Shown here: positions 1-36,081 of the stretch, one piece after another
How the letters are laid out: each line of letters starts with the position of its first letter
How positions within the stretch are numbered: position 1 is the first letter of the stretch
Virus record (IMG/VR): IMGVR_UViG_3300043446_000316
Span: 1-36,081 of that record
Length of the DNA stretch: 36,081 nucleotides
Direction: 5' to 3' (one strand)
Source: a virus
The notes under the pieces: generated by a model
Told to the model about the DNA's origin: nothing
The model's input: only the letters and a program-made list of their open reading frames with translations
The model's database searches: none
Translations under genes and position numbers: made by a program

Positions 1-546
1 GAGACTGTTGGCAATGCGCAGATCAGCACGACGCAGAGCAAGTTTGGTGGTGCGAGTATGTCGTTTGATGGTTCATCTACCGTCCCAATGCCAGCAAGAC
101 AAACGCTTGCGCTAGGCAGTGGCAACTGGACGATTGAATGTTGGGTTAGGTTGGGATCAACTGGAACAGAAACAACTATCGGGCAAAGCAAAAACTACTA
201 TACAGCAGGATTTAACGGAAACTTTGTGTTCCGTGTTGGAACGTCTAACTTATGGCGTTCATTTGATGGTCAGTCTAGCCAAGCAACTATTGATGGAACA
301 TATTCTTGGAGCACAGGACAGTGGTATCACGTTGCATGGGTAAGGAATGGATCAACTGTCACCGTCTACCGTGATGGCACTTCGTTAGGTTCGACCACAG
401 ATTCAAAGACATTAAATGATAGTGCGAACGGTATTACACTTGGTAGCAGCTTGAACGCTTATGTAGATGATTTAAGAATCACAGTTGGAGTAGCCCGTTA
501 CACGGCTAACTTCACTGCTCCTACTGTTGCCTTCCCTCTTAGCTAA
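1..546 (+). CDS. LamG-domain tail adhesin, C-terminal part (5' truncated by window)
   Basis: The first reading frame is open from base 1 and ends in TAA, so this is the end of a gene that starts outside the window. It encodes one concanavalin/laminin-G (LamG-like) jelly roll: a repeated SMSFDGSS strand, WTIECWV, then GQWYHVAWVRNGSTVTVYRDG and a final VDDLRITVGVARYT. This is the usual order in phage LamG adhesins that bind surface glycans. The gene that starts near the right end of the window encodes the same kind of domain and runs off the edge, so the two are probably halves of one adhesin. The frames do not join if the ends are simply abutted. The internal ATG at position 58 lies inside the domain and is unlikely to be the true start. 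Confidence 0.8.
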   Translation, partial: ETVGNAQISTTQSKFGGASMSFDGSSTVPMPARQTLALGSGNWTIECWVRLGSTGTETTIGQSKNYYTAGFNGNFVFRVGTSNLWRSFDGQSSQATIDGTYSWSTGQWYHVAWVRNGSTVTVYRDGTSLGSTTDSKTLNDSANGITLGSSLNAYVDDLRITVGVARYTANFTAPTVAFPLS

Positions 547-555
547 GGACTGACC

Positions 556-876
556 ATGCTCTATACAAAAAACGGATCAATCCCTAAGCCTGAGACAGAT
601 AGTACTGAAGGCTGGATCGAAGTTGAGATGCCACCCGAAGCGCCTGAAGGCAAAGAGGTGGTGTGGCTTAATTGGCAGTGGATTGTGCGTGATCCGAAGC
701 CTGTAGACCGCGATGGCTACCGGTGGAAGTGGAATCACGACCAGATGCAGTGGATTGAATATCAAATGGTTAATGTAGTTATTGAGCCTCAAGAAGTAAT
801 TGCATCAACTGATATTCAAGCATTTTCTAGCACAGACGTTATTGCATTAACCTCAGAACAGATTAGTGGGCTGTAA
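556..876 (+). CDS. small acidic phage protein of the tail region
   Basis: A 106-residue acidic, tryptophan-rich protein of unknown function. It starts nine bases after the adhesin stop and its stop overlaps the next start (TAATG). The N-terminal half is rich in Pro/Glu/Trp (EVEMPPEAPEGKEVVW), followed by a WKWNHDQMQW segment. The C-terminal third is a Ser/Thr/Ile stretch. It has no signal peptide or membrane segment. Proteins with this Trp-rich look are common just after phage adhesin genes and could be fibre accessory or assembly proteins. That role is inferred from position only. Confidence 0.7.
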   Translation: MLYTKNGSIPKPETDSTEGWIEVEMPPEAPEGKEVVWLNWQWIVRDPKPVDRDGYRWKWNHDQMQWIEYQMVNVVIEPQEVIASTDIQAFSSTDVIALTSEQISGL

Positions 877-1349
877 TGGCTAATTACGTTGACTATGACT
901 ACTGGACGCAAGGGTATGGCGAAGGTGACTTAAGCCAACCTGATCGTTATGTAGTTGCTGGTTATTGGACTGACGGTTACGCCCAATACGAGGACGATAC
1001 TGCTACAGCTAGTGTTACTGGTACGGCTGCGGTAACGGCTGCTGCTAGTCGTACTGCAATGGGTTCTGCTGCTATTACGGCAAATGGAACCTTAGAAGTT
1101 ACTCCTGTTGATATCCTGACTGCTTCGGCTACTGTTACTGGAAATGCAACTGTAGCGGCTAGTGCTGTTTATATAACTACTGGAGTTGCTTCTGTTACAG
1201 GAAATGCAACTGTTACTGCACTAGGTTCTTATACGACTACTGGTGCTGCTTCTGTAGTGGTGGCGGCTTCTGTAGATGCTGCTGGAAATATCATTGGTTA
1301 CGAGTGGACAATAGTTCCTGATGAAGCAACGACTTGGGTTAAGCAATGA
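876..1349 (+). CDS. alanine/threonine/valine repeat protein, putative tail component
   Basis: A 157-residue protein with a Tyr/Asp-rich N-terminus (MANYVDYDYW, then VVAGYWTDGYAQYEDD) followed by a low-complexity body of five 20-residue units (residues about 45-138) of the type A-[ST]-V-T-G-N-A-T-V. The C-terminus is a short acidic tail ending WVKQ. The alternating small/beta-branched residues suggest a repetitive beta structure such as a fibre shaft. It overlaps the next gene by four bases (ATGA), which suggests coupled translation. I know of no defined family for it; the structural role is inferred from composition and position. Confidence 0.7.
   Translation: MANYVDYDYWTQGYGEGDLSQPDRYVVAGYWTDGYAQYEDDTATASVTGTAAVTAAASRTAMGSAAITANGTLEVTPVDILTASATVTGNATVAASAVYITTGVASVTGNATVTALGSYTTTGAASVVVAASVDAAGNIIGYEWTIVPDEATTWVKQ
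1008..1289 (+). repeat. five degenerate in-frame 60-bp units (20 residues each)
   Basis: Within the preceding gene the protein repeats with an exact 20-residue step, at residues 45, 65, 85, 105 and 125 (the last unit is shortened). Units three and four are the most alike. The sequence GAAATGCAAC recurs exactly 60 bases apart (1141 and 1201). Synonymous differences among units show the array is old or has diverged. Confidence 0.75.
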
Positions 1350-2764
1350 GGCAAAAAATCATATTTGGGGAATGGCTACCAGATCAACCGGGTGTAAGTG
1401 GTTCGGTTATGGAAGCTGTGAATTGTTACCCTGTTACTAACGGATATGCCCCATTACGAGATGCCGCTGACTATTCTGACGCTTCTGGAGAAACTCTGCT
1501 CATTGCTTTTGCAGGTAAGTCTGCTGGTGCTTCCTCTCTTTTTGCTGCTAGTGCTACTTCGATTTATAAGTTTGACTCTAGTGATGCCAGCCTTGATCCT
1601 GTAAAGACTACTTATTCTGCTGTTGAGTCTTGGGATGTTACTCAGTTCGGCTCTAAGCTGATTATGGCTAACGGTGGGGATAAGCTCCAATATTGGGATT
1701 TAGGCGGCTCTACGACAGTTTCTGACCTATCTGCGGCTGCTCCTACGGCTAAGTATGTCACTGTTGTTCGTGACTTTGTGGTGGCTGCTAACGTAGGCGG
1801 TGAAGAAAGCAAGGTCTATTGGTCTGACATTAACGATGAAACAGACTGGACTCCCGGTGCTGCTTCTCAGGCTGATACTCAAGTAATTCCTGATGGTGGA
1901 GACATTATCGGATTAGCTGGTGGTGAGTATGGTCTTGTCTTTTTGGAAAGAGCTATCTACCGGATGAGTTATTCTGGTAGCCCGTATTTCTTCCAGTTTG
2001 ACGCTATTTCTAGGACTTTGGGCTGTTTGTCTAATGGTTCTATTGCTCAGTTTGGCGGTTTGACTTATTTCCTAGCGGATGACGGTTTTTATGTCTGTGA
2101 TGGTCAAACAGTTAAGAACATTGGTTTAGAAAAGGTTAATCGGTGGTTCTTTGAGAACGCTATTCCTGACCAGTTAATCAATGCCATTAGCTCAACGGTT
2201 GATCCTGTCCGTAAGTTAATCATTTGGAACTTTAAAAATACCTTTGGTGGCCGGTATTTGCTCTTTTATTCGATTGATTTGGGTAAATGGAGCTACGGAA
2301 CGACGGATATTTACCATCTTTCCTATGGTTATACGCCTTCTGCGACGCTTGAACAGCTTGATAACTACAGCACAAACATAGATTCGCTAGATATTCCATT
2401 AGATTCTCGTCTATGGGCTGGTGGACAACTGCTGGCAATGGGTGTTCGAGAACAAAAGATCGTTGCTATCTCTGGTGCATACAAGTCGGCTTATGTAGTT
2501 TCAGGCGATATTGATATTGGTCAGTCTGTTGTCACTTTAGCAAAGCCTATTGTAGACAATGGGACTGCGACTGTAGCTGTGGCAAGTCGTGATTTGCTGA
2601 CTGAAACGGTTGAATTTGGCGATGCGGTGGCTGCTGACTCTGAAAATCGTTGTTCTCTCAGGTCTAACGGTAAGTTTCACAGAATTAAGGTATCTCCGAC
2701 CTCAAGTAACTGGAAAACTCTGGTTGGCGTAGAGGTTGACGTAGTGAAACAGGGTACACGATGA
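1346..2764 (+). CDS. large neck/tail protein, P22 gp10-like (packaged-DNA stabilisation) candidate
   Basis: A 472-residue protein starting with a four-base overlap to the previous gene. The N-terminus (MRQKIIFGEWLPDQPG, then EAVNCYPVTNGYAPL) and repeating short beta-strand blades such as SIYKFD, KYVTVVRDFVVAANV and RIYRMSYSG resemble the large beta-propeller-like neck or hub proteins of podovirus-like phages, often labelled packaged-DNA stabilisation or tail proteins. It lies in the tail gene run, downstream of the adhesin and upstream of the ejection proteins. The virion-protein call is fairly secure. The specific equivalence to P22 gp10 is a family-level guess. Confidence 0.65.
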   Translation: MRQKIIFGEWLPDQPGVSGSVMEAVNCYPVTNGYAPLRDAADYSDASGETLLIAFAGKSAGASSLFAASATSIYKFDSSDASLDPVKTTYSAVESWDVTQFGSKLIMANGGDKLQYWDLGGSTTVSDLSAAAPTAKYVTVVRDFVVAANVGGEESKVYWSDINDETDWTPGAASQADTQVIPDGGDIIGLAGGEYGLVFLERAIYRMSYSGSPYFFQFDAISRTLGCLSNGSIAQFGGLTYFLADDGFYVCDGQTVKNIGLEKVNRWFFENAIPDQLINAISSTVDPVRKLIIWNFKNTFGGRYLLFYSIDLGKWSYGTTDIYHLSYGYTPSATLEQLDNYSTNIDSLDIPLDSRLWAGGQLLAMGVREQKIVAISGAYKSAYVVSGDIDIGQSVVTLAKPIVDNGTATVAVASRDLLTETVEFGDAVAADSENRCSLRSNGKFHRIKVSPTSSNWKTLVGVEVDVVKQGTR

Positions 2765-3558
2765 CTCGTAACGTCCAGTTTAGAACTCTTCCTGTCTTTG
2801 GAGCTTCAGAACGTGAGGTTTCAGAGGTTGTTCGCGGGATTATGGACGGTAAAACGAATAATACGGGGCTATTGACGCTGGCCACAGGCAATGCCACCAC
2901 AACTACCCTCTATGACGAGCGTATAGGCTCTGAGAGCTTAATATTCTTTACACCTGTATCTGATGCTGCTGAGGCTGATGCGGCTCCCTATGGGGCGTTT
3001 CAGGACACTACAGACCAGACTGCTGCGAATACGACTACAGCCTACGCTGTTACATTTAATACAACAGATTATTCGAGTGGTGTTTATCTTTCCAATAGTT
3101 CACGGCTTAACGTCAGGAATTATGGAATTTATAACATCCAGTTTTCGATACAGTTTAAGAATACTACGAACGATACTCAGGATGTAGACGTTTGGTTTCG
3201 TAAGAATGGGTCTGATATAACGAGTTCTAATAGTCGTTTTGGTATGCATCCTAGAAAAAGTTCAGGAGACCCATCTCATATTATTTCAGCATTGAATTTC
3301 TTTGTTGAACTTCAGGCAAATGATTACATTCAGATAATGTGGAGACCATCTGATACAGGGGTTTCTATTGAAGCTTATGGAACTAGTTCAACTCCAACTA
3401 GGCCAGCGATTCCTAGTGTTATTGCGACGGTAAATTATATTGCTCCTGCTGCAACAAGTAATGTCTATGTTTCAGCGAAGCAACGTGGTCAAGCTACGGT
3501 TACACATTGGGCAAATAGCACTGCTGATAAGACGTATGGTTATGTGATAATCGGTTAA
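2761..3558 (+). CDS. virion protein with C-terminal TNF/C1q-like jelly-roll domain
   Basis: A 265-residue protein with an ATGA overlap to the upstream gene. Residues 1-70 (MTRNVQFRTLPVFGASEREV and after) look like an attachment region. Residues about 80-235 match the strand order of phage TNF/C1q-like receptor-binding heads: a GAFQDTTDQTA strand, AYAVTFNTTDYSSGVYL, then YGIYNIQFSIQFKNT, DVDVWFRKNG and NDYIQIMWRPSDTGVSIEA. Such trimeric jelly rolls sit at fibre tips and bind the host surface. It would be a second adhesive module beside the LamG protein. The fold call rests on pattern recognition by eye. Confidence 0.65.
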   Translation: MTRNVQFRTLPVFGASEREVSEVVRGIMDGKTNNTGLLTLATGNATTTTLYDERIGSESLIFFTPVSDAAEADAAPYGAFQDTTDQTAANTTTAYAVTFNTTDYSSGVYLSNSSRLNVRNYGIYNIQFSIQFKNTTNDTQDVDVWFRKNGSDITSSNSRFGMHPRKSSGDPSHIISALNFFVELQANDYIQIMWRPSDTGVSIEAYGTSSTPTRPAIPSVIATVNYIAPAATSNVYVSAKQRGQATVTHWANSTADKTYGYVIIG

Positions 3559-3956
3559 TGGAATACAAATACATTGACCCTCAAGAACTGAGAAATTGGT
3601 GGGCTTCAGTTAAGCCCGGTTTAGAGAAAATTAAGTCTAAGAGTCCTGAGAATTGGATTATCGAGGACGTTTACACGGATTGCTTTAATCAAAGGTCTTT
3701 GCTTTTCGTACTGATAGAGAATAACCATTATCAAGGCTTCTTTATCCTGCAACCTTTAGGTGAGACTCTGCATTTATGGGCTGCTTATTCGTTAGAAAAT
3801 AGCTATGAAATTGTCGAAAATGCCTTAAAATATATTAAAGATATGGCATCAACGGCTAATGTAAAAAGCATAACTTTTTCTAGTCATAGGCGGGGATGGG
3901 ATAGAAGGGCGGCGAAATACGGGTTCCGTCCTAACAAGTGGATATGTGAGGTGTGA
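3558..3956 (+). CDS. GNAT-like (N-acetyltransferase fold) phage protein
   Basis: A 132-residue protein that starts at the stop of the previous gene (TAATG). The central strand LLFVLIENNHYQGFFILQPL, the helix after EIVENALKYIKDMA, and the C-terminal ITFSSHRRGWDRRAAKYGFRP follow the GNAT layout. In that fold the final GW-R-AAKYGF segment corresponds to the region near the acyl-CoA end of the fold. Small GNAT-like proteins are often found among phage virion genes, where their substrate is unknown. No clear acetyl-CoA pyrophosphate loop (Q/R-x-x-G-x-G/A) is visible, so the protein may keep only the fold. Confidence 0.6.
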   Translation: MEYKYIDPQELRNWWASVKPGLEKIKSKSPENWIIEDVYTDCFNQRSLLFVLIENNHYQGFFILQPLGETLHLWAAYSLENSYEIVENALKYIKDMASTANVKSITFSSHRRGWDRRAAKYGFRPNKWICEV

Positions 3957-3957
3957 T

Positions 3958-4692
3958 ATGGGCGGTGGTGGCGGTTCTCAAACAAGCACTACTACGACAC
4001 AGATTGATCCAGCAATCAAACCCTATGTAACGTATGGTCTTGAGGAAGGTAAACGACTTTACGAGTCAACTACGCCTTCATATTTCCCCGGTCAGACGTA
4101 TGTAACTCCTTCTGAGGCTACTCAACAAGCCTTGAGAATGGCAGAACAGCGGGCTTTAAGTGGCTCTCCACTGACAGAAGCTGCTAAAGAAGAGACTTTA
4201 GCTACGATTCAAGGTCGTGGCGTTAATCCATTTTTAGCTGGTGCTTTAGAAGGTGTAAATAGGCAAGCTAGTCAGGATTATACTAAAGCTATTCAGGAAT
4301 TAAGGTCTAGAAGTGCGTCTGCTGGTCGTTATGGCTCATCGGCTATGGGTCAACAAGAAGGTCAAGCTCAAGATATTTTTGCTAGGAATTTGGCAGAAGC
4401 TGGTAATCGAATGGCATTCCAAGCTGCTGAAGCTGAACGTGCTCGTCAGATGGCTGCTGTTGGTGCTGCGCCTCAAATGGCACAAGCAGATTACGCAGAT
4501 ATTCAGCGTCTATTGACTGTTGGCGGTGCTAGAGAGCAACAGCAAGCGGCAGAACTTCAGGACGCTATCAATCGATACAACTTTGAGCAGAACTTGCCAC
4601 AGATGAAACTTAGCCAGTTTGCTAACTTGTTTAGCTCTGTGCCTCAAGGTTCTCAGGTAACGCAGACTGCTACTCCACAGGGAGGCAAATAA
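3958..4692 (+). CDS. putative internal virion / DNA-ejection protein
   Basis: A 244-residue protein starting with a glycine run (MGGGGGSQTSTTTTQIDP). I chose the ATG two bases after the previous stop because a GAGGTG ribosome site lies just upstream; a GTG four codons earlier is possible. The body is long alpha-helical and Gln/Ala-rich (AGRYGSSAMGQQEGQAQDIF, EAERARQMAAVGAAPQMAQ). This is the composition of the small ejection proteins that leave podovirus capsids ahead of the DNA. It is the first of four consecutive genes of that character. No catalytic motif is seen. Confidence 0.65.
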   Translation: MGGGGGSQTSTTTTQIDPAIKPYVTYGLEEGKRLYESTTPSYFPGQTYVTPSEATQQALRMAEQRALSGSPLTEAAKEETLATIQGRGVNPFLAGALEGVNRQASQDYTKAIQELRSRSASAGRYGSSAMGQQEGQAQDIFARNLAEAGNRMAFQAAEAERARQMAAVGAAPQMAQADYADIQRLLTVGGAREQQQAAELQDAINRYNFEQNLPQMKLSQFANLFSSVPQGSQVTQTATPQGGK

Positions 4693-5201
4693 TGGGTGAG
4701 CCAGTAACTACAGGGATGATGATTGGCGCTGCTACTGGAGCACTGACTAATCGTCGTAATCCGCTTCAAGGGGCAATGCTAGGTGGTGCTATGGGTGCTG
4801 CTGGCGGCTCTTTCTATGGTGGTGCTATGGGTGCTGGCGCTGCTGCTCCCGGTGCTGGTGCAAATGCTTTTATTCCCGGTGTTCAGGGCGGCGCGGGTGC
4901 TCTTGGTGGTCAAACAACTGCATTAACTGCTGCATCTCCTACGTTTGGTCAGGCTATGTCAGGTGGGTTTGGCGCGTTGAAATCAGATATTAGTGGTCTA
5001 AATACTTTTATGAACCAAAACCCGACGACTTCGCAAATTGGTTTTGGGCTTGCTAAACAAGCATTTGCTCCTGAAGAACCTATGCAGATGGCTCCTCCGG
5101 GCCAAGTAAGTCGTTCACAGATTCAACCTATGGACTATGCAAGTCTATTGAATCCACAGCAGCAGACAGTTATTCGTCCTGCAACTCCTTCGCTTATATA
5201 G
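4692..5201 (+). CDS. Gly/Ala-rich putative internal virion protein
   Basis: A 169-residue protein whose start overlaps the upstream stop (TAATG). Residues 8-75 are almost entirely Gly, Ala and Met (MLGGAMGAAGGSFYGGAMG), similar to glycine-zipper membrane-inserting segments. The rest is Gln/Pro/Ser-rich (QMAPPGQVSRSQIQP). Glycine-zipper segments occur in phage ejection proteins and other pore formers, so a role in making the DNA channel through the envelope is plausible. This is inferred from composition and from its neighbours. Confidence 0.6.
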   Translation: MGEPVTTGMMIGAATGALTNRRNPLQGAMLGGAMGAAGGSFYGGAMGAGAAAPGAGANAFIPGVQGGAGALGGQTTALTAASPTFGQAMSGGFGALKSDISGLNTFMNQNPTTSQIGFGLAKQAFAPEEPMQMAPPGQVSRSQIQPMDYASLLNPQQQTVIRPATPSLI

Positions 5202-5208
5202 GTGATGT

Positions 5209-6735
5209 ATGGCACTAGACTTTAATCAGTTGGTTAATCAAATGTCTCCTGATGAGGTAAATGCTGAGTTTTATGCAGGGTATGGAGATCAGCCTAGAAG
5301 CATGACGCTTATGGATTATCTTAATCCTGCAAGTTATATAGACCCATATAAGGCTCTGCGTAATCCACCTCCTCAAGTTGATGAGCAAGGGAATCGTCAA
5401 CTTAGTTCTTCAGAAGCTAATAGGGTATATAACGATCCAAGATATAACCCAAATGTTTCTGCTAATGCACAATTTGATAAATTATTTGGTGGAACTAATC
5501 CAACGTCTGTAGTTAGTAATTTTTCTATGCCTAATGTTGGCAATTTAACTAATTACATTCCTAAAGAAATCCCTAATATATTTGGGCAACGAAATCCGTT
5601 ATATGAAGGATTGCTAGGGACAGAGCAATCTCAAGCATTATCCAAACAATCTAATATTGCTGGCCTATTGGGTTTTGCTGCTGCTTTGGCTCAAGGAATG
5701 GGGTCACAGGGTGGTAGGCGTTCTGCTGCTCAAAATATTATCAATGCTTTAGTTTCTGGATATGGGTCATCTGGTCAGGCTTACCAACAAGGCTTGCAAA
5801 ACTATAGCCAAGCACAGCAATTAGCTATTCAGCAACGTCAGCAAGCTGGTATTCAGGCAATGAAGATGAAATATCCTGATTTAGCTGATGAATTTGATAC
5901 TAACCCTGCTGGCGCTTTCCGTATTGTTTCTGAGCGTGAAGCTGCCGCTAAGAAGCCTACAGTTGTTAGTGAAGGTGGAACACTGGTATCTCCATCTGGG
6001 GAAGTTCTTTTTACAGCTCCTGCTAAAAATGTAAACGATCCAACAAGTATTAGAGAATATGAATATTATCGTTCTCAAGGTGGTAATAAATCTTATGAGG
6101 CATTCCTAAAAGAAAAAATACCTAGTACAACTGTAAATGTAAATACTGGACAACTTAGCAAGGGAACTCAAGGGAAACTTGAGGAAGAAATACTAACAAC
6201 AGGAAATGCTGCTGCTAGATTGAATCAAATCAAAGCAACATTCCGTCCTGAATATCTAAATATTAAGTTTAGAGGTCAGCAAGAATGGAATACTTTAAAA
6301 GATAAATTTACTTCACTTGATCCTAAAGATAAGGCTGTTCTGCAAGGTTACTCAACGTATAAACAGAACTCTATCAATAACCTGAATCAGACTATTAAAG
6401 ATTTGACAGGTGCGGCAATGGGAGTTCAGGAAGCAGATCGTATTATTGCTGGTGCTCCTAATGCTGGTACTGGCGTGTTCGATGGTGATAGCCCGTCTAA
6501 CTTTGAGGCAAAACTGAATAACCAGATTCAACAGGTTCAGTATGCTCTTGCCCGTAAACAATACTCTTTGAACAAAGGGTTGCGTTGGGAGGCAATACCG
6601 CTAGAGAAGATGCCTGAAATTGTGAATCAGCGTGGCAAAGAGATTGCTAAAACATACAATCTTGATCCTAATAAGCCAGCAGATTTGACCACTATTCAGA
6701 GGCAATTGGCTGCTGAGTTTGGTATTTCTTTCTAG
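5209..6735 (+). CDS. putative internal virion / DNA-ejection protein
   Basis: A 508-residue protein in the ejection-protein run. The N-terminal 130 residues are Asn/Pro/Tyr-rich (MTLMDYLNPASYIDPYKAL). A short hydrophobic helix (AGLLGFAAALAQGMGSQGG, about residues 151-170) leads into a Gln-rich helical segment (YSQAQQLAIQQRQQAGIQ). The C-terminal half is helical and ends with EKMPEIVNQRGKEIAKTYN. The mixture of one amphipathic or membrane-active helix with long Gln-rich helices fits phage proteins delivered with the genome. No enzymatic motif such as lytic transglycosylase is visible. Confidence 0.6.
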   Translation: MALDFNQLVNQMSPDEVNAEFYAGYGDQPRSMTLMDYLNPASYIDPYKALRNPPPQVDEQGNRQLSSSEANRVYNDPRYNPNVSANAQFDKLFGGTNPTSVVSNFSMPNVGNLTNYIPKEIPNIFGQRNPLYEGLLGTEQSQALSKQSNIAGLLGFAAALAQGMGSQGGRRSAAQNIINALVSGYGSSGQAYQQGLQNYSQAQQLAIQQRQQAGIQAMKMKYPDLADEFDTNPAGAFRIVSEREAAAKKPTVVSEGGTLVSPSGEVLFTAPAKNVNDPTSIREYEYYRSQGGNKSYEAFLKEKIPSTTVNVNTGQLSKGTQGKLEEEILTTGNAAARLNQIKATFRPEYLNIKFRGQQEWNTLKDKFTSLDPKDKAVLQGYSTYKQNSINNLNQTIKDLTGAAMGVQEADRIIAGAPNAGTGVFDGDSPSNFEAKLNNQIQQVQYALARKQYSLNKGLRWEAIPLEKMPEIVNQRGKEIAKTYNLDPNKPADLTTIQRQLAAEFGISF

Positions 6736-6743
6736 GAAAGATC

Positions 6744-8774
6744 ATGGCAGATTTTGATTATGCAGGTGCTTTGTTTTCTGGAAAGCCTCAAGGTGCTCCA
6801 CCAGAGCAGCAGGTAGATTATGCCTCTCAGTTGTTCTCTGGAGTCCGTCCTAGTATTGGTACTGCTCCCGGCCTAGAAAAGCCTCCTGTGGCTATTTCTG
6901 AGCCTTCTATGGGTGCTTCTGTCGGTACTGCCTTCATGGGTGGAATTCCTACAGACAAGCAAGCAGCAATTAACTATTTTGCAAAACAGCGTGGTATTTC
7001 TCCTAATCGATATACGATTATTGATGGCGATATTGCTTATCAGGCTGATGATGGAAAGTTTTATAAAGAGGTATCTGGTTTAGGTGCTACGGCAGCTTAT
7101 TACGCTCCTGATGTGCTTGAGATGGCTCCTGATATAGCTGCTGGTACGGCATTGGCTCCATTGTCTTTGTTGGGTGCTCCGGGAGTTGCTACTGCTGCTG
7201 CTGGAACTGGTGCTGTTGCTGCTGGAACTAATTACTTGCGTCAAAAGATTGCAGAAAGAACGGCTGGTCAGCAAATTAGTCCGGGTCAAGTGGCTTTATC
7301 TGGCGTATTGTCTGCTGGTGCTGAATTGGCTCCTGCTGTGCGTCAGGGATTTGCAGAACGGAGATTGGCAAGGGATATTGCTCAGGCAAACCCACAGATG
7401 ATTCAGTCATTGCGTCAAAAGGCTGGTCAAGTTGGAGTCCAGCTTACTCCAGCAGAGCTAACTAACCTTTCGTCATTGATGGGTCAGCAGAAGGTTTTAG
7501 GAAATATTCCTGAATCCTCTGTTCAGATGCAAAAGTTCTATAAACAAAGAGAAGCTCAGGTGCAAAGTGCAGTAGATGATTATTTAAGTAATCTATCTAA
7601 AGTAGAAGATCAATATGTTGCTGGTAATCGAGGTATGCAAGCTCTTGAGGTTCAGAGAGAGAATTTAGTTAGAGCTAGAAGTGATGCTGCTGCTCCTATT
7701 TATAGAGCCGCTTTTGAAGAATCTGTACCAGTAAATACTCAGCCAGTATTAGATCAAATTGACAATATGATGAGAACTCAGCCTCCTACTGGTACGGCTG
7801 CTCGTTACTTGCGGAGAGTTAGAGACTTACTGCAACGTCCTGAGATTGATGCTGAAGGCAATGTATTAAATACATTTAGAGCAGAAGATCGACTTCCTAA
7901 CTTGCAAAATGCTAAGTTTGAAATTGATTCAATGTTTAAAGATGAGGCATTTGGTGCTTTAGATAAAACTATTCAAGGACAACTTACAAGCATTCAAGAG
8001 AATTTATTGAGGCAGATGGGTGAGAATAATCCTGCTTATACTGCTGCTAATAGACAGTTTGAAAGACTATCACAGCCTTTAAATGAGTTTGATGAGCGTA
8101 TTACTGGTTCATCATTAATCAAAATGGCTCCAGATAATCTTAAAAACTTTGCCAATAGGATATTCCAAAACCCTAGTCCGGGAACAATCAACTACGTTAA
8201 GAAGCAGATTATTGCTGGTGGTGGTGAGGAAGCTTGGAATGCAGTTACTAGGGCATTTCTTGAGGAGCAATGGACGCTTGCTAAGAAGCCAGCTAAGTCG
8301 CAGCAAGGTGCTAAATTAGACACTGGCAATACTTGGCAAAACATCATCATTGGTGATCCTAAGCAGATGAAGGCTATGCAAGCAGCATTGCCTCCTGAAA
8401 GTTTTAAGGCATTGCGCGATTTGGCTGACGTTTTAGAGGCTGCTGGACGAGTTAAAAAGCTAGGCTCTGATACTGCGTTTAATCAACTTGTGACTGAGGA
8501 ATTGCTTAAAAATCCTCCTATTACTAGCATTACAACTGGTGTTGCTCGTGCTGTTGGTGGGATTAAGCTAGATCAACCAGCAAAGGCGCTTTCTGATTGG
8601 GCGATTAAACGAGATGCTTCTGCTAATGCCACAAACATTGCTAACATAATAACTAGCCCAGATGGTATTAACAGGTTGAAAGAATTGAAGCGTATGTCTC
8701 CAACATCGGCAAAGCGTTGGGCTGCTACTGCTCAATTGCTTGCTGACTATGGGATTTCAGAGTTAAGGGAATAA
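6744..8774 (+). CDS. large putative internal virion protein with hydrophobic segment
   Basis: A 676-residue protein, last and largest of the ejection-protein series, preceded by GGAAAG. It begins with two copies of a short Ala/Phe-Ser-Gly element (DYAGALFSGKPQG and DYASQLFSGVRPS). Residues about 110-165 are strongly hydrophobic and small-residue rich (APDIAAGTALAPLSLLGAPG, VATAAAGTGAVAAGTNYL), compatible with insertion into a membrane during DNA entry. The remaining 500 residues are helical and charged. The LRQKIAERTAGQQISPGQVA region resembles other phage ejection proteins. I see no glycosidase or protease signature. Confidence 0.6.
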   Translation: MADFDYAGALFSGKPQGAPPEQQVDYASQLFSGVRPSIGTAPGLEKPPVAISEPSMGASVGTAFMGGIPTDKQAAINYFAKQRGISPNRYTIIDGDIAYQADDGKFYKEVSGLGATAAYYAPDVLEMAPDIAAGTALAPLSLLGAPGVATAAAGTGAVAAGTNYLRQKIAERTAGQQISPGQVALSGVLSAGAELAPAVRQGFAERRLARDIAQANPQMIQSLRQKAGQVGVQLTPAELTNLSSLMGQQKVLGNIPESSVQMQKFYKQREAQVQSAVDDYLSNLSKVEDQYVAGNRGMQALEVQRENLVRARSDAAAPIYRAAFEESVPVNTQPVLDQIDNMMRTQPPTGTAARYLRRVRDLLQRPEIDAEGNVLNTFRAEDRLPNLQNAKFEIDSMFKDEAFGALDKTIQGQLTSIQENLLRQMGENNPAYTAANRQFERLSQPLNEFDERITGSSLIKMAPDNLKNFANRIFQNPSPGTINYVKKQIIAGGGEEAWNAVTRAFLEEQWTLAKKPAKSQQGAKLDTGNTWQNIIIGDPKQMKAMQAALPPESFKALRDLADVLEAAGRVKKLGSDTAFNQLVTEELLKNPPITSITTGVARAVGGIKLDQPAKALSDWAIKRDASANATNIANIITSPDGINRLKELKRMSPTSAKRWAATAQLLADYGISELRE

Positions 8775-8776
8775 TC

Positions 8777-9562
8777 ATGCCAAAGAACAAAGTTAGCGAA
8801 TGGTCAGCCACAGCGTCGAATAATACCGATATTGGTGGTATTAACATCGCAGAAGGTTGCGCCCCGTCTGGTATTAATAACGCTATCCGTGAGCTTATGG
8901 CTCAGGTTAAGGATATGCAGACAGGCTCAGACTCTGATGGTCTAGTCGTTGGTGGTGCATTTACATGCTCTGGTGCTGCTACTTTCTCAAGCACTGTGGC
9001 TCTTGGATCAACCGCTACGGCGACTACTCAGTCAGCAGGGGATAACTCTACTAAAGTTGCTACTACGGCTTACGTTGAGACTGCTGTAGGTGGTTCTACA
9101 AAACTTGCTGATCCCGGCTCTAACGGCATTGTTGTCAGGACTGCATCTGCTACGACTACGGCTAGGACGATTACTGCTGGCACTGGTATTTCTGTATCTA
9201 ACGGCACTGGTGTATCAGGAAACCCGACGATTACCAATACTGGCGTGACATCTGTAGATGGCTCTACAGGTGCTGTAACGCTGGATATTGGGGCTAAAAT
9301 AGCTGCTCTATCTTATGGGGCTGTTGGAACTTATGTCTTTGGATATATAGCAACAAGTTCTGTATCTGCTGATAGCACTTATTCAGGATCATCTATTTAT
9401 CCTGCTGGTGGTCATTCAACTGCTGCAATTAGTGCTGGTGGTGGAGTTACAGCATATTATTCTCGTGGCTCTAATTCTCTTTCTGGAACATGGCGAGCAA
9501 TGGGTGAGAGTGCAAACTCAAGCAATCCATATAAATTAACTCTTTTCTTACGGATTAGCTAA
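8777..9562 (+). CDS. tail fibre / tail-spike type protein
   Basis: A 261-residue Ser/Thr/Gly/Ala-rich protein. The N-terminus (NKVSEWSATASNNTDIGGIN, then EGCAPSGINNAIRELMAQ) and the element DNSTKVATTAYVETAV (about residues 88-103) are typical of phage fibre proteins. The TAITAGTGISVSNGTGVSGNP-like beta-repeat region follows, then a C-terminal tip with GTWRAMGES and KLTLFLRIS. It ends with a one-base overlap to the next gene. It follows the ejection genes and precedes the lysis block, so it is probably another host-contact protein. Confidence 0.75.
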   Translation: MPKNKVSEWSATASNNTDIGGINIAEGCAPSGINNAIRELMAQVKDMQTGSDSDGLVVGGAFTCSGAATFSSTVALGSTATATTQSAGDNSTKVATTAYVETAVGGSTKLADPGSNGIVVRTASATTTARTITAGTGISVSNGTGVSGNPTITNTGVTSVDGSTGAVTLDIGAKIAALSYGAVGTYVFGYIATSSVSADSTYSGSSIYPAGGHSTAAISAGGGVTAYYSRGSNSLSGTWRAMGESANSSNPYKLTLFLRIS

Positions 9563-9909
9563 TGCGTTGGGCAAACTCTGATCACACTAGCATAGACATG
9601 ACTGTGACAATTAATGGTCAGAAGATGCCATTTACTGCTAGAGCAGATGATCCTGAAGAATACGGTAGAGAACTATTTAATCGCGCCATTAATGGTGAAT
9701 TTGGGGAAATAGAGGAGTATCAAGTGCATAACGTACAACTCACAGACGAACAGATCGAAAAGATAGCGGAGAAGGCCGCAGAGGTTGCTTTTCGTAAAAT
9801 TTATGAGCAAGTAGGTAAGTCAGTCATTCATAAGATTTACTGGCTTGTTGGCGCTGGCGTTATCGCTTTGATGTATTGGTTAGCAGGAAACGGGAATCTG
9901 AAAAATTGA
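9562..9909 (+). CDS. small membrane-anchored protein at start of lysis cassette
   Basis: A 115-residue protein with one C-terminal transmembrane helix (YWLVGAGVIALMYWLAGNG, about residues 93-111). An amphipathic helix precedes it (LTDEQIEKIAEKAAEVAFRK), and the N-terminal region is soluble and acidic. A long soluble N-terminus with a terminal anchor is seen in several phage lysis-associated proteins, including some holin-like and antiholin-like ones. Its stop overlaps the putative next start (ATTGA). It could assist or time lysis, but one helix alone cannot prove a holin. Confidence 0.6.
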   Translation: MRWANSDHTSIDMTVTINGQKMPFTARADDPEEYGRELFNRAINGEFGEIEEYQVHNVQLTDEQIEKIAEKAAEVAFRKIYEQVGKSVIHKIYWLVGAGVIALMYWLAGNGNLKN

Positions 9910-10609
9910 CCCAATTACTATTGCTGCTGCGTTTAAAGCCGCCACGACTGCCATAGACCTGTGCAAGCGTGGCGTTGCTTTATATAAAGAAATAAAGAAC
10001 ACAGCCGGTGATGTACATGATGTATTAGCTGACTTAAAGAAACAATTTAATAAGATAGTTGATCCAACACCAGAGCAGAAGAAACAATATAACGAAGAAG
10101 TTAAACGGGTACAGGAAGTTGCAAAGACTCATCCTCAAGATGCTTTGAATAGTATCTGGGATCATCTAGGGACGTTTATAGATGAGTATGACAGGCTTTG
10201 TAAGGCGTTTATCGAGGAAGAAGCTAACGCTAAGAAAGTCTATAAAGGTGATGAGTCTTTAGCTAGACGAGCATTGCGTAGGATACAAATTAGGACGCAG
10301 TTGGATGCCATGCTTGCTGAAGTGCGCGAAATGATGATTTACAACACTCCACCGGAATTATCAGACGTATACACACGGTGGGAGAAGATGTATCAAGTAA
10401 TTGTTGTTGAGCAAAACGAAGCCTTAGCAGAAGAATTAAGAAAGAATCAAATAATCCAATGGCGACGAGACAGAGCAATTCAAAGGGCAAAGGCTCTAGC
10501 AACATGGATTGGAGCAATCCTGTTCGTCCTAGCGTGGATGTGGGGCGTAATAATTCTAATAAGGACGAGTCAGACGTATCAATTGTTATCGTTATATGTC
10601 TTGCAATAA
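9905..10609 (+). CDS. membrane-anchored lysis-region protein with apparent ATT start
   Basis: The frame is open from just after a TGA at 9899-9901, but contains no ATG until 10145. Coding character is continuous from 9905. Read from ATT the product begins (M)DPITIAAAFKAATTAIDLC, an opening that fits phage proteins starting MDPLTIA or MDPITIA. ATT also overlaps the previous TGA in the way ATGA overlaps do. I therefore propose a rare ATT start (or a one-base error) and a 234-residue product, rather than 154 residues from 10145. The protein has a long charged helical body (EEEANAKKVYKGDESLARRA) and one C-terminal membrane helix (WIGAILFVLAWMWGVIILI). Function unknown; it lies in the lysis cassette. 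Confidence 0.6.
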   Translation: MDPITIAAAFKAATTAIDLCKRGVALYKEIKNTAGDVHDVLADLKKQFNKIVDPTPEQKKQYNEEVKRVQEVAKTHPQDALNSIWDHLGTFIDEYDRLCKAFIEEEANAKKVYKGDESLARRALRRIQIRTQLDAMLAEVREMMIYNTPPELSDVYTRWEKMYQVIVVEQNEALAEELRKNQIIQWRRDRAIQRAKALATWIGAILFVLAWMWGVIILIRTSQTYQLLSLYVLQ

Positions 10610-10743
10610 TGGCGCTGACGTTCGTTCTGGCAATTCCTTTATTGGGGATGGCTTATTTAGATATGCACAATGCAACGGTTATTGCAGTAGAAGAAATAAA
10701 GAAAATGCGTGAACTTAGGGCAAGAATTTTACAAGGTGAATAA
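10459..10743 (+). CDS. small membrane protein overlapping the upstream gene by 151 bases
   Basis: A 94-residue protein in a different frame from the gene it overlaps; its unique part is the C-terminal half. It has one membrane helix (IVIVICLAIMALTFVLAIPLLGMAYLDM, about residues 42-69) followed by a charged cytoplasmic-type tail (EEIKKMRELRARILQGE). An internal ATG at 10504 (MDWSNPVRP) would give 79 residues and is an equally good start. Neither has a strong ribosome site. Its stop abuts the endolysin start (TAATG). Position and topology suggest a lysis accessory or holin-type protein. Confidence 0.6.
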   Translation: MATRQSNSKGKGSSNMDWSNPVRPSVDVGRNNSNKDESDVSIVIVICLAIMALTFVLAIPLLGMAYLDMHNATVIAVEEIKKMRELRARILQGE

Positions 10744-11378
10744 TGCTTACTTTGAAACAATTTAAAGAATTTGCGCCACATACGAAGTACGCAGAAAACT
10801 GGCATGACGCTTTATTTGGCAAGCAGACAGAACTAGGTGGTCATTCTCTCTTAGAAGATTACGATATTAATACGCCTAAGAGACTCGCTTACTTCATGGC
10901 TCAGTGTCACCATGAATCAGGTGGATTTGTCTTTGTCTCAGAGAATCTTAACTATAAGGCAAGTGGTCTGGTTAAGGTCTTTCCTAAATACTTTGATGAG
11001 AGTACCGCTAGGGCTTACGAGAAGCAGCCTCAGAAGATCGCAAACAGGGTTTACGCTAATCGTATGGGGAATGGCGATGAAGCGTCTGGAGAAGGTTTTA
11101 AGTACGCTGGAAAAGGTATCATTCAGTTAACAGGCAAAGACAATTACACTCGATTTGCTCAGAGTTTAGAGATCAGTGTTGAGGATGCTGCTGAGTATAT
11201 GAAAACATTTGAAGGTGCTGCTCAGAGTGCGTGTTGGTTTTGGGAAACAAATAACCTGAATAAGTTTGCTGATGCTGGCGACTTAAAGACGATGACGAGG
11301 GTAATCAATGGTGGATATAAAGGCATGGAAGATCGTGAGCTTCAGTTTGCTCGTATTTCTAAGCTGCTTGGGATGTGA
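10743..11378 (+). CDS. endolysin, glycoside hydrolase family 19 (chitinase-like)
   Basis: A 211-residue enzyme covering one GH19 catalytic domain, the usual length for single-domain phage GH19 lysins. The signature AYFMAQCHHESGGF contains the probable catalytic Glu58, and Glu67 (VSENLNY) is the likely second acid. YAGKGIIQLTGKDNY (about residues 121-135) is the conserved substrate-cleft segment, and MTRVINGGYKGMEDR closes the domain. GH19 lysins cut the glycan strands of peptidoglycan. There is no signal peptide, so it needs a holin to reach the wall. Its last 71 bases overlap the lipoprotein gene in another frame. Confidence 0.9.
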   Translation: MLTLKQFKEFAPHTKYAENWHDALFGKQTELGGHSLLEDYDINTPKRLAYFMAQCHHESGGFVFVSENLNYKASGLVKVFPKYFDESTARAYEKQPQKIANRVYANRMGNGDEASGEGFKYAGKGIIQLTGKDNYTRFAQSLEISVEDAAEYMKTFEGAAQSACWFWETNNLNKFADAGDLKTMTRVINGGYKGMEDRELQFARISKLLGM

Positions 11379-11562
11379 GAGATTTAGGTATCCATGCCAA
11401 GACCCTGATAATTGGGAAAAGAAAGAGTGTAAGAGGCCGTATTGTTCTGCAACAGGTACTTGCCCAGATCAATTGACGAAACCAGAGGATTTGAATGAAC
11501 CCGTTAAAGTTGATAAGCCAGTTTCTTGCAATGACGCAGGAACAGCACGATGCAGTCATTAA
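11308..11562 (+). CDS. cysteine-rich lipoprotein, second outer-membrane lysis component candidate
   Basis: An 84-residue protein starting inside the endolysin gene, with GAGG about six bases upstream of its ATG. The N-terminus is a type II signal peptide: Lys5/Lys8, hydrophobic core IVSFSLLVFL, then Cys20 and Cys23 (LSCLGC), one of which would be lipidated. The mature part is Cys-rich: RYPCQDPDNWEKKECKRP, then YCSATGTCP, eight cysteines in the whole protein. This motif is familiar to me from small lipoproteins in phage lysis blocks. It may act like an o-spanin or block superinfection. It is separate from the canonical Rz1 candidate further on. Confidence 0.7.
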   Translation: MVDIKAWKIVSFSLLVFLSCLGCERFRYPCQDPDNWEKKECKRPYCSATGTCPDQLTKPEDLNEPVKVDKPVSCNDAGTARCSH

Positions 11563-11938
11563 GTTTTGCATTGCTTTAACTTTCTGCTGCACTGTTGTCA
11601 TTATGGTAGGTGTGAGTCTGTATTCGGTTGTTTTTGTAACGCAACCTATGAATGGTATGGCTCCTGCGGATAAGCAGTTTTTCCTAATCTTGTCGGATAT
11701 GTCAAAGTACATATTGGGAAGTTTGGCGACCCTCCTCGCCGTCAAGGGCAAGGACGCATTGCCACAGTTCGTGCCTCCGAACCTATCAACTAAAGAAGAA
11801 CGCGAGGATAAGCCCATACAGACCGTTACAAGGCGTGTAGAGCCACGTTTAGACCCTGTAAATACTGCTGCTCCTGTAGCGCAAGGATATGGCGGTAAAC
11901 CTGCTCCTATCGAACCACCTCACCCGGAGATTGAATAA
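11495..11938 (+). CDS. holin candidate with two membrane helices
   Basis: A 147-residue protein overlapping the lipoprotein gene by 68 bases. It has two predicted membrane helices (VIKFCIALTFCCTVVIMVGV with SLYSVVF, about residues 21-48; FFLILSDMSKYILGSLATLL, about 62-82) and a long Pro-rich charged C-terminal tail (KEEREDKPIQTVTRRVEPR, then APIEPPHPEIE). Two helices with a cytoplasmic tail match class II holins in topology, and the gene lies directly beside the endolysin. Holins form the inner-membrane lesion that releases the lysin. The tail is longer than usual for a class II holin. Confidence 0.65.
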   Translation: MNPLKLISQFLAMTQEQHDAVIKFCIALTFCCTVVIMVGVSLYSVVFVTQPMNGMAPADKQFFLILSDMSKYILGSLATLLAVKGKDALPQFVPPNLSTKEEREDKPIQTVTRRVEPRLDPVNTAAPVAQGYGGKPAPIEPPHPEIE

Positions 11939-12105
11939 TGAAGAAACTTATTGCACTTATAGCACTAATTCCAGCACTGGCATTTGCTGGTGGTGAGGTT
12001 AAAGAGGTTTGTTCTAAGGAAGTTAAAAAAGGCAAAGAAGTAGAGGTCTGTAAGAAGATCAAGGTTCATAAGAAGCTGGACGGAACTAAAGTACCTCCGA
12101 AATGA
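11938..12105 (+). CDS. small secreted lysine-rich protein with two cysteines
   Basis: A 55-residue ORF beginning at the overlap with the previous stop (TAATG) and ending in ATGA shared with the Rz gene. A clear signal peptide (MKKLIALIALIPALAFAGG, cleavage expected after about residue 17) precedes a Lys-rich mature peptide of about 38 residues with two cysteines (EVCSKEVKKGKEVEVCKK), which could form one disulphide in the periplasm. It sits in the lysis cassette between holin and Rz, so it may help destabilise the envelope. Function unknown. Confidence 0.65.
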   Translation: MKKLIALIALIPALAFAGGEVKEVCSKEVKKGKEVEVCKKIKVHKKLDGTKVPPK

Positions 12106-12557
12106 ATCCCTACTTCATAGCTGGCTCTGTGGTGGCTGTGGTCTTAGCCTACGGTGTAGGTCATTGGCAAGGTGACGATGCTGGTCAGGCTAAGGTTCAG
12201 TCTCAATGGGATAAAGAGAAGGCTAAACAAATGGCTGAGTATGCTGCTGCTCAGGATGCTGCTAGAGCTAAGGAACAGTCATTACAGGCCAATGCTGACA
12301 AGCTTAGAGAGGATAAAAACCGTGAACTGGCGAAACTATCTGATACTAACCGTACCCTTCTTAACAGCTTGCGCAACCGTCCCTCCTCCTCCGAAGCCGG
12401 TTCCCTGTCCAGTACCGCCAGTTCTGGACAAGGTGGTTGTTCCGGAAAAAACCTTTACCGAGAGAGCGCAGAAGATATTGTCAAACTAGCTACTGATGCT
12501 GATGAGTTGAGGATTGCTTTGAAGCAGTGCTATGCTCAGTATGATTCTTTGAGATAG
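12102..12557 (+). CDS. Rz: Rz-like i-spanin
   Basis: A 151-residue protein with an N-terminal signal-anchor helix (YFIAGSVVAVVLAYGVGHW, about residues 4-22), then a periplasmic coiled coil rich in Ala/Gln/Lys/Glu (QSQWDKEKAKQMAEYAAAQ to about residue 90). A Cys-containing C-terminal region follows (GQGGCSGKNLYRESAEDIV and LRIALKQCYAQYDSL). This is the arrangement of inner-membrane spanins, which span the periplasm and bind an outer-membrane lipoprotein to fuse the two membranes at lysis. It overlaps the upstream small gene by ATGA. The Rz1 gene lies wholly inside it in another frame. Confidence 0.85.
   Translation: MNPYFIAGSVVAVVLAYGVGHWQGDDAGQAKVQSQWDKEKAKQMAEYAAAQDAARAKEQSLQANADKLREDKNRELAKLSDTNRTLLNSLRNRPSSSEAGSLSSTASSGQGGCSGKNLYRESAEDIVKLATDADELRIALKQCYAQYDSLR
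12322..12489 (+). CDS. Rz1: Rz1-like o-spanin lipoprotein, nested inside Rz
   Basis: A 55-residue frame inside Rz with a GTG start preceded by an AGAGAGG ribosome site. The product begins MNWRNYLILTVPFLTAC, a type II signal peptide with lipobox L-T-A-C at Cys17. It is followed by the proline-rich linker typical of Rz1 (ATVPPPPKPVPCPVPPVLD) and a short helical end (EKTFTERAQKILSN). The frame is open further upstream, to an ATG at 12172, but that extension lacks signal-peptide character. A nested o-spanin is the lambda arrangement. Paired with Rz it should carry out the final outer-membrane step of lysis. Confidence 0.85.
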   Translation: MNWRNYLILTVPFLTACATVPPPPKPVPCPVPPVLDKVVVPEKTFTERAQKILSN

Positions 12558-12648
12558 GTTTCTTAAAGAACAAGTCATGTAGATAGCGGCTATTCTGTTT
12601 GACTTTCTCTAGGCGTTCTTTTCTAGCTTTATTTTGTTGCCAAGTCAT
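12490..12648 (-). CDS. putative small basic protein at end of leftward operon
   Basis: A 52-residue leftward frame with AAAGGA six or seven bases upstream of its ATG. It starts 14 bases after the stop of the next leftward gene. Its 3' end lies inside Rz on the other strand. The product is basic and helical at first (MTWQQNKARKERLEKVKQNS), followed by a Ser/Thr/His/Gln-rich tail that may simply reflect antisense reading of Rz. Spacing and ribosome site argue for it; the low-complexity tail argues against it. Confidence 0.4.
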   Translation of the reverse strand: MTWQQNKARKERLEKVKQNSRYLHDLFFKKPISKNHTEHSTASKQSSTHQHQ

Positions 12649-12662
12649 TTTTTTCCTTTAAA

Positions 12663-12860
12663 TTATTGCCATATCCTCATAGCGGCTTCTGCATATTCCA
12701 TTGCGCTTCTAGCAGCTTGCTCATGGCTCATTGGCTTACATTGAGCTATCACTCCTGCCAAAGACACAGCATAAAGAACTAACTTAACGTCAGTATTAGA
12801 TTTAATCGGTTCTTGAGTTTCCCACTTAGGATCGTCTGGATTCTTACGCGGCCTAGCCAT
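12663..12860 (-). CDS. small phage protein, unknown function
   Basis: A 65-residue protein. The N-terminus is basic and Pro-rich (MARPRKNPDDPKWETQEP) and the C-terminal half is a helical segment (MSHEQAARSAMEYAEAAMRI). Its start overlaps the end of the MazG-like gene by eight bases, so the two are probably translated together. The repeated basic/Pro N-terminus recalls nucleic-acid-contacting tails, but I do not recognise a domain. Confidence 0.65.
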   Translation of the reverse strand: MARPRKNPDDPKWETQEPIKSNTDVKLVLYAVSLAGVIAQCKPMSHEQAARSAMEYAEAAMRIWQ

Positions 12861-13164
12861 TTGTTTCTTTCACGAAAATTCCATCTTTTCCAAGATAACC
12901 CTTACGATCCTTAATCTCTTGATAAGCAGACTCTAAGCACTGAGTTAGGTCAAGGTCTTCAATAGCAGCAACATTAATAAGACATACAAGAACGTCGCCA
13001 AGTCCATCGATAATTCCGTCTTTGTCTCTGCTGGCAATTGCTTCACGAAGTTCGTCCATTTCTTCATAAGCCTTCCTCAATTGAGCTTCACTCGTTGAGT
13101 TCTGGATAATCCCTCTAGCCTCAGACCAGCGGATTACGTCCATTTCAGTCATATTCCAACTCAT
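12853..13164 (-). CDS. MazG-like nucleoside triphosphate pyrophosphohydrolase
   Basis: A 103-residue protein of the all-alpha NTP pyrophosphohydrolase (MazG/dUTPase-2) superfamily. It keeps the metal-binding pattern: acidic residues of the first helix (AYEEMDELREA, Glu34, Glu35, Glu38) and of the second (GIIDGLGDVLVCLINVA, Asp53, Asp57). Enzymes of this family hydrolyse nucleoside triphosphates to monophosphates plus pyrophosphate. In phages they may clean the nucleotide pool or lower the alarmone ppGpp. It lies in the leftward early block and overlaps both neighbours by a few bases. Confidence 0.75.
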   Translation of the reverse strand: MSWNMTEMDVIRWSEARGIIQNSTSEAQLRKAYEEMDELREAIASRDKDGIIDGLGDVLVCLINVAAIEDLDLTQCLESAYQEIKDRKGYLGKDGIFVKETNG

Positions 13165-13346
13165 TTCTTTAATTCCCTTCTTAGCTTACGAACTTCTGCG
13201 ATTAAGTGTTTCTGGTATATGTGCATCTTATGAACGTGCCTAGCAATCTCTGGCATCTTTCCATCTTCTAAGATTTTGACTATCAGCGGAGTGTCATCAA
13301 ACATTTCATGCCGACGGACAATATCTAGCTCCTTTGGCGTTTTCAT
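13161..13346 (-). CDS. small charged helical protein, unknown function
   Basis: A 61-residue protein, acidic in the N-terminal half and very basic at the end (EVRKLRRELKK). It has several histidines (ARHVHKMHIYQKH). Its start overlaps the stop of the upstream gene by four bases, and its own stop overlaps the MazG-like gene start in the same way. No domain is recognised. Confidence 0.6.
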   Translation of the reverse strand: MKTPKELDIVRRHEMFDDTPLIVKILEDGKMPEIARHVHKMHIYQKHLIAEVRKLRRELKK

Positions 13347-13546
13347 TTACATATTCTCCTCTTAGCGTCTTTCATATTAGTCTGCATTAACCATGACGCA
13401 CATTGACCATCTGTAGGATTAACCATATTTGACTTTCTGCCATCCTGATATCCTCTCCAATAGGCTGACTGAACCTTATTTACAAACAGTTCACCGCCAG
13501 CCCAAAAGATCGCCAGAATGCAGACGACATACCAGATAACCTTCAC
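13343..13546 (-). CDS. small signal-anchored protein with two C-terminal cysteines
   Basis: A 67-residue protein with an N-terminal hydrophobic segment (VIWYVVCILAIFWAGGELF, residues 3-21), either an uncleaved anchor or a signal peptide. The exported part contains YWRGYQDGRK and a pair of cysteines (QCASWLMQTNMKDAKRRIC) at the end that could bridge. Small anchored proteins in phage early regions often act on the host envelope, for example in superinfection exclusion; that is only a guess here. Four-base overlaps on both sides place it in the leftward operon. Confidence 0.6.
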   Translation of the reverse strand: MKVIWYVVCILAIFWAGGELFVNKVQSAYWRGYQDGRKSNMVNPTDGQCASWLMQTNMKDAKRRICK

Positions 13547-13731
13547 AGCAGAGCCTTAATATCTGCCACTGGCATACCAAAGGTTTCATGAATCTTCAGG
13601 ATAATCTCTGCTGATACATTAGACTTTCCATTACGGATACGGCTAACGATAGGTGGAGCAATTTCCAATGCCTTAGCAATAGCTGCATCATTCTTCAGAT
13701 CGTATTTTTCTTTAAGTACGTCAAGTATCAC
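13543..13731 (-). CDS. XRE/Cro-type helix-turn-helix regulator
   Basis: A 62-residue protein that is essentially one Cro/C1-type HTH domain: NDAAIAKALEIAPPIVSRIRNGKSNVSAE (about residues 14-42) carries the AIAKAL first helix and the PPIVSRIRNG recognition helix. It starts at GTG with GGAGAA a few bases upstream. A Cro-sized protein with no C-terminal dimerisation or protease domain is expected to act as a simple DNA-binding switch. A putative intrinsic terminator lies directly in front of its ribosome site, so its expression may be set by attenuation. A near-palindrome at 13820-13833 is a possible operator. Confidence 0.8.
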   Translation of the reverse strand: MILDVLKEKYDLKNDAAIAKALEIAPPIVSRIRNGKSNVSAEIILKIHETFGMPVADIKALL

Positions 13732-13744
13732 TTTCTTCTCCTAT

Positions 13745-13766
13745 AAAAATCCCCGTCTTTCCGAGG
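13745..13766 (-). terminator. intrinsic terminator or attenuator ahead of the XRE gene
   Basis: On the leftward strand CCTCG-GAAAGA-CGGGG (13751-13766; five base pairs, including one T-G) is followed at once by A and five T residues. It sits only a few bases before the ribosome site of the XRE gene, after the cysteine-rich peptide gene. It could end that peptide's transcript or work as an attenuator. Confidence 0.5.
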
Positions 13767-13884
13767 TGTCATTACCGTCTTTCTCGAAAGCAGTGGTGCG
13801 TTTCTGCCCTCCGGTAACTGGTGGGTACTCACCTAACAAGATCACAGACCAATGTTAATCAAAGCGTCAGGCTTTCCCCGTAGA
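13767..13884 (-). ncRNA. structured leader candidate between micropeptide and XRE genes
   Basis: This 118-base stretch holds no convincing gene. On the leftward strand TTACCG (from 13817-13812) can pair with CGGTAA (from 13777-13772). Inside that helix, GCAG/CTGC and CTTT/AAAG hairpins are possible, giving a three-way junction just before the terminator. A near-palindrome (GGTGGGTACTCACC, 13820-13833) lies upstream. This could be an attenuator leader or a small RNA. It rests on inspected pairings only. Confidence 0.35.
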
Positions 13885-14031
13885 TCAATAGCAGCTTGTA
13901 TTACAACTAGCGCCGTAACAGCAGGTCGTACATGTAACGCATCGACCAGCATCACAATATGTATGATAAGTACAAGCCGCATAAGCCATTGTTGAAGCGG
14001 CTGCTAACCAGAGAGCTACTAGATATTTCAT
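13885..14031 (-). CDS. exported micropeptide with eight cysteines
   Basis: A 48-residue ORF with a perfect AGGAGG site six bases before its ATG. Residues 1-18 form a signal peptide (MKYLVALWLAAASTMAYA). The predicted mature peptide of about 30 residues carries eight cysteines at 20, 26, 31, 34, 37, 38, 43 and 47, including a vicinal CC, with almost no hydrophobic core (CDAGRCVTCTTCC). It resembles disulphide-rich toxins or defensins in pattern, or a small metal-binding peptide. A lipid anchor at Cys20 (YAAC) is a weaker alternative. It lies between the SSB-like gene and the XRE gene. I know of no named phage family for it; function unknown. Confidence 0.7.
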   Translation of the reverse strand: MKYLVALWLAAASTMAYAACTYHTYCDAGRCVTCTTCCYGASCNTSCY

Positions 14032-14039
14032 ATTGCCTC

Positions 14040-14285
14040 CTAGAAAGGGATATCGTCGTTAGGTTGTTCTTCAACCTTCGGTTTAGCGTGAGGATTCTCT
14101 TTAGCTTTAGGCTTAATAGACAGGCTAAAGAACTTCTTACCGTCTTTCTTAGACTCTTTAACCCATCCAGATAGCCAGTAATCTTTACCACTTACGTTAA
14201 TGCTCCCAGAGTAGTCAGGATGCTTTTCTTCCTGTTTATTTTCGTTACGGTATAAGGCTCCGCGATTTGAATTATCGTATTCCAT
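14040..14285 (-). CDS. small OB-fold/SSB-like protein with acidic C-terminal tip
   Basis: An 81-residue protein. The central strands SGSINVSGKDYWLSGWVKES and KKFFSLSIKPK look like a minimal OB-type beta barrel. The C-terminus ends DDIPF, matching the acidic tip of bacterial SSB through which partner proteins are recruited. Proteins of this kind (NRGALYRNE-type N-terminus) often accompany phage annealing proteins. It directly follows the ERF gene with a one-base overlap, so it probably binds single-stranded DNA or interacts with host SSB partners during recombination. Confidence 0.65.
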   Translation of the reverse strand: MEYDNSNRGALYRNENKQEEKHPDYSGSINVSGKDYWLSGWVKESKKDGKKFFSLSIKPKAKENPHAKPKVEEQPNDDIPF

Positions 14286-14941
14286 TATTTCACCGATGCT
14301 TTCTTAAGTGCGCTACGTTGCTTAGAGTCAAACCTAGACCACAGTGCTGTTTTCCAATCTGCGTCTAGTTCCTGAGTATTGATATATTCCACTGCTCCCT
14401 CAACATCACCTTTCTCGATTAAGAACCTTGCTTCTACGGCAATGCTCTCAATAGTGTCCTGATCGTACTTGTTCATATTGTCGAAAACGTCCACTGTAAC
14501 GGCTTTAGAGGACTTAGGAGCGTCTGAACCTGTAACCGCATCCAGAGCATCATGTTCGACGATTTCAAGGGCTAGAACGTACAAATAGCGTCTGAGATAG
14601 GTCTGAGTTGCACCTAAATTTTGCACAGGATGGCAGCCTTTTAATTGAGCCTCAGCCATAGGGCTAGTGAACCGTATAAGGCCACCGAACTCATGGTCAA
14701 AGATTTTTAAAGTAGCTGTGTTCTCGTCAAACGATACAGTAGAACATAGTTTCAGTTCTGCAAATATCTGATTGATCGTAGGAAGGAAGTCACCTAGTTC
14801 AAAGTATTGATAGCCAGCAAACTTATTGTGTCCAGACTTCTTGAGTTGCGTTGATTGAAGCTTGATTCGTGCTTGCTGAAGTTTTTGATAGACGAGCCAT
14901 TGCTGCTGCTCATGTTCTGCTTGCTGTTGATAGTCAGTCAT
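14285..14941 (-). CDS. erf: ERF-family single-strand annealing protein
   Basis: A 218-residue protein of the ERF recombinase superfamily. The diagnostic region is NKFAGYQYFELGDFLPTIN (about residues 39-57), then GGLIRFTSPMAEAQLKG and NLGATQTYLRRYLYVLALEI (108-127). ERF proteins form rings that anneal complementary DNA strands. In phage they repair or circularise genomes and promote exchange. The C-terminal 70 residues are helical and basic at the end (SKQRSALKKASVK). No partner exonuclease is obvious in the window. Confidence 0.85.
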   Translation of the reverse strand: MTDYQQQAEHEQQQWLVYQKLQQARIKLQSTQLKKSGHNKFAGYQYFELGDFLPTINQIFAELKLCSTVSFDENTATLKIFDHEFGGLIRFTSPMAEAQLKGCHPVQNLGATQTYLRRYLYVLALEIVEHDALDAVTGSDAPKSSKAVTVDVFDNMNKYDQDTIESIAVEARFLIEKGDVEGAVEYINTQELDADWKTALWSRFDSKQRSALKKASVK

Positions 14942-14943
14942 AT

Positions 14944-15117
14944 TTAGCCTTTATATTTTTTATACTGCACAATATTGAGAGGTTGTGTTTCCTTAGTAGT
15001 TTGTACCTCTGCCATCTTTTTCTGCTCTTTAATAATGCGAGCGAAAGTCTTGCGTATGTCAGTCTTAGCGGCTGGAACATAGTCTTTCTTGTATAGAATT
15101 GAGCGTTCGTCTTTCAT
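14944..15117 (-). CDS. small basic protein upstream of ERF gene
   Basis: A 57-residue basic protein (MKDERSILYKKDYVPAAKTD, then TFARIIKEQKKMAE and QYKKYKG). I chose the ATG at 15117 because it overlaps the TGA of a small upstream frame as ATGA. A longer reading from a TTG at 15186 would put that small frame out of use and has no better ribosome site. The stop lies two bases from the ERF start. It may support recombination, by position. Confidence 0.55.
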   Translation of the reverse strand: MKDERSILYKKDYVPAAKTDIRKTFARIIKEQKKMAEVQTTKETQPLNIVQYKKYKG

Positions 15118-15212
15118 ATCGAGCAAGCAATAATGTATAGAACAATCATTATCGCACCACAAATGAGAGGATGGTGAGAAAACCAATCGTTAGTATTAAG
15201 CAAAGTTTTCAT
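15114..15212 (-). CDS. putative 32-residue membrane micropeptide
   Basis: A short frame that starts inside the end of the upstream gene and stops in an ATGA overlap with the next one. Residues 15-32 are a single strongly hydrophobic helix (PLICGAIMIVLYIIACSI) preceded by a polar N-terminus (MKTLLNTNDWFSHH). The ribosome site is weak. The coupled overlap and the clean transmembrane helix support it; the short length does not. Confidence 0.45.
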   Translation of the reverse strand: MKTLLNTNDWFSHHPLICGAIMIVLYIIACSI

Positions 15213-15396
15213 TGGATTCAATAATATTAGCGAGTTCATGAATGTCTCTCGGTGGGATCATGAGAGCTTCGTAAGCAATGGTTAGGATTTCTTCTTCTTC
15301 AGGAGTCTTGTTCTCTTTATCCTCAAGGTTATGAGCCAGCAAACGGATAGTGTAGACAAGCTCTGCGATTTCCCAATTGTGCATATTAGTTTTCAT
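15196..15396 (-). CDS. small acidic helical protein, unknown function
   Basis: A 66-residue acidic protein with an AGGAGG site nine bases upstream of its ATG. It is predicted mostly helical (WEIAELVYTIRLLAHNLEDK, then PEEEEILTIAYEALMI). Its start overlaps the end of the previous leftward gene. A second Met at residue 5 is a less likely start. No domain is recognised. Confidence 0.65.
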   Translation of the reverse strand: MKTNMHNWEIAELVYTIRLLAHNLEDKENKTPEEEEILTIAYEALMIPPRDIHELANIIESNENFA

Positions 15397-15541
15397 TGGT
15401 TAGCCTCCTATATTCATTTAATAATTTCCAGTAACCATCTTCATCTAGTGCTCGCTCATAACTTCCGTCTTGGCATTTCTTCCAATGAGCATTCTTGTGT
15501 GCAATCTCGTCTAGTTTTTGCTTCATCTCATCAATAGTCAT
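15386..15541 (-). CDS. small charged protein, unknown function
   Basis: A 51-residue frame that begins within the last codons of the upstream gene and runs into the start of the next. It fills what would otherwise be an empty gap of about 140 bases. The product is helical and charged (MTIDEMKQKLDEIAHKNAHW, then ERALDEDGYWKLLNEYRRL), with one cysteine. Overlaps at both ends (11 bases each) are in keeping with the packing of this operon. Confidence 0.6.
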   Translation of the reverse strand: MTIDEMKQKLDEIAHKNAHWKKCQDGSYERALDEDGYWKLLNEYRRLTNEN

Positions 15542-15836
15542 GACGGTTCTCCCACTGGTGCGTTTTCATATCTTGATGGTAGTTCCAAATATCTTCAGCA
15601 GTAGGCTCATCATTAACGTACTTTGAGTGTTTAGACTCATAAGCAATCATTCCTGCGATGAACCTTGACAGATGACTGCTCAATGCTTCAGGATTAGCAC
15701 GATGCGTAGCCCAAACATTAAAGAACTCGATCATGTTCTCCCGCAAGTCACCTTCAGTCATCTGATCCACAAAGTCATCCGACTTACGATTCAGAATCAT
15801 CTGTAAACATTCCTGCTCGAATTCATGACGTTTCAT
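15531..15836 (-). CDS. first gene of leftward early operon, unknown function
   Basis: A 101-residue helical protein (FEQECLQMILNRKSDDFVDQ, then FFNVWATHRANPEALSSHLS). It has a strong AGGAGA ribosome site, and its leader includes a stable hairpin and a candidate promoter. As the promoter-proximal gene of the leftward block it should be made early. No catalytic residues or known domain are recognised. Confidence 0.7.
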   Translation of the reverse strand: MKRHEFEQECLQMILNRKSDDFVDQMTEGDLRENMIEFFNVWATHRANPEALSSHLSRFIAGMIAYESKHSKYVNDEPTAEDIWNYHQDMKTHQWENRHDY

Positions 15837-15854
15837 ATTAATCTCCTAGTTAAT

Positions 15855-15905
15855 CCGCAGCATTGCGGTAAGAGAACAATACCATAACTATTCTTTTTGT
15901 GTAAA
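15855..15905 (-). promoter_or_regulatory. candidate leftward promoter with 5'-end hairpin
   Basis: On the leftward strand TTTACA (15905-15900) and TATTGT (15881-15876) are 18 bases apart, a fair sigma70 match. Transcription would begin near a small hairpin, CCGCA-ATGC-TGCGG (15868-15855), which lies four bases before ACTAGGAGATTAATATG, the ribosome site and start of the first leftward gene. A hairpin at the extreme 5' end often stabilises a messenger. This is the only sizeable gap between divergent genes in the window. Confidence 0.45.
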
Positions 15906-15929
15906 AACTTTTCTATAGATAACTTAACA

Positions 15930-16298
15930 ATGATTAAAAGAACCTATAAGCCTAAAATTGGTAGCAAAAGAGCAACACTTTATGAGTATGTCTTGAAGAA
16001 TCCGGGTCTAACGGCAATGCAGCTACATGCCCGTTTAAAGCTTCATGACGACGCGTTTATGGTCACTAGGGAGCTGAATATACTGAAGGGCTTTGAAGTC
16101 GTTAGGGAGGACAATGGACGGTTCTATGAGCATGTTCCAGAGCCTGAGATAATTACAGAGGTGGTAGTACGTCAGCCAATGGTATTTAAGCCACTTAATA
16201 CATTTTTGCCAACAGTAAGTCCAAGAGGTCAGCCAATTGAGCACAGAAGTTTCAAAATCTGCAAGTCCAGCGTCAAACCAACAAAAAACGATTTATAA
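15930..16298 (+). CDS. winged-helix DNA-binding protein
   Basis: A 122-residue protein that opens the rightward early run. Residues about 13-60 (SKRATLYEYVLKNPGLTAMQ, LHARLKLHDDAFMVTRELNI, LKGFEVVREDNGRFYE) follow the helix-helix-recognition-helix-wing order of small winged-helix regulators. The C-terminal half is Pro/Val-rich. I prefer the ATG over a TTG 33 bases upstream because it gives a basic start (MIKRTYKPK). Neither start has a strong ribosome site. It may regulate the divergent promoter region on its 5' side; this is inferred from position. Confidence 0.65.
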   Translation: MIKRTYKPKIGSKRATLYEYVLKNPGLTAMQLHARLKLHDDAFMVTRELNILKGFEVVREDNGRFYEHVPEPEIITEVVVRQPMVFKPLNTFLPTVSPRGQPIEHRSFKICKSSVKPTKNDL

Positions 16299-16404
16299 CT
16301 TTAGTAAGAAAGTCTGTCCTAGCTGCAAGAGGACTAGATCAGCAATTCAATTCCAGAACTCTGAGTTATGCAGGGTTTGCACATTGCGAGGAAGTAAGGT
16401 ATAG
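16237..16404 (+). CDS. small zinc-ribbon protein with TTG start
   Basis: A 55-residue frame overlapping the end of the winged-helix gene. A good AAGAGGT ribosome site lies about eight bases before the TTG start. The product has an 18-residue polar head, then a four-cysteine zinc-ribbon pattern: Cys27-x2-Cys30 (VCPSCK) and Cys45-x2-Cys48 (LCRVCT), 14 residues apart. The end is basic. Small zinc ribbons in phage early regions usually bind nucleic acid or proteins of the transcription machinery. It fills a region that otherwise has no gene. Confidence 0.6.
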   Translation: MSTEVSKSASPASNQQKTIYNFSKKVCPSCKRTRSAIQFQNSELCRVCTLRGSKV

Positions 16405-16414
16405 TTTTTTCAAA

Positions 16415-16483
16415 GGCTAGGGAGTGCAACCCGAAAAGTCGATTCGTTACCGACCTGCCTTGATTCTTCTTGTAACGATAGCC
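16415..16483 (+). ncRNA. structured leader upstream of replication gene
   Basis: The 96 bases ahead of the replication gene contain nested pairings. GGCTA (16415-16419) pairs with TAGCC (16479-16483), directly stacked on TCGTTAC (16444-16450) with GTAACGA (16472-16478); GGG/CCC (16420-16422, 16430-16432) forms a small side hairpin. Together they describe a three-way junction ending 17 bases before the ATG. It could be a cis-regulatory RNA, an origin-related element or a protein-binding operator. Confidence 0.45.
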
Positions 16484-16500
16484 GAGAACGTGAGGCAAGT

Positions 16501-17175
16501 ATGTTTTCCTACCAGCATCATATTGGCGATTTTCGCCGAGACACAGCTTCCCTATCTGACGTAGTTGCAATGGCTTATTTAAAGCTATTGTGGATGTATT
16601 ACGACACAGAATTACCTCTTCCAGCAGACGCTAAATTGCTTGCATTTAAGATCGGCTCTGATGCTGAGACAGTGCAACTTTTGCTCGATTCGTTCTTCCA
16701 GCTTGACGAAAATGTTTACCGTCATAAACGCTGTGATGCTGAAATTATTGCTTATCGTTCACGAAGTGGCATAGCAAGAGACAAAGCTAATAAACGATGG
16801 AAAAATGCCGCAGCAGAAAATAATCATGCTACAGCATTGCTAGAGCATAGCCACAGCATTGCCACAGCTAAGAAAAGTCATGCTAACCGAGAACCGATAA
16901 CCGATAACCAAATATATATATCTAGCTTTGATACTTTCTGGAAACAATATCCTAGAAAGATTGCTAAAGATAACGCTAGGAAAGCATGGTTAAAGATTAA
17001 GCCTGATGAAGATTTAGTCCAGAAAATATTAACCGCGGTTAAGACTCATAAAACCTTTAAGGTTGAGGAACAGTTCATTCCTCATGCGGCTAGTTGGCTT
17101 AATGCAAAACGATGGGATGATGAACTTACCGTAAAACAATATGACTTTGATCCAATGTTACGGAGAGCCAAATGA
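16501..17175 (+). CDS. replication protein with DUF1376 (YdaU-like) N-terminus
   Basis: A 224-residue protein with two parts. Residues 1-100 match the DUF1376/YdaU pattern (YQHHIGDFRRDTASLSD, then MAYLKLLWMYYDTELPLPAD), a winged-helix-type domain of phage replication initiators and helicase loaders. A polar His/Asn/Ala-rich linker (105-138) leads to a C-terminal domain, SFDTFWKQYPRKIAKDNARK to WLNAKRWDDEL, seen in many phage replication proteins. It is followed by primase zinc-finger and helicase genes, so it probably recognises the origin or loads the helicase. The ribosome site is GTGAGG. Confidence 0.8.
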   Translation: MFSYQHHIGDFRRDTASLSDVVAMAYLKLLWMYYDTELPLPADAKLLAFKIGSDAETVQLLLDSFFQLDENVYRHKRCDAEIIAYRSRSGIARDKANKRWKNAAAENNHATALLEHSHSIATAKKSHANREPITDNQIYISSFDTFWKQYPRKIAKDNARKAWLKIKPDEDLVQKILTAVKTHKTFKVEEQFIPHAASWLNAKRWDDELTVKQYDFDPMLRRAK

Positions 17176-17609
17176 TTGATGACTTCCTTTCTCGGTTACA
17201 GAAAGTTCATGGACGCAATGGTCGATGGACTGCTTGCTGTCCTGCTCATGGTGATAAGTCTCCATCCCTCGCGGTTCGAGAACTGGATGACGGGCGAATC
17301 CTAGTCAAGTGCTTTGCTGGATGTTCTGCTGCGGAAATAGTTGAGTCTGTAGGAATGAGGCTGACTGATCTTTTCCCACCTGATGATGATTCTTTGGCTT
17401 ATCGTGTCAAACCTGCCAAACCAGAGCGCAGACCGTTCTATCCATCCGACCTATTGAAAATAACGCGATTTGAGGCGTTAGTCGTCGCGTTGGTAGCTAG
17501 AGATATAACTCGCGGAAAAAACGTCTCAGAAAGCGATTTAGAGCGTTTAAACGTGGCTTTTGAGCGTATATGTGCCGTAGTTGGAGAGATAGATGACAAA
17601 TTTGCTTGA
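17172..17609 (+). CDS. stand-alone primase-type CHC2 zinc-finger protein
   Basis: A 145-residue protein with ATGA overlap to the replication gene. Residues 14-70 form a DNA-primase zinc finger: TACCPAHGDKSPSLAV (Cys23, His26) and LVKCFAGCSAAEIVESVG (Cys47, Cys51), which reads template in primases and primase-helicases. No TOPRIM or polymerase domain follows; the rest is a helical region (RFEALVVALVARDITRG) of unknown role. It overlaps the helicase gene by 17 bases, so the two may work as a split version of a fused primase-helicase. Confidence 0.8.
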   Translation: MIDDFLSRLQKVHGRNGRWTACCPAHGDKSPSLAVRELDDGRILVKCFAGCSAAEIVESVGMRLTDLFPPDDDSLAYRVKPAKPERRPFYPSDLLKITRFEALVVALVARDITRGKNVSESDLERLNVAFERICAVVGEIDDKFA

Positions 17610-18600
17610 AATGAGGGCACAAGAGCTTGATGAAGTTATCAGGCAGCAAAAGATTGCTTCAAAGAATATTGATGTGGATAAGTACCTACATTTCCATGAT
17701 GTAACTACTCAGGTCAAGGATGCGACTGATTGGTTAGCTGAGATGGAAGAAAGTTATATCAATCCAACTATCGACAGTAATGTGACGATGCCTTGGACTA
17801 CGACTCATGGAGACTTCAAGTTTCGGATGGGTGAGGTAACGGTTTATGGTGGGACTAACGGTTCAGGAAAGTCTCTTATCACAGGTCAGATTGCTTTGAA
17901 TTTAGTGCGTCAAGGCAAGAAAGTATGTATCGCGTCTTTTGAGATGCAGCCGAAATTGACGTTATGGCGAATGATTCGTCAGTTCAGCGGTGAGTTTATT
18001 GATGATCCACTGGCATCGGATAGGGGTGGATATATCAGTCCGTTGATGGCTAGGTTTGCTAGGTTTATCAAAGGCAAGTTATTTATTTACGATCAGCAAG
18101 GAACTACTACGCCAAATAAGACGATAGCGATGGCGAGATATTGCGCTATGGAAAAAGGAATAACGCATATCTTTATCGATTCGCTGATGAAGTGCGTAGA
18201 GAAAGAGGATGACTATAACGAACAGAAGCGGTTTGTAGATGAGATGTGCTCATTGGCTAGGGATCATGATGTTCATATTCACTTGATTCACCATATCAGG
18301 AAGCAAGAGACTGATGAGAAGCAGCCTAACAAGAATGACTTGAAGGGTTCAGGATCGATAGCGGATCAGGTGGATAACGTGTTCTTGGTTTGGAGAAACA
18401 AAAAGAAAGAGAATATGTTGAAGCAAGGTGAAGTTGGATTAGATGATATTGCAGATACGTATTTAATGTGTGAGAAGCAGAGAAATGGGGATGCTACAGA
18501 GTGGTACAAGTTATGGTTTCACTCAAGCAGCCAGCAATTTGTTGAGAAATTAGGAGGCTATCCAATTGACTTCGATAATGGTGGAAGGTTCGCTCAATGA
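17593..18600 (+). CDS. DnaB/Twinkle-type RecA-fold replicative helicase
   Basis: A 335-residue ATPase. It has Walker A GGTNGSGKS (residues 86-94), SFEMQPKLTLWRMIRQFSG as the conserved SF4 region after strand two, Walker B HIFIDSLMK (192-200), the HLIHHIRK motif (about 230-237) and GSGSIADQVD (252-261), which senses nucleotide and DNA in hexameric helicases. It lacks the DnaB N-terminal domain and is a core motor, so primase zinc finger and initiator may supply the missing contacts. The last four bases overlap the start of the next frame. Confidence 0.85.
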   Translation: MTNLLEMRAQELDEVIRQQKIASKNIDVDKYLHFHDVTTQVKDATDWLAEMEESYINPTIDSNVTMPWTTTHGDFKFRMGEVTVYGGTNGSGKSLITGQIALNLVRQGKKVCIASFEMQPKLTLWRMIRQFSGEFIDDPLASDRGGYISPLMARFARFIKGKLFIYDQQGTTTPNKTIAMARYCAMEKGITHIFIDSLMKCVEKEDDYNEQKRFVDEMCSLARDHDVHIHLIHHIRKQETDEKQPNKNDLKGSGSIADQVDNVFLVWRNKKKENMLKQGEVGLDDIADTYLMCEKQRNGDATEWYKLWFHSSSQQFVEKLGGYPIDFDNGGRFAQ

Positions 18601-19429
18601 GTTGGCTCTTTTCGCGGGCGCTGGTGGAGGCATACTTGGGGGGAAACTTCTCGGATGGAGAACAGTCTGCGCCGTTGAATGGGAGCCATACGCAGCTTGT
18701 GTACTTGCCGCAAGACAAAATGACAAAGTTCTCCCGCCTTTCCCGATATGGGATGACGTTCAAACCTTTGACGGAAAGCCGTGGAGAGGAATTGTTGACG
18801 TTATATCTGGAGGATTTCCGTGCCAAGACATTAGCGCAGCAGGAAAAGGAGCAGGAATTGAAGGAGAACGAAGCGGAATGTGGCGAGAAATGGCGAGGAT
18901 CATTCGCGAAGTGGAGCCAAGATTCGTATTCGTGGAAAACTCACCAATGCTTACTTCTAGGGGACTTGGAGTCGTTCTCGGAGACTTGGCCTCGATGGGG
19001 TTTAATGCGGCGTGGGGAGTGTTGGGAGCAGCAGACGTTGGAGCAAACCATCAGAGGGACAGAATCTGGATTGTCGCAAGAAATATGGCCTACTCCAAGA
19101 AGTTGCAGTGCAATGGCAGCAACAATAACGCAAGAATCAGCATGGAACGAAAAAAGGAATCCGAATTTGGAGACAATAGTTGGAAGAACAATATATCCGA
19201 CTCCAACAGCCCACAATTCAAAGGAAGGAGCATTCCCAGCGGAATATACCAGGAAAACTCCTACGCTTGCGACTCACGCTGGTGGGAAATTGAACCCAAC
19301 GTGGGTAGAGTGGCTGATGGGGTGGCCGCTAGGGTGGACAGACTTAAAGCCATTGGAAACGGACAAGTACCACTTTATGCAGCAGAAGCATGGAAAATCT
19401 TGAGCAATACCGTCATCAATGCGAGGTGA
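18566..19429 (+). CDS. C5-cytosine DNA methyltransferase
   Basis: A 287-residue enzyme with motif I LALFAGAGGG (residues 13-22), IV GGFPCQDISAAG with catalytic Cys86, VI ENSP (124-127), VIII QRDRIWIVA, and the final RVDRLKAIGNGQVP (256-269). It methylates cytosine at C5 from S-adenosylmethionine. The TTG at 18566 has GGAGG eight bases upstream; ATG at 18578 is an alternative start. Between motif VIII and IX the target-recognition region is unusually short and low in complexity (Asn/Ser/Lys-rich), and this stretch is where the other frame also codes. It may protect phage DNA from restriction. It is almost fully overlapped by the next feature. Confidence 0.8.
   Translation: MTSIMVEGSLNELALFAGAGGGILGGKLLGWRTVCAVEWEPYAACVLAARQNDKVLPPFPIWDDVQTFDGKPWRGIVDVISGGFPCQDISAAGKGAGIEGERSGMWREMARIIREVEPRFVFVENSPMLTSRGLGVVLGDLASMGFNAAWGVLGAADVGANHQRDRIWIVARNMAYSKKLQCNGSNNNARISMERKKESEFGDNSWKNNISDSNSPQFKGRSIPSGIYQENSYACDSRWWEIEPNVGRVADGVAARVDRLKAIGNGQVPLYAAEAWKILSNTVINAR
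18597..19403 (+). CDS. second long frame overprinted on the methyltransferase gene
   Basis: An 807-base frame in the other reading phase, inside the methyltransferase gene. It starts in ATGA shared with the helicase stop and has GGAAGG nine bases upstream. The 268-residue product begins MSWLFSRALVEAYLG and has a WPRWGLMRRGE segment, WPTP elements (EIWPTPRS) and a distinctive end (VEWLMGWPLGWTDLKPLETD). I recall similar MSWLFSRALV proteins and VEWLMGWPLGWTDL ends from other phages, beside or over such methylase genes. That recollection supports coding but I could not check it. Function unknown; the bias toward Trp/Pro/Glu is unlike a random frame. Confidence 0.65.
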   Translation: MSWLFSRALVEAYLGGNFSDGEQSAPLNGSHTQLVYLPQDKMTKFSRLSRYGMTFKPLTESRGEELLTLYLEDFRAKTLAQQEKEQELKENEAECGEKWRGSFAKWSQDSYSWKTHQCLLLGDLESFSETWPRWGLMRRGECWEQQTLEQTIRGTESGLSQEIWPTPRSCSAMAATITQESAWNEKRNPNLETIVGRTIYPTPTAHNSKEGAFPAEYTRKTPTLATHAGGKLNPTWVEWLMGWPLGWTDLKPLETDKYHFMQQKHGKS

Positions 19430-19590
19430 GATATGTCTTAGCAATAAGAGCTACTAATAGAGATGAGGCTATGAAATATTTATCGTTAGTACAGGAAAAA
19501 AGAAAAGAAAAAGCAAAGCAGTTAATTGATGATTGTAAAAAACAATGGGAACTAGGAAATAGAGGTCAATGGGGAGACTGGCGTGAATAG
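19390..19590 (+). CDS. small charged helical protein after the methylase locus
   Basis: A 66-residue protein whose start lies in the final codons of both overlapping frames. The sequence MENLEQYRHQCEVRYVLAIR followed by KRKEKAKQLIDDCKKQWELG is helical and basic, with two cysteines. The ending GNRGQWGDW overlaps the next gene. I have a vague recollection of such proteins as a small phage DUF family of unknown function. The ribosome site is weak, so coupling from upstream is likely. Confidence 0.65.
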   Translation: MENLEQYRHQCEVRYVLAIRATNRDEAMKYLSLVQEKRKEKAKQLIDDCKKQWELGNRGQWGDWRE

Positions 19591-19798
19591 AGATGACATT
19601 ATCCGCATGGCGCGGGAGGCTGGCGCATTTCCTGAGTTATCAGAAACGCCAGACAAGGATGTGGAGTTTTTGCGAAAGTTCGCCGCCCTAGTCGCAGCAG
19701 CAGAGCGCGAGGAATGCGCGAAGGTAGCTGCGTGGATTCTTAAGATGCCTGAAAACGATGTGAGTGCAGCTATCCGCGCAAGAGGTTCAAATGATTAG
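19583..19798 (+). CDS. small phage protein with EREECAK / AIRARG motif
   Basis: A 71-residue protein starting at GTG, with GGGGAG about eight bases upstream. The N-terminus is MNRDDIIRMAREAGAF and the C-terminal half carries VAAAEREECAKVAAWIL and SAAIRARG. The same C-terminal arrangement recurs in the gene at 21929, so the two share a module. The protein should be helical and acidic. It is of a type common in phage accessory regions, with no known function. Confidence 0.7.
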   Translation: MNRDDIIRMAREAGAFPELSETPDKDVEFLRKFAALVAAAEREECAKVAAWILKMPENDVSAAIRARGSND

Positions 19799-20081
19799 AG
19801 CATCTAGAACAGACGAAAACCAGAAGTCTATAGTTGAGTTTCTAAGAAAACATCACATGGAAGTCCAGCACTTACATTCAGTAGGTAAAGGCTGCCCTGA
19901 TTTATTGGTAGGTTACAAAGGTGTCAATGTATTACTAGAAATTAAGAGAGATGAGACTAAGAAGCTGACACCAGATCAGGTTATATGGCATCACAACTGG
20001 CGAGGTCAGGTTGCTACTGTTGCAACAGCACAACAGGCTTATGATGTAGTGATAGAGCAGGTTAAGAGGTTTAGGCTATAG
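19791..20081 (+). CDS. VRR-NUC-like nuclease (PD-(D/E)XK superfamily)
   Basis: A 96-residue protein; the ATG at 19791 follows AGAGG seven bases upstream, and a longer reading adds only ten residues. The active-site arrangement GKGCPDLLVGYKGVNVLLEIK (Asp, then Glu-x-Lys) is that of the VRR-NUC branch of PD-(D/E)XK nucleases. It is supported by the initial DENQKSIVEFLRKHHMEVQ helix and final GQVATVATAQQAYDVV. Such enzymes are structure-specific nucleases, for example for Holliday junctions or flaps. It probably resolves recombination or replication intermediates in this phage. Confidence 0.75.
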   Translation: MIRASRTDENQKSIVEFLRKHHMEVQHLHSVGKGCPDLLVGYKGVNVLLEIKRDETKKLTPDQVIWHHNWRGQVATVATAQQAYDVVIEQVKRFRL

Positions 20082-20110
20082 GAAAGTGTTAATCGATAGA
20101 AATATATATG

Positions 20111-20138
20111 TTGCATTGGATTAAGACTGTGCTATTCT
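20111..20138 (+). promoter_or_regulatory. candidate sigma70 promoter (TTGCAT - 16 - TATTCT)
   Basis: In the 105-base gap after the nuclease gene, TTGCAT (20111-20116) and TATTCT (20133-20138) are separated by 16 bases, a moderate match to -35 and -10. It would serve the following small genes and the structured RNA region. No other function is seen in this gap. Confidence 0.4.
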
Positions 20139-20186
20139 GTGTACATGGACGCAATTACTAGAACTCAACTTTCTTCGGAGGCTCCC

Positions 20187-20327
20187 ATGTTCAAAGTTAC
20201 CTTTTACGTTTATAGCAAAATCCTTAACAAGGAGTTTCGTAATGTTGAAGTCCATAAGTCAATGGATGATGCAAGGCTTAGGGCTTTGGCTCTAATGTGG
20301 CAGATTGAGTCTGTCGAAGAAGTTTAA
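20187..20327 (+). CDS. small phage protein, unknown function
   Basis: A 46-residue protein, MFKVTFYVYSKILNKEFRN then VEVHKSMDDARLRALALMW. I chose this start because GGAGG lies five bases ahead; an upstream ATG at 20145 would add 14 residues without a ribosome site. It has a beta-strand pair followed by an alpha helix. No family is recognised. Confidence 0.6.
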   Translation: MFKVTFYVYSKILNKEFRNVEVHKSMDDARLRALALMWQIESVEEV

Positions 20328-20334
20328 TAAATAT

Positions 20335-20350
20335 GCCGGGGAAACCCGGC
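20335..20350 (+). promoter_or_regulatory. GNRA-tetraloop hairpin before a small gene
   Basis: GCCGGG-GAAA-CCCGGC is a perfect six-base-pair stem with a GAAA loop, two bases before ACTAGGAGATTAATATG. There is no T run, so it is not a terminator. The 17-base ribosome-site block is identical to that of the first leftward gene, which also has a hairpin in front. It may stabilise the message or regulate translation. Confidence 0.55.
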
Positions 20351-20366
20351 TTACTAGGAGATTAAT

Positions 20367-20552
20367 ATGGAAGATCGCACGATAAGGCTAGATTCTTTTG
20401 AGGATAGCACTGAGATTGATGTAGCTCGGTTTGACGAACAGACAATATGGTTAAGCATTGGTCGTAGGCTGGCATCGATACGAGCATTATTAACAAAAGA
20501 GCAAGCAGAAGAATTAATTAAAAATCTTCAGGATGTAGTTGATACTCTGTGA
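20367..20552 (+). CDS. small acidic protein, unknown function
   Basis: A 61-residue acidic protein with a strong AGGAGA ribosome site. It has a strand-rich N-terminal half (MEDRTIRLDSFEDSTEIDVA) and an amphipathic C-terminal helix (LLTKEQAEELIKNLQDVVD). It is the last gene before the gene-free structured region. No domain is recognised. Confidence 0.65.
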   Translation: MEDRTIRLDSFEDSTEIDVARFDEQTIWLSIGRRLASIRALLTKEQAEELIKNLQDVVDTL

Positions 20553-20594
20553 TATAGTTTAGGTGTCTATGTGCGGGCATGGATACGAAATTGA

Positions 20595-20677
20595 AGCCCT
20601 TAAAGCTTTGGTTTTCCTTCCTTAAATGGAGAACGTGCCCGACACGCGTGGAAAGCCAAGACTTTAGGGGCTTTTTT
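20595..20677 (+). terminator. long imperfect hairpin ending in T6 (terminator or structured RNA)
   Basis: Two 23-base arms (20595-20617 and 20650-20672) form an almost continuous stem with a few T-G wobbles and one mismatch near the middle, followed by a T run (20672-20677). The apical part TGCCCG (20636-20641) can also pair with CGGGCA (20574-20579) upstream, a possible pseudoknot. The stem is longer than needed for termination, so it may be a regulated terminator or an RNA domain. Confidence 0.65.
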
Positions 20678-20679
20678 GC

Positions 20680-20930
20680 GTTTAGACCGTACTGGTCGCG
20701 TTAGAAATGAACCCATGTTCGGGGTTGCTGCCAAGAGAACCGAGTGCGCTTTAAGAGGCCAGCGCGAGAACTTGCTACAGGTATCTCAGGAACAGAGCAA
20801 ATAGGTGATGGTACGGTTAGTCCACGATACGGGCGCTCTGGAAATTGAATGTAGACCTTCTGGGTGCAGCAGTCCTAAAGGATGGCTGAAAGATGGGAAT
20901 ATCACCTTCTTGGCCTCTCTTATTGTCTAA
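20680..20930 (+). ncRNA. gene-free region with dense RNA secondary structure
   Basis: About 250 bases without a plausible gene, but rich in complementary segments. GACC/GGTC at 20686 and AACCC/GGGTT at 20710 form local hairpins. GCGCT/AGCGC (20746, 20761) has a loop containing AGAGGCC, which can pair with GGCCTCT near 20912. TTGCT/AGCAA brackets 20772-20799, GGTGAT pairs with ATCACC (20813, 20900), and CAGCAGTCC with GGATGGCTG (20868, 20881). No tRNA, tmRNA, RNase P or group I core is recognised. I infer a structured phage RNA of unknown class. Confidence 0.5.
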
Positions 20931-20936
20931 AGGAAT

Positions 20937-21278
20937 ATGATTGCAAATATGAAACAAATAGATCCAAGTCAAGCAATCGAATACATGATTAAGAATGCCA
21001 AGGCTTACGCAGAGGCTAAGGCTAATGTTGCATATTTAGAACAATATAGAAAATCAAAGAAAGCTATGTTGTTTGCGTCAGCTATAGGAAATACCGTAAC
21101 TGACAGGGAAAACAAGGCGTATAGTCACCCAGAGTACATAGAGCTATTGGAAGGGCTTAGGGAGGCTGTAGAGAGGGCTGAAGAATTAAGATGGATGTTG
21201 GTAGCAGCACAAGCTAGGATTGATGTCTGGAGGTCACAGGAAGCCTCTAATCGAGCAATAGACCGTAACACTAACTAG
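20937..21278 (+). CDS. helical phage protein, unknown function
   Basis: A 113-residue, almost entirely helical protein (AEAKANVAYLEQYRKSKKAM, then EYIELLEGLREAVERAEELR, then VAAQARIDVWRSQEASNRA), with AGGA ahead of its ATG. A second Met at residue 5 is possible. The central pattern of Ala, charged residues and HPEY is familiar to me from phage early/middle regions, where no function is known. It starts right after the structured RNA. Confidence 0.75.
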   Translation: MIANMKQIDPSQAIEYMIKNAKAYAEAKANVAYLEQYRKSKKAMLFASAIGNTVTDRENKAYSHPEYIELLEGLREAVERAEELRWMLVAAQARIDVWRSQEASNRAIDRNTN

Positions 21279-21288
21279 GAGAATAATC

Positions 21289-21465
21289 ATGGAAATAGAC
21301 GACTCAAATCTTGCTGAATGTGAATATTGCGGCTTTGTTGATGATTGGGACGAAATCCCTACGGCTAATGATCCTTGGTGCTCTGACGGTACGGTAACGG
21401 TATGTCCTAAGTGCAATGAGGGTGAGTCATTCCGTGATTATCAACCGGAGAAAAAGAATGGCTAA
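21289..21465 (+). CDS. small acidic zinc-finger-like protein
   Basis: A 58-residue acidic frame with ACTAGGAGA ahead of its ATG. Two Cys pairs are visible: ECEYCG (Cys11, Cys14) and VCPKCN (Cys39, Cys42), with one more cysteine between. This is a treble-clef or ribbon style metal site. It overlaps the next gene start by eight bases. It may bind DNA or RNA polymerase subunits, but no evidence beyond the motif exists. Confidence 0.65.
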   Translation: MEIDDSNLAECEYCGFVDDWDEIPTANDPWCSDGTVTVCPKCNEGESFRDYQPEKKNG

Positions 21466-21658
21466 ATTACCTTACACAATTACAATATGCCCAGACGAGC
21501 CGAATCCAAAGCAATTTACGGCTATGACTCCGCAGCTAATTAACGCCATGCGGTTTGGGTACGATATGACCATCAATCAAAACCAATATATCTGGCCTGC
21601 TGGCAGCAAAGGCGCGACACAAATAAATTCTCATAAAGAAAAATTAAAGGAAAAATAA
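21458..21658 (+). CDS. small protein, unknown function
   Basis: A 66-residue protein, MAKLPYTITICPDEPNPKQF then NAMRFGYDMTINQNQYIWP. I preferred this ATG to the upstream frame beginning at 21416, since GGAGAA lies nine bases ahead. It is probably a small beta-rich domain with a Lys-rich tail. Its stop and the next start overlap (TAATG). Confidence 0.6.
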   Translation: MAKLPYTITICPDEPNPKQFTAMTPQLINAMRFGYDMTINQNQYIWPAGSKGATQINSHKEKLKEK

Positions 21659-21936
21659 TGAGTCTTGAGCGAGTTATTGCGGAACAACAAGCCACTATTG
21701 ATCGGATGGAAGCCACGATTCAAAGCCAGACAAAGAGTTTAGATACGGTATGGACTCAGCATGACGAGTTATTTGAGTGCATAGCTAGGTTTCTTGATAC
21801 TGACTTGCCTGATAGCAATGACTTAGAGACTTGTAAAAGATTCGGAAAAGCTAGATGGGATGTAAGGATGAAGCTCTCTGAAATTGGATATTGTCCTGAT
21901 TGCTATAGTTTCTTATGCGAGTGTAACTATGACTGA
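21658..21936 (+). CDS. coiled-coil protein with C-terminal Cys cluster
   Basis: A 92-residue protein with an N-terminal coiled coil (VIAEQQATIDRMEATIQSQT) and an end carrying four cysteines (YCPDCYSFLCEC, Cys79, 82, 87, 89), a likely metal site. An AAGGA site lies ahead of the ATG. The coiled coil suggests self-association. Function unknown. Confidence 0.65.
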   Translation: MSLERVIAEQQATIDRMEATIQSQTKSLDTVWTQHDELFECIARFLDTDLPDSNDLETCKRFGKARWDVRMKLSEIGYCPDCYSFLCECNYD

Positions 21937-22153
21937 AGATGAAAAAAGAGAAGCCGCGGCATATTTGGGTGAGAATGTATTGTGGCTTATTGAGCAGATA
22001 TTAATAAAACACAATATTGCGATTATTGAGGCATCTAAGGAGGCTATTGATGCTGCGGTGAAGAAAGAAAGAGAAGAATGCGCGAAGTTGTGTGATGATT
22101 TGGCATCTTACAGTAAATACGAATGCGCTGAGGCTATTCGAGCCAGAGGATAA
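21929..22153 (+). CDS. small phage protein with EREECAK / AIRARG motif (second copy)
   Basis: A 74-residue protein overlapping the upstream gene by eight bases; a longer reading from a TTG at 21884 is not supported. The first part is MTEDEKREAAAYLGENVLWL and the end carries KKEREECAKLCDDL and CAEAIRARG, the same C-terminal arrangement as in the gene at 19583. Two additional cysteines are present here. A shared domain, perhaps for one binding partner, is likely. Confidence 0.65.
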   Translation: MTEDEKREAAAYLGENVLWLIEQILIKHNIAIIEASKEAIDAAVKKEREECAKLCDDLASYSKYECAEAIRARG

Positions 22154-22178
22154 ATGAGCTTGTGGAGAAAACGTCAGA

Positions 22179-22469
22179 TTGATTTACAGAAACAAAAAGC
22201 TATTAGAGATAGTGAGAGAGTTCCCTTGCCAGCACTGCGGAAAGCAGGACGGAACGGTAGTAGCGGCACACTCGAACCAGTTGCGAGATGGGAAAGGAAA
22301 GGGTATAAAGGCTAGTGATTATCGTATTGCTAGCCTTTGTTTTTTGTGTCATATGGAACTAGATCAAGGCAAGAATCTGAGTAAGGCTGAACGTCTGGAA
22401 ATGTGGGAAGAAGCGCATAGAAAGACGATAGGATTACTTTTTGACAATGGTCATTTGGAGGTCGTATGA
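22179..22469 (+). CDS. HNH-related nuclease-like protein (DUF1364/YbcO type)
   Basis: A 96-residue protein with a metal-site pattern: FPCQHCGKQDGTVVAAHSNQ (two Cys and a His) and IASLCFLCHMELDQG (Cys-x2-Cys-His). GKGKGIKASDYR lies between them. This corresponds to the DUF1364/YbcO family of HNH-like phage nucleases or DNA-binding proteins. The start is uncertain: the frame has only a TTG, and a good AGAGGATAAATG upstream leads into another phase, so a base error or frameshift is possible. It ends with an ATGA overlap. Confidence 0.65.
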   Translation: MIYRNKKLLEIVREFPCQHCGKQDGTVVAAHSNQLRDGKGKGIKASDYRIASLCFLCHMELDQGKNLSKAERLEMWEEAHRKTIGLLFDNGHLEVV

Positions 22470-22630
22470 AAAAGCCAACTAAAATGCAAAAGAAGGTAGG
22501 TAAGGTAATGTCAGAGTTCAAGGCTGGCACATTGCATTCAGGCAAAGGCGGCAAGATCGTTACTAATCCAAAACAAGGGATTGCTATTGCATTGAGTGAA
22601 GGCCGTAAGGCTGCTAAGGGCAAGAAATGA
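22466..22630 (+). CDS. small basic protein (DUF6496-like)
   Basis: A 54-residue lysine-rich protein whose ATGA start overlaps the upstream stop. The pattern VMSEFKAGTLHSGKGGKIV and NPKQGIAIALSEGRKAA fits small proteins I know as DUF6496, found in phages and some bacteria. It probably contacts nucleic acid because of its charge. It ends with an ATGA overlap as well. Confidence 0.7.
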   Translation: MKKPTKMQKKVGKVMSEFKAGTLHSGKGGKIVTNPKQGIAIALSEGRKAAKGKK

Positions 22631-22785
22631 AAAAGCCTATCTGGGATAAAGCTAGGCCAAAAGACGCAGGAAAGCCCCAGAAACTAACTCCAGCGCAAAA
22701 GACTTCCGCTAAGAAGATGGCTAAGGCAGCAGGTAGGCCGTATCCGAATCTTGTGGATAACTTAAGAGCAGCGAGGAAAAAATGA
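22627..22785 (+). CDS. small basic protein, unknown function
   Basis: A 52-residue Lys/Pro/Ala-rich protein (MKKPIWDKARPKDAGKPQKL, then KMAKAAGRPYPNLVDNLRAA) between two ATGA overlaps. It follows a similarly basic protein, and the pair may be translated together. The composition suggests DNA or RNA binding; nothing more is visible. Confidence 0.7.
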   Translation: MKKPIWDKARPKDAGKPQKLTPAQKTSAKKMAKAAGRPYPNLVDNLRAARKK

Positions 22786-23237
22786 ACAATTGTCCTAGAG
22801 CAACGTATGACATTCTTTACAATCTAAAGAAACGAGATTGGGCATTTAAGAATGTAGGTTATGGTGCTGCGAATCCTGACGAGCCGGGTGATTTTTGGAA
22901 AAAGAAGGCTTCAGAGTGGAACACGACACCAGAGAATGCTCAGACGATGCGTTGCGGCAATTGTTCTGCATTTATCCAGACACCTGAGATGATGGAATGT
23001 ATTGTCAAAGGTATTCAGGGAGAGGAATCGGATGCTGAGACATATGTTCCTGAAGTCGTGGATAGTGCTGATCTAGGGTATTGCGAGTTATTCGAGTTCA
23101 AGTGTGCTGCTGACAGGACTTGTTCTGCTTGGCTCGTAGGTGGGCCAATAACTGAAAAGATGAGCAACCGTCAGAAGTCTATGGTTTCTATGGCTAAGAT
23201 GGAAGCTGAGGACGAGTATGGAGGTATGGATGATTAA
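22782..23237 (+). CDS. cysteine-rich HiPIP-like phage protein
   Basis: A 151-residue protein with ATGA overlap. Six cysteines lie in the central part: MRCGNCSAF (58, 61), MMECI (73), GYCELFEFKCAADRTCSAW (101, 108, 114), followed by LVGGPIT. The arrangement resembles small high-potential iron-sulphur proteins, and this type of phage protein has been compared with them. A bound Fe-S cluster or zinc is plausible but unproven. The N-terminal 50 residues are charged. Confidence 0.65.
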   Translation: MNNCPRATYDILYNLKKRDWAFKNVGYGAANPDEPGDFWKKKASEWNTTPENAQTMRCGNCSAFIQTPEMMECIVKGIQGEESDAETYVPEVVDSADLGYCELFEFKCAADRTCSAWLVGGPITEKMSNRQKSMVSMAKMEAEDEYGGMDD

Positions 23238-23502
23238 GCGTGGTAAAGAGGAGTTTGCTGGCTATAACAAGCCGAAGAAAACTCCGAGCCATCCGACTAA
23301 AAGCCATGCGGTATTGGCTAAGTCTGGCGATCAGGTAAAACTCATCAGATTCGGTCAGCAAGGCGTTTCTGGCTCTCCTGCTAGAGAAGGTGAGTCTGCT
23401 GCTGATAAAGCCCGTAGAGCCTCGTTTAAAGCCCGCCATGCGTCAAATATCGCTAAGGGAAAGATGTCTGCTGCGTATTGGGCTGATAAGGTGAAGTGGT
23501 GA
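23230..23502 (+). CDS. basic protein of DNA-packaging approach region, unknown function
   Basis: A 90-residue basic protein. The ATG at 23230 has GGAGG about five bases before it; an ATG at 23218 would add four residues. The sequence has FAGYNKPKKTPSHPTKSHAV, QVKLIRFGQQGV and ARRASFKARHASNIAKGKMS, then SAAYWADKVKW at the end. I have met this pattern in many phage genomes as a protein of unknown role. Its stop overlaps the next gene. Confidence 0.7.
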   Translation: MIKRGKEEFAGYNKPKKTPSHPTKSHAVLAKSGDQVKLIRFGQQGVSGSPAREGESAADKARRASFKARHASNIAKGKMSAAYWADKVKW

Positions 23503-24020
23503 GTCACCAGAGCCAGTTAAATTTCGTTAGCAGTCTGAAATCACAGTTTCCTATATTTTTTGCAGGTCAGAAAGTATTGGAAGTAGGAAGTTTGGACATT
23601 AACGGCTCGATAAGACAATTCTTTGTAGGCTGTGATTACACTGGTGTTGATTTGGGAGAAGGAAAAGGCGTTGATTTAGTGGCTAGGGGAGAGGAATTAG
23701 ATTTTCCTAATGGTCACTTTCAGGTTGTAGCGTCTTGTGAGTGCTTTGAGCATAATCCTGAATGGGAAGCAACATTTAGGAATATGATTAGGATGTGTAG
23801 TGGTCTAGTATTTTTTACTTGTGCAACTACAGGAAGGCCGGAGCATGGTACTAGACGGACTAGCCCTAGTGATGCTCCTTTTTGTGATGATTATTATCGT
23901 AACTTAACAGAAGCAGACTTTAGGGAAAAGTTCGACTTTAGTGAATTTGAGCAATACGGCTTTTCTGCTAATCGTGATCCTGCTGACTTATATTTCTGGG
24001 GTTTATGCAAGCAATCGTAA
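23496..24020 (+). CDS. class I SAM-dependent methyltransferase
   Basis: A 174-residue protein with GTG start (a second GTG follows at once) and AAGGTG before it. Motif I is GQKVLEVGSLDINGSIRQF, motif II DYTGVDLGEGKGVDLVA, then FPNGHFQVVASCECFEHNPE where motif IV and post-motif sit. This is a methyltransf_11-like small-molecule or sugar methyltransferase, not a DNA enzyme of the DPPY or PCQ type. It overlaps the glycosyltransferase by 16 bases, so a shared glycan or nucleotide-modifying task is likely. Confidence 0.75.
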   Translation: MVSHQSQLNFVSSLKSQFPIFFAGQKVLEVGSLDINGSIRQFFVGCDYTGVDLGEGKGVDLVARGEELDFPNGHFQVVASCECFEHNPEWEATFRNMIRMCSGLVFFTCATTGRPEHGTRRTSPSDAPFCDDYYRNLTEADFREKFDFSEFEQYGFSANRDPADLYFWGLCKQS

Positions 24021-24706
24021 TAGCTACAGTTAATAGCCCGTCTATCTATGTTCTTTTGGAGTCACTCAAACAATACGCCCCAGATATACCAATATTCCTT
24101 AGCGGTAATAATCTGGGATTGTGGGCAAGAACTAGAGACTACGGAAATATCATCTTCAGACCAAATACTGCTACCAATTTCGGGGATGCATATAACGAGA
24201 TTATCGATTATGCGTTTACCAGACATGATTCATTGATTGTATGCAATGATGATGTGGTATTTACTCCTGATACCTACCAAAAGTTAAAAAAAGACTATGA
24301 GTTTCTAACAATTGATAGAGAATACAAATTAGGATGGTTGGGAGCCAGATCGGATTATGTGCTTAGAGACCAGAACATACGATTCCCAGTGCAGGGAGAT
24401 GGAGTTCAAGGATTAAAGTACTTGAGCGAAGGAAATATTAAGGAAGTAGACGTAATTGCACCTATTTGCGCTGTAGTAACAAAGGAAGCATGGAAGGTAG
24501 CTAAATTTCCTAGCATTAATTGGTTTTCAGATAATATAATCTGTATGGACATGAGTAAGGCAGGATTTAAGCACTTTGTAAGTACAGCGTATGTACATCA
24601 TGCGGGTAGTCAGACGGTAGGAATGGACTACGAGAAGTGTTTAGAGGAACCGAAGGCGTGGTTAAGGGCTAACAGGCCAGATATGTACGAAATATTTTAC
24701 GCATGA
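24005..24706 (+). CDS. GT-A type glycosyltransferase
   Basis: A 233-residue protein with the start of a GT-A fold (AIVIATVNSPSIYVLLESLK). Its probable metal motif is CNDDVVFTPDTY (residues 80-91), and acceptor-side elements (WLGARSDYVL, then WFSDNIICMDMSKAGFKHF) continue the GT2-like order. A partner methyltransferase precedes it, overlapping. Substrate unknown: phage glycosyltransferases modify phage DNA bases, virion proteins or host surface polymers. The strongest neighbourhood link is to the terminase that follows. Confidence 0.7.
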   Translation: MQAIVIATVNSPSIYVLLESLKQYAPDIPIFLSGNNLGLWARTRDYGNIIFRPNTATNFGDAYNEIIDYAFTRHDSLIVCNDDVVFTPDTYQKLKKDYEFLTIDREYKLGWLGARSDYVLRDQNIRFPVQGDGVQGLKYLSEGNIKEVDVIAPICAVVTKEAWKVAKFPSINWFSDNIICMDMSKAGFKHFVSTAYVHHAGSQTVGMDYEKCLEEPKAWLRANRPDMYEIFYA

Positions 24707-24727
24707 CACCTAAGAGGTAATGCAAAA

Positions 24728-25027
24728 ATGGAAACAAATACTGATAAAAAAACTCCAAAAATCGGCGAAGGACTAGCAGGGCCGGGTAGACCTAAGGGAG
24801 TGCCTAATAAGTCCACAGCTATCGTCAGAGAGGCTATAGCTAATCTATTGGAGCGCAATGCTCCTAACATGGACAAGTGGCTAAATGAGGTAGCTCAGGA
24901 AGATCCTTACAAAGCCCTAGACCTGATGAATAAGCTCAGTGAATACCATATCCCTAAGCTGGCTAGGACTGAAGTAACGGGTAAGGACGGTGAGCCTCAG
25001 CAGCACATAGTCACATGGCAGAAATAG
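24728..25027 (+). CDS. terS: small terminase subunit-like protein
   Basis: A 99-residue protein with a basic N-terminal motif GPGRPKGVPNKSTAIVREAI, which occurs in many phage small terminase or DUF5681-like proteins, followed by a helical body (NMDKWLNEVAQEDPYKALDL) and an acidic/polar end. A small subunit recognises phage DNA for packaging and recruits the large subunit. It precedes the large terminase, separated by a DNA methyltransferase with which it overlaps by 13 bases. Its identity rests on motif and position. Confidence 0.65.
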   Translation: METNTDKKTPKIGEGLAGPGRPKGVPNKSTAIVREAIANLLERNAPNMDKWLNEVAQEDPYKALDLMNKLSEYHIPKLARTEVTGKDGEPQQHIVTWQK

Positions 25028-25677
25028 TCACGATAGGGGATGCAACCCTATACCTTGGTGATTGCATGGAGATACTTCCTACGCTAAATAGGGTAGATGC
25101 TGTTATTACTGACCCACCTTACGGAATTGGTCAAGACGGAGGCGCTCAACGCACTAGGGGCAGCAAGCGCACAAACGGGAAAAAGATGGGTTGGGATAAC
25201 GAGCGGCCATCCCGTTATGTGTTTGATCTTATGGAGCGAGCAGGAGATGTCCGCATTTATTGGGGTGGCAACTACTTTGCGGATTATCTTCCGGCCACAA
25301 TGGGGTGGCTTTACTGGGAAAAACGCATGGGTGGTGACTTTGCGGATGGCGAGTTGGCATGGACAAGTCAGAAGCGAGCACTTCGCCAGTTCAGCCATTA
25401 TAAGAAAAACAAGGGAGATGAACATCCAACGCAGAAGCCAGTTGAGTTAATGCGCTGGTGCATTGAAATATGCAAAAACCAGCCGCATACGATCCTTGAT
25501 CCTTTCATGGGTTCCGGAACTACAGGCGTGGCAGCTATCCAAATGGGGCGTAAGTTCATAGGAATAGAGCGTGAGCTAAGTTACTTTGAGATAGCTTGTA
25601 AGCGTATAGAACAAGCCTCAAAGCAGGTGGATATGTTTATTGAGCAACCTAAACATGAGCAAGTTGCCTTATTGTAA
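25015..25677 (+). CDS. DNA N6-adenine/N4-cytosine methyltransferase (DPPY type)
   Basis: A 220-residue enzyme with catalytic ITDPPYGIG (DPPY at residues 33-36), HPTQKPVELMRW (137 onward) and the AdoMet motif ILDPFMGSGTTG (161-171). The order DPPY first, FxGxG later is that of the beta class. It transfers a methyl group to an exocyclic amino group of DNA. Insertion between the two terminase genes suggests marking of phage DNA before packaging. The genome also encodes a C5-cytosine enzyme, so two chemistries are present. Confidence 0.85.
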   Translation: MAEIVTIGDATLYLGDCMEILPTLNRVDAVITDPPYGIGQDGGAQRTRGSKRTNGKKMGWDNERPSRYVFDLMERAGDVRIYWGGNYFADYLPATMGWLYWEKRMGGDFADGELAWTSQKRALRQFSHYKKNKGDEHPTQKPVELMRWCIEICKNQPHTILDPFMGSGTTGVAAIQMGRKFIGIERELSYFEIACKRIEQASKQVDMFIEQPKHEQVALL

Positions 25678-26933
25678 TGACAGAGATAGTAATTCCATAC
25701 GCTCCCAGAGAGCAGCAGACTGCCATTCACAATGCTATAGATGCCAGCAGATTTACAGTGGTCGTTGCTCATCGAAGGATGGGAAAGACTGTAAGTGCTA
25801 TCAACCACCTCATCAAGGCAGCGGTACTCAACGAAAAGAAAGACCCACGTTATGCCTATATTGCTCCAACATACGGACAGGCTAAGCGGGTTGCATGGGA
25901 TTATCTCCAAGAGTACACAAGACCACTAGGAGCTAGTTATAACGTATCTGAGCTTAGGGCTGATTTTTGGGGGCGTAGGATTAGTCTTTATGGGTCTGAC
26001 AATCCTGATAGTTTGCGCGGTCAGTATTTCGATGGAGTGGTTATCGACGAGGTTGGGGATCAGAACCCTAAGATTTGGAACGAGATTATCCGTCCAGCGC
26101 TGGCAGATCGTCTTGGGTGGGCTTTGTTCATTGGCACTCCTAAAGGTAATAACCATTTCCACGATCTAGCAGAAAGAGCCAAGACTGAGGCAGATTGGTC
26201 ATTTCTAGAGTTCAAGGCTAGTCAGACTAAGATTATCCCAGAGCAAGAACTTAAGGCTGCACTCAAGGAGATGGGTGAAAGCAAGTATCAGCAAGAGTTC
26301 GAGTGCAATTTCAATTCTCCTATTGAGGGTAGTTACTATGGCTCAATTATCAATGATCTTGAGGCTAATGGTCGTATTGCCGAGTTTCCTCGTGACGATC
26401 TCTGTCGTTCTTTTACTGCTTGGGATATTGGGATGGGCGATTCAACGGCTATCTGGGTTGCTCAAGTGGCTGGAAAAGAGGTACGTTTACTGGACTGCGT
26501 GGAAAATCACGGAGTAGGATTAGATTGGTATGTATCATGGTTGCGCGAGAACAATTACCAAAGCTTTGACCATATTCTTCCTCATGATGTTGAGGTAAGA
26601 GAACTAGGCACAGGTAAGAGCCGTAAGGAAGTCTTGCAGGAAGCGGGGCTGAACGTGACTGTAGCTCCGAGGCTATCGATTGCAGACGGAATTCAGGCTA
26701 CCAGAAGGCTGCTTCCTAGATGCTGGTTCCATCCTGATACAAAGCAGGGATTAAATGCTTTGAGGAACTATCGCAAGGAATATGACGAGAAGCGTAGCGT
26801 GTTCTATGACAAGCCTTTGCATGACTGGTCATCACATTTCTCTGATGCAATGAGATATTTAGCAGTAGGTCTTGACGAATCGGATGGTTCGTGGTCAAAA
26901 CCGTTGCCAAATAATGTAAGATGGGTTGTATAA
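25677..26933 (+). CDS. terL: terminase large subunit
   Basis: A 418-residue packaging motor. ATPase part: Walker A VAHRRMGKT (residues 30-38), Walker B VVIDEVGD (120-127), and coupling motif FIGTPKG (150-156). Nuclease part: WDIGMGDST with Asp249, and DAMRYLAVG near residue 390, the RNase H-like metal ligands. The enzyme cuts concatemeric DNA and pumps it into the capsid through the portal. The start overlaps the preceding methyltransferase (TAATG). Length is slightly short for the family but the motifs are complete. Confidence 0.95.
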   Translation: MTEIVIPYAPREQQTAIHNAIDASRFTVVVAHRRMGKTVSAINHLIKAAVLNEKKDPRYAYIAPTYGQAKRVAWDYLQEYTRPLGASYNVSELRADFWGRRISLYGSDNPDSLRGQYFDGVVIDEVGDQNPKIWNEIIRPALADRLGWALFIGTPKGNNHFHDLAERAKTEADWSFLEFKASQTKIIPEQELKAALKEMGESKYQQEFECNFNSPIEGSYYGSIINDLEANGRIAEFPRDDLCRSFTAWDIGMGDSTAIWVAQVAGKEVRLLDCVENHGVGLDWYVSWLRENNYQSFDHILPHDVEVRELGTGKSRKEVLQEAGLNVTVAPRLSIADGIQATRRLLPRCWFHPDTKQGLNALRNYRKEYDEKRSVFYDKPLHDWSSHFSDAMRYLAVGLDESDGSWSKPLPNNVRWVV

Positions 26934-26960
26934 TGAGCAAAATTTCCCATAGGGGCTGTT

Positions 26961-29060
26961 ATGCTCGATTCAGGCACAATCAAGGGAATCCTTGAAAATG
27001 AAATAGATAACTCGCTTGGTTACATTGATTCTGAGACTGTTGAGGATCGTAAACGAGCTTTAGAGTATTACCTGAGGCAACCCTACGGCAACGAGGTCGA
27101 GGGGCGTAGCCAGATTGTCACTGGCGAGGTTGCAGAGGCTATCGATGGTGCGCTTCCTCAACTTATCCGAGTCTTTACGACTACAGAGGATATTGTCTAC
27201 TTTGAGCCTAAGAGTCCCGGCGATGAGGAATCTGCTAAACAGGCTACAGACTATTGCAATTGGGTGTTCTACCGTGAGAATGACGGACTCCTGATACTTC
27301 ATAACTGGTTCAAAGATGCGCTGCTTCAGAAGGTAGGTATCGTTAAGTCTTATTGGGATGAGCGTGTAGACGTTATTAAAGAAGAATACGAGAACCTGTC
27401 TGAAGATGAGCTTGCTCTATTGCTGGCAGATCAATCCCTAGAGGTTATCAAGCAGGAAGTAGAGTACGAAGAAGTAACCGATATGCTTGGGAATGTCATG
27501 CAGATTCCTAAGTACGAGGTCTATGTCCAGCGTAAGAAAGAATACGGCTGCGTCAAGATCGAGAACGTCCCGCCTGAAGAATTCCTAATCTCTAAGGCTG
27601 CTAAAGACATTGAGACTGCTCAATTCGTAGCTCATCGTCGTCTGATGCCGCGTAGTGACTTGATAGCGTTAGGCTATGACAAGGAGATGGTTGATAGTCT
27701 GCCAACCTACAATGATCTGGAGTTCTCTGAGGAACGAGTAGCTCGATTCCAGAATGGCGAGCAGCCTGACCAGAATATCAGTCTGGATCAGTCAATGCAG
27801 ACGGTTGAGGTATACGAGTGCTATATCCGTATCGATGAGGATGAGGATGGCATTGCAGAACTGAGAAAGATTGTTTATTGCGGCTCAGAAATCCTTGACG
27901 ATGAAGAATGCGACTATATTCCGTTCCACAGTATTTGCCCCATTCCTATCCCTCATAAGTTCTTTGGTCAGTCATTGGCTGATCGTGTGGTGGATATTCA
28001 GCTAGAGAAATCGACGATTACTCGTCAGTCTCTAGACAATATGTATCTGACGAATAACGCTCGTGTAGGTGCTGTAGATGGTCAGGTGAATCTGGATGAC
28101 CTGTTGAACGCTACGCCGGGTGGGATTATCCGTCTGAAGTCTCCGAATGCTTTGGTTCCGCTAACGGTACAGAGCACGTTCGGTCAGGCGCTCCCAATGA
28201 TGGAGTATTTAGATCAGGTTCAAGCCAAGCGTACTGGTGTGAATGACGCGCAACAAGGTCTTGACCCAGATGTGTTGTCTAACGTTACGGCTGCTGCTGT
28301 AGCTGCGATGATGAAGTCTAACTCTGGCAAGCTGGAGTTGATTGCTCGTGTGTTCGCAGAGACAGGCGTTAAGAGCTTGTTTAAGGGCATTCTGAGGCTT
28401 CTAGGCAAGTATCAGGACAAGCCTAAGCTAATCCGTATGCGTGGTCAGTACGTCCAATATGACCCTCGTACATGGGCTAATGAGTACGATATTTCGGTCA
28501 ATGTTGGTCTGGGTTCTGGGGATCGTGAACAGAAGCTGACGATGCTTCAGATGATTCTGTCTAAGCAAGAGCAGATTATCCAGCAATACGGTGCGGCTAA
28601 TCCATTGGTTAGCGTGATGCAATACCGTAACACATTGGCTAAGTTCATTGAGGCTGCTGGATTCAAGGATGCCTCGGAGTTCATGAATGAGATTACGCCA
28701 GAGGTTAATGCACAACTTTCTCAGCCTCAGCCTCCTGCTCCCGATGCACAAGCAGAGGTCGCACAGATGTTGGCACAAGTTGAACGGGAAAAGACTCAGG
28801 CAAAAGCCCAGATTGACGCGGCGAAACTTGATCTGGAGAGACAAACCCTCGAAGCGGAATATACCCGTAAGGGCATAGAGATGCAGATGAAGAACCAGAA
28901 GGATTCTGCTGAGCTTCGGATTAAAGAGGCAGAACTAGCGGTTAAACAACTTCAGGCTGTATTGGCTATGGACTTGGCTGATGAGGATACCAAGAACAAG
29001 CAAGCTGAACTGACTCTGAAGGCGCTTAGAGAACTTGGCGCATTAACAAGGGGCGCATGA
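26961..29060 (+). CDS. portal protein, P22-like
   Basis: A 699-residue protein following the large terminase. Its long length, the region ENVPPEEFLISKAAKDIETA with HRRLMPRSDLIALGY, then TNNARVGAVDGQVNLDDLL and TPGGIIRLKSPNALVPL are characteristic of P22-type portal proteins. The C-terminal third is a long charged helix (EVAQMLAQVEREKTQAKAQI onward), corresponding to the barrel or crown helices. Portal dodecamers form the DNA entry and exit channel. The stop overlaps the next gene by four bases. Confidence 0.9.
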   Translation: MLDSGTIKGILENEIDNSLGYIDSETVEDRKRALEYYLRQPYGNEVEGRSQIVTGEVAEAIDGALPQLIRVFTTTEDIVYFEPKSPGDEESAKQATDYCNWVFYRENDGLLILHNWFKDALLQKVGIVKSYWDERVDVIKEEYENLSEDELALLLADQSLEVIKQEVEYEEVTDMLGNVMQIPKYEVYVQRKKEYGCVKIENVPPEEFLISKAAKDIETAQFVAHRRLMPRSDLIALGYDKEMVDSLPTYNDLEFSEERVARFQNGEQPDQNISLDQSMQTVEVYECYIRIDEDEDGIAELRKIVYCGSEILDDEECDYIPFHSICPIPIPHKFFGQSLADRVVDIQLEKSTITRQSLDNMYLTNNARVGAVDGQVNLDDLLNATPGGIIRLKSPNALVPLTVQSTFGQALPMMEYLDQVQAKRTGVNDAQQGLDPDVLSNVTAAAVAAMMKSNSGKLELIARVFAETGVKSLFKGILRLLGKYQDKPKLIRMRGQYVQYDPRTWANEYDISVNVGLGSGDREQKLTMLQMILSKQEQIIQQYGAANPLVSVMQYRNTLAKFIEAAGFKDASEFMNEITPEVNAQLSQPQPPAPDAQAEVAQMLAQVEREKTQAKAQIDAAKLDLERQTLEAEYTRKGIEMQMKNQKDSAELRIKEAELAVKQLQAVLAMDLADEDTKNKQAELTLKALRELGALTRGA

Positions 29061-29773
29061 TGGTTGGTCTTTTAGACAGTATATTAAACTCAACAAATAA
29101 ACAACCCGCTAACCCAAATGCCGGTCTTTTGTTTAATACGCCAAATGCAATTCCAGAAAATGAATTCGTTTATTCTCCAAAACCGGGTTTAGTATTTGTT
29201 GGGCAAGAACACGGAAAAGATATTAACTTGCCATCAGATATTAAAACACTTGCTAATAAAGTTGGGGCTTTTTATGAAGGTTCTGGAGGAGATAAAATTC
29301 CCGGAATTAAATATAAAGGGTCATGGGATGATTTAGCTTCTAAGTCAGTTAAAGGTTATCCATCTGAATATTTGTACACAATATTTACAAATACTGATGT
29401 AAACAAACAAAAAGATGCACTTGTTTCTAACAATACTATTTTTGACTCATTGTTAAAAAATCAACAACAAATAGGCTATTTTAAAGATCGTCGTTACAGC
29501 CCTAAAGAACTAAATAGTTTCTTAGGCGCAATGGGGAAAGAGTTTTTGAATGATAGTCAAAAGATAGCAACTGAAAAAAATGTTGAGTCTTTTTTAAAAC
29601 GTGGCGAAAAATTAATGTGGGAATCAGGTGACACTCAAGCTCGTAAAATGGCAGATAAAGCTAACGAATCAAGGCAGCGTTGGCTATTAAATCAGCCCAA
29701 AGGAGTGTTTTTTGTTGGTTCAGATCATTTAGAAATGTTAAAAAAATTAAACAGTTCTAATAAATCAAAATAA
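29057..29773 (+). CDS. TraB/TIKI-like candidate inserted after the portal gene
   Basis: A 238-residue protein in the head gene run with no obvious structural character. Two G-x-x-H motifs are present: VFVGQEHGKD (GQEH, residues 49-52) and FFVGSDHLEML (GSDH, 221-224), with AFYEGSGG between. In the TraB/GumN/TIKI family, two such motifs and a glutamate form a metal-dependent active site, so I suggest a distant relative. Its DNA is visibly richer in A and T than its neighbours (14 G+C of 60 in 29401-29460, against 31 of 60 in 28801-28860), a sign of recent acquisition. Confidence 0.5.
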   Translation: MMVGLLDSILNSTNKQPANPNAGLLFNTPNAIPENEFVYSPKPGLVFVGQEHGKDINLPSDIKTLANKVGAFYEGSGGDKIPGIKYKGSWDDLASKSVKGYPSEYLYTIFTNTDVNKQKDALVSNNTIFDSLLKNQQQIGYFKDRRYSPKELNSFLGAMGKEFLNDSQKIATEKNVESFLKRGEKLMWESGDTQARKMADKANESRQRWLLNQPKGVFFVGSDHLEMLKKLNSSNKSK

Positions 29774-29781
29774 GGTATGCA

Positions 29782-30120
29782 ATGAATGGATTACTAGGGT
29801 TGCTTAACTTTGGCGCTAGGTATGCTGAAAGCCCTAGTGAGCCATTAAGTATGAAGGGGAAAGGATATTTTGGGCTATTGCCAGCTAGTGATGGCGAGTC
29901 AACTGAAATATCGGTTACGGATGAACAAGGCCGTAGTTTTCCGTCATTGGTTCCTACATTAACTCAGGATGAGATTAATTACTTGCTGCAAGGTAATGAT
30001 CCAACTGATGAGATATACCGTAAAGCGCAGATGTGGGCTGATTATCGTCAGTCTATGGGCATGAGTCCATTTGCGTCACCGACTGAATTGCGTATTCCTA
30101 CAGGACTTTTAGGACGATGA
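29782..30120 (+). CDS. conserved-looking head-region protein, unknown function
   Basis: A 112-residue protein with ATGA overlap to the next gene. The patterns KGKGYFGLLPASDGESTEIS, GRSFPSLVPTLTQDEINYLL and DEIYRKAQMWADYRQSMG are compact and look like one domain. I recall this type near phage portal genes and in polyvalent proteins, where the function is unknown. It follows the AT-rich insert, and could belong to the same cargo or to the original head module. Confidence 0.6.
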   Translation: MNGLLGLLNFGARYAESPSEPLSMKGKGYFGLLPASDGESTEISVTDEQGRSFPSLVPTLTQDEINYLLQGNDPTDEIYRKAQMWADYRQSMGMSPFASPTELRIPTGLLGR

Positions 30121-30347
30121 ACAAATCTCAATGGGCTGAGAACCTTCTCAGAGATGATTACTTTAAGGAAATGATGCAAGACTTGAAGAATCAGGAAATT
30201 AACAGATTCGCAATGAGTGAGACTAACGACATTGACTCAAGAGAACAGGCATATACCCGGTTAAGGGTTATTGAAAGTCTGGAGGATCATCTTCAAGGGA
30301 TGGTCGCAGACAAGAAAATAAAGGATGGGAGATTAAAGATTTTGTAA
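30117..30347 (+). CDS. small helical head-region protein
   Basis: A 76-residue helical protein (SQWAENLLRDDYFKEMMQDL, then REQAYTRLRVIESLEDHLQG, then DKKIKDGRLKIL). Similar short helical proteins precede scaffold genes in P22-like phages, where they could assist assembly. It starts with an ATGA overlap. The candidate hairpin and TATAAT box for the scaffold gene follow its stop. Confidence 0.65.
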   Translation: MNKSQWAENLLRDDYFKEMMQDLKNQEINRFAMSETNDIDSREQAYTRLRVIESLEDHLQGMVADKKIKDGRLKIL

Positions 30348-30352
30348 CCGAG

Positions 30353-30373
30353 TCGGGCGGTTCCCGATATAAT
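30353..30373 (+). promoter_or_regulatory. hairpin and TATAAT box upstream of scaffold gene
   Basis: TCGGG-CGGTT-CCCGA (30353-30367) forms a five-base-pair stem, immediately followed by a perfect TATAAT (30368-30373) in the 39-base gap before the scaffold start. No good -35 lies at 16-18 bases; TTGTAA is 20 bases away. It may be an extra late promoter or an RNA processing hairpin. Confidence 0.3.
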
Positions 30374-30386
30374 TAAGGAAACATTG

Positions 30387-31346
30387 ATGAGCGATACTCA
30401 GAACACGACACCTGATGGTAGTGGTGAGTTGACGGTAGAAGGTGCAGCTAACGCTTTCTTGGGCTTAATGGGTGGAGAAGAAGGCTCCGACGGACAACCT
30501 GAACTCCAAGCAGAAGCCAACGAGAGCGAGGCCGAATCTGATGATGAATCAGAGGTAGAACAAGATGATGTCGTTGAAGAAGCCGAGGAACCTCAAAGAT
30601 TCCGTGTCAAAGCCGCTGGCGAAGAACGGGAGGTAACCCTAGATGAGCTTATCAAGTCTTATCAACTTGGCACTGATTACACCAAGAAATCGCAAGCTGT
30701 AGCTGAGGAACGTAAGGCGGTTGAGGCCGAGCGCCAAGCGGTTCAAGAAGCTAAGGCTCTGCGCGATCAATACGCGCAACGTCTTGAGATGATGGAGCAA
30801 ATGCTCAAACCTCAAGATGAGACGGAAAACCTAGCTTACCTGAAGGAAACTGATCCTATTGGCTACTCTGTAAAGGTAGCTGAGATGGTCGAGAGGGATA
30901 AGCAACTCAATGCTGTTAGGGCTGAACGCGAGAGAATCGCACAGCAACAAGAGCATGAACGGCAACAGAATCTTCAGCGTTATGTCGCTGAGGAAAGCCA
31001 GAAGTTAGTGGCTGCTGTTCCAGAGTTTGCAGACCCGGCTAAAGGTGAGACTTTGCGGAAGAACATCCGTGAGTTTGGAAAGAGTCTAGGGTTTTCGGAT
31101 CAAGAGTTAGCGAGTGTCTATGACTCTCGTGCGGTTCTAACGCTTTACAAGGCAATGCAGTACGACAAGCTAGTTGCTAGTAAGCCAGAGATAACTAAAA
31201 AGGTTGCTCAGGCTCCTAAAGTGATTAAGCCCGGCGTATCGCAGCCTAGAGATAGTTCAGCGGAGGAAATGAAGAAACTTAAGTCGCGGGTCAAAAACTC
31301 TGGAAGGGTTTCTGATGCCGCAAGCGTCTTTGAGAAATTTATTTAG
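30387..31346 (+). CDS. scaffolding protein candidate
   Basis: A 319-residue protein directly before the major capsid gene. The N-terminus is very acidic (EANESEAESDDESEVEQDD). It is followed by RFRVKAAGEEREVTLDELI, a long charged coiled coil (EERKAVEAERQAVQEAKALR onward) and a basic C-terminal end. Acidic head, long helix and basic end are the hallmarks of phage scaffolds, which guide procapsid assembly through the basic tail. The ATG at 30387 has AAGGAAA nine bases upstream. Confidence 0.8.
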   Translation: MSDTQNTTPDGSGELTVEGAANAFLGLMGGEEGSDGQPELQAEANESEAESDDESEVEQDDVVEEAEEPQRFRVKAAGEEREVTLDELIKSYQLGTDYTKKSQAVAEERKAVEAERQAVQEAKALRDQYAQRLEMMEQMLKPQDETENLAYLKETDPIGYSVKVAEMVERDKQLNAVRAERERIAQQQEHERQQNLQRYVAEESQKLVAAVPEFADPAKGETLRKNIREFGKSLGFSDQELASVYDSRAVLTLYKAMQYDKLVASKPEITKKVAQAPKVIKPGVSQPRDSSAEEMKKLKSRVKNSGRVSDAASVFEKFI

Positions 31347-31356
31347 GAGTTAAATC

Positions 31357-32301
31357 ATGGCAACTTATACCGCACATTCCGCTATCGGTATCCGTGAGGA
31401 TTTGACCGATGTTATCTATGACATTTCGCCTACCGAGACACCTTTCATGTCCTCGATTGGCAAGACTAAAGCTACGAACGTCTATCACGAGTGGCAGACT
31501 GACTCGCTGGCTGCTGCAACTACGGCTAACGCTGCTGTTGAAGGTGCTGACGCTTCTGACGCAACTCTGTCTCCTACGACTCGTCTTGGTAACTACACCC
31601 AGATTCTGCAAAAGACCATCAAGGTTTCTGGCACTCTGGACACTGTGAACAAAGCTGGTCGTAAGTCTGAGAAGGCTTATCAGCTTGCTAAAGCTTCTCA
31701 GGAACTCAAGCGCGATCTGGAAACCATTCTGCTGTCGAATCAGGGTCGTGATGCCGGTAACGGCTCCACTGCTCGTAAGATGGGTTCGTTGCTGTCGTGG
31801 ATTAAGACCAACTCGTCTGCTCAGACTAACGGTGCTGATCCTACGACTATCGGTGTTTCGACCCGTACTGATGGCAATACCCGTACCTTTACTGAGACTT
31901 TGCTGAAAGAAGTCGTGGCAGAGGTGTTTACTTCTGGTGGTTCGCCTAAAGTTCTGATGGTTGGCGCTGCTGGTAAGCAGAAGGTTTCTTCGTTTGCTGG
32001 TATTGGTCAGACTCGTTTCAATGTCAACGGCAATCGTCCTGCAACCATTATCGGAGCTGCTGACATCTACGTCAGTGACTTCGGAAATATGGCGGTAGTT
32101 CCGAATAGATTTATGCGTACCCGTGATGCTCTGATCCTTGATCCTGAGTATGCAGCAATTGCTTATCTGCGTCCGTTCATGACTAACGAACTGGCAAAGG
32201 CTGGTGATGCTGACAAAACTCAAGTTCTGGTTGAGTGCACACTTGAGGTTAAGAACGAGGCTGCTCACGGCATCGTTGCTGACCTGAATATGGCTCTGTA
32301 A
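31357..32301 (+). CDS. major capsid protein, SU10/DUF5309-like
   Basis: A 314-residue protein after the scaffold, with GGAG before the ATG. The start MATYTAHSAIGIREDLTDVI and DISPTETPFMSSIGKTKATN, then QKTIKVSGTLDTVNKAGRKS with ELKRDLETILLSNQ, follow the SU10-type/DUF5309 capsid family with an HK97 fold. The central domain contains KVLMVGAAGKQKVSSFAGI and the end DALILDPEYAAIAYLRPFM. The codon use is visibly smoother and richer in C-ending codons than in neighbours, as in highly expressed genes. A strong terminator follows. Confidence 0.9.
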   Translation: MATYTAHSAIGIREDLTDVIYDISPTETPFMSSIGKTKATNVYHEWQTDSLAAATTANAAVEGADASDATLSPTTRLGNYTQILQKTIKVSGTLDTVNKAGRKSEKAYQLAKASQELKRDLETILLSNQGRDAGNGSTARKMGSLLSWIKTNSSAQTNGADPTTIGVSTRTDGNTRTFTETLLKEVVAEVFTSGGSPKVLMVGAAGKQKVSSFAGIGQTRFNVNGNRPATIIGAADIYVSDFGNMAVVPNRFMRTRDALILDPEYAAIAYLRPFMTNELAKAGDADKTQVLVECTLEVKNEAAHGIVADLNMAL

Positions 32302-32306
32302 TCCTT

Positions 32307-32353
32307 CACGCGAGTGCGTGTTTCCCCTAGGGCTTCGGCTCTAGGGGTTTTTT
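32307..32353 (+). terminator. strong intrinsic terminator after major capsid gene
   Basis: CCCCTAGGGC-TTCG-GCTCTAGGGG (32324-32347) is a ten-base-pair stem with one T-G wobble and a UUCG loop, followed by six T residues. Just before it CACGC-GAGT-GCGTG (32307-32320) forms another small hairpin. It should end or reduce the capsid transcript, allowing high capsid expression relative to downstream genes. Confidence 0.9.
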
Positions 32354-32366
32354 GAAAGGACTCCTT

Positions 32367-32663
32367 GTGAACTTTCGTACTTCTGTAGTTCATGCTGATG
32401 GTGATGGCGGGATTATTATTGAAACGCAACAGGATGTAACAGACATCCTGAAAGAAGTAGAGGAAATTAGAGATCAGGATAAGGCCAGAACAGGCCATTT
32501 AAAAGAGTTCCATCATGTCGGGATGATTCCTTATACGGTCATTGACGATATGAACAAGAAAGGCATCATGAGAGGTTTTGCGATTCTTGATGATGTGGAA
32601 TTCAATAAATGGATGAATAGCCCAGAAGGGCAAATCTGGAAAACTTATCGAGGAACTCTCTAA
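32367..32663 (+). CDS. small head/neck-region protein, unknown function
   Basis: A 98-residue protein starting at GTG with AAAGGA about seven bases upstream; a TTG within the T run of the terminator is the alternative. The sequence (DGGIIIETQQDVTDILKEVE, then KEFHHVGMIPYTVIDDMNKK, then FNKWMNSPEGQIWKTY) resembles small conserved phage head-region proteins. No function is recognised. Its stop overlaps the next gene (TAATG). Confidence 0.65.
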   Translation: MNFRTSVVHADGDGGIIIETQQDVTDILKEVEEIRDQDKARTGHLKEFHHVGMIPYTVIDDMNKKGIMRGFAILDDVEFNKWMNSPEGQIWKTYRGTL

Positions 32664-33379
32664 TGTCAAATAAAAAATATAAAAAAGCGGTGAAGGAAGC
32701 TGTTGTTGGTGTTTGTGTTCCATGTAGAGATGAGGTTCATACAGGGTTCGCATTTGACTTTGCTCGGATGGTTGGACATGACGTTAAACATCGTTGCAAG
32801 GATGAGAACAACGGTTTAAAGTTATACACAATGGCTGGAACGCTAATATTTGACCAGCGTGAAGGTCTTGTGAAGGCAGCACTAGCGGAAGGTTGTACGC
32901 ATATTTTGTTTATAGATTCGGATATGCGATTTCCTCCTGACATAATTAGCATATTGCTAAGTCGTGAGGTTCCGATAGTAGGTGTAAATGCTGTTACTAG
33001 GCGTAAACCTACCTTAAGTACGGCTCTGAATTTAGAGCTTACTAAGGATGACGATGGGAAGATTACGGCTCATAAGTGGCTGAAGATTGACTCTAGGGAC
33101 AAGGATTACGTTGAGCAGGTAACGGCAGTAGGTTTCGGCGCTGCAATGATTAGTAAAGAGGTTTTTGAGGGTATGCCGAATCCTTGGTTTGATGTAGGTT
33201 GGGGAAGTCGTGGGATTATTGGTGAGGATGTGCATTTTTGTTTAAAGGCACTAGATCACGGATTCCATACATACGTCGATCATGGATTATCTAAGTATAT
33301 AGGGCATATCGGTATTCATGAGTATCGATGGGACGATGTAGAACCTAACGCCATCGAGGATCATAACAACAGGAAATAG
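32663..33379 (+). CDS. GT-A type glycosyltransferase in the virion module
   Basis: A 238-residue protein. After a Lys-rich start, VVGVCVPCRDEVHTGFAFDF opens a GT-A fold, the metal motif is HILFIDSDMRFPPDIIS (DSD at 85-87), and GEDVHFCLKALDHGFHTYVD with the HIGIHEYRWDD end follows the GT2-like order. It sits among structural genes between capsid and neck adaptor, unlike the other glycosyltransferase near the terminase. Glycosylation of capsid or tail proteins is plausible. The two enzymes are not close in sequence. Confidence 0.75.
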   Translation: MSNKKYKKAVKEAVVGVCVPCRDEVHTGFAFDFARMVGHDVKHRCKDENNGLKLYTMAGTLIFDQREGLVKAALAEGCTHILFIDSDMRFPPDIISILLSREVPIVGVNAVTRRKPTLSTALNLELTKDDDGKITAHKWLKIDSRDKDYVEQVTAVGFGAAMISKEVFEGMPNPWFDVGWGSRGIIGEDVHFCLKALDHGFHTYVDHGLSKYIGHIGIHEYRWDDVEPNAIEDHNNRK

Positions 33380-33381
33380 TC

Positions 33382-33999
33382 ATGGCGATAACGGATTACA
33401 GTTCGTTTAAAACTACGGTAGCTAATTATCTAGCTCGTAGTGATCTGACAAACCAGATACCGGACTTTATCCGTTTGGGCGAGGAAAGGCTTGCTAGAGA
33501 CCTTAGAACGCGCAAGATGCTCGTTGTGGCTCGTGCTAATACCACAGCAGCAGATTCGACTGTAGGCCTTCCTACGGACTTCCTAGAGATGCGTGACATC
33601 CATCTAAGGACTACGCCGATTCAGGCTCTAACGTATTTCTCACCTAATGCTTTTTATGCTGGATCGCGTACTACTGACTCAGGTAAGCCAGTGGATTATA
33701 CGATTCTGGCTAATGAAATCCAGTTTGCTCCCATTCCTGACACTGCATATAGCGTACAGATGCTGTATTACGCTAAGCCTCAGTATCTAACGGATACGAA
33801 TATCAATAACGCATTCCTAGCTAATTACCCTGATGCACTACTTTACGCTGCATTGGGTGAAGCAGAACCATATCTTATGAATGATGCAAGGCTCCAGACA
33901 TGGGCAGCTTTGTATGATCGTGCTATCTTAGCAATAAATACTTCTGACCAATCTAGTGAGTATGGCGGTCAGCCTATGTCTATGTCTTATACGAGGTGA
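33382..33999 (+). CDS. head-tail adaptor (neck) protein
   Basis: A 205-residue protein. The N-terminus MAITDYSSFKTTVANYLARS with LTNQIPDFIRLGEERLARDL, then LPTDFLEMRDIHLRT, and the end LLYAALGEAEPYLMNDARLQ match phage adaptor proteins that attach below the portal and bridge to the tail. Lengths near 200 residues are typical. It starts immediately after the glycosyltransferase stop. Confidence 0.75.
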   Translation: MAITDYSSFKTTVANYLARSDLTNQIPDFIRLGEERLARDLRTRKMLVVARANTTAADSTVGLPTDFLEMRDIHLRTTPIQALTYFSPNAFYAGSRTTDSGKPVDYTILANEIQFAPIPDTAYSVQMLYYAKPQYLTDTNINNAFLANYPDALLYAALGEAEPYLMNDARLQTWAALYDRAILAINTSDQSSEYGGQPMSMSYTR

Positions 34000-34003
34000 A
34001 ATC

Positions 34004-34390
34004 ATGGCAGAAATGTCCAACTATCTTGAGAACGCTCTGATTAACGCTACTCTGCGTAATACGAGCTATACGAGTCCTACAACGACTTATCTGGCGCTCT
34101 ATACCACAGACCCTACTGATGCTGATACTGGCACTGAGGTTTCAGGTGGTTCATATGCTCGTCAGGCGATTACTTTCGGTTCTCCGTCTAACGGTGCGTC
34201 TACAAACAGTGCTGCGATTGAATTCCCTCAAGCAACGGCTGATTGGGGAACGATTGCTTATGTAGGCATTCGTGATGCGGTAACTAGCGGTAATCTGCTG
34301 TATCACACTGCTCTGGATTCGTCTAAAACGATTAACAATGGCGATATTTTTAAGATCACCAGTGGGAATCTAAGCGTTACTTTGGCATAA
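34004..34390 (+). CDS. structural protein of neck/tail, Gp80-like
   Basis: A 128-residue protein with GAGGTG ahead of its ATG. MSNYLENALINATLRNTSYT and TTTYLALYTTDPTDADTGTE, then SGGSYARQAITFGSPSNGAS, are typical of a widespread virion protein family seen in many tailed phages, for which I know no proven role. It is probably a capsid or neck decoration or tail protein. A longer frame beginning at 33956 overlaps the adaptor gene and is not preferred. Confidence 0.7.
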   Translation: MAEMSNYLENALINATLRNTSYTSPTTTYLALYTTDPTDADTGTEVSGGSYARQAITFGSPSNGASTNSAAIEFPQATADWGTIAYVGIRDAVTSGNLLYHTALDSSKTINNGDIFKITSGNLSVTLA

Positions 34391-34400
34391 GGGGTAAGAG

Positions 34401-35261
34401 ATGACAACGATTACTACCCGTTCTGGTAAAGGCTCAGCCCTTAGCTTTGCTGAGGTTGACGGTAACTTCACCAATCTTAATACCGACAAGATTGAAGGCA
34501 TTACGTCTAGCGTTGACTCTGAGATAGCACTCTGGAGTAGCACTACAGGTAAAGTTCTTAAAAGAGCAACTATCACAGGTTTGGTAAAGGCGACTTCTGG
34601 TGTGGCTTCAGCAGCTACAGCAGGAACTGACTATCTTGCTCCTCCTAGCGGCACTGCAATCCTAAAGGCTAACTCTGGCGGTGCGCTTGCGAATGCAGCG
34701 GCTGGAACAGATTATCTAGCGCCTCCTTCTGGTACTGCGATTCTGAAGGCTAATAGCGGTGGCGCATTGGCTAATGCTACTGCTGGCACTGATTATGTGG
34801 CTCCCGGTACTGCTTCAACATTTACCGCTACTCAGTCGTTCACAGGTTCTTCGTCTGCTGCTGCAATGAAGATTACCGATGCTATTGAGCCTATTACGGT
34901 ATCTGCTACGGCTGCTACAGGAACGATTAACTACGATGTTACTACTCAGTCTGTTCTGTATTACACAAGTAATGCGTCTGCTAACTGGACGGTTAATTTT
35001 CGTGGTTCTAGCGGCACAAGCTTGAATACTTTGATGGCTACTGGTGAGTCTATTACTGTTACTTTTTTAGTAACTCAAGGTTCTACAGCTTATTACAACA
35101 GTGCTGTTCAGGTAGACGGATCAAGTGTTACGCCTAAATATCAAGGCGGTACTGCATGGTCTGCTGGTAATGCTAGTGCTATTGATGCATATACATACAC
35201 TATCGTTAAGACAGGAAGCGCTGCGTTTACTGTATTTGCGGCTCAAACTCAGTTTAAGTGA
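34401..35261 (+). CDS. tail fibre protein with internal repeats
   Basis: A 286-residue Ala/Ser/Thr/Gly-rich protein. The N-terminus (RSGKGSALSFAEVDGNFTNL) is a common phage fibre attachment motif. Residues 74-127 hold two 27-residue repeats plus a partial third. The C-terminal 140 residues form a beta-rich tip (YDVTTQSVLYYTSNASANWT, then ESITVTFLVTQGSTAYYN, then DAYTYTIVKTGSAAFTVF). It precedes the LamG adhesin gene, so both probably belong to the host-contact apparatus. Confidence 0.8.
   Translation: MTTITTRSGKGSALSFAEVDGNFTNLNTDKIEGITSSVDSEIALWSSTTGKVLKRATITGLVKATSGVASAATAGTDYLAPPSGTAILKANSGGALANAAAGTDYLAPPSGTAILKANSGGALANATAGTDYVAPGTASTFTATQSFTGSSSAAAMKITDAIEPITVSATAATGTINYDVTTQSVLYYTSNASANWTVNFRGSSGTSLNTLMATGESITVTFLVTQGSTAYYNSAVQVDGSSVTPKYQGGTAWSAGNASAIDAYTYTIVKTGSAAFTVFAAQTQFK
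34620..34781 (+). repeat. two 81-bp in-frame repeats in fibre gene
   Basis: Two copies of an 81-base unit (34620-34700 and 34701-34781) encode AGTDYLAPPSGTAILKANSG then GALAN plus two small residues. They are followed by a partial third (AGTDYVAPG). The protein copies differ by one residue, while the DNA copies carry several synonymous differences, so selection has kept the protein repeat. Repeat number may change fibre length. Confidence 0.85.
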
Positions 35262-35269
35262 GGTAATAG

Positions 35270-36081
35270 ATGGGTTTGCTATCGACTATTGGTGCAGCAT
35301 CGGCTAGAGCTTACGGATTCACTCGGTCTGCTATTGCTGCTGCTGTCGATGCCTATTTCAATCGAGTAACTCTACTGTTGCCCGGCAACGGCACGAACGG
35401 AGCGCAGAACAACACGTTCTTAGATTCGTCCACCAACAACTTCACTATCACACGCAACGGCAACACGACGCAGGGTACGTTCTCGCCGTTCTCGCAGACG
35501 GGGTGGTCGAACTACTTTGGCGGCTCAAGCTATCTAGCTTTTGCTAGTAACGCTGCGTTCACAATGGGAACGGGCGATTTTACCTATGAATGCTGGGCGT
35601 ATCACACAGACATTACCGGGCAGCAAACTTACTTCGCCCGTACAAACGGTAATTTCAATGGTGTCTATCTGTATAAAGACAGCAGTCACTACGTCGGCGT
35701 ATACACTACGACACAAGTTATTACTAGCAACGTAACTATTAGTGCAAACCAGTGGTATCACATAGCCGCTGTTCGCTCGTCTGGTGTTCTAAAGCTATAC
35801 ATAAATGGCGTTGAGCGTGCCAGTGCTTCTTTCACGACTAATCTTACTGAATCTGTTTGCGAGATTGCAGGCGACTCTAACGGAACCAGCACTCTCATTG
35901 GTTATGTATCAAATGCCCGTATTACAAAAGGCGGCGCACTTTACACAAGCGCGTTCACGCCAAGCACTACGCCACTGACTACAACCGTATCGGCTGGCAC
36001 TGTCTCGCTGCTGACCTGCCAGTCAAACCGTTTCGTTGACAACAGCACCAACGCTTTTGCCATCACGGTCAACGGCACCCC
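35270..36081 (+). CDS. LamG-domain tail adhesin, N-terminal part (3' truncated by window)
   Basis: The frame starts at ATG with GAGGT ahead and remains open to the window end (270 whole codons). After a short N-terminal segment (LLSTIGAASARAYGFTRSAI), residues about 30-245 form a LamG jelly roll: VTLLLPGNGTNGAQNNTFLD, MGTGDFTYECWAYHT, NQWYHIAAVRSSGVLKLYIN and YVSNARITKGGALYTSAFTP. The last residues (NRFVDNSTNAFAITVNGTP) begin the linker to another LamG repeat. The gene probably continues in the truncated gene at base 1, with some sequence missing. It should bind host surface glycans. Confidence 0.85.
   Translation, partial: MGLLSTIGAASARAYGFTRSAIAAAVDAYFNRVTLLLPGNGTNGAQNNTFLDSSTNNFTITRNGNTTQGTFSPFSQTGWSNYFGGSSYLAFASNAAFTMGTGDFTYECWAYHTDITGQQTYFARTNGNFNGVYLYKDSSHYVGVYTTTQVITSNVTISANQWYHIAAVRSSGVLKLYINGVERASASFTTNLTESVCEIAGDSNGTSTLIGYVSNARITKGGALYTSAFTPSTTPLTTTVSAGTVSLLTCQSNRFVDNSTNAFAITVNGT

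Follow-up and report, generated by a model that had tools for sequence, protein, structure and literature searches.

In M.EcoHK31I the coding sequence of the small chain (beta) lies within the gene of the large chain (alpha), in a different reading frame, and M.EaeI is related to this enzyme; the genes of M.AquI are not fully nested. M.EcoHK31I is a C5-methyltransferase made of two polypeptides: the large chain carries motifs I-VIII and X together with the predicted recognition domain, and the small chain carries only motif IX (PMC3404938). In M.AquI the large chain ends within the variable region, and the remainder of this region is found with motifs IX-X in the small chain (PMC3404938). Given the M.EcoHK31I precedent, the principle of a split into two polypeptides is already known. 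In the open-licence PMC papers we found no account of how widely phages and bacteria carry the nested arrangement, of a constraint hopping between frames, or of a recognition region lying in the nested frame. New here are the breadth of the pair, the frame-hopping selection and the placing of the recognition region in beta.

The locus analyzed here belongs to the 36,081-base IMG/VR virus record IMGVR_UViG_3300043446_000316, referred to as the window. It consists of a methyltransferase frame (A) and a second frame (B) nested in it. As in M.EcoHK31I (YGGCCR), motifs I-VIII and X are separated from motif IX, which we place in B from where it stands with respect to motif X in the single-ORF relatives, and the smaller gene is nested in the larger one, here in the +1 frame and conserved in relatives. 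Two differences are apparent: the literature predicts the recognition domain of M.EcoHK31I in the large chain, whereas constraint in the window puts it in the nested chain, and B covers nearly all of A, the two starts often being separated by 4 nt. In M.AquI (CYCGRG) the second polypeptide contains motif IX and the distal part of the variable region, much as proposed for the window and as in the actinophage splits Mundrea gp78/77 and Ryadel gp8/7, but the second chain of M.AquI holds motif X as well, whereas in the window motif X is in A. Single-ORF enzymes of the Tweety gp72 type have the same order of parts (motifs I-VIII, a variable region with PTPxxxD, EWMMGWPxGW, motif X), but all in one frame and one protein. 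Gp50 of Paenibacillus phage Diva ("g49 internal gene") is likewise a +1 ORF within a cytosine methyltransferase and matches phrog_1008 (1e-73), but it is recorded as hypothetical and the record proposes no function.

Layout of the two reading frames

The features of the locus are listed below, with the evidence in brackets.

18552..18556 (+), AGGAG, ribosome-site-like, 9 nt upstream of the TTG of A and within the helicase gene
18566..19429 (+), frame A, putative alpha subunit with the C5-methyltransferase core, motifs I-VIII and X (ORF, Pfam, PHROG, M.HhaI, selection)
18583..18588 (+), GGAAGG, ribosome-site-like, 8 nt upstream of the ATG of B (sequence)
18597..19403 (+), frame B, +1 of A, putative nested beta subunit (ORF, phrog_1008, conservation, purifying selection)
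18818..18826 (+), motif IV of A, catalytic PCQ (sequence, Pfam match)
19052..19063 (+), motif VIII of A, QRDR (sequence, profile match)
19077..19277 (+), variable/target-recognition region, constrained in B and as if neutral in A
19290..19346 (+), motif IX position in B, LNPTWVEWLMGWPLGWTDL, where frame A reads GRVADGVAARVDRL (hhalign, complementary profile matches)
19355..19372 (+), motif X of A, GNGQVP (profile match 338-374 at 5.7e-6; constraint on A resumes)

Frame A encodes 287 aa from the TTG at 18566 or 283 aa from the ATG at 18578, and B encodes 268 aa from an ATG on the same strand. The codons of B start at base 2 of the A codons, so the wobble base of A is the second base of B. The ATG of B overlaps the stop of a DnaB-like helicase gene as ATGA. 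An earlier note on this DNA had described two long frames open in the same direction over the same bases, with B coupled to the helicase stop and preceded by a ribosome site, and the layout above bears this out. The ends it quoted for B are correct, except that 18 more residues come after VEWLMGWPLGWTDL. Both proteins may be produced, the basis for this here being the starts and the ribosome sites. A 66-aa DUF7696 gene (E 1e-7; 19390-19590, +) begins within the ends of A and B, so that three reading frames are used around 19390-19403. Recognisable head, terminase, portal and annealing-protein genes are also encoded in the window. Opposite the major head gene (31357-32301, +; phrog_1328, 4e-114) lies a 309-codon antisense ORF (31339-32268, -); it had no match in PHROG, and the codons of the head gene probably create it incidentally.

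Frame A matches Pfam DNA_methylase PF00145 (E 4e-34), phrog_363 (7.5e-68) and M.HhaI (1.2e-14). Its motifs I, IV (PCQ), VI (ENS, not ENV), VIII (QRDR) and X (GNGQVP), with the PF00145 fold, make it a C5-methyltransferase alpha chain. No motif IX is recognisable in A. Recognition region and motif IX are thus not united with the core in this polypeptide, and a motif IX-like segment is found in B. The earlier view of A as a complete methyltransferase with all key motifs does not hold, since no motif IX can be recognised and the recognition region is unconstrained.

Conservation of the pair and selection along the gene

Both frames are open in nearly all of the loci fetched (~160 viral and ~80 bacterial). 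A genome scan with a single protein gave no matches and one with a profile gave 127 loci; a regular-expression census serves as a rough guide only. The pair is present in ~80 bacterial genome loci and in Leptospira and Acinetobacter plasmids, and weakly in an archaeal plasmid. B begins with ATG in all 168 full-length matches. An ATG, GTG or TTG of A lies exactly 4 nt upstream of the ATG of B in 107 of 138 distinct loci; in the others A seems to start further upstream or a few bases past the ATG of B. The end of B is mostly 5-17 nt upstream of that of A. Protein lengths differ among loci, and indels in the shared variable region preserve both frames.

This openness was compared with chance expectation. 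When A was recoded synonymously, following the codon usage of 16 other genes of the window, the span of B acquired a mean of 9.45 stops, and none of 20,000 trials was free of stops. Shuffling the codons of A itself left B without stops in 0.05% of cases (P = 5e-4, for this single locus). In 79 viral loci, which were fetched via A alone and so were not chosen for B, the +1 frame is open across the gene in nearly all and the +2 frame mostly has 11-26 stops. Nonsense codons in A with B intact, or in B with A intact, each concern a few per cent of loci. In four loci (L095, L201, L202 and L214) nonsense codons break A within conserved motifs and B is uninterrupted; this may reflect recent decay, an error in sequencing, or a role that B has without A.

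To measure selection, each single-base change was scored for whether it is silent in A and whether it is silent in B. This is an OLGenie-style count made with our own code and not with the published program. Over 25 independent pairs at 85-97% identity, dNN/dNS is 0.25 for B (bootstrap 0.19-0.31) and dNN/dSN is 0.21 for A (0.17-0.26); the +2 control frame gives 1.67, without a B-like signal of constraint. Sites that are silent in A and change B vary, per site, ~0.3 times as often as doubly silent ones. Purifying selection is thus found in each frame beyond the constraint imposed by the other. The conserved overlapping gene pair proposed earlier is supported on all counts: homologues are found far from this gene and not only as exact methylase copies, stops in the B frame of related methylases are rare (3 of 138 distinct loci), and purifying selection acts on B.

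Constraint alternates between the frames in the order A-B-A, at motif boundaries. Over motifs I-VIII, A-silent changes exceed B-silent ones, with pSN/pNS of 4.8, 4.2 and 2.4 in three successive regions. In the variable region the ratio is inverted, to 0.30 (0.22-0.38); here A evolves as if neutral (pNN/pSN 0.97, 0.87-1.09) and B is constrained (pNN/pNS 0.29, 0.23-0.35). It is still inverted at LNPTWVEWLMGWPLGW (0.45), at the position of motif IX, and reverts to 5.1 (3.6-7.5) at motif X of A. The same order is observed in bacterial pairs and in viral pairs of greater divergence, the final flip being weaker in the bacterial ones (1.34, 0.96-1.82). The first 160 residues of B are weakly constrained (pNN/pNS 0.45-0.72).

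Relatives of the nested frame

B matches phrog_1008 (1.9e-27), and gave no match in Pfam and nothing credible in the PDB. Its probable nature is indicated by phage methyltransferases made of a single ORF, in which a segment of the B type, LNPxWxEWLMGWPxGW, stands in frame directly before motif X. Single-ORF Tweety gp72 matches both phrog_363 (7e-82) and phrog_1008 (3.9e-51). On a profile of single-ORF relatives, which is a mixture because some of the "fused" loci are actually nested and still carry the motif IX segment in +1, A of the window matches 5-183 and 338-374, and B matches 240-343. With hhalign, GKLNPTWVEWLMGWPLGWTDLKP of B aligns to the segment before motif X (probability 96.9, E 1.7e-10), strongly only over 23 columns.

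Partly split relatives were also found. In the actinophages Mundrea, Ryadel and Andrew, A stops after motif VIII and the +1 protein contains the PTPxxxD region, an EWMMGxxxGW segment and motif X. Twelve IMG/VR loci have this kind of partly overlapping split, always in +1, with an overlap of 185-227 nt. In one further locus (L303), KLNADWVEWLMGFPVGW and GNALVP belong to the A frame and are covered by a full-length Pfam match, and the PTPxxRD region is still in +1, so that the switch between frames seems to fall at different points in different lineages. This locus and two others (L342, L276) have motifs IX and X both in A, and their +1 frame keeps part or all of a PTPxxRD-type region. Tweety gene 69 (L261) is an isolated N-terminal half with motifs I-VIII, and around motif VIII part of its sequence is identical to that of gene 72; we had considered gp69 as a standalone beta, wrongly, as it is the N-half and gp72 the single-ORF form.

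The profile matches, the hhalign alignment and the in-frame segment of L303 together indicate that the B segment occupies the position of motif IX. The conserved GRVADGVAARVDRL of A is the DNA of this position read out of frame. The earlier note had left the partner protein without identity; it was right that B is a separate conserved frame, and the partner can now be identified as the likely supplier of the recognition region and motif IX. With these supplied by B, the "low-complexity" recognition region of A would be filler in an unselected frame.

Structure prediction was of limited help. AlphaFold2 on B alone (137 sequences) gave low confidence, with a mean pLDDT of 58; eight rows from annotated phage and plasmid records were excluded from the input. 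A hybrid chain, formed of A up to motif VIII followed by B and aligned with rows from A, B and single-ORF relatives, was confident in its N-half and below ~60 in the B half, and docking of A with B was not seen in it. Foldseek on the confident N-half re-found only the core of M.HhaI (4.7e-14).

A probable split enzyme and its alternatives

Very probably the locus encodes one C5-cytosine methyltransferase made as two polypeptides from overlapping frames. Alpha, from frame A, would contribute motif X and the core of motifs I-VIII, which binds the cofactor and carries out catalysis; beta, translated from its own ATG inside the alpha gene, would contribute motif IX together with the target-recognition region. 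Both chains would associate, residues of B would contact the DNA, and the complex would methylate a specific sequence, most likely shielding phage DNA from host restriction. Recognition of DNA by B is suggested by its position and by the selection acting on it.

The A-B-A order of constraint would also fit a ribosome that shifts frame twice, passing from A (motifs I-VIII) to B in +1 (recognition region, motif IX) and back to A (motif X), and the single-ORF relatives do show the same order of parts in one chain. Such a path requires two programmed shifts, and it needs neither a B free of stops from its own ATG nor an A open through its neutral region. Of the 138 loci, seven in which one frame is interrupted by a stop or break were set aside beforehand. 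Residues 1-110 of B are, however, free of stops in 131/131 loci against 8 expected, and A is free of stops across its neutral region in 126/126 against 9; the expectations come from codon shuffles, since single-base stop classes are too noisy in the variable region. As the ATG of B is moreover universal among full-length matches, we consider a double frameshift improbable.

B could instead be an independent overprinted protein, for instance with an anti-restriction or other accessory role that has nothing to do with the methyltransferase reaction. Accessory roles are common among overprinted phage genes, B has no counterpart in Pfam or the PDB, and its N-terminal 160 residues are unexplained. 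Its constrained part is, however, the very segment that stands in frame directly before motif X in single-ORF methyltransferases, and A is without exactly that part and neutral where B is constrained. B is thus probably not an unrelated protein, and an independent role for it appears very unlikely. That B is untranslated, its openness and similarity being echoes of conserved A and of base composition, is almost certainly wrong. B does lie almost wholly within a conserved gene, and part of its similarity, over motif VIII of A, could be such an echo, but this reading fails the recoding null, leaves the ~0.3 frequency at A-silent, B-changing sites unexplained, and conflicts with a variable region that is constrained in B and unconstrained in A, a signal that the +2 frame does not have.

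If the locus is a split enzyme, its consequences may extend well beyond the window. We lean towards the view that a large proportion of the phage and prophage "DNA cytosine methyltransferases" with the signature GRVAxGVPxRVDRLxxLGN are alpha halves only, this signature being the out-of-frame shadow of motif IX of a nested beta. Their specificity would then reside in the hidden frame, because the nested and mostly unannotated beta also holds the recognition region. Records often annotate one frame only, so that for many phages and bacteria the enzyme is incompletely recorded. In Pseudomonas phage phPA-G (L083) and Vibrio phage 1.291.O (L085) the deposited annotation keeps only B, as "hypothetical protein", and the methyltransferase itself is thereby missed. 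Cloning the annotated frame alone would probably give an inactive enzyme, and a specificity predicted from it would come from filler sequence. One enzyme tiled over two frames, with selection hopping between them, would be a clean natural test case for the origin and persistence of overlapping genes, and the series of single-ORF, partly split and fully nested relatives can serve to reconstruct how the overlap arose.

Follow-up and report, generated by a model that had tools for sequence, protein, structure and literature searches.

The window, by which we mean the whole stretch of DNA analysed here, is a virus record of 36,081 bases in which genes for an SU10-type portal, a DnaB-like helicase, an Erf-like protein and a spanin are present, and the phage carrying positions 20553-20936 is podovirus-like. 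These positions form a gene-free gap, extending from the stop codon at 20552 of an ORF of 61 aa (20367-20552) to the ATG at 20937 of the following one (20937-21278; ORF 20937 from here on), whose product has no match in Pfam or in PHROGs. Upstream of the gap, 19764-20081 matches PHROGs of endonuclease and Holliday junction resolvase, and 18597-19403 a PHROG of DNA methyltransferase. An int-alpA RNA is recognized at 16410-16477 (37.9 bits, against an Rfam gathering score of 35.8), near the place where genes switch from leftward to rightward.

A sequence-only reading of this DNA had described the gap as densely structured RNA without a credible gene. With the flanking two set aside, the ORFs of at least 20 aa which overlap the gap measure only 20-51 aa. 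The same reading had named a conserved reading frame as the finding that would speak against it; in the + frames of the homologues of the downstream module (B, see below) none is kept, a stop-free frame being found in 1 of 30 sequences, and of 262 alignment gaps, with each row counted separately, 254 have a length not divisible by three. The observation of structured RNA in the gap is confirmed, and it takes the form of two RNA modules on the + strand. The 384 nt fold at z -3.23, a signal that stems from module A (z -6.35), module B by itself being at z 0.04.

Module A (20565-20677, + strand) consists of a 5' hairpin followed by a terminator that bears a second hairpin in its tip. Hairpin 1 (20565-20583) carries the loop TGCGGG (20572-20577). 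The terminator (20593-20677), whose paired region in the energy fold is 20593-20674, has a stem of 22 pairs and ends in T6 (20672-20677), and corresponds to the long hairpin with T6 that had been noticed before. Hairpin 2 is formed by CGTG (20634-20637) and CGCG (20645-20648) around the loop CCCGACA (20638-20644), a loop that in the window was read by eye. The paired stem and the T-run behind it are those of an intrinsic terminator; a simple terminator scan, restricted to loops of 3-8, did not return it.

Homologues of module A were collected with nhmmer, and the 100 sequences obtained were reduced to 59 distinct copies by orientation and motif (GTC or ATC at the start, CTTTGG, and a T-run at the end), a filter that could also lose true variants; reverse-strand matches occur in the collection because A is nearly palindromic. 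What these copies have in common is the 5' hairpin, a linker, the 22-pair terminator stem with its T-run, and two small hairpins in the stem tip. In an alignment of 47 hand-picked copies out of the 59, the terminator has 98.2% of cells paired and two-sided change in 12 of 27 pairs; none of 500 shuffles came as high.

The possible pseudoknot between the T6 hairpin and an upstream segment, which the earlier reading had suggested, turns out to be a pairing between the loops of hairpins 1 and 2, and it is supported in relatives. With a parser allowing loops of 5-7 nt, 57 of 59 distinct copies show perfect complementarity between the two loops, and with a wider parser 55 of 59 do so, compared with a mean of 4.0 and a maximum of 11 in 2000 loop shuffles; the agreement in loop length is partly built into these figures, since both parsers break ties toward equal lengths, and because the copies are related the counts are not independent events. 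There are 20 distinct sequences among the perfectly paired loops 1, and when each distinct loop pair is counted once, 20 of 23 are perfect (shuffled mean 1.0, maximum 6). Independently of any parser, 56 of 59 copies contain, within their first 20 nt, a run of 8 nt or more that is complementary without a break to a stretch on the 3' side. The exceptions to perfect loop pairing are locus L181 and the copy in the window. In the latter the parsers took loop 2 as CCCGA; under the by-eye reading, TGCGGG and CCCGACA can pair with one bulged A.

The loops also differ between close copies. Copies that share at least 90% identity outside the loops form 84 pairs; loop 1 differs in 61 of them, and in 56 of these 61 both members are perfectly complementary. 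Where loop lengths are equal (66 pairs), divergence averages 0.25 in loop 1, compared with 0.06 in the sequence outside the loops. One record (G032, locus L246), the only one of 45 to have two places of module A, carries different loops at them, TGACGG and TGCCAG (27360-27466 and 28039-28143, the second directly before an ORF). Loop pairs between molecules act in plasmid copy control, and one may ask if the loops of A would likewise pair between molecules, giving dimers or rings or joining the A RNAs of two phages. The difference of loops between close copies, with complementarity kept, and the two loop types of the single record argue for this. However, pairing in cis accounts for this covariation too, and loops that are held only to pair, in an RNA whose remainder is held in sequence, would look fast without any selection for difference; the loop differences may reflect freedom rather than selection, and we consider pairing between molecules unlikely. 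An extension of it seems to us more improbable still, namely that A would be an RNA identity switch, in which the loop pair defines a type and an A RNA of the same type, coming from a resident or co-infecting phage, pairs with the nascent A of another and alters readthrough into whatever RNA or gene follows. If true, phages could by this means exclude or spare each other according to loop type.

Upstream of module A, on the + strand, an extended -10-like box, TGATATAGT (20550-20558), overlaps the stop codon of the 61-aa ORF and lies 6 nt before the module. In a fixed slot of four positions before hairpin 1, TATAAT is matched at 5 or 6 positions in 31 of the 58 copies with full upstream sequence, the window included (base shuffles: mean 2.7, maximum 9 in 500), and in 44 of 59 copies the best -10 hexamer stops 6 or 7 nt short of hairpin 1. 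Some relatives have TTGACT or TTGACA 17-19 nt further up. In the window no -35 was seen by eye upstream of A, a consensus promoter scan of 20300-21000 found none, and no room for a promoter was seen between A and B. Taken as they stand, these comparisons support module A as a conserved unit of putative promoter, hairpin and terminator, with the -10-like box at a fixed distance.

Directly downstream of A, module B (20680-20931, + strand) is a pseudoknotted RNA of about 250 nt, of which 46 distinct full-length copies were gathered, window included. The model of B, R2, matches the window at 264 bits, a score obtained on one of its own training sequences. Covariation was assessed on 30 of the 31 rows below 97% identity, the one excluded, L024, lacking its 5' end. 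In these 30 sequences a structure of nine helices with a pseudoknot has 94.1% of cells paired compared with 81.4% in shuffles, two-sided compensatory change in 29 of 48 pairs compared with 18.7, and a covariation score of 0.420 compared with 0.180, with 0 of 500 shuffles as high; the controls lean toward the structure, since it was drawn from covariation in an alignment of the same copies. Slid versions of the structure reach at most 44.9% of cells paired. A measure of further pair types is not above shuffles (445 of 500 as high).

The individual helices of B, all on the + strand, differ in what they contribute. The pairing of AGAGGCC with GGCCTCT, put forward in the earlier reading, is strongly supported as a long-range helix of 8 pairs, AGAGGCCA (20754-20761) with TGGCCTCT (20911-20918), in which 7 pairs show two-sided change and 100% of cells are paired. 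The same full pairing is found in CTACA/TGTAG (20775-20779/20850-20854; two-sided change in 5 of 5 pairs), CAGAGC/GCTCTG (20793-20798/20835-20840; 4 of 6) and GTCC/GGGC (20820-20823/20831-20834; 3 of 4). The 5' domain, within 20693-20733, contains TGGT/GCCA (4 pairs, 100% of cells paired, two-sided change in 1) and a hairpin AACCC/GGGTT (5 pairs, 98.6% of cells paired, two-sided change in 3). The other long-range pairing proposed earlier, GGTGAT (20804-20809) with ATCACC (20901-20906), which makes the pseudoknot, stands in part: its inner 4 pairs are formed in 30 of 30 sequences and two-sided change is seen in 2 of the 6 pairs, both among the inner ones, but the outer 2 pairs are broken in 10 and 14 of the 30. 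A candidate closing helix, UUUAGAC/GUCUAAA, is unsupported (74% of cells, two-sided change in 1 of 7 pairs).

Alone, B folds no better than shuffles. Folding energy was therefore rejected as evidence for this module, and the evidence is the covariation. Two-sided compensatory change in related phages, whose lack the earlier reading had named as counting against it, is found in both A and B, and comparison of the copies supports module B as a putative separate conserved RNA with a pseudoknot.

G-U cells outnumber A-C cells in both modules, with 137 and 8 respectively in A, 68 and 36 in B, and 56 and 9 in B once the unsupported closing helix is left aside, which fits an RNA of the + strand. This excess bears on another explanation, according to which the stretch would act as single-stranded DNA, as an origin, a packaging site or a recombination site. 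The neighbouring genes, which seem to handle DNA (the endonuclease/Holliday junction resolvase and methyltransferase PHROGs), speak for it, but the prevalence of G-U on the + strand, the -10-like box at its fixed distance and the existence of relatives of similar length without the stretch speak against it, and we hold it to be extremely improbable.

The relatives come from a protein search with ORF 20937, from which the best 80 of 245 confirmed loci were taken, and from pattern scans of viral contigs, which gave further loci. A blastn search with 20367-20960 finds pieces in 29 of the 80 loci, in some of them the flanking ORFs alone; in one (L062) the 61-aa ORF runs directly into the downstream ORF and the sequence of the gap is absent. 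A blastn query of 20400-21100 had no hit among 50,697 phage records or 72,556 plasmid records, and 20553-20936 had none among 20,395 E. coli records. Six matches to the B pattern in genome contigs were taken as chance, since a profile search with B (to E 10) recovered only one of the six, L253, at 12 bits and E 0.077. The model of A matches 29 and that of B 25 of 45 virus records, shares that are not prevalences, as the records were hand-picked, many of them for holding A or B; because A is nearly palindromic, each of its places gave a match on the opposite strand as well. Seven records of 35.6-38.8 kb which have the ORF family, possibly fragments (L019, L036, L038, L059, L070, L075 and L081), contain neither A nor B, and small other ORFs occupy the place of the cassette. 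From its distribution, the A-B cassette looks optional. A reading of A as a late promoter, comparable to lambda pR', was dropped in view of these relatives of similar length without A.

What stands behind module A is variable. Among the 59 distinct copies, 37 are followed directly by B, 5 by some other element and after it B or a B-like start, and 3 by no more than a B-like start; 5 have an ORF directly behind them, 8 have other sequence, and 1 lies at a contig end. Conversely, B is found without A directly before it in one locus (L102), whose contig has A further upstream with a gene between (L024). B without adjacent A, and A with other followers, indicate that the modules are separate. At four loci (L087, L134, L243, L262) another RNA-like stretch lies between A and B or the B-like start. 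Matches to R2 at 44-51 bits (L182, L134, L120) and 23-28 bits (L265, L119, L181) are called B-like at the start only, since in L182 and L134 it is mostly the first 60 positions that align, with much of the model skipped.

In two loci, L268 and L138, the place of B directly behind A is taken by another structured RNA, the Betaproteobacteria-1 RNA (RF02932; 97.2 and 93.7 bits, gathering score 49.4), from which B differs in that it matches neither this nor any other Rfam family. No match to RF02932 occurs in 369 genomes of the genome class of L250, where the control was likewise without any match, so that this negative carries no weight. The stretches behind A, folded once or twice each and some of them (C, D, E, H) named by eye, range widely in energy: z -3.5 (L243) and -5.1 (L134) for C, -2.8 for D (L034, about 4661-4875), -2.9 for E (L087, about 8355-8545, - strand), -1.1 for F (L268), -0.1 (L265) and -1.3 (L181) for G, -0.6 for H (L258), -0.2 for the stretch in L119 and -1.0 for the B-like one in L120. 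D, E, H, G and the stretch of L119 appear RNA-like and different from B.

Two of these stretches have counterparts in named phages. That of L134 between A and the B-like start has a 30-base match (96.7%, E 1e-3) in Alcaligenes phage CASP1, within an 883-base gap (L281, OR960973.1, 1846-2728) which has no annotated gene and precedes tRNA-Met and tRNA-Arg. By eye this gap seems to contain several helix-closed RNAs, and a segment of about 104 bases has 78% similarity to positions 46706-46810 of Iodobacter phage PhiPLPE. The RNA behind A in L268 has a 95-base match (73.7%, E 2e-4) in Acidovorax phage AP1, between annotated genes. The likeness of these two phages is to other units found behind A, and no cultured phage was found to carry A or B themselves. 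The hosts of CASP1 and AP1, which are Burkholderiales, do no more than hint at that host group.

Where protein genes come next, they bear on the possibility that A would be a conditional terminator or attenuator, in which loop pairing, or a bound protein or small molecule, sets the choice between stopping at T6 and readthrough into B and the genes that follow, with B as part of a leader. The order of -10-like box, hairpin, terminator and downstream unit is that of such a device; in the window 5 bases separate the end of B from the ATG of ORF 20937; and five distinct copies of A have an ORF whose start is no more than 6 nt from the end of the module. In one of them (L058), an ORF of 175 aa (4474-5001), the one tested among the ORFs directly behind A, scores 33.5 bits with HNH_3, whose cut-off is 24.8, and falls slightly short of the cut-off with NUMOD4; it stands directly after the T-run, with no B, and its ribosome site would thus sit in the 3' arm of the terminator. 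However, the gene behind B differs: in the window and some other phages it belongs to the ORF 20937 family, L028 has an N6/N4 DNA methylase there, and the ORF of L012 bears a weak resemblance to DUF5843 (24.0 bits, cut-off 25). Promoter-like sequence was also seen by eye after B in several copies. Attenuation is a possibility we regard as doubtful. Nor is there a conserved downstream gene, as for a cis leader or riboswitch: different ORFs stand behind B in the copies compared by eye.

Known RNA families offer likenesses and no identity. In the Infernal/Rfam scan that the earlier reading had recommended, neither A nor B reaches a gathering score of Rfam 15 in the window or in 17 loci, the only match in the window being int-alpA; in 20300-21100, three matches appear up to E 10, all far below gathering scores. 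In line with the earlier reading of the gap, no tRNA or tmRNA was found, ARAGORN giving 0 genes in the window and Rfam none. HEARO has no match at gathering in the window or the 17 loci, and an IscB-type neighbour with HNH and RuvC is not seen, ORF 20937 being without domain match and the HNH gene of L058 without B.

GOLLD, ROOL and similar RNAs are structured, large bacterial and phage noncoding RNAs of unknown function, some of them phage-borne. They are far larger than A and B. The likeness is that of structured RNAs found in some phages, the difference one of size and of the lack of an Rfam match for A and B. Large structured RNAs of this kind are dealt with in PMC12286853. Module A includes a terminator and is like HK022 put in having two hairpins near a promoter-like box. 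This put, an antitermination RNA in a phage leader, is not itself a terminator, unlike A. The pRNA of phi29, a small phage RNA, also has two complementary loops that differ between phages, both on one three-way junction and pairing between molecules. A shares with it the complementary loop pair varying between phages, but A ends in a terminator and was not found in the seven relatives of similar length; Rfam gives no match to phi29 pRNA in the window, and the presence throughout the phage group expected of a packaging RNA is not observed, those seven relatives being possibly incomplete. The c4/P4 CI immunity RNAs and the kissing RNAs of ColE1 type have complementary segments or loops differing between groups. 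In A, both partners lie within one transcript, and the window has no Rfam match to c4. Both c4 and c4-a1b1 are tabulated in PMC2864571. Among the papers listed in searches of open-licence PMC literature, none was recognized as describing A or B, which does not establish their absence from print.

Altogether, we consider it reasonably probable that the gap holds an accessory cassette of two RNAs, in which A would be a self-standing terminator RNA with kissing loops and B a trans-acting RNA reached by readthrough. Transcription would start at hairpin 1, and the resulting RNA of about 110 nt would be compact, hairpins 1 and 2 pairing within one molecule and lying alongside the terminator stem. 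A fraction of the polymerases would read through the terminator of A into B, or into the sequence that replaces B in other phages; it is possible that B comes instead from processing of a longer transcript. B would then act in trans by binding some partner, protein or RNA, and would serve infection as an accessory factor instead of being the leader of a single gene, given that the next gene differs and often, as judged by eye, seems to have its own promoter. This trans role we infer by elimination.

The earlier proposal of one or two new phage noncoding RNAs, or of a regulated terminator plus an RNA, is borne out in that there are two modules, with covariation in both and no Rfam family for either. 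A and B are new RNA families in a new arrangement, and demonstrate no new principle. The gain consists of two families of structured RNA that Rfam does not list, backed by strong comparative evidence and arranged in a way common to many related phages, as well as a putative module of promoter, kissing loops and terminator with exchangeable sequence behind it, sometimes an Rfam family; and the occurrence of RF02932 behind A places an orphan RNA family in a phage context. The cassette thus constitutes a compact system for asking what roles noncoding RNAs have in phages and why their loop pairs are so variable.
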